Assembly (NCBI GenBank): GCA_027036135.1
Contig: JALVSY010000007.1
Coordinates: forward strand, 66,880 to 130,879
From: Pyrodictiaceae archaeon
GTDB lineage: Archaea; Thermoproteota; Thermoprotei_A; Sulfolobales; Pyrodictiaceae
Direction of reading: 5' to 3'
Length of the DNA stretch: 64,000 bases
The position numbers and the translations under genes are program-made. This document shows positions 1 through 64,000 of this stretch, piece after piece (positions within the stretch are counted from its first letter, which is position 1; each line of letters starts with the position of its first letter). The notes under the pieces are model-generated. The model was not told the DNA's origin, did not search any database, and worked only from the letters and a program-made list of their open reading frames with translations.

Positions 1-102
1 CTAGTCAACAAAGAAGACCACTGAGCCGAGAACTCAACCATCCTTCCTCCCAAGCATCTATAGCGTATCAGTACTACTGAGCGACTCTGTGTTTATGGCA
101 TA

Positions 103-110
103 AACTTATA
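103..110 (+). promoter_or_regulatory. Probable TATA box for the first vapBC pair
   Basis: The AT-rich box aacttata lies about 43 bases before the GTG start of the antitoxin, leaving a leader of roughly 15-20 bases that contains the Shine-Dalgarno. No clear BRE is visible, so this is a position-based guess. Confidence 0.35.
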
Positions 111-152
111 GCTAGGCGGGTTAGCCCCTACAGTACATGGAGGTAGCACTCC

Positions 153-374
153 GTGGCACGCACCATAACGGTATCCGAGGAGGCATACGAGGCCTTGAAA
201 CGCTACAAGAGGAGCGGGGAGAGTTTTTCTCAAGTAATACTCCGGCTTGTAGAGGAGGCTAGCAGAAAGGAGAGCCTACTAAGCCTGGCCGGGGCCTGGA
301 GCGATATGAGTGACTCCGAGGAAGAGGAGCTAGTAAAGGAGATTCGCCGAGCGTGGCGCGAGTGGCGTGCATAG
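153..374 (+). CDS. vapB: VapB-type antitoxin
   Basis: Antitoxin of a VapBC pair. The 73-residue product opens with a strand and two helices (RTITVSEEAYEALKRYK), the layout of the archaeal VapB antitoxin family formerly called DUF217, and ends in an acidic then basic tail suited to gripping a toxin. The GTG start is fixed by GGAGGT eight bases upstream. Its 3' end overlaps the toxin gene by 22 bases, so the two are co-translated. Neutralising the PIN toxin and repressing its own promoter are family roles, not shown here. Confidence 0.85.
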   Translation: MARTITVSEEAYEALKRYKRSGESFSQVILRLVEEASRKESLLSLAGAWSDMSDSEEEELVKEIRRAWREWRA

Positions 375-763
375 TCCTCGATACTGATCTACTCATAGCC
401 CTTCTCCGCGGCAAAGAGAGAGCAATGAAGTACATTGCTAGGCTGGAGCATGAGAACCAGGAGCTAGCCACAACAGCGATTAACCTTTTCGAGCTATACT
501 ATGGAGCCTACAAGAGCGGTAGCACGAGGAGAATAGAGGCGGTACGCAGCCTCCAGAGAATGCTCCGCAGCATAGACATCGACGAGAAGATTGCCGAGGC
601 AGCTGGGCGCGAAGCAGCCCGCCTGGCCTCAAGAGGCATGCCCCTAGACTTCCGCGACGTACTCATAGGCGTCACGGCGAGGGAGAAGGGCTGCAAACTA
701 GCAACATGCAACGTGAGGCATCTAGGCAGGATAGAGGCACTGACTATAGAGAAATGGTGCTAA
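353..763 (+). CDS. vapC: VapC toxin, PIN-domain ribonuclease
   Basis: PIN-domain RNase of about the usual family length (136 aa). The N-terminal metal-binding motif VLDTDLLIALLRG carries the first acidic residue, NLFELYYGAY the conserved mid-domain Glu, and PLDFRDVLIGVTA the third acidic pair; the C-terminal strand (ATCNVRHLGRI) lacks the usual TxDxxF and reads TCNVRH. The GTG start overlaps the antitoxin. VapC enzymes cleave tRNA or rRNA; the target here cannot be read from sequence. Confidence 0.85.
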   Translation: MARVACIVLDTDLLIALLRGKERAMKYIARLEHENQELATTAINLFELYYGAYKSGSTRRIEAVRSLQRMLRSIDIDEKIAEAAGREAARLASRGMPLDFRDVLIGVTAREKGCKLATCNVRHLGRIEALTIEKWC

Positions 764-774
764 CCAATACAGCA

Positions 775-1191
775 TCAGTGAGGGGGCTCCTGATTAGTGA
801 TCCTAGCTTCCTTTTCGGATCCTTTTCGGGACCTTTTCAACCACGGTGCACGTTCGAAGTCCTCATCAAGAGTAGCTATAGTGTCTACTCCATGCTCTTT
901 ACAGGTTAGGGCTATTACTGCATCGTTTGAGGAGAGGTTATAGGCTTCCACGGTTTCTACAACTTTGGTTGCATAGGCTCTATCGGTAGAATAGTTATCT
1001 CTTCGAGAAAATCGAGTAAAGGCTGATAATTAGGTTTACGACGTAAACGGAGATGAACTCTTCTCACAACATGGAGCGCCTCTAGCACTACAATACTTGG
1101 AGCATAGAACTCCGGTGTAGAATCAATTATCTTAGCAACTACGCGGTCTCCTTGAAGATAGTAAATTATAGCGCTTATTCAATGCAGATAC
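775..1191 (-). pseudogene. Decayed vapC (PIN toxin) remnant
   Basis: Reading the minus strand below the antitoxin stop gives a PIN protein in two frames. The first frame starts right after the antitoxin stop (SAIIYYLQGD, equal to the DTNAIIYY start of PIN proteins but with the first Asp lost) and runs to a TAG near 963. A second frame then continues with ETVEAYNLSSNDAVIALTC and LDEDFERAPWL, the typical PIN C-terminus, to a TGA at 775. The start codon, the first catalytic Asp and the frame are all lost, so no active toxin is made. The same LDEDF..PWL ending is seen in the toxins at 3402 and 17643. Confidence 0.8.
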
Positions 1192-1400
1192 CCACCCTCT
1201 TTTACCTCCCGCAGAGCTTCCTCTAGGAGTTCTCTAGGCAGATAGGAGTAGCTCCCTGCCTTGCTCTTGGTAAGTATCACTGCTCCTTCTTTTATCCTCA
1301 CTACGAGTCTTTCGCCAGGTCTCAACCGTAGCTTCTCGGCTACCTCGTCACTAAATCCCGCAGTATTCTCATCAATAACGACCGCCACGCTGAATCCCAC
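1179..1400 (-). CDS. AbrB/SpoVT-fold antitoxin (toxin partner decayed)
   Basis: Short swapped-hairpin AbrB-type protein of 73 aa, with the pattern AVVIDENTAGFS then LRLRPGERLVVRI, a Leu-rich helix and an acidic tail. GTG start. It sits directly upstream of the vapC remnant in the same orientation, as intact AbrB-VapC pairs do. With its toxin decayed it is now an orphan antitoxin that might still bind its own promoter or cross-neutralise related toxins (inference). Confidence 0.7.
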   Translation of the reverse strand: MGFSVAVVIDENTAGFSDEVAEKLRLRPGERLVVRIKEGAVILTKSKAGSYSYLPRELLEEALREVKEGGYLH

Positions 1401-1530
1401 TAGCCTAATTAGGCTGTTGAGAGCATAATTATAGTGTTCTACCTCGTCCTCACCGTGCCAATGCCCTACCGGCTCCGAGGAGTTCTTGAAAAGAAGATAG
1501 AAGGCCCGGTGAGGAGGCCGGGGTGTGCGG

Positions 1531-1869
1531 CTACTTTTCTTCTAGCTCTTTTTCTAGCTCTTTGATTCTCTTCTCGATTGCCTTGATTTGCTCGTCTATC
1601 ATTTTCCGCATTGCTTCTAGCCATTGTTTCTGGGCCTTCAGCATCTCTAGCTCGACTTCGGAGCTCACGGGGCCCGGGAACACTGCCTGGGGTGGCGGGT
1701 AGCTCCACGCTGGCATGGGTGGAGGCGCGTACTCCGGGGTGGGCGGGGCCTGCTCAAACCCCGGGTACGGTGGCTGGTAGGGTGGCTGATCCTCTTCCTC
1801 CTCGCTCCACCTCCTTCCCCGGCGCTTGCGCCCGTAGCCGTATCCGTAGCCAGGAGACCACCAAGACAC
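1531..1869 (-). CDS. Pro/Gly/Tyr-rich protein with C-terminal coiled coil (DUF5320-like)
   Basis: A 112-residue protein in three parts: N-terminal SWWSPGYGYGYG followed by a basic and then acidic patch (RKRRGRRWSEEEED), a Pro-rich middle (residues 28-65), and a C-terminal amphipathic coiled coil (about 68-112, repeated KxxEKxIKELEKE). The GTG start is preceded by GGTGAG. The layout recalls the DUF5320 proteins that accompany MinD-ferredoxin ATPases and NifX-like proteins in other prokaryotes; such a cluster lies about 49 kb away here. Family membership is suggestive only. No catalytic motif is seen. Confidence 0.6.
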   Translation of the reverse strand: MSWWSPGYGYGYGRKRRGRRWSEEEEDQPPYQPPYPGFEQAPPTPEYAPPPMPAWSYPPPQAVFPGPVSSEVELEMLKAQKQWLEAMRKMIDEQIKAIEKRIKELEKELEEK

Positions 1870-2082
1870 GGATACTCACCACTTGGCTAAGGGTTCTCCT
1901 CTTCGGCCCTAATACGTTCTCCCCAAGCCTAGGCCAACGCTGGGCAATAGTAGTGCTGTTTTTGCTGGGTTCGCCTATTGCCCGCTAAGTGCTTATATAT
2001 AGCCCGTACCCCTTATAGATAATAGGGGTCTCTGCCCAGCCCGATAAACAGTCATACATGTATCAACGATGGGGAAAAGGCG

Positions 2083-2232
2083 TTGCAGACAACGGCGCGC
2101 AGAAAGAGGCTAAGAGAGCTACTAGAGAGAGCCTTTGCCAACATGGATGTCTCCGAGGAGGAGTGGGTCAGGGCAGTGAGGAGACGCCCGACGAGAGATA
2201 ATGAGGCACATAGTTATCTCCCCAGAGGGTGA
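2083..2232 (+). CDS. Small charged protein (49 aa), possible
   Basis: A 49-codon frame with TTG start reads as a basic helix (RRKRLRELLERAF) followed by MDVSEEEWVRAVRRR. Its TGA overlaps the GTG of the next gene by four bases (GTGA), the usual sign of translational coupling. A TATA-like box (ttatatata, about 1993-2001) lies about 85 bases upstream. No family recognised. It could instead be a leader region read by chance, but the coupling and the amphipathic helix favour a gene. Confidence 0.4.
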   Translation: MQTTARRKRLRELLERAFANMDVSEEEWVRAVRRRPTRDNEAHSYLPRG

Positions 2233-2543
2233 GGGCATTGCCACTGGTCCTTGATCTACTCGGACTCGTTGGCGGCATCGGGCTAGTAATTGCCGCGCTT
2301 GCAGAGATAGCTGGAGCGCTCCTTAGGGGTAGACCTACTAGCTTGCTAAAACCACTACTGTTGCTCGTCTTCGGGGTACTCATGGCTCTTGATTATGGCG
2401 TTAGGTTGTTCGGTGCCAGTGTACCCGGGGCTTTCCACGCGGTAATCGGTGTTGCGGTATTCATTGACTCCTTGGCGCTGATCGCGCTATACCTGGGGCG
2501 TGGGAGGATGCGTGCTAGGGAGGCTGTGGAGGCGGCTCGCTGA
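2229..2543 (+). CDS. Small integral membrane protein
   Basis: A 104-aa protein with three predicted membrane segments (about residues 5-30, 42-58 and 68-90) and a short basic C-terminus (RGRMRAREAVEAAR). GTG start overlapping the stop of the small upstream frame. No enzyme or transporter motif is visible. Function unknown. Confidence 0.6.
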   Translation: MRALPLVLDLLGLVGGIGLVIAALAEIAGALLRGRPTSLLKPLLLLVFGVLMALDYGVRLFGASVPGAFHAVIGVAVFIDSLALIALYLGRGRMRAREAVEAAR

Positions 2544-2591
2544 GAAGGAGCACAAGTGCTCCTAAGGGGGGACGTGTTCTCTGTGGTCTCC

Positions 2592-3308
2592 TTAGTCTAG
2601 GTTTATTGTTATTGCTCCGGCGTAGCTTACCTTTATCTCGTCGCCGACTAGTATTGGGTTTACCTTGTAGGCGTATAGCTCTAGGCCCGCTTGGTGGCTT
2701 TTTAGTAGCTTTGCGAGCCCGGGGTCTATGGCGCGGTTTGGTCTCAGGGTGTGGGCGTCGCTTCGTAGCACGGTGAACACTATTGCTGCTCTCGCACCGC
2801 TACGCGTAGCAGCTATCAATGCCTCTACCTGTCGCCTAGCCCTCGTGCTGGGTGCGTCGGCGGGGAAGAGAGCTACCCCGTTCTCCACTAGGTTGGTCGA
2901 CTTGACCTCTATGAGCACTGGCCTGCCCTCCCTGTCAACCGAGACGAAGTCGACACGTGTACCATTGATCCATTTCTCCGCTGCAAGGTCCCCCGTGAGC
3001 CCGGGTACGAGGAGCGGGGCTACCATGGGGAACAACTTGTTACCGAGCCTCGTGTCCTCGAGCACGAGCACGCCGCCGGGGCTACGCACAGCCACAACGT
3101 CGCAACTGGTGCGGCGGCCAGGCCTCCAAGCCCACCGATAAAACACCTCGGCACCCGGTCTCAGCAGGTGCCGGAGCCTACCCGGGTCATGCAAGTGGCA
3201 AGCCTGGGTCCCCTCAGCGTCGCTGAGCAACACGGTGAACCTCGAGGGCCTAGAAAGGTACCTAGCCCTCCTCACACCTCGGATGACCAAGAGCTCCAAG
3301 AAGAGCAC
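2592..3308 (-). CDS. sfsA: SfsA-family nuclease-fold protein
   Basis: SfsA homologue of full length (238 aa). The N-terminal OB-like half has LSDAEGTQACHLHDPGRL, the family's HxxNPGR-type signature in the form HDPGR. The C-terminal half carries a PD-(D/E)XK core: RVDFVSVD, then VLIEVKSTNLVENGVALFPDAP-type residues, then the RSDAHTLRPN and ID block. Bacterial SfsA was named for maltose regulation and is thought to bind or cleave nucleic acid; the archaeal role is unknown. Monocistronic on the minus strand; GTG start. Confidence 0.9.
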   Translation of the reverse strand: MLFLELLVIRGVRRARYLSRPSRFTVLLSDAEGTQACHLHDPGRLRHLLRPGAEVFYRWAWRPGRRTSCDVVAVRSPGGVLVLEDTRLGNKLFPMVAPLLVPGLTGDLAAEKWINGTRVDFVSVDREGRPVLIEVKSTNLVENGVALFPADAPSTRARRQVEALIAATRSGARAAIVFTVLRSDAHTLRPNRAIDPGLAKLLKSHQAGLELYAYKVNPILVGDEIKVSYAGAITINLD

Positions 3309-3401
3309 CCGGAGATATGGGACTTGTTGGCCTCATACAGGCTATACAAGCCTAGTAGTGACTAGTAGTGATTAATACGTCTCGGATATCTATTCCTGGG
3401 T

Positions 3402-3851
3402 TCATGGGAGAACCCTTAGCCATGGTATTCGTTTAAAGTCTTCGTCGAAGGTGAACATCGTGTCTATGCCGTAGTGGCGAGCCGTTATAGCTATCAATGC
3501 GTCTCCGGGGAGAAGATTGTACCTGGCCATAACTTCTAGGAGTTCTTTGAGACTACCCTTATCCTCTAGGACAAGTATCCCTAGCTCCTCTATTAGCTCC
3601 CTGACATCCCTTAGGGCGTCACTGAACTCGCCTATGCCGTGTCTCCTTATATAGCTACGTAGCTGGTCAAGCCTCCTAATACCATGTCTTCTCAGTGCCT
3701 CGAGCCTTATGAGGGTAAAGATTGTCTCGTCGATTATTCTGAGCGTTACTGCGAAATCCTCATGACTGATGAGTACTTGTTTCACCCTGGATGCGTAGGG
3801 CTCGACCCGGTGAAGATAGTAGACAATAGCATTTGTATCTAGGAGTATCAC
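3402..3851 (-). CDS. vapC: VapC toxin, PIN-domain ribonuclease
   Basis: PIN protein of 149 aa with LLDTNAIVYYLH at the start, IIDETIFTL with the mid Glu, LLPGDALIAITA with the third acidic residue, and FTFDEDFKRIPWLRVLP at the end. The GTG start overlaps the antitoxin stop by four bases (GTGA). It belongs to the same subgroup as the toxin at 17643, which ends almost identically, and both are paired with a DUF104-type antitoxin, so they are probably paralogues. Confidence 0.9.
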   Translation of the reverse strand: MILLDTNAIVYYLHRVEPYASRVKQVLISHEDFAVTLRIIDETIFTLIRLEALRRHGIRRLDQLRSYIRRHGIGEFSDALRDVRELIEELGILVLEDKGSLKELLEVMARYNLLPGDALIAITARHYGIDTMFTFDEDFKRIPWLRVLP

Positions 3852-4054
3852 TGGGCCTCTGCCTCTAACATGAACTCGTCAAGAAGCTCCTTCGGCGCAG
3901 AGCCACGCTTCCCATAAAACTTCTCAACAATCCTCCTCCTGTCAGCTGGTCTCTCTATTCTAACCAATACCTCCTCTCCCTCTCGAAGCTCAAGAGGCTC
4001 CAGAGGCTTTAGTACGCCCTTTTCGTATCTAGCCCTAACGAGCCTAGGCAACAC
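3848..4054 (-). CDS. vapB: DUF104-family (AF2212/PG0164-like) antitoxin
   Basis: The 68-aa protein has the hallmark start RARYEKGVLKPLEPLEL followed by EGEEVLVRIER, which is the beta-barrel antitoxin family DUF104. The C-terminal third is a helix (PKELLDEFMLEAEAQ) expected to wrap the toxin. Four-base overlap with the downstream vapC. A close paralogue lies at 18095. Confidence 0.88.
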   Translation of the reverse strand: MLPRLVRARYEKGVLKPLEPLELREGEEVLVRIERPADRRRIVEKFYGKRGSAPKELLDEFMLEAEAQ

Positions 4055-4165
4055 TAAGCATCCCAGACTACACAGTTAGCTCCTCAACCGATATACATTT
4101 GCACCAGGGCACATCGTCTCCCAGGGCTTGTGGCTCAAAGCCCTGGGAGAGAACAAGATAGGAGT

Positions 4166-4477
4166 CTATTGCTTCCTGCATAGCACCTTCCCCTCTCGGA
4201 GCATCTCCGCGAAGAGGGGGTCCCGTGTCTCGTCACTGTGTAGTACTATGAGGTCTAGGGGGAACGATCGCTTCCTCAGCTTCCTCAGCCTCTCAGAGGC
4301 CTCGAGCTTATCGATGCCCGGCGGCACCACGACCACTACGTCGTAGTCGCTGTAGGGCAGGTGATCCCCGCGCGCACGTGAGCCGACGAGATAGGCCTCT
4401 AGAACCATATCCTCCTGGCATAACCTCTCCACGTACTCCCTGAACGCCTCCTCCCACTCCGAGAGACGCCTAGCCAT
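4166..4477 (-). CDS. Minimal nucleotidyltransferase (MNT) of an HEPN/MNT pair
   Basis: Pol beta-superfamily minimal nucleotidyltransferase, about 103 aa. It has the YLVGSRARGDHLPYSDYDVVVVV motif (GSxxxG then DxD) and a third Asp in PLDLIVLH. The frame is open further upstream, but the ATG beginning ARRLSEWEEAF lies 13 bases after the HEPN stop and is the sensible start. MNT proteins in this arrangement antagonise HEPN RNases, in the studied MntA/HepT case by AMPylation; the mechanism is not shown here. Confidence 0.82.
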   Translation of the reverse strand: MARRLSEWEEAFREYVERLCQEDMVLEAYLVGSRARGDHLPYSDYDVVVVVPPGIDKLEASERLRKLRKRSFPLDLIVLHSDETRDPLFAEMLREGKVLCRKQ

Positions 4478-4490
4478 TACCCGGTACAGG

Positions 4491-4898
4491 CTAGGGGTCG
4501 ACAACCCTCTCAACCCACTCCACAATAGCCCTTGCCTGCCGAATACACCTCTCCGCCCTCTTATCGTTGTACGTGAGCGGCTTCCTCCCGGGATACCTCG
4601 CAAGAGTATAGTGGGGTGTCAACGCGTCCCCATATACTCTCAGCTCGTCTGGTACGCTTATCCCGAGAGACTCCAGTGCTTCCAGCAACTCTACGAGGTC
4701 ATGTGTATAGGGATGGGCACCACTAAGAGCAACTAGGAGAGCCTTGAGATATAGCTCAGCAGCCTGCTGTGCTTCAAAGCACACAAGCCAATAGTAGCCA
4801 AGGCCACGATGCCTCTCAGCCTCCTCTAGGAATACACGAGCCTTCTCCACCCACTCACTGGGCAAGCGTTTACCCACTGGCCCTAAGCACCGAGTCAT
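4491..4898 (-). CDS. HEPN-domain protein (partner of MNT)
   Basis: A 135-aa alpha-helical HEPN protein of the COG2250 kind: WVEKARVFLEEAERHRG, then YYWLVCFEAQQAAELYLKA, then a helix bundle ending in DALTPHYTLARYPG and the C-terminal RAIVEWVERV. It lacks an Rx4H RNase motif; the HYTxARYP stretch is typical of this subgroup. First gene of a two-gene operon with the MNT. The exact start is uncertain; a start nearer VEKARVFL is possible. Confidence 0.82.
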   Translation of the reverse strand: MTRCLGPVGKRLPSEWVEKARVFLEEAERHRGLGYYWLVCFEAQQAAELYLKALLVALSGAHPYTHDLVELLEALESLGISVPDELRVYGDALTPHYTLARYPGRKPLTYNDKRAERCIRQARAIVEWVERVVDP

Positions 4899-5075
4899 AG
4901 ACTAGATGATATTTGCCTCGTAAAAAACTGAGCCACTAGCCCTAGAAGAACCCTTAGCGAAATGACTTTGTAGAGCAACAAGAGGGCTTAGGAAGCCGAA
5001 ATTTAAAGAACGTATCTCTGCTAGCAGAGCTTAACGGGTCCGGATAAGCTCCCTATCTTAGAGAGGAAACCATCG
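4899..5075. promoter_or_regulatory. Divergent promoter region
   Basis: The region separates the minus-strand HEPN/MNT operon from the plus-strand winged-helix gene. The best promoter is on the plus strand, near 4998: ccgaaatttaaag, a BRE-like ccgaaa followed by a TATA box, placing a start of transcription near 5025-5030. No other structure noticed. Confidence 0.45.
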
Positions 5076-5426
5076 ATGTCTAGCCGGGATCTCGAGGAGA
5101 GGTTGCTTAGTTATCTACGGGATCACCCGGGTAGTGGGCCCAGGGAGATTGCTGATGCTCTTGGTGAGCCCTTGCAGAGGATAAGGGTGGCCTTGGCCCG
5201 GTTGCGCGATAAGGGCCTCGTGGCCCGGGGCGAGGAGGGTAGGTACTACGCGGTGGCTCACCTCGTTAGGGGTGTTGGTAGGGGGGATGTCCGGAGGGAG
5301 CGGCCGAGGAGGCTGTCGCCGGATCTTGAGGCATTGTTTGTGGAGCTTGAGGAGCTACGGGCGAGGCTGCGGGAGCTAGAGGCTAGGGTTAGGAGGCTAG
5401 AGGAGCGCTGCGGCTCCGGGGAATAG
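5076..5426 (+). CDS. Winged-helix transcriptional regulator with coiled-coil tail
   Basis: A 116-aa protein. Residues 3-62 form a winged-helix domain: LLSYLRDHPGSGPREIADAL, the recognition helix RIRVALARLRDKGLV, and the wing ARGEEGRYYAV. Residues 85-113 are a heptad-repeat coiled coil (ELEELRARLRELEARVRRLEE), probably for dimerisation. ATG start after GAGAGG. Single gene. Target genes unknown. Confidence 0.75.
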   Translation: MSSRDLEERLLSYLRDHPGSGPREIADALGEPLQRIRVALARLRDKGLVARGEEGRYYAVAHLVRGVGRGDVRRERPRRLSPDLEALFVELEELRARLRELEARVRRLEERCGSGE

Positions 5427-5565
5427 GCTAGGACGGATCATGTTCCCTAGCTATGCGACTAGTAGCGTGTTCTTGGCTTCGGTAATAGATTTGACTACCT
5501 TATAGTGATCCTTAGCTATATCAGGAATAGAATAGAGGGCCAGGGAGCAAGAGAAGTGTAATTTT

Positions 5566-6036
5566 CTAGCTCCTGCCTTGTAGCACTGCTGCTACCCGCG
5601 GGGTTACTAGCTCTAGTAGTTCTCCTTGGCCCCTGGCTAGCTCTTCTGCCTCTACTAGGGCGTAGCCCCCAGCCTTGATCTTGATGGCTCCGCCTCCTAT
5701 TATGCAGGAGACTATTAGCTCTATGCTGGGGGCATGGCCTACGAACACTGTCTCTGGCTCGGGGCCTAGCTCTTCTAGGGCCTCGCAGCTAGCAATGCCG
5801 GGGCTTAGCTGCTCCACCACCCTTACCTCGCCGCCCCTTATCCTTGAGACTATCTCCGCTGTCTCCCTCGCGCGGCGTAGCGGGCTAGTATAGATGACCC
5901 TGGGCATGAAGGGTATCAGCTTAGCCATGGCGGCGACGTCGTTGCGCCCCTCCTCTGTGAGCCACCTGTCCTCGTCGCTACCAGCAACGCTAGCCGGGAC
6001 GGCCTTGCCATGCCTCATGAACACGTAGAGACCCAT
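5566..6036 (-). CDS. SixA-like histidine phosphatase
   Basis: Histidine phosphatase superfamily member, about 156 aa, the length of SixA. Catalytic RHG is at residues 8-10 (YVFMRHGKA), LTEEGRNDV follows, then TSPLRRARETAEI with the second Arg, and FVGHAPSIELIV with the second catalytic His. The frame opens ten codons earlier, but MGLYVFMRHG is the typical family start. Bacterial SixA dephosphorylates phosphohistidine proteins; the archaeal substrate is unknown. Confidence 0.88.
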   Translation of the reverse strand: MGLYVFMRHGKAVPASVAGSDEDRWLTEEGRNDVAAMAKLIPFMPRVIYTSPLRRARETAEIVSRIRGGEVRVVEQLSPGIASCEALEELGPEPETVFVGHAPSIELIVSCIIGGGAIKIKAGGYALVEAEELARGQGELLELVTPRVAAVLQGRS

Positions 6037-6169
6037 GCCGCTGGGCACCCCCAGGGAAGAAAACACCCAGGGGGGAGGAGAGATAACAGTAATGTCTGAG
6101 CATAGAGATGCATAGCGCTTTGCCTTATCCTTCCCGTGTCTTAGGAGATTGTTAGAATAGTGCTGCCCT

Positions 6170-6691
6170 CTATGCTCTCTTCTTGGGCGGTCTCGAGCCC
6201 AGCGCCTTGGCCAAGCAGCGGGGGCTCAGGTTAAAGGCTGGTACTTCTCTGCGATACCTCTCGTACTCCTCGCCGAATCTCGCGAGGCTCTCCTTCTCGT
6301 CGAGCACCACCGCTAGGACGAGCACAGCAATCATCTCGGCTAAGCCGAGCAATATGGAGCACCAAGTAGCAGCGAGGAGGCCAACGGATAGGGGGAAGAG
6401 GGAGAGGAAGAGGTGCATAGGATGCCTCATACACGAGTAAGGCCCCTCCCTAACAAGCCTAGTGGGCTCAGCGGGGCCCCTGCCCCGCTTAACGGGGTTA
6501 CCATAGACTGCTAGGTAGCGGCCAGTAACAGCAGCACCCCGGAGAGATAAGAGAAGCAACGCTACGCCAACTAGGCGCACTACCGGGCTATGCCCCGGGG
6601 AGGGCCCGAGGAACCCACAGGCAATGACCACGAGTATCATTAGGAGCCAGGCTAGGCCCCTCACCCGGTTACTAATCACCCTACCGCTCAT
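6170..6691 (-). CDS. Membrane methyltransferase of the isoprenylcysteine carboxyl methyltransferase (ICMT)/PEMT type
   Basis: An integral membrane protein of about 173 aa with four or five hydrophobic segments and the ICMT/PEMT signature: LVREGPYSCMRHPMHL, then a double membrane pass, then DEKESLARFGEEYERYRREVP. In the family these residues bind S-adenosylmethionine (RHP) and shape the active site (E...Y..Y). The substrate may be a lipid or prenyl group (inference). An ATG start at 6691 is preferred over the TTG at 6706. Confidence 0.75.
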   Translation of the reverse strand: MSGRVISNRVRGLAWLLMILVVIACGFLGPSPGHSPVVRLVGVALLLLSLRGAAVTGRYLAVYGNPVKRGRGPAEPTRLVREGPYSCMRHPMHLFLSLFPLSVGLLAATWCSILLGLAEMIAVLVLAVVLDEKESLARFGEEYERYRREVPAFNLSPRCLAKALGSRPPKKRA

Positions 6692-6808
6692 GTTCCCTGG
6701 ACTCAACGTTGAATACCCCTCCTAGGCGAATTATTTCTACAGCATTGCTGAAAACATCTACAATGTTATTGACCGACTACTCCAGTCCTAAAGACCATAT
6801 CTTACAAC

Positions 6809-7033
6809 CTAGTGAGTCTCCTTCTCTAATTTTCCTCCTTGGATTGTTTCGAGGTAGAGTTCTATGGCCTCCCTGATATTCTTCATTACCTCGTCTAGGC
6901 TGTCTCCCTGCGTATGGCATCCAGGAAGCTCCGGTACAATTGCTATATAGCCCCCGGTCTCGTCCTCCAGTACGACTACGCTGAACTCGTGTACCTTCCT
7001 CGTCACGAGTATAACACCCTTTTTGTCTAGCAC
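6809..7033 (-). CDS. hicB: HicB-family antitoxin-like protein, solitary
   Basis: The 74-aa protein has the HicB partial RNase H-like fold: FSVVVLEDETGGYIAIVPELPGC, HTQGDSLDEVMKNIREAI, ELYLE. It lacks the C-terminal DNA-binding extension of full-length HicB. No HicA reading frame is present on either side, so this is a stand-alone copy, as is common in archaea. GTG start; a second GTG ten codons in (TRKVHEFSVVV) is also possible. Confidence 0.8.
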   Translation of the reverse strand: MLDKKGVILVTRKVHEFSVVVLEDETGGYIAIVPELPGCHTQGDSLDEVMKNIREAIELYLETIQGGKLEKETH

Positions 7034-7224
7034 TCCCTTGTTGTCTTATAATTGTTCACATGCTTCTTGCCTGACTATATACTATTTATCCCGGTTATTC
7101 AGGTTTGTAGCCTAGTTACATTGTTCCCGAGAGATAGCTCAGCTATATGCATGGTGTTGTTTAATGATGTGCTTAATAGGGGAGACATGTCCTCTTACTG
7201 GGTAGCCTAGAAGGTTTCCTAGTC
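7034..7224. other. Intergenic region before the DJ-1 pseudogene
   Basis: AT-rich sequence between the divergent HicB gene and the DJ-1/PfpI pseudogene. It includes tatactatttatcccgg near 7076, which could serve as a TATA box. No gene or repeat was noticed. Confidence 0.3.
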
Positions 7225-7802
7225 ATTGGTGAGAGGAAGCCCCGTATCCTAATCCTTGGAGGCGATGCAGCAGAGGCTCTCGAGATACTCTACCTGTTTC
7301 TCGTTGCTCGAGGAGGACTGGGAGGTAGAGATAGCTGCCCCAAGCAAGGACGTGATAAAGACTGTTGTGCACGACTTCGAGCCCGGGTGGGCCACCTATA
7401 CCGAGAAGCTTAGTTATCGCTGGAAACCGGACAAGTCATTCAGAGAGGTCAACCCCGGGGAGTACGATGGCCTCGTCATACCTGGTGGGAGGCTCCCAGA
7501 ATACATTAGGCTAGACGAGGACATGAAGAGGATAGTCGGGCACTTCCTTGAAACCAGTAAACCAGTTGCCGCTATCTGTCATGCACCCCTAGTACTCGTA
7601 GCCGTCGCGCCCGAGAAGCTACGCGGACGCACAATGACCAGCTACATAACCGTCAAGCCAGAGGTTGAGAACGTTGGAGCAAAATGGGTGGACAAGGAGG
7701 TAGTTGTTGACGGGGAACCTTGTCACGAGCAGGGCTTGGCCAGACAACCCGGCCTGAATGAGAGAGTTCAAGAAACTAGTCAAGGAGAGACTAAGTTCCT
7801 AG
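7225..7802 (+). pseudogene. DJ-1/PfpI-family protein, inactivated by frameshifts and a stop
   Basis: Three pieces in different frames make one DJ-1/PfpI (class I glutamine amidotransferase-like) protein. Piece one begins at an ATT where an ATG is expected and reads KPRILILGGDAAEALEILY. An extra base at about 7303 moves to the second frame, EEDWEVEIAAPSKDV through IPGGRLPEYIRL and AAICHAPLVLVA, with the nucleophile Cys. An extra G in the G run at 7712-7715 moves to the third, GNLVTSRAWPDNPA, where TGA at 7755 stands for the usual Trp, then MREFKKLVKERLSS to a TAG at 7800. Two frameshifts, a nonsense codon and a lost start make it dead. Confidence 0.88.
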
Positions 7803-8175
7803 TCCACGATAAACCTCTTAGTAAAACCATATTTTCGCTTGGTCTTTTCCACGTCCCTCATGCTAGCCATGTTAATTAAGTCCACCAAAGTACAAGTACG
7901 TAGACTGTAAAATAAGTGAATAACACTAGCTTCTCCTCCGGGAGGCACCTTCACTATAGCTCTTAATCAAAAATTAATAGAATGGTAAGAGGAGAAATGA
8001 AACTTCCTCAGACCGTCTGATTTCCTGGATCGATCCATTTTATCGGATTACGGGAAACTATTAGGCAATATTATAAAAACTACATTACATCGGCACGCAT
8101 CGAGTAGCGGGTCCTCAAAGCACCCTATCACACTTTAGGACCAGATGGTGGAACTCGTATTAGGGTGATAACGTC
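7803..8175. other. Intergenic region, AT-rich
   Basis: AT-rich stretch between the DJ-1 pseudogene and the HEPN gene. A plausible promoter is the tattataaaaac near 8070. I saw no reading frame, tRNA or repeat worth naming. Confidence 0.35.
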
Positions 8176-8559
8176 GTGAGCTATGAGGAGGCCGAGGTTC
8201 TAAGGGAAAGAGCAGAAGCCTTCTTAGAGAATGCTAGGAGATTATTTAGAGAGGGTAAATACGACTTAGCTGCGTTTAGTATTGAGCAATATTGCCAACT
8301 GATTCTTAAATACAAACTATTAGTGAAAGTAGACACTTACCCGCGAACCAATTCTTTGACGAGGCTTATAAGAGAGCTTGCTAGGATTAGTAAGAACGTT
8401 GAAGAGCTACTTAGACCCGAGAATGTCCTCATGATCACGAGGATCGAGGATGCATACATAGGGGCTAGATACCTGCCTAGGAGGTATCTTAGAGAAGAGG
8501 TTGAAGCTATGCTTGAGTTCGTTGAAAGGGTGTTCAAAAATGTTATCGACAGAGCTTAG
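8176..8559 (+). CDS. HEPN-domain protein (partner of MNT)
   Basis: A 127-aa helical protein of the COG2250 HEPN type: EEAEVLRERAEAFLENARRLF, then YDLAAFSIEQYCQLILKYKLL, and C-terminal DAYIGARYLPRRYLREEV. No Rx4HxY motif, so RNase activity cannot be claimed. GTG start after GGGTGAT. It overlaps the following nucleotidyltransferase gene by 20 bases. Confidence 0.82.
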   Translation: MSYEEAEVLRERAEAFLENARRLFREGKYDLAAFSIEQYCQLILKYKLLVKVDTYPRTNSLTRLIRELARISKNVEELLRPENVLMITRIEDAYIGARYLPRRYLREEVEAMLEFVERVFKNVIDRA

Positions 8560-8893
8560 CATCTTTATAGAGGAAGCTATCAAGTATCGCAGGTACTTTG
8601 AGAACCCAGTTGAGCTAGGCAATAAAGTCAAAGAAATCATTTCGAAATATGTCAGAAATGTAGAGGTTTATGTCTTTGGATCCGTTGTCCGCGGCAGATA
8701 CACTGCCTCAAGCGACATAGATATCCTCGTTGTAACACCTATAAAGCTTAGTAAAGAGGACATATATAGATTAAAGACAGAGGTTATTACAAGCCTTGAT
8801 GCCCCATTAGAACTCCACATAGTGTCGCGAGACGAGTTTGAGAACTGGTACAAGAGATTCATAGGCAAAGATGAGTTAGTTAAGATACCCTAG
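8540..8893 (+). CDS. Minimal nucleotidyltransferase (MNT)
   Basis: A 117-aa Pol beta-fold nucleotidyltransferase with VYVFGSVVRGRYTASSDIDILVV (GSxxxG then DxD) and third Asp in the APLELHIV strand replaced by Glu. The ATG beginning LSTELSIFIEEAI lies inside the end of the HEPN gene and is preferred over the upstream in-frame start. Gene order HEPN-MNT is the same as in the minus-strand pair at 4166-4898, but the proteins are not close copies. Confidence 0.82.
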   Translation: MLSTELSIFIEEAIKYRRYFENPVELGNKVKEIISKYVRNVEVYVFGSVVRGRYTASSDIDILVVTPIKLSKEDIYRLKTEVITSLDAPLELHIVSRDEFENWYKRFIGKDELVKIP

Positions 8894-8965
8894 CTAGACA
8901 ACGATACATTAATGAGTAGAGAGCACTAAGGCGGCAGCCCCGTAATAAGGCTAGGTCTATGGAGT

Positions 8966-10267
8966 TTACGGGTATAGGCGGTCGCGGAACCTTGGGAACG
9001 GTATTGTGTCCCTTATGTGGTCCGCGCCGGTTATCCACATGAGGTACCTCTCTACTCCTAGCCCGAAGCCGCTGTGGGGCACGCTGCCGTAGCGCCGGAG
9101 GTCTAGGTACCACTCGTAGTCCCTTGGGTCTAGGCCGTGCATCTTTATGTGCTGTACGAGCTTCTCGTAGTCGTCTTCGCGCTCGCTCCCGCCGACGATC
9201 TCGCCTACGCCTGGTACTAGTAGGTCGAATGCCCTTGCGCGGTCGGGTCTCTCTGGGTCCTCCTTCATGTAGAACGCCTTGATCTTTAATGGGAAGAATG
9301 TTATGAAGAACGGTGTATCGTAGTCTTCTCCTAGGGCTCGTTCCTCGTCTGCGCCGAAGTCGTCCCCGAAGGCTACGTCGAAGCCCTTTTTCTGCAGCCT
9401 AGCGATTGCCTCGTCGTAGTCTAGCCTGGGGTACGGCGTCTTGGTTGCTGGCTCTAGTCTCTCTGGTTTCTGTCTTAGCTGCTCGAGCTCCTCGAGCCTC
9501 TCGTCCAGTATCTTCTTGGTAGCGTAGGCTACTAGTTCCTCAACGGTCCTCATCTCGTCCTCCATCCGTGCCCAGGCCTCCTCTGCCTCGAGGTGCCAGT
9601 ACTCGTAGAGGTGCCTCCTCGTCCTGCTACGCTCCGCCCTGAAGCTAGGCGTGAGGCTCCATACCTTCTCTAGGCCATAGATGAGGGCCTCTAGGTATAG
9701 CTGGGCGCTCTGGCTGAGATAAGCGGTGTCGCCGAAGAAGTCTACCTTGAAGAGCGTTGCACCGCCCTCGACCGCCGCCTGTGTCAGTATGGGTGGGCTT
9801 ACCTCCCAGAACCCGTGCTTCTCGAAGTACTCCCGGAAGGCCTGGAGGGCTGTGTGCCTTATCCTCCATATTAGTGTGAGCTTCCTGCTCCGGATCCATA
9901 GGTGGCGGTTGTCGAGGAGATAGTCTATTCCCTCGCCGCCCTTTATCGGGAAATCATGGGACTCTCCCACGACTCTTAGCTTGTCCAATCTTAGCTCGAC
10001 GCCGCCGGGTGCACGGGGATCCCTAGCGACTACTCCCTCGGCCTCAATGCTAGCCTCTATATCTGCTCTCCTAGCTTCCTCCAATACTTCTCTCGGCGAG
10101 TGCTCCTCGGAGGCTACTAGTTGGAGAATACCCTCGGGGTCACGGAGGACTATGAACACCTTGCTACCGAGGTCGCGGTAGCGGTAAACCCAGCCCCTTA
10201 CCCTTGCCCGCTGACCAGGCTCGAGGCCAAGAACCTCGCGGGTATAGAGGTAACCGTCGCGTGGCAT
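8966..10267 (-). CDS. asnS: Asparaginyl-tRNA synthetase
   Basis: Class IIb aminoacyl-tRNA synthetase, 433 aa. Residues 1-110 are the OB-fold anticodon-binding domain (RARVRGWVYRYRDLG, VFIVLRDPEG). The catalytic domain has motif 2 FRAERSRTRRHLYEYWHLE, the GEIVGGSERE signature, and motif 3 GFGLGVERYLMW. The ending RDTIPFPR is typical of AsnRS rather than AspRS; family assignment rests on that and on the GEIVGGS motif. It charges tRNA-Asn in the cytoplasm. ATG start. Confidence 0.93.
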   Translation of the reverse strand: MPRDGYLYTREVLGLEPGQRARVRGWVYRYRDLGSKVFIVLRDPEGILQLVASEEHSPREVLEEARRADIEASIEAEGVVARDPRAPGGVELRLDKLRVVGESHDFPIKGGEGIDYLLDNRHLWIRSRKLTLIWRIRHTALQAFREYFEKHGFWEVSPPILTQAAVEGGATLFKVDFFGDTAYLSQSAQLYLEALIYGLEKVWSLTPSFRAERSRTRRHLYEYWHLEAEEAWARMEDEMRTVEELVAYATKKILDERLEELEQLRQKPERLEPATKTPYPRLDYDEAIARLQKKGFDVAFGDDFGADEERALGEDYDTPFFITFFPLKIKAFYMKEDPERPDRARAFDLLVPGVGEIVGGSEREDDYEKLVQHIKMHGLDPRDYEWYLDLRRYGSVPHSGFGLGVERYLMWITGADHIRDTIPFPRFRDRLYP

Positions 10268-10345
10268 TAGAGAATCCTCCCCGGAGAGCTTCGTACCATT
10301 CCGGCTCCTATGTCTCCTAGCCAGCTTGGCTCCTCTTATATAGGG

Positions 10346-10495
10346 TTATGGGCTCGGCGGGAATAACCGCTTCATCACATAGCTCAGCTGCCTGACGCTC
10401 TTCACGGCCCTGGGTAGTATCTCCGCGGCCCGCTCCAGTATATCGGTCTCCCACAGACATCCTCCACGTTCATCGTGCCGTCCTCTATTCCTCAT
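10346..10495 (-). CDS. Small basic protein (49 aa), coupled to the upstream membrane protein
   Basis: A 49-codon frame whose ATG overlaps the stop of the preceding minus-strand gene as ATGA. The product has a charged N-terminus (RNRGRHDERGG), an amphipathic helix ETDILERAAEILPRAVKSV and a basic C-terminus ending in RLFPPSP. No family recognised. The four-base overlap and sensible composition make it a likely real gene that standard length cut-offs would miss. Confidence 0.6.
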   Translation of the reverse strand: MRNRGRHDERGGCLWETDILERAAEILPRAVKSVRQLSYVMKRLFPPSP

Positions 10496-10791
10496 CGTAG
10501 CTCCTCGAGGTACGTTATCCAGGGCTTTGCCTGCATATAGGCTATGAGGGGGAAGAGTAGCGCGAACCCTATGAACACGAGGAGGAAGACGGCGAAGACG
10601 CCGCCGAACGGCCCCGTTACGGGGAACGAGGCAGCGATAGCAACACCCATGAGGGCTATGATGAGCGCTATTCCCGCGCTGAGATAGATGCTCCTCTTCG
10701 CCGAGCTAATAGCGGCGTTGAGTGCAGCGATAGCCGCCTCGCGGTCACATGGAAGCGTTACCACGAAGCCCCCGGGGAACCACCAGGACAA
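10492..10791 (-). CDS. Small membrane protein with two membrane segments
   Basis: A 99-aa protein beginning SWWFPGGFVVTLPC, with an amphipathic helix (REAAIAALNAAISSAKRS) then two hydrophobic segments at about residues 36-55 and 63-84. ATG start. It shares only the SWW-P-G opening with the protein at 1531, and the rest is unrelated. It is translationally coupled to the 49-residue frame downstream. Function unknown. Confidence 0.6.
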   Translation of the reverse strand: MSWWFPGGFVVTLPCDREAAIAALNAAISSAKRSIYLSAGIALIIALMGVAIAASFPVTGPFGGVFAVFLLVFIGFALLFPLIAYMQAKPWITYLEELR

Positions 10792-10978
10792 GGCTCAGCA
10801 GCTCCTCCTAGTGGACACGCGTAGAGGGCACGAGGCTAGCTATATGTCCTAGCCCTCTAGTAGCCAAGGTGCTTGATTCCATCAGTATCTATGTCCCCGG
10901 GTTCGCTTTGTGGACACGTGATGAGGCGTAGGGTATAAGTGTCCCACTTTTCGCCCCGTAGAGACTCGTAGGAGAGCC

Positions 10979-11335
10979 ATGCAGAGCCGCGATATATCCC
11001 GAGGCACGGGGGTCGTGGAGTTCTATACCCCGGGTAGGTACCCCGTTTCAGCTGCTAGGGCGCTGAGCATAGGAGCAGAGCTAGTGGACTCCATAGGGTT
11101 GCGCCACGAGTTGAGAGAGGTAACAATTGCCCCGGCTTGGTGGAGGAGGATATGCAGCTACACGAGGTACACCCGGTGCGCAGAGAAAGAGACAGGTAAC
11201 GGGCTACGGGTACTCGTAATAGTTGATTCCCATAGCGCTCTCCCGCCGCGTAGTGGAGCCGACCTCGTCTACCAAGTGGATACGAGGCGTGGCACCGTTC
11301 TACGCGTGGATAGTCTCAGGGCGCCGTGGCTCTGA
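10979..11335 (+). CDS. Hypothetical protein
   Basis: A 118-aa alpha/beta protein, with a strand LRVLVIVDSHSALPPRSG and a basic aromatic patch (APAWWRRICSYTRYTRC). ATG start. It overlaps the convergent nitroreductase gene by 20 bases at the 3' end. No family recognised; composition and codon use fit the neighbours. Confidence 0.5.
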   Translation: MQSRDISRGTGVVEFYTPGRYPVSAARALSIGAELVDSIGLRHELREVTIAPAWWRRICSYTRYTRCAEKETGNGLRVLVIVDSHSALPPRSGADLVYQVDTRRGTVLRVDSLRAPWL

Positions 11336-12032
11336 ACCCCCGTTTCTCTAGGCACTCTATCAGCGCCTTGGCTACGTGGTCGTAGTACCCGTTGGGGCCG
11401 AGCACGTAGCGGAAGAGCCTAGCTCCTCCGCCACGATAGATGCTCCTAACCTTGTCCCCGAGATCTATCGGCGATGGATACTGGTTCTCGGCGGCAAAGA
11501 CCTCGGATGGCTGCCGCGGCCTAGGCTCCGGGGACTCAGCTGGCCTCCCCACAGCGAGGCCCACGAGGGGAACCACGTGCAGGGGTAGGCCAAGCAAATC
11601 AGCTACCCTGCATGGATCAGCGTAGAGAGCGACGAAGACGATACCGTATCCCAGCTCCTCGGCTGCGAGAGCAGCCCAGCCCGAGGCTATCCCGACATCT
11701 ATAGCGGCTACGACGAAGTGCCCCAGCCCGGGCTGCGCGACGCTGACCCCTGCTCGGCGAGAAGCCTCCAAGAGCTTATGGTAATCAGCGCTGAAGACGA
11801 GGAAGACTGGTGCCTCTGCGACGTGCTCCTGGCCCCCCGTTATCTCGGCGAGGCTCCTCCGGAGCCCCTTATCCGTGACAGCTATCACGGTCACGGGCTG
11901 GAGATTCCACGAGCTAGGAGCCCTCCTAGCAGCCTCAAGTATCCTCTCCAAGTCCTCTCGGGGCACTGGCTCGTCTCTGAACTTCCTAATACTAACGTGC
12001 CTCGATATGGTCTCGAGACAGCTAGGCGACAA
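11316..12032 (-). CDS. Nitroreductase-family flavoprotein
   Basis: A 238-aa protein of the FMN-dependent nitroreductase family. The FMN site is visible in HVSIRKFRDEPV (basic SxRxF) and RRAPSSWNLQPV (RxxxSxxNxQP); GVAAIDVGIASGWAA-type helix and EELGYGIVFV follow, and VPLVGLAVGRPAE carries the usual GxP. A C-terminal extension of about 60 residues (YPSPIDLGDKV onward) is longer than in the smallest members. TTG start with a TATA box (tgtataaag, about 12068-12077, minus strand) giving a short leader. Substrate unknown. Confidence 0.85.
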   Translation of the reverse strand: MSPSCLETISRHVSIRKFRDEPVPREDLERILEAARRAPSSWNLQPVTVIAVTDKGLRRSLAEITGGQEHVAEAPVFLVFSADYHKLLEASRRAGVSVAQPGLGHFVVAAIDVGIASGWAALAAEELGYGIVFVALYADPCRVADLLGLPLHVVPLVGLAVGRPAESPEPRPRQPSEVFAAENQYPSPIDLGDKVRSIYRGGGARLFRYVLGPNGYYDHVAKALIECLEKRGFRATAP

Positions 12033-12316
12033 GGCAAACCATCCCTGGAATTGCTAGGGAGCCGGGAACTTTATACATCAGCCCCATGAAGCACCGTGAA
12101 TAAAGCAACCAGGAGGGTCAGCATCCCCGCTCAGCTCACAGCCCACTAGAGAGGGCTCGCCCCTTCTAAGCCTCATCACCATTACTATTCGATTTACCCC
12201 CGACCTAGTTCCCCAGAGTATCCCCGTCTAGTCCTTATAGTTGCGCCTACTCTCTAGATACTGTAGATACTGGGCCCTGGGATAGGACTGCAGAGTATCC
12301 ATCCGGGTTCACAGCT
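12033..12316. promoter_or_regulatory. Divergent intergenic region
   Basis: Holds the minus-strand TATA box for the nitroreductase at about 12068-12077 and presumably the plus-strand promoter for the ATPase. The repeated tagatactgtagatactg near 12256 is a short direct repeat. No further gene was seen. Confidence 0.35.
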
Positions 12317-13402
12317 ATGATCGTATTCCGGGACACTGGTTATCGTACCGGGCTTGGGCTGAGCTTCTATAACCGGCTCCAGGACCTTGAGTGCCTAGAG
12401 AGCTTCCTGCGGGCTGCGAGGACGCTGATAATCTATGGGCCCCGGGGTGTCGGTAAGAGCGAGCTCACCCGGTACTATTTGTTGAGGAGGGCTCCCCGGC
12501 TCAGCGGTGTTCTTATTGATGTGCGTAGGCGTGCTGCTGAGCGCCTCGGAGTCCATGGCTCCCTAGGCGACGTGGCCAGGGTCTTGGACGATATTGTCTT
12601 CTGCGCCCTTGGCACTGGTAGCCTTGTCAGGCTCGTGGAGAGCATTTCCCATGCTCTACGGGGACTTCAGGGAGGCCTCGTGGTTATTGATGAGTTCCAC
12701 TTGCTCTACCGGGACAGGGAGGAGGCTGTTGCTGAGCTTGAGCGCGTAGCCGGGTACCTGGCCAAGACACTGCATGGTCCACGCCTAGTCCTTACTGTGA
12801 GCGAGGGCTTCGTGGCAACCAGTAGGGCTAGGAGGAGACTGATAGGGTACTCGGCGAGGTATATGCTTCTCGAGGGACTCGGCAAGGAGAGCATGGAGGC
12901 GCTCTACAACGAGTACCGGGAGCGCTATGGCTGCGGCATAGGCTTCCAGGAGTATTGGGGAGTATTCGGCGGCGCCCCGGGCTACCTCGTTGAGGCATGC
13001 CCCTTGTCCCGCGAAGAACTCCTAGGAGAGTACATCCCGGGCATCCTCCGCGACACAGTGGACGAGGCAGTAGCGAGGCTTTCGGAAGAGCTGTCCAGGG
13101 AGCCCCGCGAAGTACTGGGTCTTGTTGCGAAGCTACTAGAGGAGCAAGGTGGTGAACCCATCTTTGTCCAGAACCCTGTACTCCACAGAGTCGCCGAGCA
13201 ATTGGTGGAGTACAATGTGCTCTATCCGTGCAGGGAGGGGGCAGTGGAGAGGTATCTCCCCCCGCTACCCGTCTACGGCGCTGCCATAGTCCTCGCTGCC
13301 CAGGGCGGCTACAGCGCCGCCTCCCTAGTACCGCCAAGCGTCTTAGAGAAAACAGTGGTGGAGAACGAGTGGAGCAATGCCAGGTGCCTAGCCCCGGGAT
13401 AG
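12317..13402 (+). CDS. Archaeal-type AAA/STAND ATPase
   Basis: A 361-aa member of the archaeal ATPase superfamily. Walker A GPRGVGKS is at residues 41-48 and Walker B GGLVVIDEFHLL at about 119-130; a sensor-like LVLTVSEGF follows. The C-terminal third contains a helical/winged-helix region (PIFVQNPVLHRVAEQLVEYNVLYP). These ATPases are frequent in Thermoproteota, often in mobile or variable regions, and their role is poorly known. Overlaps the convergent AOR gene by 15 bases. One of four such ATPases in the window. Confidence 0.8.
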   Translation: MIVFRDTGYRTGLGLSFYNRLQDLECLESFLRAARTLIIYGPRGVGKSELTRYYLLRRAPRLSGVLIDVRRRAAERLGVHGSLGDVARVLDDIVFCALGTGSLVRLVESISHALRGLQGGLVVIDEFHLLYRDREEAVAELERVAGYLAKTLHGPRLVLTVSEGFVATSRARRRLIGYSARYMLLEGLGKESMEALYNEYRERYGCGIGFQEYWGVFGGAPGYLVEACPLSREELLGEYIPGILRDTVDEAVARLSEELSREPREVLGLVAKLLEEQGGEPIFVQNPVLHRVAEQLVEYNVLYPCREGAVERYLPPLPVYGAAIVLAAQGGYSAASLVPPSVLEKTVVENEWSNARCLAPG

Positions 13403-15289
13403 TCTCCTCTCCACCTCTCTCAGTGCTCTCTGCGCCTCCTCGGCTGCGAAGCCTAGGCCTAGCTTCTCAAGGGTCTCTGGCAGTGGTACGCCGTACTCTT
13501 CGTGGTAGCCCCTGGCCCGGTAGAACTCTCTTATTGCTTCGCGTAGGTCCTCCCAGCTAAGGGCTGCTTTCTCGCCCCTCAATGGGCCCTCGGGGATTGG
13601 CTCCATCCATCTCTTCGGGACAGTGTCTCCCTCGGGTACTCTCCCGGCTAGCGCAGCGTGTATCCTCGCTAGGGCCTCTGTGCGCCACCCTACGAGGCGT
13701 AGCTCCTCTATGCTCTTCTCCAGCCCCGTGACGGCCTTGTACATCCTAGTTATCTCCTCGTCCTCGTACGGCACGAAGGCACAGAGCCCTAGGCTGTCTA
13801 GGAGCGCCTTGTGGTCGCGGTCCTCTAGGAAGCTCCTAACCATCTCCTTTGCTGGTCCCTTGCTTGGCCTCTCGTGCGGCCTCGGCCAGCCGCGTAGGTG
13901 GCTAGCACCAACGTCAGCGGTGGCATAGCTTACTGCGAAGCCCCTGCGCCCACGGGGATCCCACGCAGCCGATTCCAGGCCCTTGACGTGGACCGCTCTG
14001 TCTCCTCCGCGGCCAAGTATCTTAGCGGCCTTCTCCACGCCCTCCGCCAATACCGCGCCTATGCCTCTCCTCTCGGCTATTAGCCTGGCTAGCTGCTTGA
14101 CTGCCTCGGCTTCACCGAACCGGGGCTCCACTGTGAGCCCGTCTAGCTCCTCTCTACTGAGCAGGCCGTCCTCATAGAGCTCCATTAGCCATGAAACTGT
14201 CTCGCCGAAGCTGATACTATCCATCCCGAGCCTGTTCACAAGCCACTCTATGTAGATGACCTCGTCGGGGTCCAGGACGCCCGTAGCGACGCCGAGCATT
14301 GCTAGGTTCTCGTACTCCGGCTTCACCACTATGTGCTCGTAGCCCTCCCGGCGGGGCGAGACAAGCTTACTACACTTAACTGGGCAGCCCCATCCCCACA
14401 GGTAGCCAGCATAGGGCTTGTACCCTGCCCTGCCCAGCTCCCTCGCCAATACCTCGTCGCCGCCGAGCCTTTTGGCCTCGTCCTCTGGCAGCCATGGCCT
14501 CTTCCAGTGCCAGCCAGGGCACATGCTGAGCCGGCTACACACCGAGACACCGTCATTGGTGCCGTACCTTGCCCAGGCCCTGGTAGGCTCATCCCTCTCT
14601 ATGCGGCGATAAATCGCTAGGTAGGCCTCGCGCCACTCCTCTACACTAGCCCGGCTCGGAGGCCTCCTACCCCACACAGCTATTGCCTTAAGCTTCTTAG
14701 CGCCCATTACCGCTCCTAGGCCGCAGCGACCAGCAGCGCGGAAACCATCAACAATGATGTTGGCGAAGCGCACAAGCCTCTCCCCAGCAGGCCCAATGGC
14801 AGCAACACTGGCACCGCTCCTCGTCTCCCTCCGAACCCCTATCACTGTGTCCCACGTACTGGAGCCCCATAGGTGCTTGGCCCCGCGTATCTCCACCCGT
14901 CCATCCTCGAGGTAGAGGTAGATGGGCTCATCACTAGCCCCCGTGACTATTAGCGCGTCGAAACCAGCCATCTTCATCTTCGAGCCAAAGACCTGGCCAG
15001 CATAGGTGTCACACAGAATATTGGTCAAGGGACTCTTAGCCAAGAACCCTATCTTGGATGCACCGGGAGCGTGAGCTGCTAGCGCCCCAGGGGCAACGAT
15101 CAACACATTCTCCTCGGGGTCTAGTGGGTCAATGCTCGGAGGTATCAGGCTGAACCCATAGTAGTAGAGGAACCCTTTCCCGCCAACGAATAGTTCAACT
15201 AGCTCCCTGCTAAGCTCCTCGATCCTTACCTTGCCGCTTGAGAGATCCACGATGGCTACTCGGCCAGCGTATCCAGGAACAGGCGCCAA
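13388..15289 (-). CDS. aor: Aldehyde ferredoxin oxidoreductase-family tungstoenzyme, unusual cluster site
   Basis: Full-length AOR family protein (633 aa) that would bind tungstopterin and a 4Fe-4S cluster and oxidise aldehydes with ferredoxin. Family features: N-terminal GYAGRVAIVDLSSG, ASKIGFLAKSPLTN, FRAAGRCGLGAVMGAKKLKA for the pterin, DPRGRRGFAVSYATAD. Of the four cluster cysteines (C-x2-C-x3-C and a distant C), the second, third and fourth are present at 302, 306 and 503 (LGLCAF), but the first position, 299, is Gly (YLWGWGCPVKCSK). ATG start; single gene. Aldehyde substrate unknown. Confidence 0.9.
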   Translation of the reverse strand: MAPVPGYAGRVAIVDLSSGKVRIEELSRELVELFVGGKGFLYYYGFSLIPPSIDPLDPEENVLIVAPGALAAHAPGASKIGFLAKSPLTNILCDTYAGQVFGSKMKMAGFDALIVTGASDEPIYLYLEDGRVEIRGAKHLWGSSTWDTVIGVRRETRSGASVAAIGPAGERLVRFANIIVDGFRAAGRCGLGAVMGAKKLKAIAVWGRRPPSRASVEEWREAYLAIYRRIERDEPTRAWARYGTNDGVSVCSRLSMCPGWHWKRPWLPEDEAKRLGGDEVLARELGRAGYKPYAGYLWGWGCPVKCSKLVSPRREGYEHIVVKPEYENLAMLGVATGVLDPDEVIYIEWLVNRLGMDSISFGETVSWLMELYEDGLLSREELDGLTVEPRFGEAEAVKQLARLIAERRGIGAVLAEGVEKAAKILGRGGDRAVHVKGLESAAWDPRGRRGFAVSYATADVGASHLRGWPRPHERPSKGPAKEMVRSFLEDRDHKALLDSLGLCAFVPYEDEEITRMYKAVTGLEKSIEELRLVGWRTEALARIHAALAGRVPEGDTVPKRWMEPIPEGPLRGEKAALSWEDLREAIREFYRARGYHEEYGVPLPETLEKLGLGFAAEEAQRALREVERRLSRG

Positions 15290-15496
15290 GCCCTTATCCC
15301 CACAGTATTAGCTACGGGCGGGGAATAGTTAACCACTGCTTCGTGGACACTGATGCCGCCTCGTTGAGACACGGCCCGGGGTCTCCTAAGTGGCGGGCTA
15401 AAGGCTTTTTGCAACAATTTCTTAACCAAATATGTTATTAATTCGGCGTCTTTCTCATCTTATCATAGTAAAGAATCGTTGGAGGGCTGGCCAAGC
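15290..15496. promoter_or_regulatory. Divergent promoter region
   Basis: Separates AOR from the next plus-strand gene. The plus strand has an AT-rich block (aaccaaatatgttattaattc, about 15424-15444) suitable as a promoter; GGAGGG at 15481 sets the ATG at 15497. Nothing else noted. Confidence 0.35.
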
Positions 15497-16088
15497 ATGG
15501 CCGGGAAGGAGCCAGGGTTCATGAAGGGTGCTAGCTGGGTAAAAGTGTATCATGCCTACTTCCAGTCAATGGTCGTGGAGGGGCTCACGCAGCTAGCCTA
15601 TGACGCGATGGGCCCCGATACGGGGGTTCGCGGCGGTTGCCCGGATAATCGAGAAAGGCGCAATGAAGGGCTTCGGCGCATTGCTCGAGGAGGCCAAGAA
15701 GGCTGGCATAGAGCTACAGGGTATCGGGCTCCGGGAGCTACTAGAGTACGAGGTGGCTTGCCACCGCAAAGCCATAGAGGAGATGGGTGTTGATTTCCAG
15801 CTCTTCGAGAAAGTAGTCCCATTAGAGAATGGCGAGGGATACGCACTAGAGACTAGGCACTGCAAGTACCACGAGCTAGCTAAGAAGAACCCTACGGTCT
15901 GCGGTGTCTGCGTAGGCATAGTGACGGGTATACTGAAGTGCTTCGGGATACGCGCCCAGTGGGTCTCCCATCCACGCAGGAAGAATCAGCTATGCCTCCG
16001 CGAAGAGAAGCCAGAATACGTTGTCTACAAGGACCCCGATGTCGAGCCCCCCAAGTGTAGGATAGTGGTTGAGAAGCTCAAGTGCTAG
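15497..16088 (+). pseudogene. Cys-rich conserved protein interrupted by one frameshift
   Basis: Two overlapping frames join into one protein of about 196 aa. The 5' part (SWVKVYHAYFQSMVVEG, QLAYDAMGPDTG) runs into a run of five G at 15622-15626; removing one G restores GFAAVARIIEKGAMKGFGAL and the remainder. The C-terminal half has six cysteines, including RHCKYHELAKKNPTVCGVC and CFGIRAQWVSHPRRKNQLC, then PDVEPPKCRIVVEKLKC. The His/Cys spacing suggests metal or heme binding and recalls the aminothiazoline-carboxylate hydrolase-like family, but I cannot assign it firmly. It may be a true frameshift or a homopolymer sequencing error. Confidence 0.65.
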
Positions 16089-16124
16089 GCCCTTGTCTTC
16101 CACGAAGAAGGGGCGCCCTGCTTC

Positions 16125-17492
16125 TCACCGGGGACTATTATCTTGTTGCAGGGCATCCTGGTAGGGCTTGAGCACCTTGCCCCACTCAGCCCAGTATCCC
16201 CGGCAATACTCTCTATCAGCTGTGCTAGGTGCTGGCTCCTTTGTGGGCGCGGGGTCTAGTGCTGTTAGGCAGTAAACCCTTGGGGCTAGTTTCTCTTGTT
16301 CCTCCCAGTCGCCTTCTAGGAGCCCCGTGCCTAGTAGCCGTCTTATCGTCTCCCGGTACCTTGGGTGTATTGGCCTAGGCCTTGCCCTGGCGAATGGCGT
16401 GCCAGGCAAGGGTATAAATGCGTGGAGCCTCATCTGCGCCTTCATAGCCGCTAGCTCGTCCATGACCCTTATTGTCTGCTCCACTGCTTCCTCGTCCTCG
16501 CCGGGGAGCCCAAACAATAGGTCAACGACTGGGCGGTAGCCGTAGCGCTTAGCAAGCCTTATAGCCTCCATAGCCTCCTCGACGCTGTGGCCCCGGCCAC
16601 TAATTGCTAGAACCTTATTGCTGCCGGATTGGAGCCCGATGGCTAGGCGCTTATTAGCAGCGTAGCGGCGTAGCACCCTCAGCGTCTCCCTAGTGACGTA
16701 CTCTGGCCGGGTCTCGCTGGGGAATGTACCAAGGTATGGCTTGCCACCAACGCTCCTCACGCCTCTAAGCAGCTCCTCTATTGCCCCGGGGTTGGGCTCG
16801 CCGGGCTTTTCTGAGCCATAGGCTAGGCCTATTGGGGCGATGAACCTTATCCTCTCCTTGCCAGCAGCTACATAGGCCTTGGAGGCCTCCACTACGGAGG
16901 CTACGCCGCGGAACCTGACCCTGGCCTTGAAGAGCCATGGTACTTGGCAGAACCTGCACCGGTAGAAACAACCCCTCATAATCTCTATGGGCGGGTAGAG
17001 GCCGTGCTCCCTGCTAAACGGCTCGTAGTCGTCGAGGCTAACAAGCTCGGCTCGTGTCACGCGGAACAAGTCTCCCTCACGGTAAGCGATATTCGGTACA
17101 TCGCCTAGCTCGCGCTCACCCAAGAAGTGCTCAGCCAACCCGATAACAGCGCTCTCCCCGTCACCAACAACAGCGGCGTAGACGCCGAGGCGGAGAAGCT
17201 GCCAATAAGCACCCTCGGCATGAGGCCCACCAGCAACCACGGGGAACTCCTCCGCGACACGAGCAACCTCCTCCATGAGGCCTAGGAACACCGGGCTACT
17301 AAGACCATAGAGGACAACTACCCGGCGCCCACGCTCCCGGAGCCCACGAGCAACACCAAGGGGGTCACCATCGCTGAACACTAGGCCGACACGGTGGCCG
17401 AGCAACCCAGCACGCTTAAGCGCAGAAGCAATAAAGGCGAAAGCATTACGAGCACCATAAACACTACGAGCAACAAGCACCAAACGCTCCAC
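16125..17492 (-). CDS. B12-binding/radical SAM protein
   Basis: A 455-aa protein. Residues 1-130 form a cobalamin-binding-like Rossmann domain (LVFSDGDPLGVARGL, VVAGGPHAEGAYWQLL, VVGDGESAV). The radical SAM domain follows with PPIEIMRGCFYRCRFCQ, the CxxxCxxC cluster motif, and a TIM barrel ending in LLFGLPGEDEEAV. It resembles the MJ1487-type B12-binding radical SAM group. Methylation or methylthiolation are family options; the substrate is unknown. ATG start. Confidence 0.87.
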   Translation of the reverse strand: MERLVLVARSVYGARNAFAFIASALKRAGLLGHRVGLVFSDGDPLGVARGLRERGRRVVVLYGLSSPVFLGLMEEVARVAEEFPVVAGGPHAEGAYWQLLRLGVYAAVVGDGESAVIGLAEHFLGERELGDVPNIAYREGDLFRVTRAELVSLDDYEPFSREHGLYPPIEIMRGCFYRCRFCQVPWLFKARVRFRGVASVVEASKAYVAAGKERIRFIAPIGLAYGSEKPGEPNPGAIEELLRGVRSVGGKPYLGTFPSETRPEYVTRETLRVLRRYAANKRLAIGLQSGSNKVLAISGRGHSVEEAMEAIRLAKRYGYRPVVDLLFGLPGEDEEAVEQTIRVMDELAAMKAQMRLHAFIPLPGTPFARARPRPIHPRYRETIRRLLGTGLLEGDWEEQEKLAPRVYCLTALDPAPTKEPAPSTADREYCRGYWAEWGKVLKPYQDALQQDNSPR

Positions 17493-17642
17493 GCCACCAA
17501 TCCCTCACAGCTCTAGCCGCTACCTCCTATTAGGCTCCTAGGAGCCCGGCCAAGGAATATAGCCATCGAGCAACCAGGCCAAGCACTTGGCTAACACAAG
17601 GCCTATGGAGTAATGACGTCCGGTATCAAGGCGTCCAAGGGT

Positions 17643-18098
17643 TCACGGAATTACTCTTAGCCATGGTACCCGCTTAAAGTCCTCGTCAAAGGTTAGTACC
17701 GTGTCTATGCCATAGTGTTTACAAGTTAGGACTATCTGGGCATCATTTGGCAATAGCCTATAACTCGTCACTACATTGATGTACTCCTTAAAGTCATAAT
17801 AATCCTCAATAACTTCTACACCTAGGTCTTCTATAAGGCCCTTGATAAGCCCAATAACCTCGGGTGGATAGCCATGCCTTCTTATAGCTTCTCGGAGACT
17901 ATACCTTCCCTTTGCTACTCCCTTTCGCCGATAATACTCAAAGGCTGCGACATAGAGTGCCTCGTTTATTGCTATACCAGAGGTCACAAGCACGTTATCC
18001 CTTAGCGAGGCTAATGCGTCCTCGACAATAGGGTATTTCTCGGTCTCTAAAAGGATGCTCAGCAAGATGCTAGTATCTAGGTAAACAAATCTCTTCAT
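17643..18098 (-). CDS. vapC: VapC toxin, PIN-domain ribonuclease
   Basis: PIN protein of 151 aa: YLDTSILLSILLETEKY, then AINEALYVAAFEYY with the mid Glu, LLPNDAQIVLTCKHYGID, and LTFDEDFKRVPWLRVIP. The ATG overlaps the antitoxin stop as ATGA. Close in ending and operon layout to the toxin at 3402, so these two loci are probably paralogous. Confidence 0.9.
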   Translation of the reverse strand: MKRFVYLDTSILLSILLETEKYPIVEDALASLRDNVLVTSGIAINEALYVAAFEYYRRKGVAKGRYSLREAIRRHGYPPEVIGLIKGLIEDLGVEVIEDYYDFKEYINVVTSYRLLPNDAQIVLTCKHYGIDTVLTFDEDFKRVPWLRVIP

Positions 18099-18334
18099 TG
18101 TACATGAGCCTCTTCCTCTAAGCGTAGAAGCTCCTCTAGACTAGCTTTCCCGAGAGCACCCTTATACTTGCGGAGTATGGAGCGAACATCCCTCTTGATA
18201 CTAACAAGTACCTCTTCGCCCTCTTCTAGATCCACGTCATCAAGGAGTTTCAGCACACCTTTCTCATAGCGTGCACGAATAACTCTTTGCAAGAGCTCTA
18301 ACCCCTCTACTATGGGTGCTTTTACCGAAACCAA
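18095..18334 (-). CDS. vapB: DUF104-family antitoxin
   Basis: A 79-aa antitoxin with RVIRARYEKGVLKLLDDVDL and EGEEVLVSIKRD, the same beta-barrel signature as the antitoxin at 3848. It has an 18-residue N-terminal extension (VSVKAPIVEGLELLQR) that may mean a later start. C-terminal helix SLEELLRLEEEAHVQ. Confidence 0.85.
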   Translation of the reverse strand: MVSVKAPIVEGLELLQRVIRARYEKGVLKLLDDVDLEEGEEVLVSIKRDVRSILRKYKGALGKASLEELLRLEEEAHVQ

Positions 18335-18603
18335 TAACGTTTACTCTATTGGAATTTCACTAAATAATCGTAACCACAAAATAGAGTCATCAAAGAATAC
18401 TCTAGAGCGTTAACATTACTTGGTTAACATTCTGCTTAGTTAGTCATAATGTTAGGATTTTTCTGCAAGGGAACACCCTGGTTCAATTTACTATTCTCTA
18501 AATTGATTAAAAATTATCTCTAATAAGAATAAAACTGTTGGAAAAGATCAATGAAACAACACCGAGCGTTGGCGCCATCTTATGGTAATGCATGGATTCT
18601 GGT
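18335..18603. other. AT-rich intergenic region
   Basis: About 270 bases of markedly AT-rich DNA between the VapBC antitoxin and the 3' end of a secreted-protein gene, with TA-rich stretches near 18350 and 18490-18535. It probably holds the minus-strand vapBC promoter. No gene or repeat recognised. Confidence 0.35.
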
Positions 18604-19710
18604 TTACTTCTCTGCTTTTACCAGATTTATGACTAGTTTCATGGGTATTGTTGTCTCTGTGCCGTTCTCGTCCTCTACGCTTATTGAGCCGTCTATTTCT
18701 AGGTGTTTTATTACCCCGTGGCTTATTGTTGCTACTCCTTTTGTGCCTTGGCCGCTAAATGTCTGTGCCTTTGTCATTGTCTCTGGGAATAGGAAGTAGG
18801 GTATCTGTGTAGCGCTGCTCGATAGTGTTGTGCAGACCATCTTGCCGGGTGGGTATGGCCATAGCTGCGTCATTGCCTGGCTCGCTGTTGCCTTGTCGCC
18901 ACCAACTATGCTGTATTTTAGGCATACCTTGTCACCGGTTCTCTTAACAACGTCTACTCTTACATCATAGGTCGTTGCCGTGTAGTCGCCGGTGGGTTTG
19001 CCGGTGGCTATGTCCATCTTAGCTACTTTCCATGTGAACTTGTAGTAGAGTGTCTTGACGCTAGCTGAGCTGGGCTCGGTGCTGCTCGGTGCCTGCTGGG
19101 TAGTTGTCCTGGATATTTGCTGCTTTGTCGTGGCTGCTTGCTGGCTTGTTGTCGTGGTTGCTAGTCTTACGCTGAGCTGTACTGGGACCTTCTCGCCGTT
19201 ATAGTCGACGGTGTAGCTGTAGTTTAGGCTCCTCAATACACCGTTCTCGACGTAGGCCTTGCCAGCGCCGCTTGCCGAGTTTATGGCCACGTCACCGGTT
19301 CTACCCGGGTCTGTGAAGTACGTTGATAGGTCTACTTGCTTGGCTTTTAGGTCTGTGCAGAGCACTTGGTTCTCCGCGGTGTATCCCTGGTAGCCGTACA
19401 TGAAGTCGCGGATGAAGCTGGGATCGCCCTGCTTTACGTCAACTATCTTGTAGGTGTAGCATAGCTGGTCACTAGTCCTCTTGACCACGTGTACTGCTAC
19501 GTCGAAGCGATGGGTCTCGTGGTTCTGGCCGACTACTACCTGGTAGCTATAGGTTAGGTCCTTGGCGTTGCCCGTGCTTAGGTCATCGGTGGTCTTTGTT
19601 GCTGTTATGCTGTGTATGAACTGGCTCGGTGTCTGCCCGGTGAAGAACCAGACAGCTCCGAAGAATAGGGCTCCCAAGACCAATACGGTCGCGATTAGTT
19701 TTCCTAACAA
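18604..19710 (-). CDS. Membrane-anchored extracellular protein with an internal duplication
   Basis: A 368-aa protein with one N-terminal membrane segment (LGKLIATVLVLGALFFGAVWF) and an otherwise extracytoplasmic body. Residues about 50-185 and 225-366 are homologous repeats: both contain D-V-x-VHVVKRTSDQLCYTYKI-type sequence (second copy VDVVKRTGDKVCLKYSIV), a VLCTDLKAK/MVCTTLSSS Cys, and a final beta block. A Thr/Gln/Ser linker of about 35 residues joins them. Each repeat has two cysteines that may pair. Start ATG or TTG at the gene's beginning. Function unknown. Confidence 0.75.
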   Translation of the reverse strand: MLGKLIATVLVLGALFFGAVWFFTGQTPSQFIHSITATKTTDDLSTGNAKDLTYSYQVVVGQNHETHRFDVAVHVVKRTSDQLCYTYKIVDVKQGDPSFIRDFMYGYQGYTAENQVLCTDLKAKQVDLSTYFTDPGRTGDVAINSASGAGKAYVENGVLRSLNYSYTVDYNGEKVPVQLSVRLATTTTSQQAATTKQQISRTTTQQAPSSTEPSSASVKTLYYKFTWKVAKMDIATGKPTGDYTATTYDVRVDVVKRTGDKVCLKYSIVGGDKATASQAMTQLWPYPPGKMVCTTLSSSATQIPYFLFPETMTKAQTFSGQGTKGVATISHGVIKHLEIDGSISVEDENGTETTIPMKLVINLVKAEK

Positions 19711-19852
19711 GACGTGTACAACTCTTTCGTTTCCAGGGTACTAGTAGTCCCCGGCCCTAATAAATGCTCGCATAAACACTACTGGGGTAAAGAAGCAGAC
19801 TACATGAGGCAAGAGATGTTCTTGAAGAAGCTTGTCGCGTGTGCTATGAAAG

Positions 19853-21415
19853 CTATTCCTCAACCGTTTTCACCGAGTATTTGTAGGCTTCTATGAGTGT
19901 GCTTGGGGGTATGCTTAGCCTTACTAAGCGGTGCCACTTTGGCTCGGGTGCCTCGTAGGTGTAGTGGTCTAGGTTTACTCCGAGGCTCCTAGCAGTGCTC
20001 CATAGCTGGCCTAGTCTCCCGCCTCGCCGGGCCCACTCATCTATTATCCTTGCTATCTTCTCGTCTCCCCTCGCCACGACTGTCTGGGCGTAGGCGTAGC
20101 GGTAGCTCAGCGGCTCTATGCTCAGCACCTTGCTCTGTGCTCTCCGTAGTATCCTTACTCTGCGCTCATAGCTAGCCCTATCAATCAAGCGGTGGAACTG
20201 CATCGGTGTATGAGGCTTGGGCACCAAAGGGTTAAGAGTAACCCTTATCGCCTCGCGCATCGGTGGAGCCTTCTTGCTCAGTTCTCTCAGTGCATCGGCG
20301 TAGCCCTCTACGTCTCTATCAGTCTCCCCGGGGAGCCCGAGCATAAGGTAGAGCTTGACGTGCATCCTCCGGGCCCACGCCCAGCCAGCCACCTCCTCGA
20401 CGAGGCCACGGCTCATACACTTCCCTATGCCTCGGCAAAGCCTCGGGCTAAGGGTCTCGGGCGCCACTGTTAGGACTCTTTGCCCAAGCCTCGCCAGTAG
20501 CTCTACACGGTCCTCGCTGAGCATATCCGCTCTAAGACTCCCAATACTCGCCTCGAGGCCCTCCCCCTCAAGGTACTCGAGGAGCCTGTCAGCAGCAGGG
20601 TGATCGAAGAAGCTCAGCGCGTAGAAGGCTACACGGCTAACCCCGTTAGCCTCGACGCCGCGCTCTATGAGGCCGCGGAGCTTCTCGTAGCTCCGGTGAC
20701 GCGTGGGTAGGAGGAAGTGAGCCTCCATACAGAACCTACACATATGCGGGCAGCCCCTACTAGCCTCGACCATGTATGCTTCTCCCCATGGCTCCCCGCT
20801 ACCCGGTACACGGAACTGCGCAACGGAGTGGAAAACATTGTCAAGGTCGTGTACAAGGGCTTTGTCCACGGCCCCGCACCCCGGGGCGAGGAACCCGGGC
20901 CTACACGCAAGCTCCTCAACCACGCCCCTCGCTCCGTGCTCGTAGGCTTTCTCCACGAGGAGGGGGAGCAGGGGCTCAGCCTCCCCAACCGCGACCAGGT
21001 CTCCGGCCCCCAGCGCCACAACAGGGTTCATACTGGGAACGGGGCCGCCCAGGACGACCAGGGGGTGTTCCTTGTTCCTCTCCTCGCGGAGAAACGGGAT
21101 CCCCGCTGCGTGGAGGATGCGGGCAAGCGTGACATAGTCGAGCTCATAGCTAATACTAGCAACTATTAGGTCGAAGTCGCGGAGCAAGCTACCAGTCTCA
21201 AGGCTACGAGGCACAGGCTCAGCGCCAGCCGTTGAGCTGGCGACGAAGCGCTCAGCATACACGTAGTCAAGGCTATTAAGGAGATAATACATGTTCTGAT
21301 AAGCCAAGCTAGCAACAGCAGCACCATAAGGAGCAGGATACACAAGAGCAACCCTCAGACAACCCCTACAACGCTTAACCACGACACCATGCTCCCGCGA
21401 ACCACAACACCTCAC
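19853..21415 (-). CDS. Radical SAM protein with N-terminal B12-binding-like domain
   Basis: A 520-aa protein. Residues 15-175 form a flavodoxin/B12-binding-like region (LRVALVYPAPYGAAVASLA, DLIVASISYELDYVTLARIL, VVLGGPVPSMNP, VAVGEAEPLLPLL). The radical SAM cluster motif is EASRGCPHMCRFCMEAHFL, followed by LYLMLGLPGETDRDVEGY. Long C-terminal helix-rich region after NPLVPKPHTPMQF, a signature of a group of archaeal radical SAM enzymes. Different from the protein at 16125, although both use cobalamin-type domains. N-terminal Cys pairs (CCGS, RCRGCL) are unusual. Confidence 0.85.
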   Translation of the reverse strand: MRCCGSREHGVVVKRCRGCLRVALVYPAPYGAAVASLAYQNMYYLLNSLDYVYAERFVASSTAGAEPVPRSLETGSLLRDFDLIVASISYELDYVTLARILHAAGIPFLREERNKEHPLVVLGGPVPSMNPVVALGAGDLVAVGEAEPLLPLLVEKAYEHGARGVVEELACRPGFLAPGCGAVDKALVHDLDNVFHSVAQFRVPGSGEPWGEAYMVEASRGCPHMCRFCMEAHFLLPTRHRSYEKLRGLIERGVEANGVSRVAFYALSFFDHPAADRLLEYLEGEGLEASIGSLRADMLSEDRVELLARLGQRVLTVAPETLSPRLCRGIGKCMSRGLVEEVAGWAWARRMHVKLYLMLGLPGETDRDVEGYADALRELSKKAPPMREAIRVTLNPLVPKPHTPMQFHRLIDRASYERRVRILRRAQSKVLSIEPLSYRYAYAQTVVARGDEKIARIIDEWARRGGRLGQLWSTARSLGVNLDHYTYEAPEPKWHRLVRLSIPPSTLIEAYKYSVKTVEE

Positions 21416-21595
21416 ACCAGGATAATCACCCCCTAGAACTCCCGGGCCAAGGCCCCTTAATAGCTGACAACTAGAGTAATGATGCGAAAAAGGACTTGCA
21501 ACGGTTCTTGATGTTACGCAAAATCTATATCACTGCCATCATTTACATGAGATGGAAATATGTATATAACTATGAACACTCTGTGACTCCCTGAG

Positions 21596-21946
21596 TTAAA
21601 GGAGCAATACTTTCATTATCTTCTGGTTTATCTCGTCCCGTAGCCGCGGCCCTATGGAGCCTATTTCACCCGCTATAAGCCTCTTGTGCAACGTAGCTAT
21701 CTTGGATAACTTTAGCACAGAGGAGTCTGTCTTGAGCCCCGTGAGTCGGAACTCAGGATGCGACATGGTTATTAACACATCTGTCTCTGGGTCGTATTTG
21801 TCTACCCTAGAGGAGATAAACGCTACAACAACATCTCTCCCACTATCGTGGAGAACGAGTGCTGGCCGGAGCTTTCTTCCCCTAAGATCCGTAAAGGGAA
21901 AGTAGATAAGCACTATCTTACCCTTTAACGTCGTCCTCTGTGTAGA
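21596..21946 (-). CDS. PemK/MazF-family endoribonuclease toxin
   Basis: The 116-aa protein has KGKIVLIYFPFTDLRGRKLRPALVL, the start of the MazF/PemK fold, then VVVAFISSRVD and SVLKLSKIATLHKRLI. The ATG beginning STQRTTLKGK lies inside the end of the antitoxin gene (29-base overlap) and is preferred to the longer frame. MazF toxins cleave mRNA at short motifs. Partner antitoxin directly upstream. Confidence 0.85.
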   Translation of the reverse strand, partial: STQRTTLKGKIVLIYFPFTDLRGRKLRPALVLHDSGRDVVVAFISSRVDKYDPETDVLITMSHPEFRLTGLKTDSSVLKLSKIATLHKRLIAGEIGSIGPRLRDEINQKIMKVLLL

Positions 21947-22145
21947 CATCTGGTTCGTCCTCCAAGAACTCTCGGAGACTCTCTTCCTGTATGCGCAGAA
22001 GCCCATACTCCTCCAGAAACTCCACAAACTTGTCAAACTCATCGCTCACAATAATATCTAGGATAGCCTCTATTCTACGCCTAACCTTCTCGGCGTCAAC
22101 CCCCCTAGGCACCCTCACTACCACAGTTTCCGACACTATCATCAC
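21918..22145 (-). CDS. Antitoxin of the MazF-like toxin
   Basis: A 75-aa protein with an N-terminal strand (SETVVVRVPRGVDAEKVRRRI) and an acidic helical tail (FLEEYGLLRIQEESLREFLEDEPD). It overlaps the toxin gene. No DNA-binding family can be named with confidence from sequence, though a ribbon-helix-helix-type start is likely. ATG start. Confidence 0.7.
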   Translation of the reverse strand: MMIVSETVVVRVPRGVDAEKVRRRIEAILDIIVSDEFDKFVEFLEEYGLLRIQEESLREFLEDEPDVYTEDDVKG

Positions 22146-22555
22146 CCCACAAGCCTACAAGAAATCATAAGAACACTTTATTAGCGTTACCAAGAACTAT
22201 ATAACACATATCTATTCCCAGCCATCAAGGCTTGCAGGGAACCCCTACAAGGCCAACTTAGAGAGACCAGCTTCCCGTAGGAGTACAGAAGAACCACTAT
22301 GCCTACCACTCTTCCTTGCTATTATAATCCATTAAGGTCCTGCACGCGTTCGCGTCAAGACTTAGTCCGCTATCGCGCGAGAAACCAGTTAAGAATTCTT
22401 CAAGCCTGAGAATATCAGAGCGCTACTTAGCACATGACGGTTATTAGCCCAGAACTGTTTTTAGATTCTTTCAGACCTAGGAAAGGGTCATGTAGTCTTG
22501 CTTGCTCCATTATAATTATATTACTTGGGACGTGTTGAGAATACTTGTGGGGTCA
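22146..22555. other. Divergent intergenic region, AT-rich
   Basis: About 400 bases between the MazF-like and TumE/TumA-type loci. It contains minus-strand promoter-like sequence near 22195 (ctatataaca) and plus-strand tattataattatatta near 22508. A short inverted segment (cgcgttcgcg, 22346) is visible. No coding frame is credible. Confidence 0.3.
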
Positions 22556-22876
22556 ATGGTGCCTGGCCAAGCTAAGCTAGAGTTATCGGGAAACAAGGCC
22601 AGGGTACTGCTAAGAGCTCTCAGCGCTGAGGCTAGGAGACTAGAGCTAGAAATCGAGGCTACTAAGGAGAGGATAAGGATGTTTGAGGAAAAGTACGGGA
22701 TGAGTTCAGAGGAGTTTATGGCTAAGTATACCAGGGGTGAGATGGGTGACGAGGAGGAATACATGGAGTGGTACGGGGAACTCGTCTTCCTAGAAAGAGC
22801 TACCAGGGAGCTAGAGGAGCTGAGAGAGCTTGCAAGCACAGCCTCTCAGAGCCTATCTAGAAAGAGTCAGAGCTAA
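22556..22876 (+). CDS. TumA-like coiled-coil antitoxin
   Basis: A 106-aa helical protein with long charged helices (ALSAEARRLELEIEATKERIR) and the pattern FEEKYGMSSEEFMAKYTRGEMGDEEEYMEWYGEL that matches the coiled-coil partner of DUF6516 (TumE) toxins. ATG at 22556 fits a GGGGT upstream; the frame is open 18 codons earlier. Overlaps the next gene by 47 bases. Confidence 0.75.
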   Translation: MVPGQAKLELSGNKARVLLRALSAEARRLELEIEATKERIRMFEEKYGMSSEEFMAKYTRGEMGDEEEYMEWYGELVFLERATRELEELRELASTASQSLSRKSQS

Positions 22877-23246
22877 GATAGAAGAACTAGAACCATTAAT
22901 CTCTAGTGTTAGTCTGCACATGGATCAAAGAGGACCGACAAGGCTTGTCTTGAAGGGCACAATAATCTTCATAAATGGGACCAAACTACACTTCCTAGAA
23001 TATATTTCTGTGGAAGACAACATTCTTGAAAGAATCGTGTACTGGTTCCACTACGTTAAGCCCGATAATAAGCTAATATTTCGCTACGATAATGCGCCGC
23101 ATCACCCAGAGCTAGAGACTTTTCCACACCACAAGCACCTAGCTAATGGTACAGTAGTAGCGTCAGAGGAACAAACTCTACCACGAGTACTTGACGAGAT
23201 CAAAGCACTAGTGCTACGCTCCTTCAGGGGCAGCGACAATACATAG
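22830..23246 (+). CDS. TumE-like toxin (DUF6516 family)
   Basis: A 138-aa protein with the DUF6516/TumE hallmark LIFRYDNAPHHPELETFPHHKH, a run of His residues followed by the HLANGTVVAS block. The N-terminus (LRAYLERVRAKIEELEPLI) matches the family. TTG start inside the antitoxin gene. Family members are toxins of TumE/TumA-type TA systems; the biochemical target is not known to me. Confidence 0.82.
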   Translation: MQAQPLRAYLERVRAKIEELEPLISSVSLHMDQRGPTRLVLKGTIIFINGTKLHFLEYISVEDNILERIVYWFHYVKPDNKLIFRYDNAPHHPELETFPHHKHLANGTVVASEEQTLPRVLDEIKALVLRSFRGSDNT

Positions 23247-23268
23247 CAAATACATCTACATAGCCGCA

Positions 23269-23467
23269 CTAGTTTCCGACGAGGAGTCTAAGCAGACCAT
23301 AACTAAGAGTGAACGCCTCGGCTCTCTTTGCAAAGGAGGCGTAAAAAGACTCGATCTTCAAGATAGGAATAAGCGCTGTTAGAAAGGAGCCTATATGCTT
23401 AGGGTACTGGCCTCGTTCTCCCCTTACCCTTACTCGTAAATGCTGAGCCTCTTTCAGGCTTTGCGGC
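23269..23467 (-). pseudogene. Possible gene remnant after an ATPase
   Basis: Downstream of the ATPase stop, the minus strand reads a protein-like C-terminus: RVRVRGERGQYPKHIGSFL, then TALIPILKIESFYASFAKRA and TLSYGLLRLLVGN to a TAG. No start codon with a ribosome site is visible after the ATPase, so it may be the tail of a deleted gene. No family recognised. Confidence 0.3.
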
Positions 23468-24553
23468 TTATTTCTTGGCTTGTAGGCGTTCTTGTAGCAG
23501 TGTCCTGTATGCTGGTAGTTGCCATGCATAGTACTCTCCTATGCCTTGCTCGGGGCTCGGGGGCAGCGGTTTGCCTGCTAGTGTTGTTGCTGCCTTGTAT
23601 ATGAAGAGGTTGTGCTCTGTGAGTAGCCTTACTAGTCTCTGGAGCCTCGGCGAGGCCCTCGTCACGGCGGCGTCGGGGTCCTCTAGCAGCGTGTGTAGCT
23701 CTTCTAGGAGTCCCTCTGCCCTGATCCTCGCCAATACTGGCACGACTACGCTGATGTCTAGGTCATGGAGCCAGGCCTCGGTGCTCCACTGGTAAATGGT
23801 TGCTATCTGTATGAGTGCCCTAGGGTTTCCACCAGTCAGCTCCCAGGCCTCCTCCACCGCGTCTCTACTAGGTGCTCCTAGGATGCTTGCTAGTTCCTCG
23901 AATCCATCCCTGGGCATGCCCCATAGGAGCCTAAGACCGAGCCAAGTTGGGTGCCTCCTCAGCCTCTCCAGGCTAAGACCCTCACTCGTAGAAGCGACTA
24001 GTAGCGCTGAGGCTGGCTCCTTCTCAGCTAAGTCGTACTCTAGGAGACGTAATAGGCTCTTAACATAGGCCTCCACGGAGTCCAGGCCAATGGGGCGCGC
24101 AACATCATCAACCACTACCACTACGTGCTTGCCGCGAACAAGCCTCTTCTCAACACCTGCCAGTACACGGGTAACAGCATAGGCAAGCACAGCGCCAAGA
24201 GAACCCGAAGCACCCCGAGCAGCCTCTACTAATAGGCGGCGAAGCTCCTCAGAACCATAAATAGCCCGCCCAGGATCCCGCTCCTCCAACGCATCAATAT
24301 AGACAACAAGGTACCCCTCACGGCCACTAAGCCTCCTAGCAAACTCCCTCAACAACCTAGTCTTACCACAGCCCTCCGGCCCATAGAGATAAACTGGGAC
24401 ACCCGAGCCACGCTCAGCAAGCCCAAACAAGGCACCAAGCTCATCAACACGGTCAACAAACCTCAAACCCAGCAAGCCCTCGGCCCCAGGACGAGAAAGT
24501 ATAGCAAGAGGAGGAGCCAATAAACACCAGGCAAGAAAGACACCGAGTCCCAT
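23468..24553 (-). CDS. Archaeal-type AAA/STAND ATPase
   Basis: A 361-aa protein with Walker A GPEGCGKT at 58-65 and a Walker B-like KHVVVVVDDVARP near 145-157; a WELTGGNPRALIQIATIY block marks the STAND-type GxP region. C-terminal helical domain. The first 20 residues (VFLAWCLLAPPLAILS) are hydrophobic; the start could lie later, near LRFVDRVDELGAL. One of four ATPases of this superfamily in the window. Confidence 0.8.
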   Translation of the reverse strand: MGLGVFLAWCLLAPPLAILSRPGAEGLLGLRFVDRVDELGALFGLAERGSGVPVYLYGPEGCGKTRLLREFARRLSGREGYLVVYIDALEERDPGRAIYGSEELRRLLVEAARGASGSLGAVLAYAVTRVLAGVEKRLVRGKHVVVVVDDVARPIGLDSVEAYVKSLLRLLEYDLAEKEPASALLVASTSEGLSLERLRRHPTWLGLRLLWGMPRDGFEELASILGAPSRDAVEEAWELTGGNPRALIQIATIYQWSTEAWLHDLDISVVVPVLARIRAEGLLEELHTLLEDPDAAVTRASPRLQRLVRLLTEHNLFIYKAATTLAGKPLPPSPEQGIGEYYAWQLPAYRTLLQERLQAKK

Positions 24554-24644
24554 GTCCTCTAGGCAACTCTTTATGAACCTAGGAAAGCTATACTGGAGGG
24601 GCAGGGAATAATGCGATTAGGTGCTCTAGAGAATATGGGGCACG

Positions 24645-24678
24645 TTGCTTTACTGCTTCTGTAAGCAGTAGTAAGCAA
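24645..24678. repeat. Long imperfect inverted repeat (hairpin) in divergent intergenic region
   Basis: Left arm ttgctt-tactgctt, loop ctgt, right arm aagcagta-gt-aagcaa: an 8-bp perfect stem extended by a 6-bp stem across a two-base bulge. It lies between the divergent ATPase (minus) and the unknown operon beginning at 24778 (plus), well placed to be an operator, or a structured RNA near the 5' end of either transcript. There is no U-run, so it is not a classic terminator. Confidence 0.6.
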
Positions 24679-24749
24679 GACTACAAAAGGACTCTCTTGT
24701 ACATTTCCTTGACTCGTGTTTACTGAAGTAAGGTTATTGTAGAGCTATG

Positions 24750-24758
24750 TGATGCTTA
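24750..24758 (+). promoter_or_regulatory. TATA box of the unknown operon (leaderless)
   Basis: The box gcttaaatc sits about 25 bases before the ATG at 24778, the distance from an archaeal TATA box to the transcription start, so the mRNA probably begins at or next to the ATG. No Shine-Dalgarno is visible ahead of that ATG. Confidence 0.5.
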
Positions 24759-24777
24759 AATCCCTGGGGCTAAGTTT

Positions 24778-25224
24778 ATGCCCGAGAAGGTTTATCGCGT
24801 CGTGGTGAGTAAGCCTGGTATAGTTACCTTGGTTGATGGTAGTAAGCTTATCCTGCGCGTCGTCATAGTTGGTGTGAAGTATACGGGGTTCTCCCCGCTA
24901 GGTGGCGTGAACTTCGCTATTAAGCCCGCTGGTGGTGTCTCGTCGCTCTATGTGCCGGAGGAACTGAGAAACATGGTGAGGGATAAGCCTGTTAGCCCGC
25001 CTGATAGGCTTCCTGAGAATGGCTGGGAGCTAGTAGACATAGCTGGGCAGGAGCCAGCGGAGGAGGAGGTAGAGCTCGATGTAAATAACAGGAAGTACCG
25101 GGTCAAGGTTATAGGCGAGGCCTCAATGGTCTCGCGGAACACTAGTTACAAGACACAGCTAGGCGAACCACTATACTGGGTACAGTGGAGCGTCAAGGTG
25201 CAGTGGAGACCCCTAGAGAGGTGA
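24778..25224 (+). CDS. Unknown beta-rich protein, first gene of an orphan operon
   Basis: A 148-aa protein, mostly beta strand, with VYRVVVSKPGIVTLVDGSK at the start, a Gly-rich middle (SPLGGVNFAIKPAGGVSSL) and an ending WVQWSVKVQWRPLER. No signal peptide or membrane segment, and no family recognised. Apparently leaderless. It is followed after four bases by the next gene. Confidence 0.6.
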   Translation: MPEKVYRVVVSKPGIVTLVDGSKLILRVVIVGVKYTGFSPLGGVNFAIKPAGGVSSLYVPEELRNMVRDKPVSPPDRLPENGWELVDIAGQEPAEEEVELDVNNRKYRVKVIGEASMVSRNTSYKTQLGEPLYWVQWSVKVQWRPLER

Positions 25225-25228
25225 GAGA

Positions 25229-25549
25229 ATGGCGACGCAGCCCATTCCTCTTCGATACCCCGTGCCTAGCAGCGTCGAGAGACTACAGGATATCAGTGGC
25301 CAGTTATTCGGCGACAGCACTGAGCTAACCGGGCAGGGCAGCGACGTGACGCAAGTACTTCAGTTCCCTGAGATAACGATGACCACTATGAGAACCCTTG
25401 TAGAGTCCCTCATAAAGGCTTTGTGGAGAAACATTGAGCCCAGAAAAGCCCTGCCGCTCCGACCAGGAGAAATAAGGAGAATAAGCAGCAACTTGTTAGT
25501 CGAGAAAACACTTGATGGCAAAATCATACTATACGAGGTAATAGAGTAA
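25229..25549 (+). CDS. Unknown protein, second gene of the orphan operon
   Basis: A 106-aa protein with an N-terminal Pro-rich stretch (QPIPLRYPVPSSVERLQD) and a helical middle (MTTMRTLVESLIKALWRN), ending in a beta hairpin (LVEKTLDGKIILYEVIE). ATG start preceded by GGTGAGAG. Stop overlaps the next gene's start (TAATG). Unrecognised. Confidence 0.6.
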   Translation: MATQPIPLRYPVPSSVERLQDISGQLFGDSTELTGQGSDVTQVLQFPEITMTTMRTLVESLIKALWRNIEPRKALPLRPGEIRRISSNLLVEKTLDGKIILYEVIE

Positions 25550-25770
25550 TGGACAACGAATTCAGTGACATCGACATAGGTGCCCAGATAGAGTACAAAA
25601 AGGTGAAAAAGATACTAGAGCTAGACCCCCGCGTCTTCAAGCCATGCGAGATAAAACAGTTCGAGAAAGGCATGCTACGCAAACAAACCTACCTAGTCCA
25701 CTTCGACGGCAAGAAATGGGACATACTAATCATAGGCAGCAACGGCATAGAACGCTACATACTCGAGTAA
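25549..25770 (+). CDS. Unknown small protein, third gene of the orphan operon
   Basis: A 73-aa acidic then basic protein: DNEFSDIDIGAQIEYKKVKK, then helix and a C-terminal beta block (TYLVHFDGKKWDILIIGSNG). The ATG overlaps the previous stop by one base. No motif recognised; it may form a complex with the two upstream products (inference from coupling). Confidence 0.55.
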   Translation: MDNEFSDIDIGAQIEYKKVKKILELDPRVFKPCEIKQFEKGMLRKQTYLVHFDGKKWDILIIGSNGIERYILE

Positions 25771-25841
25771 ACAATCCCCGGCCACACCGGCCAAGAACAA
25801 TATTAGTTCTCTCCATATAGCTGGGCCACTCGTCAGAATCT

Positions 25842-26492
25842 TTGCCTTCCCGCCACATCCTACACCTAGCTTCTCCTGCTAGTCCCTCTCCGCTCCATAC
25901 CCAGTACCTATCCTATGATCCCGCACGAGAGAACATAAATGCGAAAACCTATACGGAGTGGAATATAGGCGATAGTTCCTTGAAAATCCTCACTATCAAG
26001 GACTTTAACCAAGCCTTAGAACATATTAGAAAAGGCCTCAAAGCAAGCAGGAATACTCTAGACCAGGGTAGCGGGACACACGACAAGAGGCTAAGGAAGC
26101 TATTCTTCGAGACCTGCCGAGAAGCACTCATCAAGAAGCTAGGAATGAGCACGGAGGCTTTCCTGGAAACATGCTTCGTAGAAGGCTTCAACAAGATCCC
26201 CGGCAAGAAACCAACACTCTTCGGCTCCAAAACCTACCCAGATGCCGTCATAAAGCTCGGCAACGGAGAACTCGTCGCCATCGAGCTAGACTGGGGCAAC
26301 AAGGGAAGCAAACTAAGAAACGCCCTAGCCAAAGCGGGCATGCACAAACTCATCGGGAACTACGCCCAGACAATACTATTCTTCCTAGTCTATCCAGTCC
26401 AAGCAAAGCAAAAGATACAGATAACCGAGCTCGAACAAAAAGTACTAAAGTTCTACGAAGAAGAACTATCAACTAAGCTAATTATACTTTAA
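25842..26492 (+). CDS. Possible PD-(D/E)XK-type nuclease
   Basis: A 216-aa protein with TTG start. The C-terminal half has a nuclease-like core: KTYPDAVIKLGNGELVAIELD, with Asp134 then Glu148 and Asp150 where many PD-(D/E)XK enzymes have ExK, followed by WGNKGSKLRNALAKAG. The first 90 residues are helical with many basic residues (RKGLKASRNTL, HDKRLRKLFFE). Assignment is suggestive only; the missing catalytic Lys could be supplied by Lys154 or Lys157. Lies 70 bases after the small upstream gene, so same-strand operon membership is probable. Confidence 0.45.
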   Translation: MPSRHILHLASPASPSPLHTQYLSYDPARENINAKTYTEWNIGDSSLKILTIKDFNQALEHIRKGLKASRNTLDQGSGTHDKRLRKLFFETCREALIKKLGMSTEAFLETCFVEGFNKIPGKKPTLFGSKTYPDAVIKLGNGELVAIELDWGNKGSKLRNALAKAGMHKLIGNYAQTILFFLVYPVQAKQKIQITELEQKVLKFYEEELSTKLIIL

Positions 26493-26755
26493 AACCTTTG
26501 CGTAACCTCCACCTTATCACTTTATTATTTATAACCTTATCTTTAGTTATACCTGTACACTTTCTGACTTATCCTTATCCCGGTAACCATAACAACCACA
26601 CTCCCGCTCGGCTACGCACAATTGGCACGCTCCTGGAAGCACTCAGTATTGCTACGTCTTAGCCTAGTTCTTGTTTCCAAGACATAGACAGTGATCCACA
26701 ATATGTAGTCTCTAGTAGTATTACGTATCAGCGAATACATGGAGAGGAGTAGAAA
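26493..26755. other. AT-rich intergenic region
   Basis: AT-rich block with stretches such as tttattatttataacc near 26521. It may carry the promoter for the following small gene. No gene, repeat or RNA signature was recognised. Confidence 0.3.
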
Positions 26756-26992
26756 TTGCCTAGGAGAAAGCGCCGCGTGAGCCTGCGAAGGAGAATTGCA
26801 GCAAGAAAAGCCTGGGACACGAGGACGAGGAACGAGGGAGTAAGACAAGCTCTTGGCTCATTGCTATCGTATGTGGATATTGTAGGTAAGGCTAAGAGCC
26901 TAAAGGATATTATTATGGGCGTGTTGAAGATCGCCGCGCCAAGACTGTATCGCAAGCATAGGCTCTTAAAGCGAATAGATAAAGCACTTTAG
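26756..26992 (+). CDS. Small very basic protein of unknown function
   Basis: A 78-aa protein with about one third Arg or Lys (PRRKRRVSLRRRIAARKAW) and a hydrophobic helix in the second half (SLKDIIMGVLKIAAPRLY). TTG start after GGAGAGGAG. Basicity suggests nucleic acid or ribosome contact, but no family is recognised. Confidence 0.5.
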   Translation: MPRRKRRVSLRRRIAARKAWDTRTRNEGVRQALGSLLSYVDIVGKAKSLKDIIMGVLKIAAPRLYRKHRLLKRIDKAL

Positions 26993-27065
26993 CCAAAAAG
27001 ACCGGGTTTTTTATAAAATCATTATTCTCTTGTGCGCCTAGTGTTTCTCGGAGGGGCTGTGTTTC

Positions 27066-27842
27066 TTGGCTAAGCTGAGGAGGCTTGTTGAGAGAATTCG
27101 GGGCTATTATGAGGAGTTTATTGAGGTTCTTCGGGGCTATGAGCGTGGTGAGGAGCGTGTTTATTCTGTCGAGAGGCTTGCTGAGCTCTTAGCTCAATCT
27201 ATACTTGATTTCGCGGCTGTGCTTGTTGCCCGGGAGCGTGGTGCGAAGCCGAGTACTTATCGCGAGCTCGCTAGGTGGCTTGCTCGGCGCCTTGGCCTAA
27301 GAGGAGACCTGGCCGGGTTTCTTGAGGGCCTTGCGGGTTTCCGCAATGTGCTTGTCCACATGTATGCCGAGATAGACGAGGAACTCGAGATGGAGGCTTT
27401 CCGCGAGATAGCCGAGAAGACCCCGGGGGTCATCGCGGCGCTCAAGGAGCTGGCTGGTAGTGATCCGTGTCTGGACGAGGTTGTGCCCCGGATCCGGCTT
27501 GTTGCTCGGCGTCTTGGGCTGCGCTATGTGCTTCTGTTCGGGTCCTTGGCTAGGAATGGGTGTGGTAGGGATGTGGACTTGGTTGTTAAGCTTGGGCGTA
27601 GGCCGCGTAGCTTGCTCGAGGTTGGGAGACTCCAGGTTATCTTCGAGGACGAGCTAGGGGCTCCTGTAGACCTCGTGGTTGTTGACGCTGGTGTTGACCC
27701 TGGCTTGGCGAAGACTATTGTTGATGAGGCCTTGCTGGTGTACGGGGACTCCGAGGAGGCTGAGCGCGACCTACTCCGCCTCTACAAGCTCTACCTAGAC
27801 TACGCCCAGTACCTAGAGAAGCTAGCAAGGATGAGACAATAG
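27066..27842 (+). CDS. Fused HepT-like HEPN RNase and MntA-like nucleotidyltransferase
   Basis: A single 258-aa chain carrying both halves of an HEPN/MNT system. Residues 1-130 are a HepT-type HEPN (DUF86) domain with the RNase motif RNVLVHMY, R93-x4-H98-x-Y100. Residues 145-215 are a minimal nucleotidyltransferase: VLLFGSLARNG, D169 and D171 in GCGRDVDLVVK, and D202 in APVDLVVVD. In studied HepT/MntA pairs, MntA AMPylates the Tyr of this motif and silences the RNase; here both are covalently linked. TTG start after GGAGG. No antitoxin-like gene alongside. Confidence 0.85.
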   Translation: MAKLRRLVERIRGYYEEFIEVLRGYERGEERVYSVERLAELLAQSILDFAAVLVARERGAKPSTYRELARWLARRLGLRGDLAGFLEGLAGFRNVLVHMYAEIDEELEMEAFREIAEKTPGVIAALKELAGSDPCLDEVVPRIRLVARRLGLRYVLLFGSLARNGCGRDVDLVVKLGRRPRSLLEVGRLQVIFEDELGAPVDLVVVDAGVDPGLAKTIVDEALLVYGDSEEAERDLLRLYKLYLDYAQYLEKLARMRQ

Positions 27843-28012
27843 GTAAGCCAGGAGGTTCTGGACTATTATATATCACAGTAGGTAGTTGCTAGATTATACG
27901 CGTTGATTTATCTGTGCTTGTACGAAGCTGTTATCCTCCTGGGGCATTTTCTTCTTGCCTCGGTGCGCTTAATTAGTTTGTCACAGTCTATACCGGGTAT
28001 CGGGGGCTCGGC

Positions 28013-28285
28013 GTGGCCAAGGTAAGAGCCAGTATCTATGTTGATAGGAAGGTTTGGGAGCGGTTTCGGGCGTATGCTGCGAGGAGGGGTGTTGATGCTA
28101 ATAGGTTGCTCGAGGAGCTCATGATGGATGAGGTTGTTGACCTTGTTCTTGACGAGGTGTTGCTCCGGGCTGCTGGGGGTGAAGAGGAGGAGGTGCTGGA
28201 TTTTGAGCCTGTTGAGCCGCGGGGCTCTGTGAGCGAGCTTGTGAGGATTGCCAGGGATGAGAGGGCGCGTAGTATATCTGGATAG
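28013..28285 (+). CDS. vapB: VapB-type antitoxin
   Basis: A 90-aa protein with VRASIYVDRKVWERFRAYA, a ribbon-helix-helix start, and an acidic C-terminal tail (FEPVEPRGSVSEL). GTG start. Its end overlaps the toxin start by about 29 bases. Confidence 0.8.
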   Translation: MAKVRASIYVDRKVWERFRAYAARRGVDANRLLEELMMDEVVDLVLDEVLLRAAGGEEEEVLDFEPVEPRGSVSELVRIARDERARSISG

Positions 28286-28712
28286 TAGCGCTATTGTGAA
28301 GAGGTATGTGCGGGAGCCTGGGAGCGAGACGCTGAGGAGGTTGTACCTTGAGGCCTCTGCGGGTGGGCTTGTTCTCTCCTTTAGTGTATGGAATATTGGG
28401 GAGGTTCTCGGTGTCCTGGACCGGGCTAGGAATACTGGGAGGCTCGGGGACGAGGAGTACCTGTTGGCTAGGAGGAGGTTCTTGCTTGAGACCCGTAGGC
28501 TCCTTAGGCAAGGCCGGTTAGTGATCGTGCCTATCCGTGTAAGGATTCTTGAGGAGTCCTGGAGGCTTGTTGAGAAGCACCATATATACCAGGCTGATGC
28601 GTTGCAGGTAGCGTCTGCTAAGCATGTTAGCGCCACAGAGTTCCTCGTAGCGGATAAGCGGCTACACAAGGTAGCTCTCAGCGAGGGACTGAGTAGCGTG
28701 CTACTCGGATAA
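28257..28712 (+). CDS. vapC: VapC toxin, PIN-domain ribonuclease
   Basis: The 151-aa PIN protein has VVYLDSSAIVKRYVREPG, IGEVLGVLDRA, YQADALQVASAKH, and FLVADKRLHKVALSEG, the four family motifs in their usual order. The ATG beginning RGRVVYLD is preferred to the frame's first start three codons earlier. Long overlap with the antitoxin supports coupling. Confidence 0.88.
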   Translation: MRGRVVYLDSSAIVKRYVREPGSETLRRLYLEASAGGLVLSFSVWNIGEVLGVLDRARNTGRLGDEEYLLARRRFLLETRRLLRQGRLVIVPIRVRILEESWRLVEKHHIYQADALQVASAKHVSATEFLVADKRLHKVALSEGLSSVLLG

Positions 28713-28848
28713 CATCTCTCACAATCACAATACGTTTCTTCCTTTAGTACTATATTACTAGCTGCTTACTTGTTCCTTGGTTGCTGATGGTGTTGTGCCC
28801 TTGTTTTGGGACTGGTTAACTATTTCCAAGATTTCGGTAGATTTGAGT

Positions 28849-28867
28849 GAAACCAGTTATAAAAAAA
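28849..28867 (+). promoter_or_regulatory. Strong TATA promoter of the por operon
   Basis: A purine-rich BRE-like gaaacc is followed by ttataaaaaa. The TATA centre lies about 27 bases before the GTG of porG, so transcription should start at the start codon. The messenger is therefore probably leaderless, as in many Thermoproteota operons. Confidence 0.65.
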
Positions 28868-28889
28868 GGGTACACGGGGTATTGTATAG

Positions 28890-29540
28890 GTGGAGGCTCC
28901 TCGATCTATGCCCATGTCGCCTAGCCACCCCGTTATTGATTCTCTCAGCGCCTTGAGGGAGACTACTGAGCTAAGGTTCCATGGCCGTGGAGGACAGGGC
29001 GCTGTTACTGCCGCATCTATACTGGTTCAGGCAGCACTGCTGGAGGGTAAGTGGGGCCAGGCTATCCCTAGCTTCGGTGCCGAGCGTAGAGGCGCACATG
29101 TACTAGCGTTCGCGAGGATTGCTCCCCGGCCGGTACCGGTTCATAGCATGGTTAGGAGACCCGATGTACTAGTCGTCCTCGACCCCGGCCTGCTCATGGT
29201 TGAGCGCGACAGAGTCCTCGCGGGCATTAAGCCAGGGGTAAAAATAGTAGCTAACCTCCCCGAGCCAATCGACCTAGGGGGCATAGGGGCCAGGCTATAC
29301 GTGGTCAATGCCACCAGGATTGCTAAGGAGCTCGGCCTCGTCGTGGCGGGGTGGCCCGTGGTTAACACCGCTATGCTCGGCGCACTAGCGAGGGCTACCG
29401 GGCTCGTCTCAATAGACGCTGTTATGGAGGCTATCCGGTTGTTCTGGGAAGCGAGGCCAAAGATAGCTGAGGCCAACGCTATGGCGGCGAAGAGGGCTTA
29501 CGAGGAGCTACAAGAGGTAACGAGTACAAGGCACGACTAA
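28890..29540 (+). CDS. porG: Pyruvate:ferredoxin oxidoreductase gamma subunit
   Basis: A 216-aa gamma subunit of a four-subunit 2-oxoacid:ferredoxin oxidoreductase. Domain signature: LRFHGRGGQGAVTAASIL, WGQAIPSFGAERRGAHV, and PDVLVVLDPGLL. It begins with about 25 residues before the conserved core (GTG start, leaderless). With porD, porA and porB it converts pyruvate and CoA to acetyl-CoA while reducing ferredoxin. The preceding TATA box drives all four genes. Confidence 0.92.
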   Translation: MEAPRSMPMSPSHPVIDSLSALRETTELRFHGRGGQGAVTAASILVQAALLEGKWGQAIPSFGAERRGAHVLAFARIAPRPVPVHSMVRRPDVLVVLDPGLLMVERDRVLAGIKPGVKIVANLPEPIDLGGIGARLYVVNATRIAKELGLVVAGWPVVNTAMLGALARATGLVSIDAVMEAIRLFWEARPKIAEANAMAAKRAYEELQEVTSTRHD

Positions 29541-29591
29541 GCCCTCCGCATTGTTTTCTTCACGCGTCTCTTGCCCCGGGTGGGGTGGTTC

Positions 29592-29960
29592 ATGGCCGTG
29601 TCCGAGTCGGAGCAGAGGAGAGGAGTAGTAGCCGTAATCGAGCCTGGTGGCCACAAGCTCCCCTTATCGATGGCCGGGCCAGGTGCTATGGGTAAGACGG
29701 GTTATTGGAGAACCCAGCGCCCCGTGGTTAACTATGAGCGGTGTACTGGTTGCTACCTATGCTGGCTCTATTGCCCCGATAACGTGATAGAGATGGTGCC
29801 TGGTAAGGGGCCTCGTGGCCAAGACATACCGGTCATAGACTATGATTATTGTAAGGGCTGTGGCGTCTGCGCCGCTGTTTGTCCCGTTAAGGCGATAGAC
29901 ATGGTTGACGAGTCCAAGTTCCTGGCAAAGGAGAAGGAGGAGGGTGACGGGAATGCCTAA
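29592..29960 (+). CDS. porD: Pyruvate:ferredoxin oxidoreductase delta subunit, 2x[4Fe-4S] ferredoxin
   Basis: A 122-aa ferredoxin-like subunit. It has two CxxCxxCxxxCP motifs at Cys51/54/57/61 and Cys87/90/93/97. The ATG at 29592 follows a GGGGTGG ribosome site and gives a normal-length protein. Electrons pass from the catalytic subunits through these clusters to free ferredoxin. The stop overlaps porA by eight bases. Confidence 0.92.
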   Translation: MAVSESEQRRGVVAVIEPGGHKLPLSMAGPGAMGKTGYWRTQRPVVNYERCTGCYLCWLYCPDNVIEMVPGKGPRGQDIPVIDYDYCKGCGVCAAVCPVKAIDMVDESKFLAKEKEEGDGNA

Positions 29961-31164
29961 GCTACTAGCTATGAGGGGTAACGAGGCTGTAGCATACGCC
30001 GCCAAGTACGCTAGGGTAGAGGTGGTCGCTGCTTACCCGATAACCCCGCAGACAATCATAGTGGAGAAGATAGACGAGCTAATATCCAAGGGCGAGATGG
30101 ATGCCGAGATGATACATGTTGAGAGCGAGCACAGCGCCCTAGCAGCGACCTACGGGGCAGCAGCTGGAGGCGTCCGAGCCTTCACTGCGACGAGTAGCCA
30201 CGGGCTCATGTACATGTACGAGGTACTGTGGTGGACAGCGGGTAGCAGGATACCAGTAGTAATGGCCGTCGTTACCAGGGCGATGGGGCCGCCGTGGAAT
30301 ATTCACGTGAGCCACGAGGACATACTAGCTACCCGCGACACCGGCTGGCTAGTCTCAATGGCCGAGAACAACCAGGAGGCATTCGACCTAACGCTCCAGA
30401 TGTTCAGGATAACGGAGGACCCGAGAGTCTACCTACCAGGCATAGTTGGCCTCGACGGCTTCATACTGAGCCATACTGTTGAGCCCGTGGAGCTACCCGA
30501 CCAAGAGACAGTGGACGAGTTCCTGCCACCGAGGAGACAGCCCTACGTAATGGAGCCAGGAGAGCCAAAAGCGATGGGCAACCTGGTGCCGGACGAGTAC
30601 TTCGAGGAGCTGAGAATGGATATGCAGCAGAGCATGGAGAACGCGGTAAAGGTTATCCGGGAGGTTGGCAGGGAGTACGCGAAGTACTTTGGCAGAGACT
30701 ATAGCGAGCTAGTAGAGTGCTACAAGTGCAGCGACGCGGACTACATAGTAGCCGGTACCGGGTCGTGGATGGGTGACGCCAAGATAGCTGCTGACAAGCT
30801 GAGAGAGAAGGGCTACAGGGTAGGAGTAATGAGGCTTCGCTGGATAAGGCCATTCCCCTGGAGCGATGTGAGAGAGGCGGCAATGAGCAAGAAAGCAGTA
30901 ATCGTGATGGATCGCAGCCTCTCAACTGGTCACGCCGGGCCACTCTTCCTAGAGCTTAGCAGCGCCCTAGAGGCAAAGCCAAGCATGATAGGAGTACCAG
31001 CGGGCATCGGTGGAGTCGATATATCCTACGAGGACATCGAGCGCTTCACCGAGAAGGCTATACAATTGGTAGAGGAGCACGGAAGAGTCTACATACCAGC
31101 GATGTGGTACCACCTAGGCAAGATTTTCCCCACCTACCCCTCGAGCAACGTCAAGCTAGACTAA
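29953..31164 (+). CDS. porA: Pyruvate:ferredoxin oxidoreductase alpha subunit
   Basis: A 403-aa alpha subunit. AMRGNEAVAYAAKYARVEVV and AYPITPQTIIVEKI are the family N-terminal block, with the TPP domain continuing to ESEHSALAATYGAAAGG. The C-terminal block contains ADYIVAGTGSWMGDAKIAAD and VIVMDRSLSTGHAGPL. The ATG at 29953 lies in the end of porD. Binds thiamine pyrophosphate together with beta. Confidence 0.93.
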   Translation: MPKLLAMRGNEAVAYAAKYARVEVVAAYPITPQTIIVEKIDELISKGEMDAEMIHVESEHSALAATYGAAAGGVRAFTATSSHGLMYMYEVLWWTAGSRIPVVMAVVTRAMGPPWNIHVSHEDILATRDTGWLVSMAENNQEAFDLTLQMFRITEDPRVYLPGIVGLDGFILSHTVEPVELPDQETVDEFLPPRRQPYVMEPGEPKAMGNLVPDEYFEELRMDMQQSMENAVKVIREVGREYAKYFGRDYSELVECYKCSDADYIVAGTGSWMGDAKIAADKLREKGYRVGVMRLRWIRPFPWSDVREAAMSKKAVIVMDRSLSTGHAGPLFLELSSALEAKPSMIGVPAGIGGVDISYEDIERFTEKAIQLVEEHGRVYIPAMWYHLGKIFPTYPSSNVKLD

Positions 31165-31183
31165 CCCGTTGAGGTGACTCCCC

Positions 31184-32089
31184 GTGGCCGTGAACATTAA
31201 GAAGCTCCCCAAGAAACCATACGTGATACCGGGTCACGCCGCATGCCCAGGCTGCCCAGAGTCAATGGGGTTCAAGTACCTAGGCATGGCTCTCGGCGAC
31301 AAAGCAGTAGTAGTGATCCCCGCGGGCTGTAGCTCCGTCATCCAGGGCCTGTGGCCCCGGCAGGGCTTTGGGCTACCCATACTAAACATAGTATTCGCGG
31401 CAGCAGCCTCCACGGCGAGCGGGCTAGCTAGGGCGCTGAAGAGGAGGGGCGTTGACGCCCAGGTAGTTGTGTGGGCTGGTGACGGTGGCACAGCCGATAT
31501 AGGGTTCCAGGCGCTAAGCGCAGCAGCTGAGAGAGGCGAGGACATAATCTACATCTGTGTAGACAACGAGGCCTACATGAACACCGGTATACAGAGGAGC
31601 GGCCTAACACCCTACGGAGCATGGACCACGACGACCCATACCGGTAAGAAGCAGTTCAAGAAACCAATGCCACAGATAGTTGCTGCGCACCGAGTACCCT
31701 ATGTAGCAACGGCCAGCGTGGGCTACCCATGGGACTTCATAGCCAAGCTAAAGAAGGCAGCGAGCATAAGGGGCTTCAAGTACATCCACCTACACGCCCC
31801 CTGCCCCGTGGGGTGGAGATTCGACCCAAGCCTAACAGCAAAGATAGCCCAGCTAGCAGTAGAGACCGGTGCATGGATACTATACGAGTACGAGAACGGC
31901 AAACTAAGACTCAACCCGCCAAGCAACCGGCTCATAGACCCGAAGAAGAGGAAGCCAATAGAGGAGTACCTGAAGCTGCAGGGAAGGTTCCGCCACCTCA
32001 AGCCAGAGGACATAGAGATGATAAAGAAAGAGATAGAGACCAACTGGGAAGACATAATCCGAGCACTAAAAATACAAGGCGATCTCTAA
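31184..32089 (+). CDS. porB: Pyruvate:ferredoxin oxidoreductase beta subunit
   Basis: A 301-aa beta subunit with two N-terminal cluster cysteines (GHAACPGCPES, Cys21 and Cys24), the TPP-binding GDG site (VVWAGDGGTADIGFQAL), and IIYICVDNEAYMNTGIQRSG. TPP and the [4Fe-4S] cluster of this subunit carry the reaction. GTG start. Last gene of the operon. Confidence 0.93.
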   Translation: MAVNIKKLPKKPYVIPGHAACPGCPESMGFKYLGMALGDKAVVVIPAGCSSVIQGLWPRQGFGLPILNIVFAAAASTASGLARALKRRGVDAQVVVWAGDGGTADIGFQALSAAAERGEDIIYICVDNEAYMNTGIQRSGLTPYGAWTTTTHTGKKQFKKPMPQIVAAHRVPYVATASVGYPWDFIAKLKKAASIRGFKYIHLHAPCPVGWRFDPSLTAKIAQLAVETGAWILYEYENGKLRLNPPSNRLIDPKKRKPIEEYLKLQGRFRHLKPEDIEMIKKEIETNWEDIIRALKIQGDL

Positions 32090-32244
32090 ACAACGATGCT
32101 ATAGACCTTCAGGGATTTTTACATCCGCTATCCCGGTAAACTCATAGCGCTTCTCTAGAGGGCGCTGAAGCGATAGGATGGAGAACATTTATCACCTTGT
32201 TACTCGCTTATCCTATCTTCTTATTCGGGGTAAGGGCGGTACTG

Positions 32245-32498
32245 ATGAGCTTAGCTAGGCAGATACGTGTCGGGAAAAGAAGAACAATTACTATACCGGA
32301 GAGTGTCGCAGAGGGATTAGGTATTAAGGAGGGCACTGTTCTAGAGCTACGCGTAGAGGATAATAAGATCATTTTGGTACTTGTGAGAGACGCAATAACG
32401 CTTTCTCTCCGGGGAGAAAATTCGCAAAAATCACCCTCAAGGAGCTAGAGGAGGAGAGTATAGAGCAGCAAAGGGGCTACATTAATGGAGAGAGCTAA
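32245..32498 (+). pseudogene. AbrB-family VapB antitoxin with frameshift near its 3' end
   Basis: Residues 1-55 read a normal AbrB antitoxin: RQIRVGKRRTITIPESVAE and EGTVLELRVEDNKIILV. At the run of A at 32417-32420 one base appears missing; restoring it gives EKFAKITLKELEEESIEQ and a tail overlapping the toxin start, the usual antitoxin end. Without it the frame gives QKSPSRS and an early stop, so the toxin-binding tail is lost. Could be real decay or a homopolymer sequencing error. Confidence 0.7.
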
Positions 32499-32944
32499 GT
32501 GCCGAGTACTAATTGATACTAGTTTTCTTCTTCCCGCTCTTGGCGTGGAAGTTGAGAAAAGTGTTATGTCAGCAATACCTCTATTCGGGAGACTAAGAGT
32601 CTATTATCTTGAAGCTGGTCTATTGGAGGCTCTCTGGAAGGTTTTTGAAAATTGTTCCGGAGAACAAGCTGGGCCTTGTAGAGACGGGTATTAGGGCTAT
32701 CCGAGCGACTTATCAAGTACTGGCTCCTCCGCCGAGGGCTTTTGTCAAGGCAATAAGACTTTATCGTAATGGGCATAGGGATTATATAGATGACTTGTAT
32801 TACGCGACGGCTTTGTTTACAGAGACGTCGTTTCTCACAATAGATTATAGCTTCATGGAGTTTCTTCGAGGCCGCGGATACCCGGTAGAAGGAGTCGTGA
32901 TTACTCCGATGCTCCGAGACTATATTAAAAGTTGCAGGGGCTAA
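32485..32944 (+). pseudogene. PIN-domain VapC toxin with frameshift
   Basis: The first frame reads RVLIDTSFLLPALGVEV and IPLFGRLRVYYLEAGLLEAL. At the five-T run 32642-32646 an extra base shifts it; dropping one T restores ALWKVLKIVPENKLGLVETG and the other frame, YIDDLYYATALFTETSFLTID with the third acidic patch, to a stop at 32942. Only half of the PIN fold is made in each frame. Both members of this TA pair are frameshifted, so the locus is probably inactive. Confidence 0.75.
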
Positions 32945-32955
32945 AAGAAAAGGGC

Positions 32956-33966
32956 TTAGTCTTCGTAGCCGTATTGTTTTCTTAGCTTCTTTGCTGCCTC
33001 GGCTATTGAGCGTAGTTTCTGCCTCGCTATCTCCCTGGGTAGTCTTTTGAGCCCGCAGTCTGGGTCTAGGTAGATTTTCTCCGGGCCTAGTATGTCTAGC
33101 TTCATGAGGCGCTCCACGGCCTCTATTATCTCGTCCACGGTCTCTACTCTTAGGCTGTGTACATCGACTACGCCATAGCCTAGTTCCTTGTTGAAGCCAT
33201 ACTCCTTGAGGTAGGGTAGTAGCTTGAAATCGGAGTTCTTGAACTCTAGGTCTATCTGGTCTACGGGGAACTCTAGTATGTAGGGTATGAGTTTCTCTAT
33301 TCTCCCGAAGCATATGTGTACAATCTTCTTGGCATCTATGCCCTTCAGCATCACGTCTAGGGCCTCTTTCACCAGCTCTGCCTCCCCTCTACGAGGCCTC
33401 GCGGGGAGGGCTGGCTCGTCTACCTGTACGTAGCGGGCTCCTCGCTTCACGAACTCCTCGATCTCTCTGCGGAGCACCCTTGCGAACTCGAGTACTAGTT
33501 CCCGGCGATCACCGTAATGGGTGTCGAAGCTCCAGTCAGCCATCGTGTAGGGCCCAGTTAGTATCGCCTTGACGGGCCTGCCCTGGGAGACGCTCTGAGC
33601 GTACTCCCAGTCCATAACAGCCATCGGGGCAACGTACTCTACCCTCTCGTGTACAACTGGTTTACGGAAGTAGACGTTATCGAATATCCTTACCCAGTCA
33701 CCTATCCTGTACCCCTTAAGCCTCTCAGCGAAGTAGACGACCATGTCCTCTCTGCTCTGCTCCCCGTCACTCAGTATATCGACGCCAGCCCACAGGTAGT
33801 CCTCGATAACCTTCTTTATAGCTGGCTTGACTCTCTCGTGGAACTCCTCCTCGCTTATAACACCCTTGCGCCTCAGCTTGATAGCCTCCTGGGCCTCCGG
33901 CATCTTAGGGTAACTACCAACAACCGTGACGGGAAAGGCCCTCGGGACACGATACTCCTGGGCCAA
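32956..33966 (-). CDS. metE: Cobalamin-independent methionine synthase core (MetE-type)
   Basis: Archaeal single-domain MetE-type methionine synthase, 336 aa. [18 protein letters not shown] and the zinc ligands His217 and Cys219 in IVHICFG, with Cys304 in [12 protein letters not shown], are present, and Glu241 in QIDLEFKNS fits the fourth ligand. It transfers a methyl group to homocysteine; the donor in archaea of this type is uncertain and may be a corrinoid or pterin carrier. TTG start after GAGGAG. Confidence 0.88.
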
Positions 33967-34157
33967 GACTTCTCTCCTCGGGCCACTCTAGCAAAACACT
34001 CCTAGATTTTATCAGCTCCCCCCATGCATCCCTTATCGCCTACTCTGCGAGCACGGTATGAGGGAAGCCATGGGAAGAGGGATTCTTTATCCATGTTAAC
34101 CTGTTAGCTTTATATTGGTGTGGGAGTCCTAGTTTATGTTAACAGGGTGCATCTGGC
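33967..34157. promoter_or_regulatory. Intergenic region between divergent genes
   Basis: Includes tttatattggtg near 34110, a TATA-like box for the plus-strand HEPN-like gene. No other element seen. Confidence 0.3.
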
Positions 34158-34505
34158 TTGGAGACGTATCGGGAGCTTGCGTGCCAATACTTGTTGAGTC
34201 TTCGTGATAACTTGTGTGAAGGCCGCTGGGCACCCGCGGCTAGTGATGCACTCCACTTAGCTGATATGGTAGCGGCTATGGTTCTCGAGAAGCACGGGGT
34301 ACCTGTTCCTAGGAGTCATCGTGGACGCCTCCTGGCTCTTAGCAGACTAGATGAAGTACTGGCCAGGATTTATGGAAGATTACAAGAGCTGTATTCGAGG
34401 ATGAGCTACCTAGGACTCGATGGAGGCTTAGCCAGGGAGGTTGAGGAGCTAGTAGAGCAGCTCCTTGAGGGGCTTGGGAGGCATGGACTCGGTCTCCGCT
34501 GCTAA
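34158..34505 (+). CDS. HEPN-like helical protein
   Basis: A 115-aa all-helical protein (ETYRELACQYLLSLRDN, ASDALHLADMVAAMVLEKHG) paired by a 23-base overlap with a nucleotidyltransferase gene, the context of HEPN proteins. It lacks an Rx4HxY or obvious catalytic motif, having only PRSHRGRLL, so it is called HEPN-like by context. TTG start. Confidence 0.6.
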   Translation: METYRELACQYLLSLRDNLCEGRWAPAASDALHLADMVAAMVLEKHGVPVPRSHRGRLLALSRLDEVLARIYGRLQELYSRMSYLGLDGGLAREVEELVEQLLEGLGRHGLGLRC

Positions 34506-35214
34506 CTTGGCGGGAATGGTGCTTAGCCAGTGCCCTGGGGCACAGGCAGTGCTGCTCTACGGCTCTGCTGCCAGGGGTGAGGCTACAGAGAAGAGCGATG
34601 TAGACGTGCTCGTCATCTCCAGCGAGCCTTGCCGGGTTGAGCTCGGGCCGCCCTATAGTGTGGTACTGCTTACCCTGGAGGAGTGGCTAGGGGCCCCGGA
34701 GACGTTTAGGGCAGAGGTGCTCCGGGATGCACTAGTACTCTATGCGTCTAGGCTCCGGCTAAGAGACCTAGTAGCGGGAGAGCCATGGCTCCTCATCCGC
34801 TATACAGCCCCGGCGCCATCCTCGAGGGCGTGTGTCTCCAGGGCTGTAGCGGAGCTCGAGAAGAAGGGGTTCGTGGAACGAGTGGCTCCCGGCACCGTAC
34901 TTGCCCCGCTCAAGGCTGTTGACAAGCTCTTCGAGGTTATCGAAGGCTGTGGAGCAAAGATAGTCTCCTCGCGAACCATAGTTTACCGGGTAACCAGGAT
35001 GTATTGTGGTAGGTGCCCCTACTGCGGCGCAAGAATAATTGAGGTGGACTACGAGGAGGCGAAGAAGCAGCTGCGAGAACACCTACTAGTAGCTCATCGG
35101 GACCGGGTCGAGGAGGTAGCTGAGAAGCTACGGAGAGAGGGGAAGGGCTTACCCGGGGGCAGTCTCCGCGGCCTCGCTGGCTACCTAGCCTCCCTAGCTA
35201 TTCGTGAGTGTTAA
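34483..35214 (+). CDS. Nucleotidyltransferase with C-terminal zinc-binding domain
   Basis: A 243-aa protein. Residues 1-90 are a Pol beta-type nucleotidyltransferase (LLYGSAARGEATEKSDVDVLV; Asp39 and Asp41), ending in SVVLLTLEEW. The middle (70-165) is helical. The last 80 residues hold CGRCPYCGARI and then EHLLVAHRDRV, four Cys/His ligands at C-x2-C-x2-C...H-x4-H spacing, a zinc-finger-like module absent from simple MNT proteins. The ATG at 34483 follows GGGAGG. Larger than any other MNT here. Confidence 0.75.
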   Translation: MDSVSAANLAGMVLSQCPGAQAVLLYGSAARGEATEKSDVDVLVISSEPCRVELGPPYSVVLLTLEEWLGAPETFRAEVLRDALVLYASRLRLRDLVAGEPWLLIRYTAPAPSSRACVSRAVAELEKKGFVERVAPGTVLAPLKAVDKLFEVIEGCGAKIVSSRTIVYRVTRMYCGRCPYCGARIIEVDYEEAKKQLREHLLVAHRDRVEEVAEKLRREGKGLPGGSLRGLAGYLASLAIREC

Positions 35215-35440
35215 CCCCACTTGATCACGGCCTGGCTCGCCAAGTAGCGCGTCCCACAGATACTTTTCCTTTTTCACTTTTTAGTCGCTCTCTAGTTCTC
35301 CGCCGCAGTGTCAACATGGCATCTATGTTTTGCCTAGCAAGGGTGATCCCGGAGAAGGGGCTAAGGACTCTGAGAAATCTGGTCCATGGCTATTTCTGCC
35401 GCTAGCTCCTCTCGGCTCTGCAATTGGCTTAGGTGGTGGT
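35215..35440. other. Intergenic region
   Basis: About 225 bases between the nucleotidyltransferase and the minus-strand secreted-protein genes. Short open frames with no supporting signals. Nothing firm seen. Confidence 0.25.
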
Positions 35441-35977
35441 TTAGGGAGGGACTAGGACGAGGGCTATAGAGGACGGGTAGAGTGGTATCTTTTTTGTGAC
35501 TTGTTCTCCGTCGGCGTAGCTTAGCCTGACAGTGATGTAGCCTAGGTGGTAGAGCTTGACCGTTATGTTTGCACCAGGGCAACTAGCTTCTAGGCGGTGA
35601 TAGCTCTTATCAAGGGTTCTTAGTGGCACTATTACTCCGTTTCTCTCATTGAATGGTGGTGAGTAGGGGCTTGTCCCCGTGAATTGGGCGTAGAGCCTGG
35701 CCTCGGCCCGGTTCTCGCCCTTTAGGGTTATTGTTAGGTTGCAGGGCTTATCCGCTACTATGGCTGCGTAGAGTGGGGTGATACGGGGAACATTCAGAGA
35801 TATCTTGTTGGAGGCGCTCCTGGATTCTACCTTCTCTATCTTTATTGCTTGGAGGATACGGGAATCGTATTCTTGGTTGACGCGTATTATTGCGGTGACC
35901 TTGTGGGGCTTGGAGTAGAGCCTTACTAGTGCTGTTAGCGTGCCCCTCGTGGATGAGGTGCTATAGGGCCCGGACAT
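35441..35977 (-). CDS. Extracellular protein, probably the C-terminal part of the neighbouring gene
   Basis: A 178-aa beta-rich protein with two N-glycosylation-type sites (NLTI, NITV) and a hydrophobic C-terminus (SSIALVLVPP), but no signal peptide or membrane segment. It overlaps the membrane-anchored reading frame upstream by 43 bases, and PGPIA in one frame and SGPYS in the other meet at a GGGCCC. One base insertion there would fuse them. I take it as the second half of one secreted protein, split by a frameshift or genuinely separate. Confidence 0.5.
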   Translation of the reverse strand: MSGPYSTSSTRGTLTALVRLYSKPHKVTAIIRVNQEYDSRILQAIKIEKVESRSASNKISLNVPRITPLYAAIVADKPCNLTITLKGENRAEARLYAQFTGTSPYSPPFNERNGVIVPLRTLDKSYHRLEASCPGANITVKLYHLGYITVRLSYADGEQVTKKIPLYPSSIALVLVPP

Positions 35978-36306
35978 AGAGACAAATAGTTTACTTTATG
36001 GGCCTTCTCTCCTCTGAGCCCTATATGGGCCAATACGTGCCCATCGTAGATAATATCCATGCCTACTAGCCCAACGCCTGGATTAGCGCTCATAGAGCCT
36101 ACGCAGGTCACGGCTGTGAAGTTGACTTGTAGCCCCGGAGGCCCTGGAAGTACGCTGCAGTACTCGGAGAAGCTCTTCCCGGAATAAGTGTTGCTGGGCC
36201 TACTTAGCAGTTGGAGAGCTATGAGGGTTGCTGAGAGAATAGCGACGACGAGGACTATTGCTACTGCTTTGGCTGTGTCGGAGTCTCGCGGCAACACAGA
36301 AGGCAC
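35935..36306 (-). CDS. Membrane-anchored extracellular protein (N-terminal part)
   Basis: A 123-aa protein with one membrane segment at about 13-34 (AKAVAIVLVVAILSATLIAL) followed by an extracytoplasmic domain with two cysteines and a third near its end. The C-terminus (HPRGAR) is out of character and likely reflects a frame change. Pilin-like or surface protein by topology only. Confidence 0.5.
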   Translation of the reverse strand: MPSVLPRDSDTAKAVAIVLVVAILSATLIALQLLSRPSNTYSGKSFSEYCSVLPGPPGLQVNFTAVTCVGSMSANPGVGLVGMDIIYDGHVLAHIGLRGEKAHKVNYLSLCPGPIAPHPRGAR

Positions 36307-36415
36307 TGATAGTGATACGGGCCACGTATCACCTTATATAAGCATAATGCGTAGTAATCACCGAGATGTGGCCAAAAGGCTTCTACTGGAGCTCGATGAG
36401 CACCCTCTAAGAGGA

Positions 36416-37174
36416 CTAGTCCATGGCTGCCTGCTTCCCTATCACTAGCTCCTCCTTGGCCTCCTTCGCGGCTTTGAGCGCCTCTCTCAGCGTTTTCTCG
36501 GAGAGGGGCGAGGAGACGAGGACCCCGTCTACTAGGCCTACTAGCTCCTTCATGACCCTGGGCAGGTCCTCGGGCTCGTAGACTGGCTGGTGGCCTCTCA
36601 GTGTCTCGTAGAGGAGTTTGCGGTTATCAGCCTCCGCTATCACTATGTATGGGATTATTCTCTTGCCCCAGCGCCGCCGAGCCTCCTGCACCACTCCACC
36701 GAGCTGCCGGGGCGACCATAGCCTAGTGGCGAGGAAGAAGTCTATGGGCTGGGCGAGCCTCTTCGCCTGCTCCTCCACGGGCTTCGCTAGGCTCAGTATT
36801 GCGCCAAGCTCTACTCGGAGCCCCTTGGACTTGACGAGCTTCACTGCTGCCTCTGTGCTGAGCTCCGCCACTGACCTCCCGTACTTTGGGGGATCGCCTT
36901 GGAGGAGTACTACGCCGCGAAGCCCTAGTAGCTGGGCAGCACCCACAAGGCTTAGCAAAGCATTAGCATTTATGTCTAAGAGCCTAATATTCGCGACACC
37001 ATGCGCCACTGCCTCCCGGGCAACCAGGTAGCTCACCGCGATGGCGTGCGCACTAGGCTTGCCGAGAGGAGCTTCAGGCACATTAACCACGTCGGGGAGC
37101 CCACGTATGCTACGAGCAACAGCCGCTACCTTAGCCGGGTTCTTGCTCGGCGACACCTCGGCCCAGATCTCCAC
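36416..37174 (-). CDS. Methylenetetrahydrofolate reductase-like (MetF superfamily) protein
   Basis: A 252-aa TIM-barrel protein of the MetF superfamily: EVSPSKNPAKVAAVARSI, EAPLGKPSAHAIAVSYLV, RLLDINANALLSLVGAAQLLG, VVLLQGDPPKYGR. The strand-loop pattern with LLQGDPP matches the FAD-binding reductase family. In archaea with methyl-pterin pathways it could supply a methyl group for MetE-like enzymes; the genes at 32956 and 46093 are close. GTG start. Confidence 0.75.
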   Translation of the reverse strand: MEIWAEVSPSKNPAKVAAVARSIRGLPDVVNVPEAPLGKPSAHAIAVSYLVAREAVAHGVANIRLLDINANALLSLVGAAQLLGLRGVVLLQGDPPKYGRSVAELSTEAAVKLVKSKGLRVELGAILSLAKPVEEQAKRLAQPIDFFLATRLWSPRQLGGVVQEARRRWGKRIIPYIVIAEADNRKLLYETLRGHQPVYEPEDLPRVMKELVGLVDGVLVSSPLSEKTLREALKAAKEAKEELVIGKQAAMD

Positions 37175-37496
37175 GGCCCTATCACACCTCTTCGTCTAGG
37201 CTCTTCGGTCGACGTATCGCATGCTTATACTATACCGTATCTTATTCGCTATGACGTAGGAGAAACGCTGTCTTCCTACTAAAATATTTCCACTATACTC
37301 AGTCTCGGTTCTTCTTCGCTACGTGTCTACACCTAATCTATCCCTAGAGCCTAGGTATACGGCGGTAACCACGCATAGCTAATCTCTAACACCCTATGCA
37401 GAGATTTTGATCTTATACCAGGCTAGCCCTAGTGAAGAGCACTGACGTTAATACTTGTACTCTAGTAGGATAATATATGAGGGGTTGTAGCCTACC
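37175..37496. promoter_or_regulatory. Intergenic region with a promoter for the next vapBC
   Basis: About 320 bases. A TATA box (gataatatatg) near 37468-37478 stands before the antitoxin TTG. An AT-rich patch near 37285 may serve the minus-strand MTHFR-like gene. No gene or repeat seen. Confidence 0.4.
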
Positions 37497-37751
37497 TTGA
37501 GCATAGTGGTTAGTATACATGTTAAACGAGATATTGTGCTGCTCGTCGACGAGATGGTTCGTTACGGGATGGCGTCTTCTAGGAGCGAAGCTCTTCAACT
37601 ACTACTTGAGGCGGGTGTAAAGGCTGTCAGGGAGGAGCTAGAGCGTAGAAAACGCATCAGGGAGCTAGTGGAGCTGTTTGAGAAACAGGGTGGTATACGG
37701 CTAGGCAGGAGAGTAGATGTTGTAAGCGAGCTACGAGAGATGAGGGAGTAG
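37497..37751 (+). CDS. vapB: Ribbon-helix-helix (CopG-like) antitoxin
   Basis: An 84-aa antitoxin with VVSIHVKRDIVLLVDEMV and SRSEALQLLLEAGVKAV, the ribbon-helix-helix form, then a charged coil and GGIRLGRRVDVVSEL at the end. TTG start. Five bases before the toxin GTG. Confidence 0.82.
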   Translation: MSIVVSIHVKRDIVLLVDEMVRYGMASSRSEALQLLLEAGVKAVREELERRKRIRELVELFEKQGGIRLGRRVDVVSELREMRE

Positions 37752-37756
37752 CTAAG

Positions 37757-38218
37757 GTGACTGTAGATTATCTTGATACCAGCTTTGTATTATCTCTTTC
37801 AATAAAGGATGACATCAATCACGAAGCCGCCCTGGAACTGGAGAAGACAATAGGCGATGCAATTGTCTCCAAGCTGGTCATAGCCGAGCTGTATACGTAC
37901 TTTTCCCGCGTCCTGGACCAATACAGAGCAATCTCCTCGGGAACTGGGAACTATGAAGAGTACGTTGAAGCCATGGTTCAATATAGTATTCAGAGAACAC
38001 ATGCTAGGATAATTAATACAAGCCTAGACGAGCTACTAGAGATGACCTCGCACTATGCTCCTAGGCTTAGACTGAGAACACTAGACCTCCTTCATGTACT
38101 AGCGGCATACAAGCTAGGCGCAAACCGAATAATTACACTTGATAAGGACTATGAGGCAAAGAGCCACTTGATAAAGAAATGGCTTGGCTTAGAAGTAGTA
38201 ACTCCTTGGCCAAAATAG
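37757..38218 (+). CDS. vapC: VapC toxin, PIN-domain ribonuclease
   Basis: A 153-aa PIN protein: VDYLDTSFVLSLSIKDDIN at the start, KLVIAELYTYFSRVL, RLRTLDLLHVLAAYK, and ANRIITLDKDYEAKS with the last Asp. All four motifs are intact. GTG start. The toxin is complete, with an intact antitoxin upstream, unlike the decayed loci at 775 and 32485. Confidence 0.88.
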   Translation: MTVDYLDTSFVLSLSIKDDINHEAALELEKTIGDAIVSKLVIAELYTYFSRVLDQYRAISSGTGNYEEYVEAMVQYSIQRTHARIINTSLDELLEMTSHYAPRLRLRTLDLLHVLAAYKLGANRIITLDKDYEAKSHLIKKWLGLEVVTPWPK

Positions 38219-38355
38219 GTGCTGATAAGTGTTAGAAGCTGGGGAGCAGCGACGTAATATGTAATATATGGTATTTCGCAAGCAGGATATAGACCTACCT
38301 AATACGGAAAGTCAACGATTTAACCCGTGTGTAGTCCGTGTAGAGTCTCTATAGT

Positions 38356-39141
38356 CTATGGTTGAGCTATTGTAAGGAGTTTTATTGCTTCGTGTACTAG
38401 GAGTGCGAGCGCTGCTACCGTTGCTAGTGCTGCGAGGAGCTGGGCTAGGCCTGCCTTGGTTAGTATTGCTCCGGGTGTTAGTAGTACGAGGCTTGCTACT
38501 TTGCCTAGGCTCGGGGTAGCGGGGCTTCCTAGGCCTAGCATGCTTAGCCCCGCCTCAGCGTAGACTGCTGCAGAGGAGGCTATGCTAGCGTAGCTTGCTA
38601 TGGAGCTCCACGCGTTAGGGGCTATGTGTCTGAGTATTATTCGGTGGCGTGGCGCGCCTATCGCGTGGGCTGCTTCGACGTAGAGGCTTCTGGCTATTTG
38701 CCTGGCTCTAGCCGCGGTTGCCCGTGCTCCTTGTAGGGAGGCTAGTAGGCCTATTAGGAGCCCTATCTCTACGGGGCTTAGCCTCGTCGCCAACGCGAGT
38801 ACCATGAGTAGGCTCATCCGAGGCAACCCGGCTCCGAGCGCCGCCAAGGAGTCTACGACCTGCCCAGCCTTCTCCGAGACGCCTGCCGCGAGCGAGGCTA
38901 TGAGCACTAGGATCGACGATGCCAGGGCAGCGAACGCGGCCTCTACGCTAGCCCTTATCCCCATGAGTAGCTCGCAGAGCGCATCCCGGCCAATGGGGTC
39001 AGTGCCCAGGGGGTGTCTATGGCTGGGTGGTAGGAGCGGTTGATAAGACATGGGGCAACTATGTAGGGCTAGGCTGGGCAAGATGGCTAGAAGGGCTAGC
39101 AACGCTATTATCGCTGCCGAGGCCAGCGCCTTGCTCATCAT
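38356..39141 (-). CDS. dppC: ABC transporter permease, DppC-type
   Basis: Second permease of a peptide/nickel-type importer (261 aa). Family features: N-terminal membrane anchor, HRHPLGTDPIGRDALCELLMG (the DppC TDPxGRD motif), and HRIILRHIAPNAWSSIASYASI, the EAA-like loop that meets the ATPase. Five or six membrane segments. Starts five bases after dppB. No ATPase gene follows. Confidence 0.88.
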   Translation of the reverse strand: MMSKALASAAIIALLALLAILPSLALHSCPMSYQPLLPPSHRHPLGTDPIGRDALCELLMGIRASVEAAFAALASSILVLIASLAAGVSEKAGQVVDSLAALGAGLPRMSLLMVLALATRLSPVEIGLLIGLLASLQGARATAARARQIARSLYVEAAHAIGAPRHRIILRHIAPNAWSSIASYASIASSAAVYAEAGLSMLGLGSPATPSLGKVASLVLLTPGAILTKAGLAQLLAALATVAALALLVHEAIKLLTIAQP

Positions 39142-39146
39142 AGCTG

Positions 39147-40064
39147 CTATGCACCCGTGCCCGTGGCTAGTCTCGGATCAAGGGCTCTCTCGGCAAACCT
39201 ACCAACGACCACCACTAGGTACGCTACTGCGCCAATGAGGGTGAACGCTGTAGCTGCTAACACGGGGTCGGCGCTAGCTACTCCACGGTAGAGCATTAAG
39301 CCTAGCCCGGTGTAGCCTAGGAGTGGCTCGAGGATAACGCTTCTCTCGAGAACCATGCCGAGCATCGTGGAGGCGTAGGCCGTGTAGGGCGCCAGTACCG
39401 TTCTAAGCAGCTTAGCGTTTACCCGGTGCTCCGGCACGCCTATGGCTCGAAGTGCTTGCACTACTTGTCCCAGCTCTAGGCCCGGGTCCTCAACTATACC
39501 TGCAAGGCCGTGGAGGAGCCTAGGCCAGAGCGCGAGCCAGACAACAAGGATGTATGCAGCGAGCTTCTCGGCTCCGTGGCCAGGGAGGGGCGGGGGCCAT
39601 CCTAGCCACCAGGATGAGAGGAGCAGGAGCACGGCGTAGAAGTAGCCCGGTATGAAGCTTAGGGCACGGATGGCTCGGGGGATCCTTGGCCCCAGAGCAG
39701 TTACCCATGCCGCGGCCGTGGCATATGCTACTAGGAACCCTGCTCCTATGCCGAGTAGGGTCCAGGGCAGTGCCTCCAGGGCTAGGCTGAAAGCGGGCTT
39801 GTTATAGAGAATGCTTGGCCCCGTATCGGCTCTCAACAGCCCAGCTAGGAAGCCCAGTAGGCCCTCTCCAAGAGGCTTGTCTAGGCCGTAGATGTGTTTG
39901 AGGGCCTTCTCCTCCTCTGGGCTTAGTCCCTGGCTGGCACCGAGCCCCGTGAAGGGGTTGCCTAGGCCAGCGCGAGCAGAGACATAGGCGAGGACAGCTA
40001 CTACGAGGAGACCTAGGAGTAGCTCAGCTAGTAGCCCTGCTAGGCCTAGCCGCCTCCTTGGCAC
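39147..40064 (-). CDS. dppB: ABC transporter permease, DppB-type
   Basis: First permease (305 aa), with LSPEEEKALKHIYGLDKPLGEG, the typical lumenal loop, and a C-terminal block GVPEHRVNAKLLRTVLAPY, then ERSVILEPLLGYTGLGLM. GTG start overlaps the end of the TrmO gene by about 41 bases. With the substrate-binding protein and dppC it would import peptides or similar solutes. Confidence 0.88.
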   Translation of the reverse strand: MPRRRLGLAGLLAELLLGLLVVAVLAYVSARAGLGNPFTGLGASQGLSPEEEKALKHIYGLDKPLGEGLLGFLAGLLRADTGPSILYNKPAFSLALEALPWTLLGIGAGFLVAYATAAAWVTALGPRIPRAIRALSFIPGYFYAVLLLLSSWWLGWPPPLPGHGAEKLAAYILVVWLALWPRLLHGLAGIVEDPGLELGQVVQALRAIGVPEHRVNAKLLRTVLAPYTAYASTMLGMVLERSVILEPLLGYTGLGLMLYRGVASADPVLAATAFTLIGAVAYLVVVVGRFAERALDPRLATGTGA

Positions 40065-40518
40065 GCTTGAGCACCTCTCGGGGAGAGTCTAGGCCCTCGC
40101 TATACGCCTTGATATCGAGCACGGGTGTGCCGTGGAAAGCGTCCAGTCCTCTAACCGCTAGGCTGCAATCTCCTACCTCCTCTACGTAGACGAGGGTTAA
40201 GCCTAGGGGACATGGCCTAGCAGGGCTACGGGTGGCGAATACCCCGGTAACGGGGAGAGAGCTATCCATGAACGGCTTGACCGTGAGCGGGGCCTCGTCG
40301 CCACTGGGCGCGCGGTGAGCGTACCAGATGACCCAGACAAGGGAGCCAGGGGACAACCCCTTGAGCGCATCGCAGTACTTCTCCCTTATCCTTATCCTGG
40401 CCCTCTTCCTCATTATCTCCTCGTTGTACTCTATCACTGTGTCGCGGCCACTGGGCCACTCCTCTGGTATAGGCTCCTCCCTCTCAACATAGCCGACTGG
40501 CTCGCAGCAAACACTATC
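40024..40518 (-). CDS. trmO: tRNA N6-methyladenosine(37) methyltransferase TrmO-type
   Basis: A 164-aa TrmO (TsaA/YaeB) family protein. CCEPVGYVEREEPIPEEW at the start, then SLVWVIWYAHRA, and the hallmark VTGVFATRSPARPCPLGLT (family form: ATRSPxRPNPIGLT) followed by HGTPVLDIKAY. In bacteria TrmO methylates N6 of t6A37 in tRNA. It lies inside the transporter operon between the binding protein and dppB, with 3' overlap into dppB. A second possible start lies eight codons upstream. Confidence 0.9.
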   Translation of the reverse strand, partial: DSVCCEPVGYVEREEPIPEEWPSGRDTVIEYNEEIMRKRARIRIREKYCDALKGLSPGSLVWVIWYAHRAPSGDEAPLTVKPFMDSSLPVTGVFATRSPARPCPLGLTLVYVEEVGDCSLAVRGLDAFHGTPVLDIKAYSEGLDSPREVLKRAKEAARPSRATS

Positions 40519-40621
40519 CATACGGCGCGCCTCCTTCGCCAAAAAGGCTCCTCCCCTAGAGAAATGCCTAGAGGAATAACACGGACTGTGAAAAAGCGTA
40601 GGTGGGATAGATAAGGGGCCT

Positions 40622-42358
40622 CTAGTGGCTATGTTTCGGCGTTATTAGTGCGAGCTTGTTATAGGGCAGGGGTATGCCTCCGTCGATGCCTCCTGCCGTG
40701 AAGAACCAGTGAACCCTTACACCAGGCCTTGTCACCACGAATATGTTGGGGTAGTAGAGCGCTATCCTGGGGAGCTGCTCCGCTATAACCACTTGTAGCT
40801 CCTTGGCGTACTTGATGGCTTCCTGCTTGGTCTTTGCCGTTATTAGTTTCTGTACTAGCTCCCAGTAGGTCTTGTTGTTCCAGCGTGTACCGAAGTAGCC
40901 GCTAAAGTACCACGTGAACGCTGTGGGCGAGTTACCGACTGCTCCGTGCCCGTTTATCTCTAGGTCGTAGGCTCCCTTCTTTATCAACGCGTCTAGCTGG
41001 TGGAAGGAGTTAACAGTCTTTATCTCTATACATATCCCTACCTTTTTCAGCATGTCCTTGATTATTAGTGCTTCCTGTGTATACCAGCTCGGCGCGATTA
41101 GCACGGGGTGCCAGGGCTTACCGTTTGGCAAGTCTCTACAACCATCACCGTTCTTGTCTATTAGGCCTAGCTTGTCTAGTATCTTCTCGGCCTTGACTGG
41201 GTTGTAGGGGTACCTCGGTATGTCTGGGTTGTAGAACGGGCTGTAGGGCGGTATGTAGCCCGGTGAGCCGGGTAGTGCTGCTTTTAGGCTCCCAGTCGCC
41301 TTGATGACTAGCTCTGTGAGGTTTAGTGCATAGGCTACTGCTTTGCGGAACATTGTCTCGTTGTAGGGCCATTTGTCGAGGTTGAATCCTAGGAAGAGTA
41401 CCCAGTACATGGGCCCGCTCTGAACCCTTACGCCTGGCACGCGCTGCTCTATCATCTTTACTACTCTATAGGCCTTGCCCATAAACGTTGCTGTATCGAC
41501 CTTGCCGTTGATTATTGCTAGGGCGGCTTGTTGCGGGTTGCTGAAACCAATGTTCACGACTCTTATCTCGTCGTATAGTGGCTTCCCGGCCCAGAACCTG
41601 GGATTAGCCACGAAGACGTACCCTTGCTGCGGCTTATAGGTCTTCAGCATATAAGGCCCAGTCCCTATGAATGCCTCCTTGCCGCGGAAGCTGTAGGGGT
41701 TCGTCACGTTGTGCCAAATATGCCACGGCAGTATGAACACCGTGGAGGCGTAGTCCTCTAGGAAGAACGGGTACGGCTTAGCAAGCTTTATCACGACAGT
41801 GTAGTTGTCTTCGGCATACACCTTCTTAATTATGCTGGGGCTTAGCGTTTTCCACGCCCAGTGATGCTCCATTAAGTACTTGAAAGTGAATACCACGTCC
41901 CTTGCTGTGAAGGGCCATCCGTCCTGCCACTTCACGCCGCGGCGCAGGTGGAATACCCAGGTGTAGGGGTCTGGGTGCTCCCAGCTAGAAGCAAGCCATG
42001 GTATCACGCCGCTCTGGTTCTTCCACACCAATGTATCGAAGATGAAGCTTGTCAGTACGTAGCCCGGGCCCCGTGGATAGAAGAGGAAGGGGCTCGGAGC
42101 ACCCCAGTCACCCATGGCAATGATTAGGGTCTTCTTCCTAGGAATAGGCGTGCTCGCCGGACTAGTGGTTGTCGGTGTAGTGGTAGTCTTGACGGAGGTG
42201 GCTACTGTAACTGCTTGTGTTGGCTTAGTGGCTGTACCGCTATGCGTTATTGTACTTGTCGTGGAGGTATGGCTGTGTAGGGCATAGTAGGCTGCTCCCA
42301 CCACTATAGCTAGGACAATGATCACCGAGGCTACGAGACCCGCGCGGCTCATAATCAT
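40622..42358 (-). CDS. Peptide/nickel-type ABC transporter substrate-binding protein
   Basis: A 578-aa solute-binding protein of family SBP_bac_5. Residues 5-27 form a membrane anchor (AGLVASVIIVLAIVVGAAYYA), 30-75 a Thr/Ser-rich linker, then the binding domain with WLASSWEHPDPYTWVFHLRRGVKW and FTARDVVFTFKYLMEH. Thermoproteota SBPs are often anchored this way. Starts the operon with trmO, dppB and dppC. Palindromic repeats overlap its start region and may be regulatory. Confidence 0.9.
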   Translation of the reverse strand: MIMSRAGLVASVIIVLAIVVGAAYYALHSHTSTTSTITHSGTATKPTQAVTVATSVKTTTTPTTTSPASTPIPRKKTLIIAMGDWGAPSPFLFYPRGPGYVLTSFIFDTLVWKNQSGVIPWLASSWEHPDPYTWVFHLRRGVKWQDGWPFTARDVVFTFKYLMEHHWAWKTLSPSIIKKVYAEDNYTVVIKLAKPYPFFLEDYASTVFILPWHIWHNVTNPYSFRGKEAFIGTGPYMLKTYKPQQGYVFVANPRFWAGKPLYDEIRVVNIGFSNPQQAALAIINGKVDTATFMGKAYRVVKMIEQRVPGVRVQSGPMYWVLFLGFNLDKWPYNETMFRKAVAYALNLTELVIKATGSLKAALPGSPGYIPPYSPFYNPDIPRYPYNPVKAEKILDKLGLIDKNGDGCRDLPNGKPWHPVLIAPSWYTQEALIIKDMLKKVGICIEIKTVNSFHQLDALIKKGAYDLEINGHGAVGNSPTAFTWYFSGYFGTRWNNKTYWELVQKLITAKTKQEAIKYAKELQVVIAEQLPRIALYYPNIFVVTRPGVRVHWFFTAGGIDGGIPLPYNKLALITPKHSH

Positions 42359-42406
42359 TGTACACCTCTTCTCGGTGCACTAGTGTACATCCAAAAGTGC
42401 ACAATG
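42356..42406. promoter_or_regulatory. Cluster of inverted repeats at the substrate-binding protein start
   Basis: The stretch overlapping and preceding the ATG contains cattgtacac and gtgcacaatg as an imperfect inverted pair (9 of 10 match), with tgtaca at 42384 and gtgcac at 42375 and 42397. These four TGTACA/GTGCAC half-sites, 9-16 bases apart, look like an operator for a repressor bound to the 5' end of the peptide-transporter operon. No regulator is named. Confidence 0.5.
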
Positions 42407-42655
42407 ATGCTGGGAAATAAAATCTTTACTCATACGAAAAGGACGTTTAGAAATGCATATTCCGCCAAATTTTACACTAAATTTACTAGATAATAGATAG
42501 TAGAAAACAAGGAAACCCCTAATTCATTATGAAGCTAGTGTATATAGCTTACTTTAAGACTCCGAGAGACCCTCAGTATCGGTTCCCACTGTATTACATC
42601 GTTGCAATAATAGTAATAATACGTATCCGTACTACAGAGCTTACAGGGTACTGCG
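42407..42655. other. AT-rich intergenic region
   Basis: AT-rich DNA with an antisense promoter for the SBP operon and a plus-strand promoter for the orphan antitoxin (taataatagtaataatacg near 42610). No gene recognised. Confidence 0.3.
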
Positions 42656-42886
42656 TTGAGTATTGTTATTAGTGTACGTGTGCCTCAAAGACTTAAGGAG
42701 GAGATGGATAAGCTACGCGGCTATGTTAACTGGAGCGAGGAAATAAGAAGGTTTCCTGAAGAGAGAGTAAAGGAGCTTCGTAGAAAACGTGTGCTAGAAG
42801 AGGCTAGGAAGGTCATAGAGAGTCTCCCTGAGTTATCCCCGGGTACCGCTACAGAGTATGTGAGAGAGGACCGTGATAGTCATTAG
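42656..42886 (+). CDS. Orphan VapB-like ribbon-helix-helix antitoxin
   Basis: A 76-aa protein with SIVISVRVPQRLKEEMDKL and EEIRRFPEERVKELRRKR, a ribbon-helix-helix antitoxin, ending in EYVREDRDSH. Its toxin is reduced to a stub that begins inside its end (next entry). TTG start. It may be a survivor of a lost TA pair. Confidence 0.75.
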   Translation: MSIVISVRVPQRLKEEMDKLRGYVNWSEEIRRFPEERVKELRRKRVLEEARKVIESLPELSPGTATEYVREDRDSH

Positions 42887-42905
42887 CGCGTCTACACTAG
42901 TTTAA
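42873..42905 (+). pseudogene. vapC stub: PIN start, then immediate stops
   Basis: A GTG overlapping the antitoxin end begins IVISASTLV, the usual first strand of a VapC, and is at once ended by TAA-TAA-TAA. Nothing downstream recalls the remaining PIN domain, so most of the toxin has been deleted or replaced. This is a minimal remnant. Confidence 0.6.
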
Positions 42906-42978
42906 TAATAAGCTGTGTCCGGAGACTACTTTGATAGAGTAAAATAGCCGAATTCTACTATGGGGCCTAGGTGGTGTG

Positions 42979-43551
42979 TTAGGGTATTTTTATGCCTGGT
43001 ATGCTTGGTGCTTGCCCTGTTTCTGCTAGCTTGCACAGCGTCGCTGCTACTTTGAGCGCTTTCTGTAGTGTTGGCGTGGTCTTTATCTCTATGCTTGTTG
43101 GCTTGGTGTTTATTGGTACTGTTATGTCCTTGTAGCCTATTTTGCCGAAGAGCATAAGCGTTATTATTGTGTAGCCCTTCACCTCTAGGGTTACCCTGCC
43201 CTTTGCCAGGGCGTCTACTACTGCACAGGGCAAGTGGAGAGTGTCTATGAGTAGGCTTAGTCTCACCTTGTTGTGCCCGGGGCGTAGCTCTAGGTATGGC
43301 TTGAGCCCCTCGCCTACGTAGTTGTTGTCCAGGTATAGGCTGTACCATAGGAGCTTTGCCTTGACCGTGCTGTGGGAGGGATTGTACACGTCTAGTACAA
43401 GTGTTACTTTGAGCTGTGTACCGACCGGTGTTATCTCGGGGCGTTGTGCCAGGGTTACTTGCCACCCTGACCTGGTGTAGTAGAGGTCTGCTATGAAGAA
43501 GACTATGCCCAGGATTACTACTATGTAGAATAGTGCTCGTAGCGCGTTCAT
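42979..43551 (-). CDS. Membrane-anchored LEA14-like (WHy domain) protein
   Basis: A protein of about 190 aa with one N-terminal membrane segment (NALRALFYIVVILGIVFFIA) and a WHy/LEA type-2 fold: QLKVTLVLDVYNPS, the family VYNPS motif, then YSLYLDNNYVGEGL and KVRLSLLIDT, with a second copy-like VTLEVKGYTIITLML. LEA14 proteins are tied to stress or surface binding; the role here is unknown. ATG at 43551. Confidence 0.75.
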   Translation of the reverse strand: MNALRALFYIVVILGIVFFIADLYYTRSGWQVTLAQRPEITPVGTQLKVTLVLDVYNPSHSTVKAKLLWYSLYLDNNYVGEGLKPYLELRPGHNKVRLSLLIDTLHLPCAVVDALAKGRVTLEVKGYTIITLMLFGKIGYKDITVPINTKPTSIEIKTTPTLQKALKVAATLCKLAETGQAPSIPGIKIP

Positions 43552-43753
43552 GGCCTTGCCCAAGACGCGGCCACCTCCTTTATTCCTGCCTCCTTGTGTA
43601 CTGGTTCCTTCCTACCTGGTCGCGACCGCGTTATCTCTGTTGCCCCCCTTGTCTCTGCGCGGACCCGGTTGTTTCCAGAGATGCGTGTTTTTCGATAGTA
43701 GAGATAATTACGTCTACTATGCATACTATGTTATCCCGGAGGGCTAGAAGTTC

Positions 43754-44566
43754 TTGAGTAGCGTCCAGGGTCTTCTTAGAAAGTATCGTGGCCTCGTAGA
43801 GAGCCTTGGGGGCGTTGAGGAGCAGGTGTTTGGGCAGCGAGGCGTTTTCTCTGTTCACGGCTTGCTCGCTGGCCTCTACGCGTACACTGCTGGGCTACGC
43901 GCTGGTCTCGACGCGGAGGCGTTGTTCGTGGCAACGGTTCTGAATGAGGCTACGCGGCTACTGGAGAGGCGCATAGGTGATGTGTGCCCGCATCGCCGCG
44001 GAGAATTGCTCGTGGAGGCTCTCCGGGGCGCTGGGTACCCCGAGGAGCTAGTGGAGCGCGTGAAGAGGGTTCTTGACGACCCTGTGGCTGCGAGGATAGT
44101 TGTTGATGCTGCCTCGCTCGCGAAGCTCTCCCTGCCTGGCTTCGTTGGGCTCGTCTACTCTCGCATAGCCCGGGGTAGTGACCTCTTGGCAGGGTTCCTC
44201 GAGGCAGTCTCCAAGGAGCTCACCGCTATACAGAACCTTGGCTGCCTACTAGGCACGAGCACCACGAGGGAGCTGGGCGAGGAGCTTGCGCGGCAGCTAA
44301 GCGAGACAATAATGCAGGGTATAAGGAGCCTAGAGGGGCTAGGAGTACCGATAAGGCTTGCTGAAAAGAGAGTAAATGATCATGTCGTTGTTGTCGCGGA
44401 GCCGGGGCACTGCCCCCGCTGTGGCCACGAGCTAGAGATAGGGGAGGAGGCCAACCCGGGGTGCGGTGGGCTAAGGAGGACCTACCGGTGCCCTAGCTGC
44501 GGCTGGGAGATGAGGGTCACGGTCTGCCCACCACCGCCCTGTAGGCAGGAAGAGAAACAATCCTAG
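43754..44566 (+). CDS. Protein with C-terminal zinc ribbon and helical N-terminal domain
   Basis: A 270-aa protein. Residues 1-190 are mainly helical (VFSVHGLLAGLYAYTAGLRAG, LLERRIGDVCPHRRG, VERVKRVLDDPVAARIV). Residues about 218-250 form a zinc ribbon: GHCPRCGHE and RTYRCPSCGWEM. A N-terminal HD-like region is possible but not shown. ATG start. Same strand as the ATPase downstream, 73 bases later. Confidence 0.55.
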   Translation: MSSVQGLLRKYRGLVESLGGVEEQVFGQRGVFSVHGLLAGLYAYTAGLRAGLDAEALFVATVLNEATRLLERRIGDVCPHRRGELLVEALRGAGYPEELVERVKRVLDDPVAARIVVDAASLAKLSLPGFVGLVYSRIARGSDLLAGFLEAVSKELTAIQNLGCLLGTSTTRELGEELARQLSETIMQGIRSLEGLGVPIRLAEKRVNDHVVVVAEPGHCPRCGHELEIGEEANPGCGGLRRTYRCPSCGWEMRVTVCPPPPCRQEEKQS

Positions 44567-44705
44567 CACGGGGCTGCCTCACATTTTCTACCGATACCTT
44601 GCCTTCCCTACCGAGGAGCCCCTGGGTTTATTCCTGGCTTTGCTACAGCTAGAATATTATACTCTGAGTGTAGTATCTCTAGGTGTAACCAGGGTTGCTG
44701 GGGGA

Positions 44706-46073
44706 TTGGTTGAGCCTAGCGTGTTCGTTGACCGTGGGCACGAGTTATCGCTTCTCGAGGAGCTGTGGCGTAGCGGGGAGCCCGGGTTAGTCATAGTTTA
44801 TGGTCGTAGGCGTGTTGGTAAGACGAGGCTCCTGCTCGAGTGGGGGAGGGGGAAGAGGCTTGTCTATTACCAGGCTAGTCTATGGGGGCATGAGCAGAAC
44901 CTCCAGGGGCTAGTCGAGGCTATTGTCGAGCAGCTTGGCCTCGAGGAGCTCAGGGAGTTCAAGCCTAGTAATCTGAGGGCGTTGCTGCGCCTACTAACTA
45001 GGCTAGTGGGCAACGAGAGACTAGTCCTAGTTATTGACGAGTTTAGTTACTGGCTTCGCGTCGCCGAGCCAGTGCTGGCTGATATACAGTGGTTTGTTGA
45101 CCACGTCCTACCCTCTACCCGGATACTGCTCGTGTTATCGGGGAGCATTATTGGGCTCATGGAGCGAAGCGTCGCTGGGACGGGGGCACCGCTCTATGGA
45201 AGGGCCAGGCTAAGGATTAGGCTAGACGAGCTACCGCCGTGGTGCCTCCCCTTCTTCGCACCGGGGTACAGTGCGGAGCAATTGGTTGAGTTGTACTCGT
45301 TGCTCGGCGGTATCCCCCACTATCTCCGCTTGGTTGATGACTCCCTGGAGCCCCTGGAGGCCTGGCTAAGACTATTCGGCCCTGGAGGCGTGTTGCAGGA
45401 CGAGCCCTTGTTCATAATGAGGGAGGAGTTCCGCGACCCCCATCCCTACCTCTCACTGGCCCGGGGCCTCGCGCCGGGACCGACTAGCCTAGGCAAGGCT
45501 GCTAGCGCTGCTGGTATGCCGACGAGCCACGCCTCTAGGTACATGTACGCGCTCGTCAGCCTCGGCTTCGTTGAGGAGGTGCCGCTCCTCTTCTATAAGC
45601 GTAGGCGCCTCTACCGCCTAAGGGATAAGGCTCTCCGCTCCTGGCTATACCTGCTAGAGCCCCTCCTCATATCGTCTCCTAGGTCGATGCAGAGGCTAAG
45701 GGAGAGATTCACCCACGTAGTCGCTACCACGTGGGAGGAGCTAGCCGAGAAGCACTCAACAACAGTGCTCGCCCCTGGCCAGGGAATCAAGCCAACTATG
45801 GCTGGGAAGTTGCTCTCGCGGGGAGAGGAGATCGACTGGGTGATAATAGATAGTGATAGGGAGCGGGTGCTAGGCGTTGAGGCCAAGTGGAGCGACCTAG
45901 GCCCCCGGGACGCGGAGAGAATAGTGGAGGAGACAAGGAGGAAGATAGCGGCGTTGCTGCCTGCTAGGCTCCGGGGCTACCGCGTCGACGTGGTTATCTA
46001 TGCTAGGAGTTGTGAGGGCTGCGACAACGTTGTCACGGCGAGGGATCTGCCCTGGAAAACAATGTGCAAATAG
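44706..46073 (+). CDS. Archaeal ATPase with DUF234-like nuclease domain
   Basis: A 455-aa protein. Walker A GRRRVGKT at 33-40; Walker B LVLVIDEFSYW; sensor LLVLSGSIIGLMERS. A winged-helix follows (LGKAASAAGMPTSHASRY), then DUF234 with an endonuclease-like core: EEIDWVIIDSDRERVLGVEAKWSD (D...E-x-K). The frame opens 22 codons earlier, but TTG at 44706 follows GGGG and lies about 50 bases after a TATA-like block (aatattatac). ATPases of this type are common in archaea near mobile regions. Confidence 0.85.
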   Translation: MVEPSVFVDRGHELSLLEELWRSGEPGLVIVYGRRRVGKTRLLLEWGRGKRLVYYQASLWGHEQNLQGLVEAIVEQLGLEELREFKPSNLRALLRLLTRLVGNERLVLVIDEFSYWLRVAEPVLADIQWFVDHVLPSTRILLVLSGSIIGLMERSVAGTGAPLYGRARLRIRLDELPPWCLPFFAPGYSAEQLVELYSLLGGIPHYLRLVDDSLEPLEAWLRLFGPGGVLQDEPLFIMREEFRDPHPYLSLARGLAPGPTSLGKAASAAGMPTSHASRYMYALVSLGFVEEVPLLFYKRRRLYRLRDKALRSWLYLLEPLLISSPRSMQRLRERFTHVVATTWEELAEKHSTTVLAPGQGIKPTMAGKLLSRGEEIDWVIIDSDRERVLGVEAKWSDLGPRDAERIVEETRRKIAALLPARLRGYRVDVVIYARSCEGCDNVVTARDLPWKTMCK

Positions 46074-46092
46074 AGAGGATATTTATGGAGAC

Positions 46093-47073
46093 TTAGTGCT
46101 CCTCGGCTACCGTGTCGCGGTGGCTGGCTAGTATTCTTAGCTTTTTGAGGGCTTCTGTGAAGGGTATTAGGTCTAGTGGAGCGCTCGTGGTGAGCGCTAT
46201 CCTTGACTCCTTGCAGGCCCCGCTGACCTCTCTTAGTGCTTTCCTGGTTCTCTCCACGGGGTCGGGATAGATGCTCCTAGCATTGATTACTCCGAGGCCT
46301 ATTCCCCGGGGACAGGCCTTCCCAAGGGCCTCTACTGCCTTGCTGGGTGCGTCAACATAGCTTATCGCCACGTAGTCCGCCTTAGCCCCTGCTAGCTCCT
46401 CCATTGCCTCGGGGCTCGGCGGGTGATAATAAACCGAGAGTATCTTCTCGCCCCCGGCGCCAGCGAAGTACTTGTTGAACAGCTCCCTCACCAGGGCAGC
46501 ATGCTCTTTAGTAGCGTCGGGGTCTCCTAGCCAGGGCTCAGCAACCTCGAACCCAGCAGCACCGACCTCAACAGCGCGGCGAGCCTCCTCGCCAAGAATC
46601 CTTGCAACCTCCTCGACAACGTCCTCGAAGCGGAGCCCACCGAGATCAGAGAGCATAGTGAACGTCACGGGCCCGGGAAGCACGACCTTGAATCCATGGC
46701 CCTTGGGGAGCCTCGCTGAGTACAACTTGGCGCGGCCAGGGAGAACCCACCTAGCGGGATCGGGCTTGTCGCGGAACACTGGTACGCGGTAGAAGAAGTT
46801 GTTGTCAAAGAACCTCTGCAGCCCAGCTATCGCCACATTCCTCCACGCCTCGGCGAAGGGGCGGAGCAAGTCATGCCACGAGAGAACCGGGTCGCTGACG
46901 AGCCTGTAGCCCAGCCCAACCTGTGCACCAATAACCAGTAGCTCCTCCATGAATATCGTCCGCTCAGCCTCCAAGACTGGCAACACACCGTTATCTAGGT
47001 CGCGCATAGCATGCCTAGCATTATCGCTGCGAGGAAACCCTCCCAGCACAAAAGCCTCAACCAAGACCCCCAA
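46093..47073 (-). CDS. MetE-like protein without zinc ligands
   Basis: A 326-aa paralogue of the MetE core with a TIM barrel (FVLGGFPRSDNARHAM, VVLPGPVTFTMLSDLGG, GAAGFEVAEPWLGDPD). Positions that hold zinc in the protein at 32956 are changed: YYHPPS for HxC and ALTTSAPLDL for DPDCGL, so no His-Cys-Cys site exists. It may be a binding or partner subunit for methyl transfer, like the zinc-free domain of full-length MetE (inference). Single gene, ATG. Confidence 0.75.
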   Translation of the reverse strand: MGVLVEAFVLGGFPRSDNARHAMRDLDNGVLPVLEAERTIFMEELLVIGAQVGLGYRLVSDPVLSWHDLLRPFAEAWRNVAIAGLQRFFDNNFFYRVPVFRDKPDPARWVLPGRAKLYSARLPKGHGFKVVLPGPVTFTMLSDLGGLRFEDVVEEVARILGEEARRAVEVGAAGFEVAEPWLGDPDATKEHAALVRELFNKYFAGAGGEKILSVYYHPPSPEAMEELAGAKADYVAISYVDAPSKAVEALGKACPRGIGLGVINARSIYPDPVERTRKALREVSGACKESRIALTTSAPLDLIPFTEALKKLRILASHRDTVAEEH

Positions 47074-47247
47074 TCCCCCAAGCCAAGAGAACCACTCGCT
47101 ACGAGACTGGGAAGTCCTCTAAGCAATAAAAGCACTTTCTCATAACATAGTCATCAATTAGGCTAAGCTGAATGAACCATGGAAAACACGACTCACGACA
47201 ATATACTCCTAAGCCGAATATTCTTAGCAATGATAACAGGCACGGCA

Positions 47248-47400
47248 CTACCTATTTTCCCTATCCTGGCGTATTAGCGGCGTACTATCGCTCACCTTTT
47301 TCATTACTGAAAGGTTCTCTCTTAGGATCTCGGCGAGCCTCACCATTTCTTCACGCCTATGATCCTTCTCGGAGCACTTAGGCCCACAATCCCTGTTCAT
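47248..47400 (-). CDS. Small Cys-containing protein (50 aa), possible
   Basis: A 50-codon frame with ATG start and a GAGG about ten bases upstream. It reads NRDCGPKCSEKDHRREEMV, a Cys-x4-Cys with nearby His, then a helix RLAEILRENLSVMKKV. No family recognised. The composition, ribosome site and inverted repeats directly upstream make it more likely real than chance. Confidence 0.45.
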   Translation of the reverse strand: MNRDCGPKCSEKDHRREEMVRLAEILRENLSVMKKVSDSTPLIRQDRENR

Positions 47401-47443
47401 ACTGTGACGCCTCGCACCTATTCTAGTACCTTTTTCGTTGAAA

Positions 47444-47492
47444 GGTCGCGGTTATAGCTTATCCTAATCACCTATGCCGCGACCAAGCTATA
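47444..47492. repeat. Interleaved inverted repeats (A-B ... A'-B')
   Basis: Two 8-base inverted repeats interleave: A ggtcgcgg (47444-47451) with A' ccgcgacc (47477-47484), and B tatagctt (47453-47460) with B' aagctata (47485-47492). A third pair, cctat/atagg, spans 47471-47494. The order A-B-A'-B' gives two competing hairpins. It sits upstream of the small minus-strand gene. It could be an operator pair or an RNA switch. Confidence 0.55.
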
Positions 47493-47781
47493 GGCAGTTG
47501 TGATGGGTAATGGGGGTGCGTCGGCCAGCAGCCCCTTCTCGTCATCAATGGCTCGGCTCCGCGGTTTCTCCCCACCGGGGACAGATTGGCTCCAGTTATT
47601 CATTATTGGGCTTATTGAGAGTGTTAGGGTTTTGTCTCCTCTCGGAACAAGCGTGTTAAGGGATTCCTCGCTGATGGGTGGTGCTTGCTCTGTGAATAGA
47701 CTTGTTTACTTGTCTAGGACGTCTCTCCTAGTGTTTCACAGCGTTGCTCCGTTATTTCGGCGCTTGTGGAGGCTTGGCGAC
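47493..47781. other. Long region before the methyltransferase
   Basis: The plus frame of the methyltransferase remains open through this stretch, but the protein it would add (residues 1-94) is Ser/Gly-rich, has no family likeness, and the ATG at 47782 has a good ribosome site (GGAGG). I read it as non-coding or as an unproven N-terminal extension. Confidence 0.35.
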
Positions 47782-48360
47782 ATGGTTTTCTTTGTTCCTC
47801 GTGGTGTCTTTAACCCGGTTGTCTCGGTCTCTTCTGCTTTGCTTGTGGAGCTTGTTAGGAGGTATGCTAGGGGCCTTGTTGTTGATGTTGGGTGTGGCTC
47901 TGGTGTGCTCAGCGTCGCTGCTGCTAAGCAGCCTCGCGTGGATCTGGTTCTCGGTGTTGATTCATCTCTTGTCAGTGTCGCGGCTACCTGTGTCAATGCC
48001 CGGCTCAACGGGGTGGAGGATAGGATTCGTTGCTATCCTTCGTGGAGACGCCTCCTAGGAGAGGTTACTAGCCGCGGCGGCGCCGACACCGTTATCGTTA
48101 ATCCCCCGTATCTTCCCTGCGACCCCTTGTTAGTGGGCGAGGAGGCGTGGTGCGGGGGCAGGGACCTGGGCATCGCTCTTGGGCTCTTGGGTCTCGGCCT
48201 AGGGCTTCTCCGGGACAGTGGCGTGCTCTTGGCTAGCTTCTCTAGCCTAAGCGGGTCCAGGATACCAGGCTTTCTACGGAGCAGGGCTAGGTGTTTCGAC
48301 AAGGTATCTAGGAGGATCGGGGCCGAGGAGATAGTGGCGGTCGCGTGTAGGCCTGCATAG
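47782..48360 (+). CDS. HemK/Mtq2-type protein methyltransferase
   Basis: A 192-aa SAM methyltransferase of the N6-glutamine type. Motif I VVDVGCGSG at 33-41 and the signature NPPY at 107-110 (VIVNPPYLPCDP) identify the HemK/PrmC superfamily; the size and PRGVFNP opening match the archaeal Mtq2 group that methylates the GGQ motif of release factor aRF1. Starts at the ATG after GGAGG. No companion gene. Confidence 0.82.
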   Translation: MVFFVPRGVFNPVVSVSSALLVELVRRYARGLVVDVGCGSGVLSVAAAKQPRVDLVLGVDSSLVSVAATCVNARLNGVEDRIRCYPSWRRLLGEVTSRGGADTVIVNPPYLPCDPLLVGEEAWCGGRDLGIALGLLGLGLGLLRDSGVLLASFSSLSGSRIPGFLRSRARCFDKVSRRIGAEEIVAVACRPA

Positions 48361-48457
48361 GAGCCCTTTATTGTCGTCTCAGGGGCTTTGTCCTATCTAT
48401 TTATTCCCCTTCTCGGCGCTATGTGTTTCTCCTCCCTAGAGAGGGGCTTTTGGGGCC

Positions 48458-48862
48458 TTGAGGACAGGGGTAATAATAGCGCTCATAGTTGTTGGCGCGT
48501 TGCTGCTACTCGCCGCCCGTGTCTTGGAGCAGCCGTTGCTCGGGATGGGTGCTGCGCTTCTCCTAGTGGCTGTTTTCGGCGAGCTAGCCGTGTATGGCGT
48601 GGAGGGCCTCTCGGCCCGCGTAGGGCTAAGCGGCTATGCGTCGAGCGTTGTTGTTAACACTATAGCTGTGCTACCTGAGCTCTTCTCTGCGCTCGCTCTC
48701 GGGCTACGGGCGCTTGGTGCTGGGAACCAGTGGCTCGCGGAGATAGCTTTGCTCTCGGTGCTGGTTAGTGCCTCCTTTAACTTCGTCGTGCTGGGCTTGG
48801 TAGGCCTAATAGCGAGGGGTGTTGGTGTAGCGGAGGAGACGTTGCACCTAGAGCTCCCTTGA
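48458..48862 (+). CDS. Cation exchanger (CaCA family), N-terminal part
   Basis: A 134-aa membrane protein with the alpha-1 repeat of the Na/Ca exchanger superfamily: GYASSVVVNTIAVLPELFSALALG (family N-x-x-x-PE) and SASFNFVVLGLV. Four membrane segments. Its TGA overlaps the next frame's ATG (TGATG). The other halves are the next two entries, together near the usual family length. Confidence 0.65.
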   Translation: MRTGVIIALIVVGALLLLAARVLEQPLLGMGAALLLVAVFGELAVYGVEGLSARVGLSGYASSVVVNTIAVLPELFSALALGLRALGAGNQWLAEIALLSVLVSASFNFVVLGLVGLIARGVGVAEETLHLELP

Positions 48863-49125
48863 TGAGGGTCACTGTTGCCTCGGTGGCCCTTCTCTCAGCC
48901 TACGCGGTCATAGAGGCTGGTCTCGGCTCCATCCATGGCTCTATTAGGGCCCCGGTAGCGCTTCTCGTCGCGCAGCTAGTCTTCTGGGCCTACTACGTAG
49001 CAATGGCTGTTAGGAGCGGGCTAGGCGGGGAGAGACGCGAGGCTCCGCGTGGCTGGCTAGTCCTCTTAGTAACGGGTATACTTGGTTATGGTCTTCTCCG
49101 CGGAGATGTTGGCGGGGAGCATTGA
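48862..49125 (+). CDS. Cation exchanger, middle part in a second frame
   Basis: An 87-aa hydrophobic protein (VTVASVALLSAYAVIEAGL, PVALLVAQLVFWAYYVAMAV, RGWLVLLVTGILGYGLL), with two or three membrane segments and no alpha-repeat. It overlaps the previous frame by one ATG and the following frame by about 40 bases. Read as the linker between the alpha-repeats of one exchanger. Confidence 0.6.
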   Translation: MRVTVASVALLSAYAVIEAGLGSIHGSIRAPVALLVAQLVFWAYYVAMAVRSGLGGERREAPRGWLVLLVTGILGYGLLRGDVGGEH

Positions 49126-49495
49126 GGAGATGATACACAGCCTCCACATAGAGCACATAGGTGAAGCAGCGCTAGCCGTGGGGGTAGCGAGTAGTGCGCC
49201 CGAGGCAGTACTAGCACTACTAGCCACGAGGAAGGGAAAGGCACAAGAGGCTACCGGGGGCTTGCTGGCGGCTTCCTCCACGTCTCTTCTCCTCATCTAC
49301 CCCCTGGTCTATATGCCGCTAGCCAAGGCCTTGCCAATGGACGCGTTCACGACCTACACGCTCGCGATGCTCGCAGCGATACTCTGGGTCACGAAGAGGA
49401 GCCTAGCACACGAGAATATGCTAGACACCGGCGAGGCTCTATACATACTCGTACTAGCCTCCACCGCGATGGCAACGCTAGCAGCAGTGAAATAG
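49088..49495 (+). CDS. Cation exchanger (CaCA family), C-terminal part
   Basis: A protein of about 135 aa with the alpha-2 repeat: GEAALAVGVASSAPEAVLALL (G-x-G...SxPE) and SSTSLLLIYPLVY. Returns to the reading frame of the first part, so the three frames show a -1 then a +1 change. ATG at 49088 or the later ATG-containing start at 49106. Either three coupled genes or one split gene. Confidence 0.65.
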   Translation: MVFSAEMLAGSIEEMIHSLHIEHIGEAALAVGVASSAPEAVLALLATRKGKAQEATGGLLAASSTSLLLIYPLVYMPLAKALPMDAFTTYTLAMLAAILWVTKRSLAHENMLDTGEALYILVLASTAMATLAAVK

Positions 49496-49644
49496 CATAG
49501 GGACTGGGCCTTAACTGCTATCCTCCTTGGCTTAGGTAATGTAGAATTCATTATATCTCAGCGCTTTTTATCCTTCGGCCAGCCTCTCCTCATAAATCAT
49601 ACCTCTTCGACTGGAGGCGTAACCTTCTTGGCTCAAGCAATGCT

Positions 49645-50853
49645 GTGGAGCAGGCACTAGCTAGGCGAGGGATTGTAACTGCCTTGTCTCTGTGGGTTAC
49701 GTTGGGCGGTGTTAGCCAAGCGTTACTAGGCCTAGTGGAGATAGTGCTGTATACCTTCATTGCCTACCAAGGAGGAGTCTCTGGTACCTCCCTTGCCCTA
49801 CTAGCCGCTGCTTGGAGCTTTGTGTTCTTCGTCGCTAGTCGCTTAATGGCTCCTAGTGCCGAGGCTGGGTGCAACAAGGGCCTCGGCCTAGTAGCGCTTG
49901 TCTCTATGATTGCTAGTGTTGTCTCCTTCGCGGCGCTCCGCAGCCTTATTGGTGCCGCCGCTGCGTTCCTATTCCATGCCGTGGCCTCGGCCTCGCTGAG
50001 CGTCTCGCTGGGGCTCACATCGATGGAGTATACTGAGTACAGGTACTGGGTGAGGATAGACATTGTTGAGCGTATCCTCAGCCTACTCTTCATCGGCGCT
50101 GTCCTAGTTGCTCTCGGGAGGAGGATTGTTACATGGTCGCCTCTCGAGATGATGCTGGCTGGTCTCGGCGCCGTCGCCGCCTATTATGCCGCTATACCGC
50201 CCGTGGTGCTCGACTTCGAAAGAAGATACTACAGGTTCAATAGGTACGTGGAGAGCATAAGGGGTTACGTGCATGCCATGAGTGTTCTTAGCTACATAGG
50301 CTCTCCCCGAGTCATGGAGGCGGCTTATTCACGGATAAGGGCGAGGATACCGAGCTACCTGAGCCCCGAGAGAGTCGCTCTAGGAGCGCTACTAGCAACC
50401 GCTGTCGGAGAGTACATAATGGCTGTTCTCCCAGTCAACATGAGGGACATAATGGCACTGACCACGCTGTGGCAGGGATACGGCTACGCAGCGATAATAA
50501 CAGCTATAGCTCTGCTGCCAATAGCACTTACCCAGAGAACGAGCCCAGTACTAGCTGGCTCCCTCTCACTTCTCCGAGGCGTTGTACTCGTAGCCTTCTT
50601 CCCCTTGCTCCGCACTATAAGGGATATAGCACTCTACGTAGCCGCTTCCTCGATACTCTTCGGCATAATAGACGCTATACTCGCGAACTACTTCGTTGAC
50701 GCCGCCTATGCGCGCAGGGGAACCTTTTACCAAGCAATGAGGGAGATAGGAAGCGTGGTAGGCCCCTTGCTTGCAGCAGCGCTGTACGGCACGGGCTTGT
50801 TCGGCCCAGTAGCAATAACCCTAGCCATATTCTCCCTTATAGTCCTGCTTTAG
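49645..50853 (+). CDS. MFS-type membrane transporter
   Basis: A 402-aa protein with about twelve hydrophobic segments and short basic loops. MFS-like features include the inner-loop RRIVTWSPLEMM and a C-terminal half restarting near GALLATAVGEYIMAVL. No substrate motif recognised. ATG or GTG start uncertain; a TATA-like tatatctca lies near 49551. Could also be an uncharacterised multi-pass protein. Confidence 0.6.
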   Translation: MEQALARRGIVTALSLWVTLGGVSQALLGLVEIVLYTFIAYQGGVSGTSLALLAAAWSFVFFVASRLMAPSAEAGCNKGLGLVALVSMIASVVSFAALRSLIGAAAAFLFHAVASASLSVSLGLTSMEYTEYRYWVRIDIVERILSLLFIGAVLVALGRRIVTWSPLEMMLAGLGAVAAYYAAIPPVVLDFERRYYRFNRYVESIRGYVHAMSVLSYIGSPRVMEAAYSRIRARIPSYLSPERVALGALLATAVGEYIMAVLPVNMRDIMALTTLWQGYGYAAIITAIALLPIALTQRTSPVLAGSLSLLRGVVLVAFFPLLRTIRDIALYVAASSILFGIIDAILANYFVDAAYARRGTFYQAMREIGSVVGPLLAAALYGTGLFGPVAITLAIFSLIVLL

Positions 50854-50929
50854 GCTTTGGAGAAGAATGGGGTGTTTCCAAAAACCTATTTTAGCCCGTG
50901 ACAAAATACTTCTTAGTACTTTAACTTGG

Positions 50930-51355
50930 GTGAAAGGAGCCACGACGATATCTCTCCGAGATGCAATAGCTTATTTGCTCTGGCGGCACGGGTGCCTCCA
51001 TGCGTACCGGATTAGCAGGATACTAGTGCTCGCTAACTGGAGGGCCGAGGAGAAGCTAGGCAAACCAATAACACGGTTCAGCGTCGAGGGCTTTGAGGCA
51101 GGCTTCGTTATACCCGAGATAGGCGAGATAAAGGAGAAGGTCAAGAAAGGGGAGGAGAAATGCATAGTGCCAAACGAGGAGAAGAAGTGCTTCGAGTACA
51201 CCTGCAACGAGCCGGTCAACATACCCCCGGAGTACGCCGAGATAATAGACCAGGTAGCAGAGGAGACGAAGAACCTGGACGATGTCTCCCTTAACCGCCT
51301 TGTTATCCGTGATCCGCGCTACAGGGAGCTCCTCGGAAAAGGTGGGTTCCGGTGA
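50930..51355 (+). CDS. Panacea (DUF4065)-like protein before the MinD-ferredoxin genes
   Basis: A protein of about 141 aa with a GTG start. SLRDAIAYLLWRHGCLHAY and RISRILVLANWRAEEKLGK, then VEGFEAGFVIPEI, resemble the Panacea/DUF4065 fold; the assignment is tentative. Cysteines at KGEEKCIVPNEEKKCFEYTC are unusual for that fold. It overlaps the next gene by four bases (GTGA) and must be co-translated with the first MinD-ferredoxin ATPase. Confidence 0.6.
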   Translation: MKGATTISLRDAIAYLLWRHGCLHAYRISRILVLANWRAEEKLGKPITRFSVEGFEAGFVIPEIGEIKEKVKKGEEKCIVPNEEKKCFEYTCNEPVNIPPEYAEIIDQVAEETKNLDDVSLNRLVIRDPRYRELLGKGGFR

Positions 51356-52239
51356 GAGTAAAGCTCGCCGTCACCGGGGGTAAGGGTGGTACTGGTAAGA
51401 GCACAGTAGCCACTAACCTCGCTGCTCTCCTGGCCCGTGAGAGGAGACTAGTATTAGCGGATCTCGACGTAGAGGCCCCTAATGACCATATCCTGCTCGG
51501 GGTGGGCCTCGAGAACGAGGAGCCTGTGAAGATAATGCTGCCATTCATAGACTACAAGAAGTGCACTAGGTGCGGCGTTTGCGCAGAGGTCTGTGACACG
51601 GGGGCAATAGTGCTTACCCGGGACAAGACGCCTTACGTTGTGCCGCGTCTCTGTAGCGGGTGCCGTGCCTGCTACTTCGCGTGCCCAGAGAAAGCGATAA
51701 TCGAGGGACAGCGCGTAATAGGCTACACCTATCACACAAATGTCCGGCTCAAGACGAGTAGCTTCGACCTAGTAACCGGGGTTCTGAGGGAGGGCGAAGA
51801 GCACACCCCGCCAGTGGTCTTAGCGGCTAGGCGCCGAGCAATGAAGCTAGCCAATGACGTTCTACTCGTTGATACGAGCGCTGGCACTGCTAGCCATGTA
51901 GCGATAGCGCTTGAGGGCTCCAAGCTAGCAGTAGCTGTTACGGAGCCCACGCCGCTAGGGCTCCACGACCTAGAGATGATTCTGAAAATACTGAGCGAGC
52001 AGGGAATAGAGGCATGGGTCGTAGTTAATCGCTGGGGGATAGGCTCCTCAGGGAGAATGATGGACCGGCTAGCCGAGACCGCTAGGAACTACGGCGCCGT
52101 CATCAAGGCACGTATACCCTACTCCAGGGACATCGTGGACTCCTACGTCAAGGGAGTACCCATAGTTGAGATGCTCCCTGATCACGAGGTCTCGAAGGTC
52201 TTCTACTCACTAGCCAAGGAGATACTCGAGACGATCTAG
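51352..52239 (+). CDS. MinD-type P-loop ATPase with inserted 2x[4Fe-4S] ferredoxin domain
   Basis: A 295-aa protein, COG1149 type. Deviant Walker A GGKGGTGKST at 9-18; switch DLDVEAPNDH; ferredoxin insert with Cys71/74/77/81 and Cys101/104/107/111. GTG start, coupled to the upstream gene. These ATPases are thought to insert or carry Fe-S or metal cofactors; here it is linked to a second copy and a NifX-like protein. Confidence 0.9.
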   Translation: MRVKLAVTGGKGGTGKSTVATNLAALLARERRLVLADLDVEAPNDHILLGVGLENEEPVKIMLPFIDYKKCTRCGVCAEVCDTGAIVLTRDKTPYVVPRLCSGCRACYFACPEKAIIEGQRVIGYTYHTNVRLKTSSFDLVTGVLREGEEHTPPVVLAARRRAMKLANDVLLVDTSAGTASHVAIALEGSKLAVAVTEPTPLGLHDLEMILKILSEQGIEAWVVVNRWGIGSSGRMMDRLAETARNYGAVIKARIPYSRDIVDSYVKGVPIVEMLPDHEVSKVFYSLAKEILETI

Positions 52240-52259
52240 GCAAGCGGGGTGAGCGGGGA

Positions 52260-53237
52260 ATGCCCCTCGAGATAGCGGTTGCGAGCGGGAAGGGGGGAGT
52301 TGGCAAGAGCACGGTCTCCTCCACGCTAGCGCTCTACCTCAAGGAGAGAGGCTATAACATCATAGCTGTTGACGCTGACGCTGATGCCCCTAATCTCCAC
52401 CTAGTACTCGAGGTTAAGTCGTGGGAGCAGGAGGAGGGGTTTAGCGATGCCTGGGTATCAGAGATAGACTACTCGCGGTGCACTAACTGCGGTGTATGCG
52501 CAGAGGTATGCCCCTACGAGGCAGTAAGCTTCACGAATGGCAAGTACGTGATTAACCCGGTTATATGTGAGGGCTGCCTAACATGTGCACTAGTCTGCCC
52601 CGAGAAGGCTATCCGGAGAAAGCGCGTAGAGAGGGGAGTGATAAGGCTCGCTAAGACCCGGTACGGGTTCCCGCTCTGGACAGCCGAGCTAATGCCCGGT
52701 AGACCCAATACTGGCAAGCTGGTAACCGAGATAAAGAACCGCGCAAAGGCAATGGCGGGGAAGGACACAGTAATAGTTGTTGACTCCGCTGCTGGGATAG
52801 GGTGCCAGGTAATATCCTCCCTAGCAGGAGCTAATGCAGCGATACTGGTGGCTGAGCCCACGCCTGCTAGCCTAAGCGACCTGAAAAGGGTACACACTAT
52901 TGCTAAGCAGTTCCTCCTACCCTCAGCCCTCGTAATAAACAAGTACGACATAAACCCAGAGTATGTTGACAAGATACTGGAGTACGCCAAGGAGGAGAAC
53001 ATCGACGTAATAGGCATGATACCCTACGACGACCACGTACCGAGAGCAGCGGCGGAGATGAAGCCCCTGGTAAAGCTCTACCCCGACTCCCCGGCAGCCA
53101 AGGCATTACTAGAGATAGCGAGAAGAATAGAAGAGACCATAGTGAGGAACTGGAGAGACTGGGCCCGCAAACACATGCCGAGAAAACCAGTACACTACAC
53201 ACCAATAGTTATCAAGCCCAAGGAGCTAGGCAGTTAA
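52260..53237 (+). CDS. Second MinD-ferredoxin P-loop ATPase
   Basis: A 325-aa paralogue of the previous gene. Walker A SGKGGVGKST at 9-18; DADADAPNLHL; ferredoxin insert Cys74/77/80/84 and Cys103/106/109/113; C-terminal extension basic and aromatic (RNWRDWARKHMPRKP). ATG start. Two adjacent paralogues suggest a heterodimer, as proposed for some paired COG1149 ATPases. Confidence 0.9.
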   Translation: MPLEIAVASGKGGVGKSTVSSTLALYLKERGYNIIAVDADADAPNLHLVLEVKSWEQEEGFSDAWVSEIDYSRCTNCGVCAEVCPYEAVSFTNGKYVINPVICEGCLTCALVCPEKAIRRKRVERGVIRLAKTRYGFPLWTAELMPGRPNTGKLVTEIKNRAKAMAGKDTVIVVDSAAGIGCQVISSLAGANAAILVAEPTPASLSDLKRVHTIAKQFLLPSALVINKYDINPEYVDKILEYAKEENIDVIGMIPYDDHVPRAAAEMKPLVKLYPDSPAAKALLEIARRIEETIVRNWRDWARKHMPRKPVHYTPIVIKPKELGS

Positions 53238-53328
53238 CCCAGTACCTTCTCCATATATAACCTCTTTTACCCCAATAATGACCAAGCTATTCCCGGCTCG
53301 GAGAACGAGCCTAGGAGGTGACACATGC

Positions 53329-53676
53329 ATGCCCAAGATAGCCATAGCCTCGGAGAACGGCGGAGGACTAGACGACGTAGTCGCGTCACGGTTCGCCCGG
53401 GCCCCAAAGTTCACCATAGTTGAGCTAGACGAGAAGGGCAACATAGTCAATGTGAGGGTCATTGATAACCCGGGTGCACAGGCTACTGGCGGCGCAGCGA
53501 TAAAGGCTATACAGGCACTGATAAACGAGGGTGTCGACCTAGTCGTTGGGCCAGCGTTTGGCCCGAATGCACAAGCGGTATTGACGGAGATGAATATTAA
53601 GAGCATGACCGCGGCAGCGGGTACGAAGATAAGGGACATTGTTGAGCAGGCTAAAAAAGAGCTGGGGCTCGGCTAG
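53329..53676 (+). CDS. NifX/NafY-like (dinitrogenase Fe-Mo cofactor-type) protein
   Basis: A 115-aa protein: PKIAIASENGGGLDDVVASRFARAP, then KFTIVELDEKGNIVNV, NPGAQATGGAAIKAI and GVDLVVGPAFGPNAQAVL, the fold of Fe-Mo cofactor biosynthesis proteins (COG1433). The ATG after GGAGGTG sets the start. No nitrogenase genes are seen. In non-nitrogen-fixers these proteins accompany MinD-ferredoxin ATPases. Confidence 0.88.
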   Translation: MPKIAIASENGGGLDDVVASRFARAPKFTIVELDEKGNIVNVRVIDNPGAQATGGAAIKAIQALINEGVDLVVGPAFGPNAQAVLTEMNIKSMTAAAGTKIRDIVEQAKKELGLG

Positions 53677-54239
53677 AGCTTTATCTCAACCTTTTCCAGG
53701 TTTTCTTTGGCATAGTTGTAGCCAGCGTCGAATGCCTTGAGGTTTATCTCTATCCACTTTGGCCTCACACTTGTCTTAATAATCTCCTCCATAGTCTCCG
53801 GGTCCACTAGCCCAGTTACGTAGCTGAAAACCCCCAGCATGAAGACGTTGGCTACTCGGTAAGTACCCACCTTCTCCTCCGCCAGCCTCGTGAACGGTAC
53901 CTTGAGGACTCGTGGCCAAGGCTTCGCGGGCTCCTCTATGAACGTGCCATCCAATATTATTAGCTGGGCGTCCGGCTTCACGTACTCGGCGTAGCTATGC
54001 ATCTGGTCCTTGTACATGAATATCGCTATGTCCGCTTTCCTTACCTTTATTATGTCGATCTCGGCCTCGCTTGGGAACACTATGAGGTCGCTACGCGAGA
54101 AACCGCCACGAGTCTCAGCGCTATACATCTCGCTATTAACGACGTAGTAGCCCTTCTTGACCAGGGCCTTGCCCAGCAAGTACCCTGTAAGGAGTATGCC
54201 CTGGCCTCCCCTACCAGCTATGATTATCTCGAGAGTCAT
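53673..54239 (-). CDS. korC: 2-oxoacid:ferredoxin oxidoreductase gamma subunit (KorC)
   Basis: A 188-aa gamma subunit: LEIIIAGRGGQGILLTGYLLG, then SEMYSAETRGGFSRSDLIV. The ATG overlaps the end of korB (ATGA) with GGAGGTGG upstream. It converges with the NifX-like gene, overlapping it by four bases. The 2-oxoglutarate specificity is inferred from subunit layout. Confidence 0.9.
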   Translation of the reverse strand: MTLEIIIAGRGGQGILLTGYLLGKALVKKGYYVVNSEMYSAETRGGFSRSDLIVFPSEAEIDIIKVRKADIAIFMYKDQMHSYAEYVKPDAQLIILDGTFIEEPAKPWPRVLKVPFTRLAEEKVGTYRVANVFMLGVFSYVTGLVDPETMEEIIKTSVRPKWIEINLKAFDAGYNYAKENLEKVEIKL

Positions 54240-55123
54240 TGCTTGCTCCACCTCCTCTCGGGCAACTCCTTGCACCAATCATAGTTATAGACCTGGCAAA
54301 TGGACTCCATGTACCCAGGCTCGTCCTTGTCCACGAAGACTCCTAGCGTTATCTCGTCCTCCCAGTCATACTTGATCTCCTCTAGGGCCTTCGGCTTCCT
54401 CACCTTGGCTACCTTTCTTAGCCTCTCATAGAAGTCTACTGGGCTCCGGAACCCTATGTGGCGCCCAAAGATCTCCGGGCATATCGATACTACCTCTATG
54501 AAGCGGAACCCACGGCGCGGTAGCGCCCTTTTCACGGACTCCTCTATGTGTACTGGGTAGTGTATACTCCAGCGAGCAACGTAGTTGGCTCCGAGCGCTG
54601 CTACTAGCCTAGCTACGTCCATCGGTCTCTCCGGGTTCCCCTTGGGCGTCGTTGTGCTATAGGCTCCATGGGGTGTTGTTGGGGCTAATTGTCCACCTGT
54701 CAACGCGTAGTTGAAGTTATTGACCATTATTACTAGCATGTCGAAGTTCCTGCGAGCAGCGTGGAGCAAGTGATTGCCACCAATACCTGCTAGGTCTCCG
54801 TCGCCGCTAAACACTACCGGCACCAGCTTGGGATTGGCTAGCTTCACTCCATAGGCATAGGCTATTGGCCTGCCGTGGGGCGTGTGGGCCCCGTCTAGAC
54901 GCACATAGCCAGAGGCGCGCCCAGTGCAGCCTATACCGGTGACGAACACTAGTTGCTTCCTATCAATAACCCCCTTGGCTTCTAGGGCCTTGACTGCTCG
55001 GAGGAAGGCTTGCAGCGTTATCCCTATGCCGCACCCGGGGCACCATACGTGAGGGAGTCTCTCGGTTCTTAGGAGGTCGTCTACACGGTGCCTATACTCT
55101 AGCTTGGGGACCTGGACGGTCAT
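54236..55123 (-). CDS. korB: 2-oxoacid:ferredoxin oxidoreductase beta subunit (KorB)
   Basis: A 295-aa beta subunit with cluster cysteines Cys28 and Cys31 (HVWCPGCGIG), TPP site VVFSGDGDLAGIGGNHLL and VMVNNFNYALTGGQL. ATG overlaps korA (ATGA). Acts with KorA on a 2-oxoacid such as 2-oxoglutarate. Confidence 0.92.
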   Translation of the reverse strand: MTVQVPKLEYRHRVDDLLRTERLPHVWCPGCGIGITLQAFLRAVKALEAKGVIDRKQLVFVTGIGCTGRASGYVRLDGAHTPHGRPIAYAYGVKLANPKLVPVVFSGDGDLAGIGGNHLLHAARRNFDMLVIMVNNFNYALTGGQLAPTTPHGAYSTTTPKGNPERPMDVARLVAALGANYVARWSIHYPVHIEESVKRALPRRGFRFIEVVSICPEIFGRHIGFRSPVDFYERLRKVAKVRKPKALEEIKYDWEDEITLGVFVDKDEPGYMESICQVYNYDWCKELPERRWSKQ

Positions 55124-56265
55124 ATCTCTACACCTGCTTTCCTGAAGTAGCCTAGTAGCTCATCTGGGCCTGGGAGCTCGGGGGTTAGGACAGGGACTAG
55201 CTCAATCTTCCTACCTGTTGGGCCTAGGATTCTCGCTACCTCGCGGTATAGCTGGCCAAGGTTCATCTCAGCGACGATTACTCTATCGGCGTGCTCGACG
55301 GCCTTGCTGAGGCCCTCCTCGTCCAGAGGCCATATCGATACCGGTCTCCATAGCCCAACCTTCTTGCCCTGCTTGCGCAGATCCTTGACAAGCGCTAGTG
55401 CTGAGCGAGCCAGTGTGCCGAAGGCCACTATGACTGTCTCGGCGTCCTCGGTGTACCTCGCCTCGGAGCTGACGACGTGGTGCTTGTTCCTAGTTATCTT
55501 CTCCTCTAGCCTCTTGACCAGCCTCTCGTAGTTCTCCGGGTCGGTGGTATAGTATCCTCTCTCATCATGGACAAGGCTCTCTGCTAGCACAGCATAGCCC
55601 TCGCCATAGAAAGCCATGGGTGGGACTAGGTCATCGGGGTCTGGCTTGAATGGCTTGAACTCTCCTGGCGGCTCCCGTGGCGGTTTGCGGTCAGCGACCT
55701 TTACCTCGCCCGGCTCATAGACTACTGCTAGCTCACGGGTATGAGCGATAACTGCGTCCGATAACACTATTGTTGGTACTCTTAGCCTCCACGCAGTATC
55801 GAAGGCCTTGACTACTAGGTTGTAGGCCTCCTGTACGCTCCATGGCGAGTACACTACTACCCCGTAGTGGCCGTGGCTAGCCCACCGGGACTGCATCACG
55901 TCGCCCTGCCCAGTACCCGTGGCTATACCAGTGCTAGGCCCCGTCCTCATATTGTAGACAATGACTATTGGTGCCTCGAGCATCGCGGCTAGGCCCAGGC
56001 TCTCAGCCATGAGGCTAAAGCCTGGCCCACTAGTAGCTGTCATGGCCTTGGCTCCAGCGTAGGTTGCGCCGACGAGCGCGTTTATCGCAGCTATCTCGTC
56101 CTCTGCCTGGAACACGACACCGCCGTAGCTCGGGAGCTTCTCCGCAAGGTACTCGAAGAGGTCGCTAGCAGGGGTTATGGGGTAGCCTATGAATACTCGG
56201 AGCCCCGCGGCTATAGCTGCCTCAGCCATAGCCTCGTTACCGGTTAGGAACTCGCGCCTAGCCAT
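55120..56265 (-). CDS. korA: 2-oxoacid:ferredoxin oxidoreductase alpha subunit (KorA)
   Basis: A 381-aa alpha subunit with LTGNEAMAEAAIAAGLRVFIG, YPITPASDLFEYLA, ATSGPGFSLMAESLGLA, EAPIVIVYNMRTGPSTG, and VIVAFGTLARSALALVKDL. Two ATGs are available; the second has a GGAGGTG eight to ten bases away and is preferred. CoA-dependent oxidation of 2-oxoglutarate, feeding ferredoxin. Confidence 0.92.
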   Translation of the reverse strand: MARREFLTGNEAMAEAAIAAGLRVFIGYPITPASDLFEYLAEKLPSYGGVVFQAEDEIAAINALVGATYAGAKAMTATSGPGFSLMAESLGLAAMLEAPIVIVYNMRTGPSTGIATGTGQGDVMQSRWASHGHYGVVVYSPWSVQEAYNLVVKAFDTAWRLRVPTIVLSDAVIAHTRELAVVYEPGEVKVADRKPPREPPGEFKPFKPDPDDLVPPMAFYGEGYAVLAESLVHDERGYYTTDPENYERLVKRLEEKITRNKHHVVSSEARYTEDAETVIVAFGTLARSALALVKDLRKQGKKVGLWRPVSIWPLDEEGLSKAVEHADRVIVAEMNLGQLYREVARILGPTGRKIELVPVLTPELPGPDELLGYFRKAGVEI

Positions 56266-56295
56266 GGGAACCATGCACCTCCGGGCGAAGCAGGT

Positions 56296-56580
56296 CTAGT
56301 CCTTTATGACCTCGACCTCGTTTTCTCCCCAAACGATTAGGCCCTTGGGTACACCATCGCTGGAGGGCTCTATCCTTATCACGAAGTCGGGGCAGCTGAA
56401 CTCGCAGAGCCTGCAACCAATACAATCAGAGGGCTTCGTGACTGTTGTTACACGGTAGCCTTTCTGGTTCTGCTTGTTACCAGTCACGAGAATCTTCTTG
56501 GGACAGACATGGATACAGAGACCACATTCCTTGCACCGATTAGCTAGAATAATTATGTCGTATGCGCGTCTCGGAGCCAC
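56296..56580 (-). CDS. korD: 2-oxoacid:ferredoxin oxidoreductase delta subunit (KorD), 2x[4Fe-4S] ferredoxin
   Basis: A 94-aa ferredoxin: Cys16/19/22/26 and Cys53/56/59/63, each CxxCxxCxxxC. GTG start. First gene of the korDABC operon, 21-30 bases before korA. The ending is VWGENEVEVIKD. Confidence 0.92.
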   Translation of the reverse strand: MAPRRAYDIIILANRCKECGLCIHVCPKKILVTGNKQNQKGYRVTTVTKPSDCIGCRLCEFSCPDFVIRIEPSSDGVPKGLIVWGENEVEVIKD

Positions 56581-56665
56581 TCATGCATCACCATGGGGGA
56601 CAGCGTCCTAGGGTTTTCAAGGCATATGCACCACGCGTACGGGGTTCTCTCCTCCTCGCCGAGCC

Positions 56666-56815
56666 ATGCCCGGGGATGGGTCTTGCTCGTGTAAAGACTA
56701 TGTTAAGGAGAAGGTTAAAACCTTCTACGTTGCTATGAGAGGGGGCCGGAATAACCGCATTGCTCACAATATTCTCGAATATATACAACCCTATCAGAGA
56801 ATGAAAGGCTCCTAG
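56666..56815 (+). CDS. Small protein (49 aa), possible
   Basis: An ATG frame of 49 codons reads PGDGSCSCKDYVKEKVKTF, then AMRGGRNNRIAHNILEYI. It has a Cys-x-Cys pair and a helical body. No ribosome site is obvious, and the codon choice is only moderately like that of neighbours, so confidence is limited. A perfect inverted repeat lies inside it. Confidence 0.35.
   Translation: MPGDGSCSCKDYVKEKVKTFYVAMRGGRNNRIAHNILEYIQPYQRMKGS
56709..56726. repeat. Perfect inverted repeat (8-bp arms)
   Basis: agaaggtt-aa-aaccttct forms an 18-base near-palindrome. It lies about 130 bases upstream of korD (minus) and inside the possible small gene (plus). It could be an operator for a dimeric repressor of the kor operon. 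Confidence 0.45.
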
Positions 56816-56998
56816 GTATTAACAATGCCTCGCTACGCGTTCTGCTCTTGGGCCTTATAACGATGCTTATGGAATAGAAGCTTCTTATCTGCTCACAGTA
56901 TATCAAGGAGATAACTACATAGCTATTAATACTAACCAATAATAACCGTTGATAGTGAATGGAACTACATGTAGGACTCGGAAAGGATGTGCTGAAAC
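56816..56998. promoter_or_regulatory. AT-rich promoter region
   Basis: AT-rich DNA with agctattaatac near 56921-56932 as a likely TATA box for the Thr-rich protein; GGAAAGG precedes its GTG. No gene seen. Confidence 0.35.
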
Positions 56999-58054
56999 GT
57001 GCAACTAGGCCTAGGAATAATCGTAGCAATCATAGCCTTCGCAGCCGCTGCTGGCGCAGCCTACTATGCACAGACACAGCACGCAGAGGCACCAACCACT
57101 TCGCCTACACAGGCACCCAGTACGAGCATACCGGTAACAACAAGCACTAAGGCCACGAGCACGCACTCAGCGAGCACAACCAGTTCCCCAACATCATCTA
57201 CGCATAACGGAACAACCACGGGTACAACGAGCACGACAAGGCCCAGTAAAACAAGCAGCACAACAAGCACGACAAGTACGACCACTACTACGAACACCGC
57301 GAGCTCTCCTAGCCCAACAAGTACCACTACAACAGCTACGACGAGCACTGCGACCGCTACGGCTACGAGCACGTCACCGACTCAGACAACCACAAAGCAT
57401 ACAACAACGACTACGCCCAAGGAGGAGGTACTAGAGCCAGCGGTCTTCCACACCTATCGCGAACTCCTACAAAACTATAGTCATGCAGAGATGTACTACA
57501 AGCTCGTCAACGGCTCAGAGACGACAGAGCTAATACTCTCATACAAGGCCAGCAAGACGGGTAACGGGTACCGAGTGGACATAAACACCGCCCAGATAGA
57601 GAACGGCGAGACATCCTCAAACAACACCATAACAATATTCCTGGACAAGACCATGACGACAGCGACAAAGATGATAATGCCTAATGGACAAGTCTACGAG
57701 GGCCAAATGGCCCAGATAGCTGGCCAGAACCTACTCGAGGCACTAAACCACGCAGTCGCGATGATAGCGTGGGTAGGCGATATAAAAGTAGCCATAGCCG
57801 AGGGAAGCTATGCCGCGACAAAGGCTGGCTGGGAAGTAACCAGCGTAGAGAAGACAAGCGCTACAATAAGCGGCAAGACATACAATGCGTACAAGGTACT
57901 AATGCTCAACAAGGGCGACAAGGACTCCGACATAACCAGGGTAGACTTCACCCTAGCAGAGATAAAGAAGGACACCTAGATAGCCTACAGGCTCCACGCG
58001 GTACAGAGAGACGGCAGCGAGTTCACCTGGGAAATCACTAGCCTAGAGCCCTAG
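56999..58054 (+). pseudogene. Membrane-anchored Thr-rich surface protein, in-frame TAG near its end
   Basis: The product has one membrane segment (LGLGIIVAIIAFAAAAGAAYY), a Thr/Ser-rich linker of about 115 residues likely O-glycosylated, then an extracellular domain (FHTYRELLQNYSHAEMYYK onward). A TAG at 57977-57979 ends the frame at 326 residues, but the same frame stays coherent for 24 more codons (IAYRLHAVQRDGSEFTWEI) to a second TAG at 58052. This is best read as a nonsense mutation near the C-terminus, or a sequencing error; the domain is nearly whole, so the shortened protein may be functional. Confidence 0.7.
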
Positions 58055-58190
58055 CGGTAAAAGAGCAGCAGAGGGTAGCCAAGATCAAGGGCTGCAAGGA
58101 AGACACGAGAGCCCTTCTCCTAATAAAAAGAAGCCAATAAGGGAGAAGGTCTCAGCCATCTTTTTACTAATGAATAAAAAGACGTATCCT

Positions 58191-59456
58191 CTACTTAGCC
58201 TTGGCTAGTATCTGCTCCATGAGCCTCGCATAGACCTTTGCGACAGTTCTTAGCTCTGTTAGGGAGACGTACTCGTCTACCTGGTGGGCCATGTGCCCTG
58301 GGCCGGGCCCATAGGTTATGGTCTGTATGCCTTTCTCCGTGTAGAACCTCATGTCTAGTCCTCCTAGGCAGATGCTCGTCCTCGGCTCCGAGCCCGTTAC
58401 CTCCTTCACTACGCTCTTTGCTATCCTTACTAGCTCGGCGTCTCTCGGCGTAACTGCTGGCTGTAACCTGTTAGTTACCTTGGTCTCTATGCGTACCTCT
58501 GGGTAGCGCTTCCTCAGCTTCTCTATGAACTCGTTGACCTCTTTCTCGACTTCCTCCACGGTCTCCTCAACGATCAGCCTACGGTCTACTGAGAAGGCGT
58601 AGTAGCCGGGTAGGATGTTCACCTTCGTGCTCCCCTTAACCTCGCCGCCCAGGGTTATTGTCGGGGAGGCGCCCCTGGGGTCGTCGTACTCGTAGCTGCT
58701 CTTCTTCCTCGATAACTGCTCGCGGTACTCGGTCGCAAAGTCGAGGGCTATACGGGCCATGTACTCGAAGGCGTTTACGCCGAGCCACGGGGAGGAGCCA
58801 TGTGCCTGTCTCCCGTATATCTCTACGTAGAACCAGTAGGCGCCGCGGTGCCCAATCCATATCGTTGCTGAGCCACTCGGCTCAGCTATTACTACGTAGT
58901 CTGGTCTAGTGAGATCTTGATCCACGAGATACCCTGTCCCGGTCTCGCCGCCTATCTCCTCGTCCGGCACCAAAGCAATCTCAAGTGTACCCTTGAAGTC
59001 TGGGTAAGCACTGAGGAACGCCTTGGCTGCTAGCAGTGCTGCCGCTATGCCTCCCTTCATATCGACTGCTCCACGTCCATAGAGCTTATCGCCCTCCACA
59101 ACCGGGTCGAAGGGGTCACGTCTCCACCCAGAACCGGTTGGGACTACGTCGTAGTGGCCGTTGAAGTGTAGCACTGGCTTACCGCTGCCGCGGCGCGCGA
59201 GTATAACGTAGCGCGGGTATTTGCTTAGCCCGGGGTGATGTTTCTCAACAAGATCGCTTGGAACACGATGGATCTCAACCTCGTCGAATCCTGCCTCGCT
59301 TAGTAGGCGGCAAGCAACCGAGGCGAATTCCCGGAAGTTCTCGCCTGGGGGATTAACCGTGGGTACCCTTATCATCGAGCGAAGAGCATCTACTCCCCAG
59401 TCAAAGAACTCGTCCACGAGCCTAGTAGCACGGGACAAGCCTAGATGCACCCCCAT
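58191..59456 (-). CDS. M20-family metallopeptidase (ArgE/DapE-type)
   Basis: A 421-aa M20 peptidase. Metal-binding motifs: LHFNGHYDVVPTG (H and D), GRGAVDMKGGIAAAL, VPDEEIGGETGTG (catalytic and metal Glu), and GPGPGHMAHQVDEY (final His). The lid/dimerisation domain is between about 195 and 305. Family members hydrolyse N-acyl amino acids or dipeptides; the exact substrate is unknown. ATG or GTG start. Confidence 0.9.
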   Translation of the reverse strand: MGVHLGLSRATRLVDEFFDWGVDALRSMIRVPTVNPPGENFREFASVACRLLSEAGFDEVEIHRVPSDLVEKHHPGLSKYPRYVILARRGSGKPVLHFNGHYDVVPTGSGWRRDPFDPVVEGDKLYGRGAVDMKGGIAAALLAAKAFLSAYPDFKGTLEIALVPDEEIGGETGTGYLVDQDLTRPDYVVIAEPSGSATIWIGHRGAYWFYVEIYGRQAHGSSPWLGVNAFEYMARIALDFATEYREQLSRKKSSYEYDDPRGASPTITLGGEVKGSTKVNILPGYYAFSVDRRLIVEETVEEVEKEVNEFIEKLRKRYPEVRIETKVTNRLQPAVTPRDAELVRIAKSVVKEVTGSEPRTSICLGGLDMRFYTEKGIQTITYGPGPGHMAHQVDEYVSLTELRTVAKVYARLMEQILAKAK

Positions 59457-59690
59457 GCACGGGGACTCCTAGACAAGGGGAGGGAATGAGTTAGGGATAC
59501 GGGGAGAAAGCGCCGCCCATAGGCGCCCAGCTATTAACTTAGCGCAGGCTCCTCTAGATAAACTCTGAGCCGAGCCCTAATAAGAAGCCCTTCATGCCTC
59601 CCTTGTCCTAGGAGCCCTCCTCGAGGCTCCCTAACACTCTCTTCACCGCTTGCTCCAACTCCGCACTGCTTTGCCAGGGATTGGGGAGCC
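59457..59690. other. Intergenic region
   Basis: About 230 bases between divergent genes. GGGGAG at 59682 sets the GTG of the ATPase. No gene or repeat recognised. Confidence 0.3.
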
Positions 59691-60725
59691 GTGATACTGG
59701 ATCCTGGGCCGAAGACCCGGCGTGAGGAGCTATATGGCCGTGGCTTCGAGCTAACCACGTTAATCGATGTCGTCATTGGGCAGAAGATACCGATAACCGT
59801 TATAGGTGGTGTCCGCCGGGTCGGGAAGACCTCGCTCATACTAGTAGCAGAGAACGAGCTGAGGAGTAGCGATAGGTTCGTAATAGTCTACCTCGACGCG
59901 GGTAGGATTACTAGGCGTGACCAGCTAGGCGAGGAGATTGCCAGGAGGCTACGAGTAGAACCCAGCAGCGACCCAGTCGAGGTTCTGCACCGAGCCAAGA
60001 GCCTTGAGCGACACATAGTGGTTGTGCTCGACGAGGTCCAGGAGGCTTCCCGGAGAACCCGTTACGAAATAATGGACTTGGTCGAGGCAATAGCCTACAA
60101 GATTTACCACTCCACGCTCATACTGCCAAGCTCTGCGCCCGGTCTCGCGAAGGAGGTAGCAGGGTTAGAGAAGGACGGTAAAGAGATGATTCAGAGCCAC
60201 GATGTATGGCTAAACCCTCTAAGAAAGGATGACGCCGAGGCATTGCTCATAGATGGGCTACGTGAGCGAGGAATAAGCCCAAGCCCCGACGTCGTGGAGG
60301 AGGCTGTGGAGTTCTTTGGCGCGATACCTGGGTGGCTTGTCTTCTTCGGTCTCCGCCTGGTAGCTGGACTCAAACCCGAGCAAATATATCGGGAAGCGAT
60401 AGATACCGCGCTGGAGGAGATAAGGAGGCTCGCACCGAGGCCACAGCTATTGCTAAAAGTCCTAGCCGAGGGCAACGACTCGTGGACAAAGGCGCTCAAG
60501 GCTCTAGAGGACCTAGAGGGGAGATGGGTATCCCGCAACGGGTTCGCCAAGGCGCTCCACTACTTGGAGAAAAGAGCCCTGGTAAAGGACTACAAGATAC
60601 TAGACCCTGTCTACGAGAAGGCCGCGAGGCTCCTCGACCCAAGCGAGCCACTGGCGAGACTAGGCCTAGCCCCGGGAAAGGGCAGCGCTGCGAGGCAGGA
60701 GCTAGGAGCCTCTCCTAGCCAGTAA
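59691..60725 (+). CDS. Archaeal-type AAA/STAND ATPase
   Basis: A 344-aa protein. Walker A IGGVRRVGKTS at 38-48; Walker B HIVVVLDEVQEASR at 108-121; C-terminal helical region with EKRALVKDYKILDPVYEKAAR, a winged-helix-like tail. GTG start. Related in type, not in close sequence, to those at 12317, 23468 and 44706. Confidence 0.82.
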   Translation: MILDPGPKTRREELYGRGFELTTLIDVVIGQKIPITVIGGVRRVGKTSLILVAENELRSSDRFVIVYLDAGRITRRDQLGEEIARRLRVEPSSDPVEVLHRAKSLERHIVVVLDEVQEASRRTRYEIMDLVEAIAYKIYHSTLILPSSAPGLAKEVAGLEKDGKEMIQSHDVWLNPLRKDDAEALLIDGLRERGISPSPDVVEEAVEFFGAIPGWLVFFGLRLVAGLKPEQIYREAIDTALEEIRRLAPRPQLLLKVLAEGNDSWTKALKALEDLEGRWVSRNGFAKALHYLEKRALVKDYKILDPVYEKAARLLDPSEPLARLGLAPGKGSAARQELGASPSQ

Positions 60726-61241
60726 GCGCCCCGTCTTCTCAAGCCCGCAGCCAGCGACGGGTTCGCTTTGGATAGGCGGCTCGCGGCCCGCGACAAGGCA
60801 GAGATAAGCAATAGCGTCGAGTACCTCGCGGACAAGCTCCTCGCGTAACCAGGGCTCGCCGCTAGCCGCGTGCATCTCTGCACTTGGGTGGAGGTACTCG
60901 CCTAGCCAGAGATAGACGCGTAGGATCCAGTGCTTTCGGGACCCATGGACTCCGCGGAGGCGCTTAATCATCGTTGCCGTGAAGCTCGCGGCTGCTCGGC
61001 TACGGCGACGAATCCTCTCAAGAGCCTCGCCCCAATCGATGCCCTGTAGCAGGTAATAGGCGTACTGTATAGCAGTCTCGAGGCCTAGGCGTAGCCAGGA
61101 ATAAGCACACACCACGTCACCCTGCTCCAGGGCATGCCTAGCCGCCAAGAGGCTCCGCTGCAATAATCCCGGCTCACAGCTCCCCAGCGCCCTTGCTAGG
61201 CCCTCTAGGCACTCCGCGAGCCCCAGCCTTGTCTCTGGCAC
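60702..61241 (-). CDS. Hypothetical helical protein
   Basis: A 179-aa mostly helical protein (GLLQRSLLAARHALEQGDVV, YSWLRLGLETAIQYAYYLLQG, LREELVREVLDAIAYLCLVAG). The motif RVYLWLGEYLHPSAEMHA is distinctive. No family recognised. Convergent with the ATPase, overlapping it by about 24 bases. ATG start. Confidence 0.55.
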   Translation of the reverse strand: MPETRLGLAECLEGLARALGSCEPGLLQRSLLAARHALEQGDVVCAYSWLRLGLETAIQYAYYLLQGIDWGEALERIRRRSRAAASFTATMIKRLRGVHGSRKHWILRVYLWLGEYLHPSAEMHAASGEPWLREELVREVLDAIAYLCLVAGREPPIQSEPVAGCGLEKTGRLLARRGS

Positions 61242-61306
61242 GCTTCCCTACCACGGCTGTGCTGAGACGCGTAAACCCCTTACAATACCCCCTGCCTAAC
61301 CCACTA

Positions 61307-62407
61307 ATGGTGGAGGCTCCGGCCTTGAGCAGGGAACTAGACGAGTTCTGGGCCTTATTGAAGAAGCTCTCCGACGCGTTCGGCGTCTCGGGCTTCGAGG
61401 ACGAGATAAGAGGCATAATACTCGATGAGCTTAGGAGCGTGGCTGACGAGGTCCGCGTCGATAAATGGGGCAACGTTGTAGCGGTTAAGCGCGGCCAAAG
61501 GGACGGCGCCAAGGTCATGTGGGCCGCTCATATGGACGAGATAGGGTTCCTCGTACGCGCCATCGATGACAAGGGCTTCCTCTACCTAGCTCCTGTCGGT
61601 GGCTGGAGTGACCGCGTAGTGCCTGCTCAGAGGCTCCGGATAAGGCTCGACAACGGCCGCACCATATACGGCGTCGTGGGGATGAAGCCGCCCCATCTCC
61701 TATCACCGGAGGAGCAGAAGCAGGTAATCCCGCTCAACAAGCTCTTCGTAGACATTGGCGCCTCTAGCAGGGAGGAGGCAGAGAAGATGGGGCTACGAGT
61801 AGGACTACCAGTAGACCTCGACCGGGAGGCCGGGAGGCTCACAGAGACAAGGGTGACTGGCAAAGCCTTCGACGACAGAGTAGGGGTAGCAGTAATGCTC
61901 TGGGCCTTCAGGAACATAGACCCCGATGAGCAAACAGTGTACGCGGTAGCAACGGTACAAGAGGAGGTAGGGCTCAAGGGCGCAAGGATAGCGGCCTACC
62001 AGCTAAGACCAGACGCCGCAATAGCACTAGACGTTACAACAGCGAACGACGTACCAGACGTGCCGCCACAGGACAAGGTAGTGGAGCTAGGCAAGGGCCC
62101 CGCGATAAAAGTAGCCGATGGGAGAGGAGCAAGCGGGCTCATAGCACACCCCAAGATATTCCACCTCCTAGTAGAAACCGCCAAGGAGGAAGGCATACCC
62201 TACCAACTAGAACTACTACCCGGAGGAACCACCGACGCAGCAGCGATAGCATTCACAGTAGAGGGAGTACCAGCAGGAGCCATCTCAATACCAACCAGGT
62301 ACATCCACAGCCCAGTAGAGCTACTAGACCTAAGAGACGCCCTGAACAGTGCCAAGCTACTCGAAAAAGCAACACTAAGAATAACCAAACAATACCTAGA
62401 ACAATAG
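61307..62407 (+). CDS. M42-family aminopeptidase/glutamyl aminopeptidase
   Basis: A 366-aa M42 peptidase with two metal sites: VMWAAHMDEIGFLV, VTGKAFDDRVGVAVML, ATVQEEVGLKGARIAA (catalytic Glu pair) and LLPGGTTDAAAIAF. These form large tetrahedral complexes in archaea and cut N-terminal residues from peptides. The frame is open 38 codons before, but the ATG at 61307 lies about 25 bases after a TATA-like cttacaata, so the transcript is probably leaderless. Confidence 0.9.
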   Translation: MVEAPALSRELDEFWALLKKLSDAFGVSGFEDEIRGIILDELRSVADEVRVDKWGNVVAVKRGQRDGAKVMWAAHMDEIGFLVRAIDDKGFLYLAPVGGWSDRVVPAQRLRIRLDNGRTIYGVVGMKPPHLLSPEEQKQVIPLNKLFVDIGASSREEAEKMGLRVGLPVDLDREAGRLTETRVTGKAFDDRVGVAVMLWAFRNIDPDEQTVYAVATVQEEVGLKGARIAAYQLRPDAAIALDVTTANDVPDVPPQDKVVELGKGPAIKVADGRGASGLIAHPKIFHLLVETAKEEGIPYQLELLPGGTTDAAAIAFTVEGVPAGAISIPTRYIHSPVELLDLRDALNSAKLLEKATLRITKQYLEQ

Positions 62408-62532
62408 TTTTTGTCTCCTTACCTATCCCTTAATAATTCCCTTAATAATCCATATGATGGGGCTGCGACGAGTAGGAACAGTGTCAAAGGACTAGTTAGT
62501 GCTGAACTAGCAGACGGGAGGATGCAAAGAAT
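62408..62532. other. Intergenic region
   Basis: Short AT-rich gap with tcccttaataattcccttaataatcc, two direct copies of cccttaataat near 62428-62450. They probably belong to the promoter of the next gene. Confidence 0.35.
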
Positions 62533-62760
62533 ATGGCTCCAACTAATAACGACTTAGGTGAGCTATTTCGCCGAAAAGATCCATGGGGCTACTACGTTAT
62601 CCCTGCAAAACGTGATGCTCTGAGCGAGCTTCCAAGCGATTTGCTAAAGGCGCTTAACATAGAGGATGCTGGTGATGTTATACTTTTAAGGACGCGCTCA
62701 AGAGCCTTAGCGAGAAAAATAGCACTAATTCTTTTGAGAAAAAGTCTCCTAGCACAATGA
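62533..62760 (+). CDS. Hypothetical protein
   Basis: A 75-aa protein, DPWGYYVIPAKRDALSELPSDLL then a basic hydrophobic C-terminus (SRALARKIALILLRKSLL). ATG start. No motif recognised; a small regulatory or membrane-associated protein is possible. Confidence 0.5.
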   Translation: MAPTNNDLGELFRRKDPWGYYVIPAKRDALSELPSDLLKALNIEDAGDVILLRTRSRALARKIALILLRKSLLAQ

Positions 62761-62971
62761 AGCAGAATGTTGCCCAGGCTTTTCTTCCCCCATCGTAGAC
62801 GCTGAGATTACTTACTAGTAATATTATAATGTTGCTTGGAATATTTTTGTCCTCCCCAGTTCCCCGGTCAGAGATAAGTTTAAACGAGGTAAGCACTATT
62901 CAATAATACTTATACTATTCTACACGGAGGAAGCGAGAAACTAGGTAAAGGGACCACGGGGGTGAGGCCAT
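62761..62971. promoter_or_regulatory. AT-rich promoter region
   Basis: A likely TATA box (ataatacttatactatt, near 62901-62917) and a GGTGAGG ribosome site at about 62962 precede the next gene. No other element noted. Confidence 0.4.
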
Positions 62972-63454
62972 GTGACGAGGAGGGGTATTAACTGGGCGGC
63001 TGAAGTCCTCAAGAGGATTAAGGGCCTAGAGTTCCCGATAACCAAGGAGCAGCTAAAGGAGAGGCTCAAGGACTTCTACTACCACGGCATACCAGCAACT
63101 AGGATCGTTGACGAGGTTGACAAGGAGAGCTTTGCTAGCCCAGCAGAGCTACTAAAGGCTCTATCAGAGGCTATCAGAAAGCTAGAGGAGAGGGGCGAGC
63201 TACCAAGGGTAACTGGTAGGCGCGGCATCAACTGGGCCGCCGAGGTACTGAGGAGGATTAAGGGCCTAAGCTTCCCAGTGACTAAGGAGCAGCTAAAGGA
63301 GAGGCTAGCTGGGCTACAGTGGCAGGGCATTGAGATAACGAAGATACTTGACGAGATCGAGAAGGAGAGCTTCGCCTCCCCCGCCGAGCTGCTACACGAG
63401 CTAGCAGAGGCTATCAGAAAGCTAGAGGAGAGAGGAGAGGTACAGGCAAGCTGA
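62972..63454 (+). CDS. Tandem DUF2795-like repeat protein
   Basis: A 160-aa protein made of two near-identical halves of about 75 residues: RRGINWAAEVLKRIKGLEF, ITKEQLKERLKDF, DKESFASPAELLKALSEAI, and RRGINWAAEVLRRIKGLSF, VTKEQLKERLAGL, EKESFASPAELLHELAEAI. The pattern (FPxTKEEL...SFxSPAELL) resembles DUF2795, a small helical module. GTG start. Tandem duplication is recent at protein level; role unknown. Confidence 0.75.
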   Translation: MTRRGINWAAEVLKRIKGLEFPITKEQLKERLKDFYYHGIPATRIVDEVDKESFASPAELLKALSEAIRKLEERGELPRVTGRRGINWAAEVLRRIKGLSFPVTKEQLKERLAGLQWQGIEITKILDEIEKESFASPAELLHELAEAIRKLEERGEVQAS

Positions 63455-63471
63455 GGAACGACTTAGTCCCT

Positions 63472-63666
63472 CTAGTCATCGTTTTTCTTAAGATTCTCGC
63501 ATAGCGCTATCTCACTTTGTAGTTTCTCTGATTCCTCCTCTATTTCTTCGAAGCTTGTCTCGCCGAACTTGGGATAATTAAGCGCTAGCTCAAAGGGATC
63601 TGGCACTAATTCCGTTGTTTCTGTTCTTTCACCGGTGCTATGTATTCTGATACCATGTCTTGTCAT
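63472..63666 (-). CDS. Hypothetical small acidic protein
   Basis: A 64-aa acidic protein (TTELVPDPFELALNYPKFGE, EIEEESEKLQSEIALCENL). ATG start; convergent with the tandem-repeat gene. No domain recognised. An antitoxin-like role cannot be shown. Confidence 0.45.
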   Translation of the reverse strand: MTRHGIRIHSTGERTETTELVPDPFELALNYPKFGETSFEEIEEESEKLQSEIALCENLKKNDD

Positions 63667-63829
63667 TACGTCTACCCTATGGTTCTCCTAGTCCCCTTTA
63701 TATGATAAAAATGCTGCGAGAGGTTATTGTTAACACGCGAAACATAATTAGGGCGAAGCTGTTTCGGAATCATGTTCCGGGATGAGTCTCTAGCCGGGAT
63801 AATGGTGGAGCCCCGGGTGATTAATTGCT

Positions 63830-64000
63830 ATGATTCTAGAAGCGCTGCGCCGCGTCGTGAACAACTATGTCTTTGGCTTCGTAGTCGTGACGCTTGTTTT
63901 CGCGCTGATGCTGCGCGGGCTCATCGCGGCGGGGGAGAGCATGCATGTAGGCCGCGACGTTGTCTTGGCTAGTGTCGCGCTGGCCACGCTTCTCTACGGG
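63830..64000 (+). CDS. Membrane protein, truncated by the window end
   Basis: The frame from ATG at 63830 (GGTGA nine bases before) reads ILEALRRVVNNYVFGFVVVT, then LVFALMLRGLIAAGES and a second hydrophobic stretch VVLASVALATLLYG. At least two membrane segments. The rest lies beyond the window, so the family cannot be named. Confidence 0.6.
   Translation, partial: MILEALRRVVNNYVFGFVVVTLVFALMLRGLIAAGESMHVGRDVVLASVALATLLYG

What the first reader, a model, noticed from the sequence alone, without database searches (positions are those of the whole stretch)
24645..26492. Leaderless orphan operon of four unknown genes with a long hairpin upstream
Three coupled small genes (148, 106 and 73 aa, four-base gap then TAATG overlap) without recognised family, followed by a possible PD-(D/E)XK nuclease with unusual ELDW in place of ExK. 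The divergent intergenic region holds a 14-bp imperfect hairpin. An operon of unknowns ending in a nuclease next to a STAND-type ATPase and a HEPN/MNT fusion is a classical setting for an undescribed defence or mobile-element system.
Basis: partly seen in the sequence, partly recalled or inferred. Interest (0 to 1): 0.72.

Follow-up and report, generated by a model that had tools for sequence, protein, structure and literature searches.

The report
Archaeal toxin-antitoxin-like cassette with swappable effectors
Three small unknown genes in a heat-loving archaeon form one version of a patchily spread gene cassette in which one undescribed beta-protein is paired in different species with different toxin-like proteins, several of known RNA-cutting families, pointing to a new, modular kind of toxin-antitoxin or cell-defence unit.

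Summary
The three coupled genes are real: A 24778-25224 (148 aa), B 25229-25549 (106 aa), C 25549-25770 (73 aa), all under purifying selection. The fourth gene (D, probably 25980-26492) is a real PD...ELD nuclease-like gene but is not part of the cassette. The upstream hairpin is short, near chance level and not conserved.

None of the four matches Pfam, NCBIfam, PHROGs or PADLOC. Gene A occurs patchily (25 of 229 genomes of the class, 28 of 398 sampled across the phylum; Thermoproteota by inference), often decayed, and was probably moved horizontally. It is nearly always the first gene of a short operon whose other genes change: B-C here and in four other genomes; elsewhere a gene with a HEPN-like R-x4-H motif, a PaREP1 (HEPN) protein, a PIN protein, a small RelE/DUF4258-like protein, or unknowns. 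On the tree of A, PaREP1 and PIN partners were exchanged. The protein encoded after A usually has an unusually S/T/Q/P/G/N-rich, variable N-terminal tail. A is predicted with high confidence as an all-beta protein without a match in the PDB.

I read this as a modular toxin-antitoxin-like (possibly abortive-infection) unit: A constant partner, C probable toxin, B adaptor or antitoxin. No activity has been shown.

The parts
24778..25224 (+). gene A, 148 aa: constant first gene of the cassette; predicted all-beta protein
   Evidence: distribution; alignment; AlphaFold2 pLDDT 93.5, pTM 0.83; no fold match
25229..25549 (+). gene B, 106 aa: variable S/T/Q/P/G/N-rich N-terminal tail and conserved C-terminal part; proposed adaptor or antitoxin
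25549..25770 (+). gene C, 73 aa: proposed small toxin; sits where HEPN/PIN genes sit in sister cassettes; nearly always found with A and B
   Evidence: (low-confidence four-strand model)
25980..26492 (+). gene D (ORF listed as 25842-26492): PD...ELD nuclease-like protein; neighbour, judged not part of the cassette
24651..24670 (.). short inverted repeat upstream of A; not conserved, close to chance; judged not part of the system

Best explanation
A-B-C is one version of a modular toxin-antitoxin-like operon. Shown: A is a constant, first-position partner; the genes after it are exchanged between cassettes and include known toxin folds (PaREP1/HEPN, PIN) and toxin-like proteins. Inferred: C is the toxin of this version, a small probable RNase or translation inhibitor; A and B hold it in check; A, an all-beta protein, binds the flexible N-terminal tail of the protein encoded next to it, much as a dedicated chaperone binds its client in toxin-antitoxin-chaperone systems. 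Loss of A or B, by stress proteolysis or by a virus, would free C to stop growth.
For: Same-strand partner directly after A in nearly every locus not cut by a contig end: A-B-C in five genomes; A + ~140-210 aa gene + gene with invariant R-x4-H; A + PaREP1 protein (Pfam E 2e-13 to 7e-16); A + middle gene + PIN protein (E 2.5e-5, over the cut-off, in L063; 0.0025, under it, in L104); A + 91-103 aa protein with an H...R...R pattern. Partner exchange on the tree of A: at least 3 changes for PaREP1, two for PIN, with a PIN row sister to a PaREP1 row (95/83). Patchy spread: 25/229 and 28/398 genomes, with broken copies. Horizontal transfer: A is 73% identical to that of a different-family genome whose PorA is 57% identical, but only ~64% to that of the same-genus genome whose PorA is 88% identical. 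Protein after A: N-terminal 50 residues enriched in S/T/Q/P/G/N by 0.19 against 0.005 for 261 background ORFs. Neighbourhood: PemK/MazF, TumE, HepT-NTase, RHH+PIN and a MazE-type protein within about 11 kb.
Against: No activity is known. C has no family or fold match and its model is poor (pLDDT 64). A has no recognisable DNA-binding or antitoxin domain. The R-x4-H gene has no Pfam match. The tail enrichment was measured in only three related sets of proteins, start codons are uncertain, and the small DUF4258-like partners lack a long tail. One locus (L097) has A without a recognisable partner, and one (L120) has a B-C-like pair without A, so A is not strictly needed.
Confidence: 0.5

Rival explanations
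1. Defence system with A as the conserved sensor or trigger and the downstream gene as an exchangeable effector (abortive infection), rather than a classical addiction module.
For: Constant first protein with exchangeable nuclease-type partners, patchy distribution and horizontal transfer.
Against: No regular association with other defence genes was seen: CRISPR-like repeats near 2-3 loci only; no PADLOC match; A shows no recognised ligand-binding fold.
Confidence: 0.22
2. A itself is a direct, promiscuous antitoxin that blocks each toxin; B is only a linker or a second toxin subunit.
For: Two-gene cassettes A + PaREP1 and A + DUF4258-like protein leave A as the only candidate antitoxin.
Against: Three-gene versions carry a middle gene in the antitoxin position (for example before the PIN gene, L063, L104), and a B-C-like pair occurs without A.
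Confidence: 0.18
3. Remnant of an archaeal virus or plasmid, the proteins being structural or replication factors unrelated to toxins.
For: Unknown small proteins and patchy spread.
Against: No match in viral contigs, phages or plasmids, no PHROG, and partners elsewhere are HEPN and PIN proteins.
Confidence: 0.05

Closest known systems
Toxin-antitoxin-chaperone (TAC) systems with SecB-like chaperones (PMC5105189, PMC6377645)
   Same: Three genes; a beta-rich third protein; a flexible tail on the neighbouring protein that such a protein might bind
   Different: No SecB match for A in Pfam or among the 50 listed PDB fold matches; A is the first gene; the tail is N-terminal, whereas the TAC tail is a C-terminal extension of the antitoxin
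PaREP1/PaREP8 HEPN proteins of Thermoproteota (PMC2701414, PMC3710099)
   Same: One class of A-linked partner carries this domain with an invariant H
   Different: The passages read describe no partner like A; the window's version has no PaREP1 gene in the cassette
VapBC (PIN) type II toxin-antitoxin systems
   Same: In L063 and L104 a middle gene plus a PIN gene follow A
   Different: Extra gene A; the middle genes match no known antitoxin family
Promiscuous antitoxin networks (PMC10440598; details of the PanA antitoxin from memory)
   Same: One conserved partner combined with many toxins
   Different: No Pfam match of A to a known antitoxin family; A keeps first place, and several versions carry a further gene

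Membership tests
Type II toxin-antitoxin system | Short operon of small, closely spaced or overlapping genes | tested here: met
   4-nt gap and 1-nt overlap; same order in five genomes
Type II toxin-antitoxin system | Known toxin domain | tested here: inconclusive
   Met in sister cassettes (PaREP1, PIN); not recognisable in C
Type II toxin-antitoxin system | Antitoxin with DNA-binding domain (common, not universal) | tested here: not met
   No RHH, HTH or AbrB match in A or B
Type II toxin-antitoxin system | Toxicity and neutralisation | not testable with these tools
   needs expression tests
Type II toxin-antitoxin system | Patchy, mobile distribution | tested here: met
TAC with SecB-like chaperone | SecB family or fold of the third protein | tested here: not met
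   No Pfam SecB match; no SecB among the 50 PDB matches listed, none with E <= 0.001
HEPN, for the third gene of the A-B'-X cassettes | R-x4-6-H motif | tested here: met
   R95 and H100 invariant in all six rows
HEPN, for the third gene of the A-B'-X cassettes | HEPN fold or profile match | tested here: inconclusive
   No Pfam or PDB sequence match; structure not predicted
DUF4258/RelE-like, for the 91-103 aa partner | Profile match to the family | tested here: not met
   No Pfam match; resemblance of conserved H, R, R only
PD-(D/E)XK nuclease (gene D) | PD...(D/E)xK core | tested here: inconclusive
   PD...ELD conserved in three homologues, with a conserved K in ALAKA further on; no profile match

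The most novel reading that the evidence does not exclude
Gene A is the founding member of a new class of universal partner proteins with a new all-beta fold, specific to Thermoproteota, that controls structurally unrelated toxins by holding the flexible tail of the protein encoded next to it; the A-linked cassettes would form one new combinatorial toxin/defence system, with C a new toxin family.
Probability: 0.33. Interest if true: 0.8.

Novelty: new variant of a known kind. Interest (0 to 1): 0.6.

Why it matters
Defence and stress systems of hyperthermophilic archaea are poorly known beyond CRISPR-Cas and restriction (a 2026 survey, PMC12988326, reports generally lower defence prevalence in Thermoproteota). 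A constant partner shared by HEPN, PIN and unknown toxin-like proteins would offer a partner for at least some PaREP1-type genes, which were noted to form no operon with MNT antitoxins (PMC2701414), give a handle to find more effectors by looking downstream of A, and supply a probable new toxin family (C) and a possible new protein fold to test.

Tried and rejected
SecB-like chaperone: suggested by the two long beta hairpins of A, but no SecB appeared in Pfam or in the PDB matches listed. Viral or plasmid origin: no match. D as part of the operon: rejected. Hairpin as operator: not conserved, near chance. Common ancestry of B and C, B and B', or of the R-x4-H gene and PaREP1 proteins: profile comparisons gave nothing. 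CRISPR link: CRISPR-like repeats near 2-3 loci only. Structure of C: low confidence with five sequences, matches meaningless. First named-genome scan with A alone found nothing; the second found five loci, in MAGs called Thermoprotei, Desulfurococcales and Hyperthermus.

Full report
Observation. The three coupled ORFs are at the stated place: A 24778-25224, B 25229-25549, C 25549-25770. They are protein genes: the same order A-B-C recurs in G004 (L018), G019 (L017), G175 (L053) and G188 (L055), with identities to the window of about 63-73% for A, 43-49% for B and 63-74% for C. Every NG86 dN/dS value that could be computed lies between 0.05 and 0.37; several pairs gave no value because synonymous sites are saturated. 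None of the proteins matches a profile in Pfam, PHROGs, PADLOC or NCBIfam at a meaningful E-value.

What does not belong. D is a real but rare gene. Homologues in G241 (41% identity) and, weakly, G398 support a shorter protein: the G241 match begins at residue 45, so the start is probably TTG 25980 and the protein 170 aa; PD...ELD is conserved, the W is not. D is absent beside the other A-B-C operons and from the other 57 relatives searched. The hairpin has 8-bp perfect arms, is reached by 14 of 300 shuffles and is not found upstream of the other A-B-C operons.

Gene A is the key. With an eight-row alignment, A is found in 25 of 229 genomes of the class and 20 of 87 genera; with 19 rows, in 28 of 398 genomes sampled across the phylum. 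Together that is about 41 genomes. Many copies are broken by stops or are fragments (L023, L026, L058, L066, L108-L110, L113), as expected of dispensable or selfish modules. No match was found in viral contigs, phages or plasmids.

Partners. Directly after A, on the same strand, lie: B-C (window, L017, L018, L053, L055); a ~140-210 aa gene plus a ~141-147 aa gene with invariant R95 and H100, an R-x4-H motif (L020, L022, L025, L060, L061 and others); one protein of 223-253 aa with a C-terminal PaREP1/HEPN domain (L019, L064, L098, L099; L100 and L111 by alignment); a middle gene plus a PIN protein (L063 above the Pfam cut-off, L104 weakly); a 91-103 aa protein with conserved H, R, R (L024, L105-L107), which resembles DUF4258/RelE-type toxins by eye but matches no profile; and unknown proteins of 288 aa (L102; a broken counterpart in L103 assigned by eye), 353 aa (L057) and 125 aa (L101). 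Two A copies run off contig ends (L021, L065), and L097 has A without a recognisable partner. A distant B-C-like pair without A occurs in G012 (L120 3852-4368), so B-C may be a unit of its own.

Exchange and transfer. On a maximum-likelihood tree of 29 A proteins the partner types cluster (10 changes, shuffled mean 19), yet PaREP1 needs at least three changes and PIN two; L063 (PIN) is sister to L064 (PaREP1) with support 95/83. A of the window is 73% identical to that of G188, another family, whose PorA is 57% identical, but about 64% to that of G004, same genus, whose PorA is 88% identical. This is hard to explain by descent alone.

Structure. AlphaFold2 gives A a confident fold (pLDDT 93.5, pTM 0.83): two long beta hairpins (23-38/44-58 and 105-125/131-145), other strands and one short helix. 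No PDB or viral structure matches at E <= 0.001. The shape made me think of SecB, but SecB is not among the listed matches. C is predicted poorly (pLDDT 64; four strands) and has no match.

Tail. In B, in the middle gene of the R-x4-H cassettes and in the PaREP1 proteins, the first 50 residues are richer in S, T, Q, P, G and N than the rest (mean difference 0.19, n = 19, against 0.005 for 261 background ORFs; 1.1% of the background reach that mean, and none reaches B) and are poorly conserved. The rows are related, the background includes overlapping loci and the start codons are uncertain, so the p-value (4e-11) overstates the case, but the pattern recurs in three partner types that show no detectable relationship. 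The small DUF4258-like partners lack it.

Setting. The window around the cassette is dense in toxin-antitoxin genes: PemK/MazF-like (21596-22042), TumE (22830-23246), HepT-nucleotidyltransferase fusion (27066-27842), RHH + PIN (28013-28712), MazE-type (32197-32448). The same genome has about 20 PaREP1 matches.

Mechanism. Shown: constant A, exchangeable partners including known toxin folds, mobility, decay. Inferred: C is the toxin here, because it holds the place of the HEPN and PIN genes; B is adaptor or antitoxin; A binds the tail of the next protein and so keeps the toxin in check. In two-gene versions A is the only candidate antitoxin. A defence role with A as sensor fits the same data. 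The literature searched names PaREP1 proteins as HEPN proteins that form no operon with MNT (PMC2701414, PMC3710099), and none of the passages read describes A; the library lacks most subscription journals.

Organism. 

Noticed in passing
window 21596-32944: Cluster of toxin-antitoxin genes around the finding: PemK/MazF-like, TumE, HepT-NTase fusion, RHH + PIN, MazE-type antitoxin.
   Followed up: partly
L120 3852-4368: Distant B-C-like gene pair without gene A, followed by a 245-aa unknown protein, in a genome (G012) that also has an A cassette of the R-x4-H type on another contig.
   Followed up: partly
L097 4042-4506: Intact gene A, 67% identical to the window's, without a recognisable partner downstream, in a genome outside the window's order (G513, same phylum).
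   Followed up: partly
L101 around 7673: Long CRISPR-like array (run of 29 repeats in a simple scan) about 3 kb from an A cassette with a 125-aa partner.
   Followed up: no
L126 1507-2031 and L127 1462-1944: Small family of PD...ELD nuclease-like proteins related to D; in L126 two ORFs that look like an AbrB-type antitoxin and a PIN toxin lie beside it.
   Followed up: partly
window 26756-26992: 78-aa arginine-rich ORF between D and the HepT-NTase fusion, without a significant family match.
   Followed up: no
G000, whole genome: About 20 PaREP1 (HEPN) matches in this genome, one with an internal stop and several partial.
   Followed up: no
L057 59-1117: 353-aa partner of A with a very weak match to effector-associated domain EAD1 (E 0.11).
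   Followed up: no

Follow-up and report, generated by a model that had tools for sequence, protein, structure and literature searches.

The window, the whole stretch of 64,000 nucleotides that was analyzed, corresponds to bases 66880–130879 of a 1.24 Mb contig from a Pyrodictiaceae archaeon, the genome of which (2.2 Mb) is assembled in 40 contigs and is 99.6% complete. At window positions 48458–49495, three overlapping open reading frames (ORFs) follow one another in the order of frames 2, 1, 2 and carry the parts of a predicted cation exchanger. An earlier note on this DNA had described three overlapping frames that return to the starting frame, and the ORFs are as it described them. The reading runs in frame 2 up to the TGA at 48860, continues in frame 1 to ~49086 and then returns to frame 2, where it ends at the stop at 49493. 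The three pieces are listed here with their protein identities to G002, a relative from the same genus.

48458..48862, + strand: piece 1, an ORF of 134 aa with a TTG start and the first PE motif region (AVLPELFSA), ending in the TGA at 48860–48862; 85% identity
48859..49125, + strand: piece 2, the linker, an ORF of 88 aa if read from the TTG at 48859 and of 87 aa with the ATG at 48862 as its start, with homology to the relatives stopping at ~49086; 94% identity
49082..49495, + strand: piece 3, an ORF of 137 aa that includes SSAPEAVLA, the region of the second PE motif, and has a Pfam Na_Ca_ex match barely above the cut-off; 96% identity

Pieces 1 and 3 lie in a common frame and the middle piece in a different one. 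Between 48860 and 49070, frame 2 contains ten stops, with no further one until the end at 49493, and frame 1 is stop-free from 48778 to 49123; the ten frame 2 stops indicate that the linker truly belongs to frame 1. At junction 2, the second of the two sites at which the reading changes frame, pieces 2 and 3 overlap by 44 bases, and piece 2 ends in a tail of 12 out-of-frame residues. Inspection by eye revealed no ribosome-binding site 5′ of piece 3.

Piece 3 alone scores 25.5 bits against PF01699 (Na_Ca_ex), for which the curated cut-off is 24.9, and the intact proteins of relatives score 44.0 (G004, also of the same genus) and 39.7 bits. Pieces 1 and 2 taken singly had no Pfam match at E 0.01. 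For the exchanger, the NCBIfam matches were all far below cut-off, and neither sequence nor profile searches (E up to 1) returned a PDB chain. The gene at 48458–49495 is the sole Na_Ca_ex match in its genome (E 0.001). Two motifs, P73 E74 and P248 E249, are invariant in the six aligned family proteins and occur in the window as well, the first in piece 1 and the second in piece 3; we take them to be the acidic residues of the CaCA alpha repeats, which agrees with the alpha-1 and alpha-2 labels that the note had placed on the two outer pieces. As recorded, the gene in the window spreads over three frames and does not hold both repeats in one open frame. A structure model of the intact G004 protein, built with six input sequences, reached a pLDDT of 72.3 in the best of five models (42.5–58.5 in the others). 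Foldseek matched this model to 25 PDB entries at E ≤ 0.001, with query TM-scores of 0.54 to 0.72, all of them exchangers of the CaCA superfamily by title, and VCX1, NCX_Mj, CAX, YfkE and NCLX are among the structures that it resembles. The folds of VCX1, CAX, YfkE and the Methanocaldococcus jannaschii NCX are like that of the G004 model, but their sequences are distant, and two indels interrupt the copy in the window. On the structural matches of the G004 model and the retention of both PE motifs, the gene is a distant CaCA-type exchanger, with a predicted function in cation transport.

The intact gene in relatives and the two indels

Among the 20 genomes of the family that were searched, nine carry the exchanger gene, the genome of the window included. 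Comparison with relatives, a check that the earlier note had proposed, revealed a single open frame in seven of the eight other carriers (G002, G003, G004, G007, G011, G014 and G017), and a conserved split gene was rejected on this count. None of the eight has a frame break at either window junction, and none has separate genes with the window's borders. Within the genus, the intact protein has 369 aa in G002 and 345 aa in G004; that of G003 has 276 aa, as the gene starts at a contig end that cuts it inside the first repeat region. The G002 and G004 proteins each align across all three pieces, in order, with identities over pieces 1, 2 and 3 of 85, 94 and 96% for G002 and 73, 61 and 78% for G004, an agreement that lies far beyond chance. 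At the DNA level, G002 and the window are 88% identical over the exchanger stretch. The eighth carrier, the draft genome G016, has one break at a site different from those of the window: its copy (L174, G016:C88:4245-5226) is broken where a run of four C, kept in G011 and G014 from the same genus as G016, has gained a single C.

The exchanger gene had no match in G001 and ten further genomes of the 20 searched, many of which are incomplete; of the six near-complete genomes, one (G005) is without a match. A single related locus was found in the named genome collection, in a Pyrodictiaceae archaeon MAG (L031, JALVKZ010000131.1), with 93% identity over piece 1. The plasmid records searched had no match to the exchanger. 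Searches by family, DNA and protein (E up to 10) detected no second copy in the window's own genome, all matches being the window gene itself, and a decayed duplicate of a second, intact copy was rejected on this basis.

Alignment of the DNA to the same-genus relatives showed that one base is lost between position 48855 and the adjoining C run and one is gained at 49086, ~230 bases apart. The changes at and near the two junctions are as follows.

48855..48858, + strand: junction 1, net loss of one base by DNA alignment; CCC (48856–48858) in place of four C in G002 and G004 and of A+CCC in G003
49086..49087, + strand: junction 2, net gain of one base by DNA alignment; TT in place of the single C of the three relatives
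49106..49109, + strand: four adjacent substitutions relative to G002, 20 bases past junction 2, by which Ala-Leu codons become ATG TTG (Met-Leu)

Both indels are absent from all three same-genus relatives that carry the gene. Junction 1 is a run-length change relative to G002 and G004, and at junction 2 the insertion is accompanied by a substitution. The intervals in which the shifts had been estimated to lie, 48858–48865 and 49070–49095, are close to the indels located here. The note had suggested a pair of compensating indels: the indels themselves, −1 and +1 relative to the three relatives, are present, but their compensation is not functional, since the ten frame 2 stops between them mean that they cancel only arithmetically. 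In the patch at 49106–49109, the window base is found in none of the three aligned relatives at three of the four positions, and a conserved Ala is replaced by Met; the patch could stem from genuine mutation or from a consensus of low quality.

Outside the indels, the gene shows no decay. Relative to G002, and counted in the intact frame, substitutions lie at third codon positions in 19 of 29 cases for the first part, 20 of 25 for the second and 40 of 49 for the third, with dN of 0.025–0.031 and dS of 0.20–0.54. Changes were polarized by G003 and G004, with G004 as the only reference over the part that G003 lacks, which left 56 further differences unpolarizable; the ratio of non-synonymous to synonymous changes was 6:19 on the window lineage and 10:13 on the G002 lineage, and selection thus does not look relaxed on the window lineage. 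The low dN, the third-position bias and the polarized counts together indicate that the indels struck a gene that had been under normal constraint until now. Such constraint fits an error, a recent mutation and the continued use of three pieces alike and does not separate them. A deeply decayed pseudogene was rejected on the substitution pattern.

Possible subunit coupling or recoding, and the hairpin at junction 1

Two arrangements have been put forward in which the recorded sequence would still yield a full-length exchanger, namely three coupled subunits, or two programmed shifts, with a −1 shift at a hairpin-stimulated TGA and a +1 shift before the second repeat. Taken together these are unlikely, and the locus most likely does not represent a novel type of gene, whether split or recoded.

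In the first arrangement, three translationally coupled subunits would assemble into one exchanger. The TTGATG at junction 1 and the overlap at junction 2 would permit coupling, selection has been kept in the frame of each piece, and membrane transporters can sometimes be reassembled from fragments. However, three such genes with the same borders occur in none of the eight other carriers, the break in G016 being single and elsewhere. In addition, the TTG ATG that follows junction 1 encodes the in-frame Leu-Met of the intact gene, shared by the three aligned relatives, so that the TGATG, which could suggest coupling, is a by-product of the shift. The out-of-frame tail of piece 2 and the lack of a visible ribosome-binding site before piece 3 also argue against coupling, and we consider the three-subunit proposal of the earlier note highly improbable.

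In the second arrangement, programmed recoding would combine a −1 shift before the TGA with a +1 shift at ~49086. In its favour, purifying selection acts on all three pieces, each in its own frame, and a hairpin lies just past the TGA.

48861..48894, + strand: hairpin of 13 pairs by folding, with an unbroken 11-pair stem (48864–48874 / 48881–48891) just past the TGA and two outer pairs, the 5′ side overlapping the TGA

As a 45-nt fold, the hairpin has an energy of −19.7 kcal/mol, with 0 of 200 shuffles as good (z −3.24), the 45-nt length having been picked after the hairpin was seen. It is stronger than the same stretch in G002 (−12.5), G003 (−9.4) and G004 (−9.7), and two of its pairs are strengthened by bases at 48870 and 48882 that are seen only in the window. 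Nevertheless, G002 folds into a less stable hairpin at the corresponding position, yet its frame is unbroken; the folds of G003 and G004 do not form it. An 81-nt fold is unremarkable, with 17 of 200 shuffles as good (z −1.32), the hairpin ranks 18th among 994 45-nt positions of the gene, and folds as strong occur at 47 of the 3434 positions sampled across 43.7–54 kb. Inspection of the zero frame by eye, GAG CTC CCT TGA, revealed no slippery heptamer at junction 1, the CTC CCT before the TGA departing from the form X-XXY-YYZ given for such sites (PMC8211752). At junction 2 there is neither a stop nor a run at the shift point, and no recoding signal was recognized. The hairpin alone hints at recoding, and only weakly.

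Documented −1 frameshifting in the Sulfolobus fucosidase gene fucA (PMC8211752; see also PMC8037382) concerns, as here, a frame break in a conserved archaeal gene that is intact in relatives; however, the account of fucA describes a slippery heptamer and a break common to two strains, neither of which was seen for the exchanger. The authors of a study of the Pyrococcus furiosus chitinase leave programmed frameshifting open for their own case (PMC3575233). For the exchanger, recoding makes a heavy demand, namely two different shifts that are shared by none of the eight other carriers in the family, and we regard this option of the earlier note as quite improbable. Should the double break prove real and be expressed, an archaeal transporter gene would carry two programmed shifts of opposite direction, apparently the first case. 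We know of no earlier one, our literature search not having been aimed solely at this point; searches on split exchangers and on Pyrodictium with frameshift returned nothing on point as judged by title.

Frame breaks elsewhere in the assembly and the origin of the indels

Frame breaks were audited over 104 kb (the window together with L136 and L137, with L138 left out) against the ORFs of same-genus relatives. This replaced an earlier audit of the flanks against an assumed syntenic 60 kb of G004, which had given 12 and 16 homologue pairs. In the direction from the relatives to the window's own genome, 91 pairs were obtained, 10 of them multi-frame, which correspond to 58 distinct places (48,908 bases), 7 of them multi-frame. 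The opposite direction gave 86 pairs, of which 2 were multi-frame. Single-base breaks were confirmed by DNA alignment at 5 of the 58 places and comprise six indels, or ~1 per 8 kb. The multi-frame places outside these five are L136 18589-18952, a candidate break, and 32566–32941, located on the opposite strand of a gene that is intact in the window, where the shift is in G002. Besides the exchanger, the breaks confirmed by DNA alignment are the following.

15479..16088, + strand: gene of 202 aa in G002, split near 15620, where a run of G has one G too many
35441..36306, − strand: gene in one frame in G002 (237 aa), split by a lost base near 35970
L136:13904-14343 and L137:8198-8477: two short genes, each with one single-base frame break relative to its relatives

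Of the six confirmed indels, two are plain run-length changes, namely the one at junction 1 and that in the run of G near 15620. A distant 284-aa ORF of G004 (23–29% identity) also covers both pieces of the gene at 35441–36306. By eye, the two short genes are presumably PIN-domain toxin-antitoxin-like genes. PIN-domain toxin-antitoxin genes decay in nature. The copy at L137:8198-8477 also loses similarity toward its end. A rough Poisson estimate gives 0.1–0.2 genes with two indels expected among the 58; two indels in one gene at the observed rate are not very surprising, and about half of such pairs would restore the starting frame.

The exchanger is probably an ordinary one-chain CaCA gene in which both indels are sequencing or assembly errors. 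Several observations are consistent with this: both indels are missing from every same-genus carrier, junction 1 is a run-length change relative to G002 and G004, the gene is free of decay apart from the indels, and other confirmed breaks occur in the same assembly. In a second draft, G016, this gene also has a run of C lengthened by one base, at a different site. The hairpin beside the C run at junction 1 may make a spot that is prone to sequencing error. A study of the Trycycler assembler gives ~1 error per 5 kb for the best long-read-only assemblies, with >80% of errors in homopolymers (PMC8442456). Resequencing of Mycobacterium smegmatis traced only 28 of 73 interrupted genes to errors, and a corrected protein was more like its orthologue (PMC1852416). 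Those errors were verified by resequencing and amount to 4 per megabase (PMC1852416), far below the rate needed here; the present breaks, found by sequence comparison, are far commoner. Further points that weigh against errors are that four of the six indels are something other than a plain run-length change, that the substitution at junction 2 and the patch at 49106–49109 resemble a real mutation or a mixed consensus more than a base-calling slip, and that two of the five broken places are in the PIN-like genes, for which natural decay is known.

Alternatively, both indels may be real and very recent, and the exchanger a fresh pseudogene in this strain, a less likely explanation but the strongest of the rivals. 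It would accommodate the multi-base change at junction 2. The completeness of 99.6% and the 1.24 Mb contig indicate that this is not a poor draft overall, and an assembly that is otherwise good also fits real mutations. The gene can, moreover, be lacking in the family (in one of six near-complete genomes, and in 11 of 20 overall, many of these incomplete). A real one-base split is described for the chitinase of P. furiosus, PF1233/PF1234, where deletion of the one inserted base led to growth on chitin (PMC3575233). Like the exchanger, PF1233/PF1234 is an archaeal gene that is split by a single base relative to an intact relative and has kept high identity; it differs in that its one indel is real and was tested by genetics (PMC3575233), while the two indels of the exchanger are unverified. 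A fresh pseudogene, however, has to be reconciled with a window lineage free of relaxed selection, and it requires a second indel ~230 bases from the first in a gene with little other damage. This second indel would gain nothing, given the ten frame 2 stops that lie between.

The indels are thus most likely errors and not recent real mutations. With both indels as errors, the locus would hold an ordinary exchanger gene of a Pyrodictiaceae-like hyperthermophilic archaeon, encoding one chain, the record of which would have been cut in three by a base lost beside a C run and a base gained ~230 bases later; the organism would most likely make one intact protein of ~345 residues. The entry would then serve only as a warning: annotation would make as many as three proteins out of one exchanger, and other genes of the same assembly would merit a similar check.

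Three further loci were noted. The gene at 32567–33313 (− strand) is intact in the window, and its counterpart in G002 (L128 716-1462) lies in frames 2, 3, 2, the same out-and-back pattern as that of the exchanger; one contig of G002 has ~3.9-fold coverage. A Na_Ca_ex match in another genome from this order (L028, G026:C1:684064-684489) contains one internal TAG. Finally, 51352–53237 holds two adjacent related ORFs that are ~35% identical to each other's G002 counterparts and that each contain, by eye, ferredoxin-like cysteine motifs and a P-loop.
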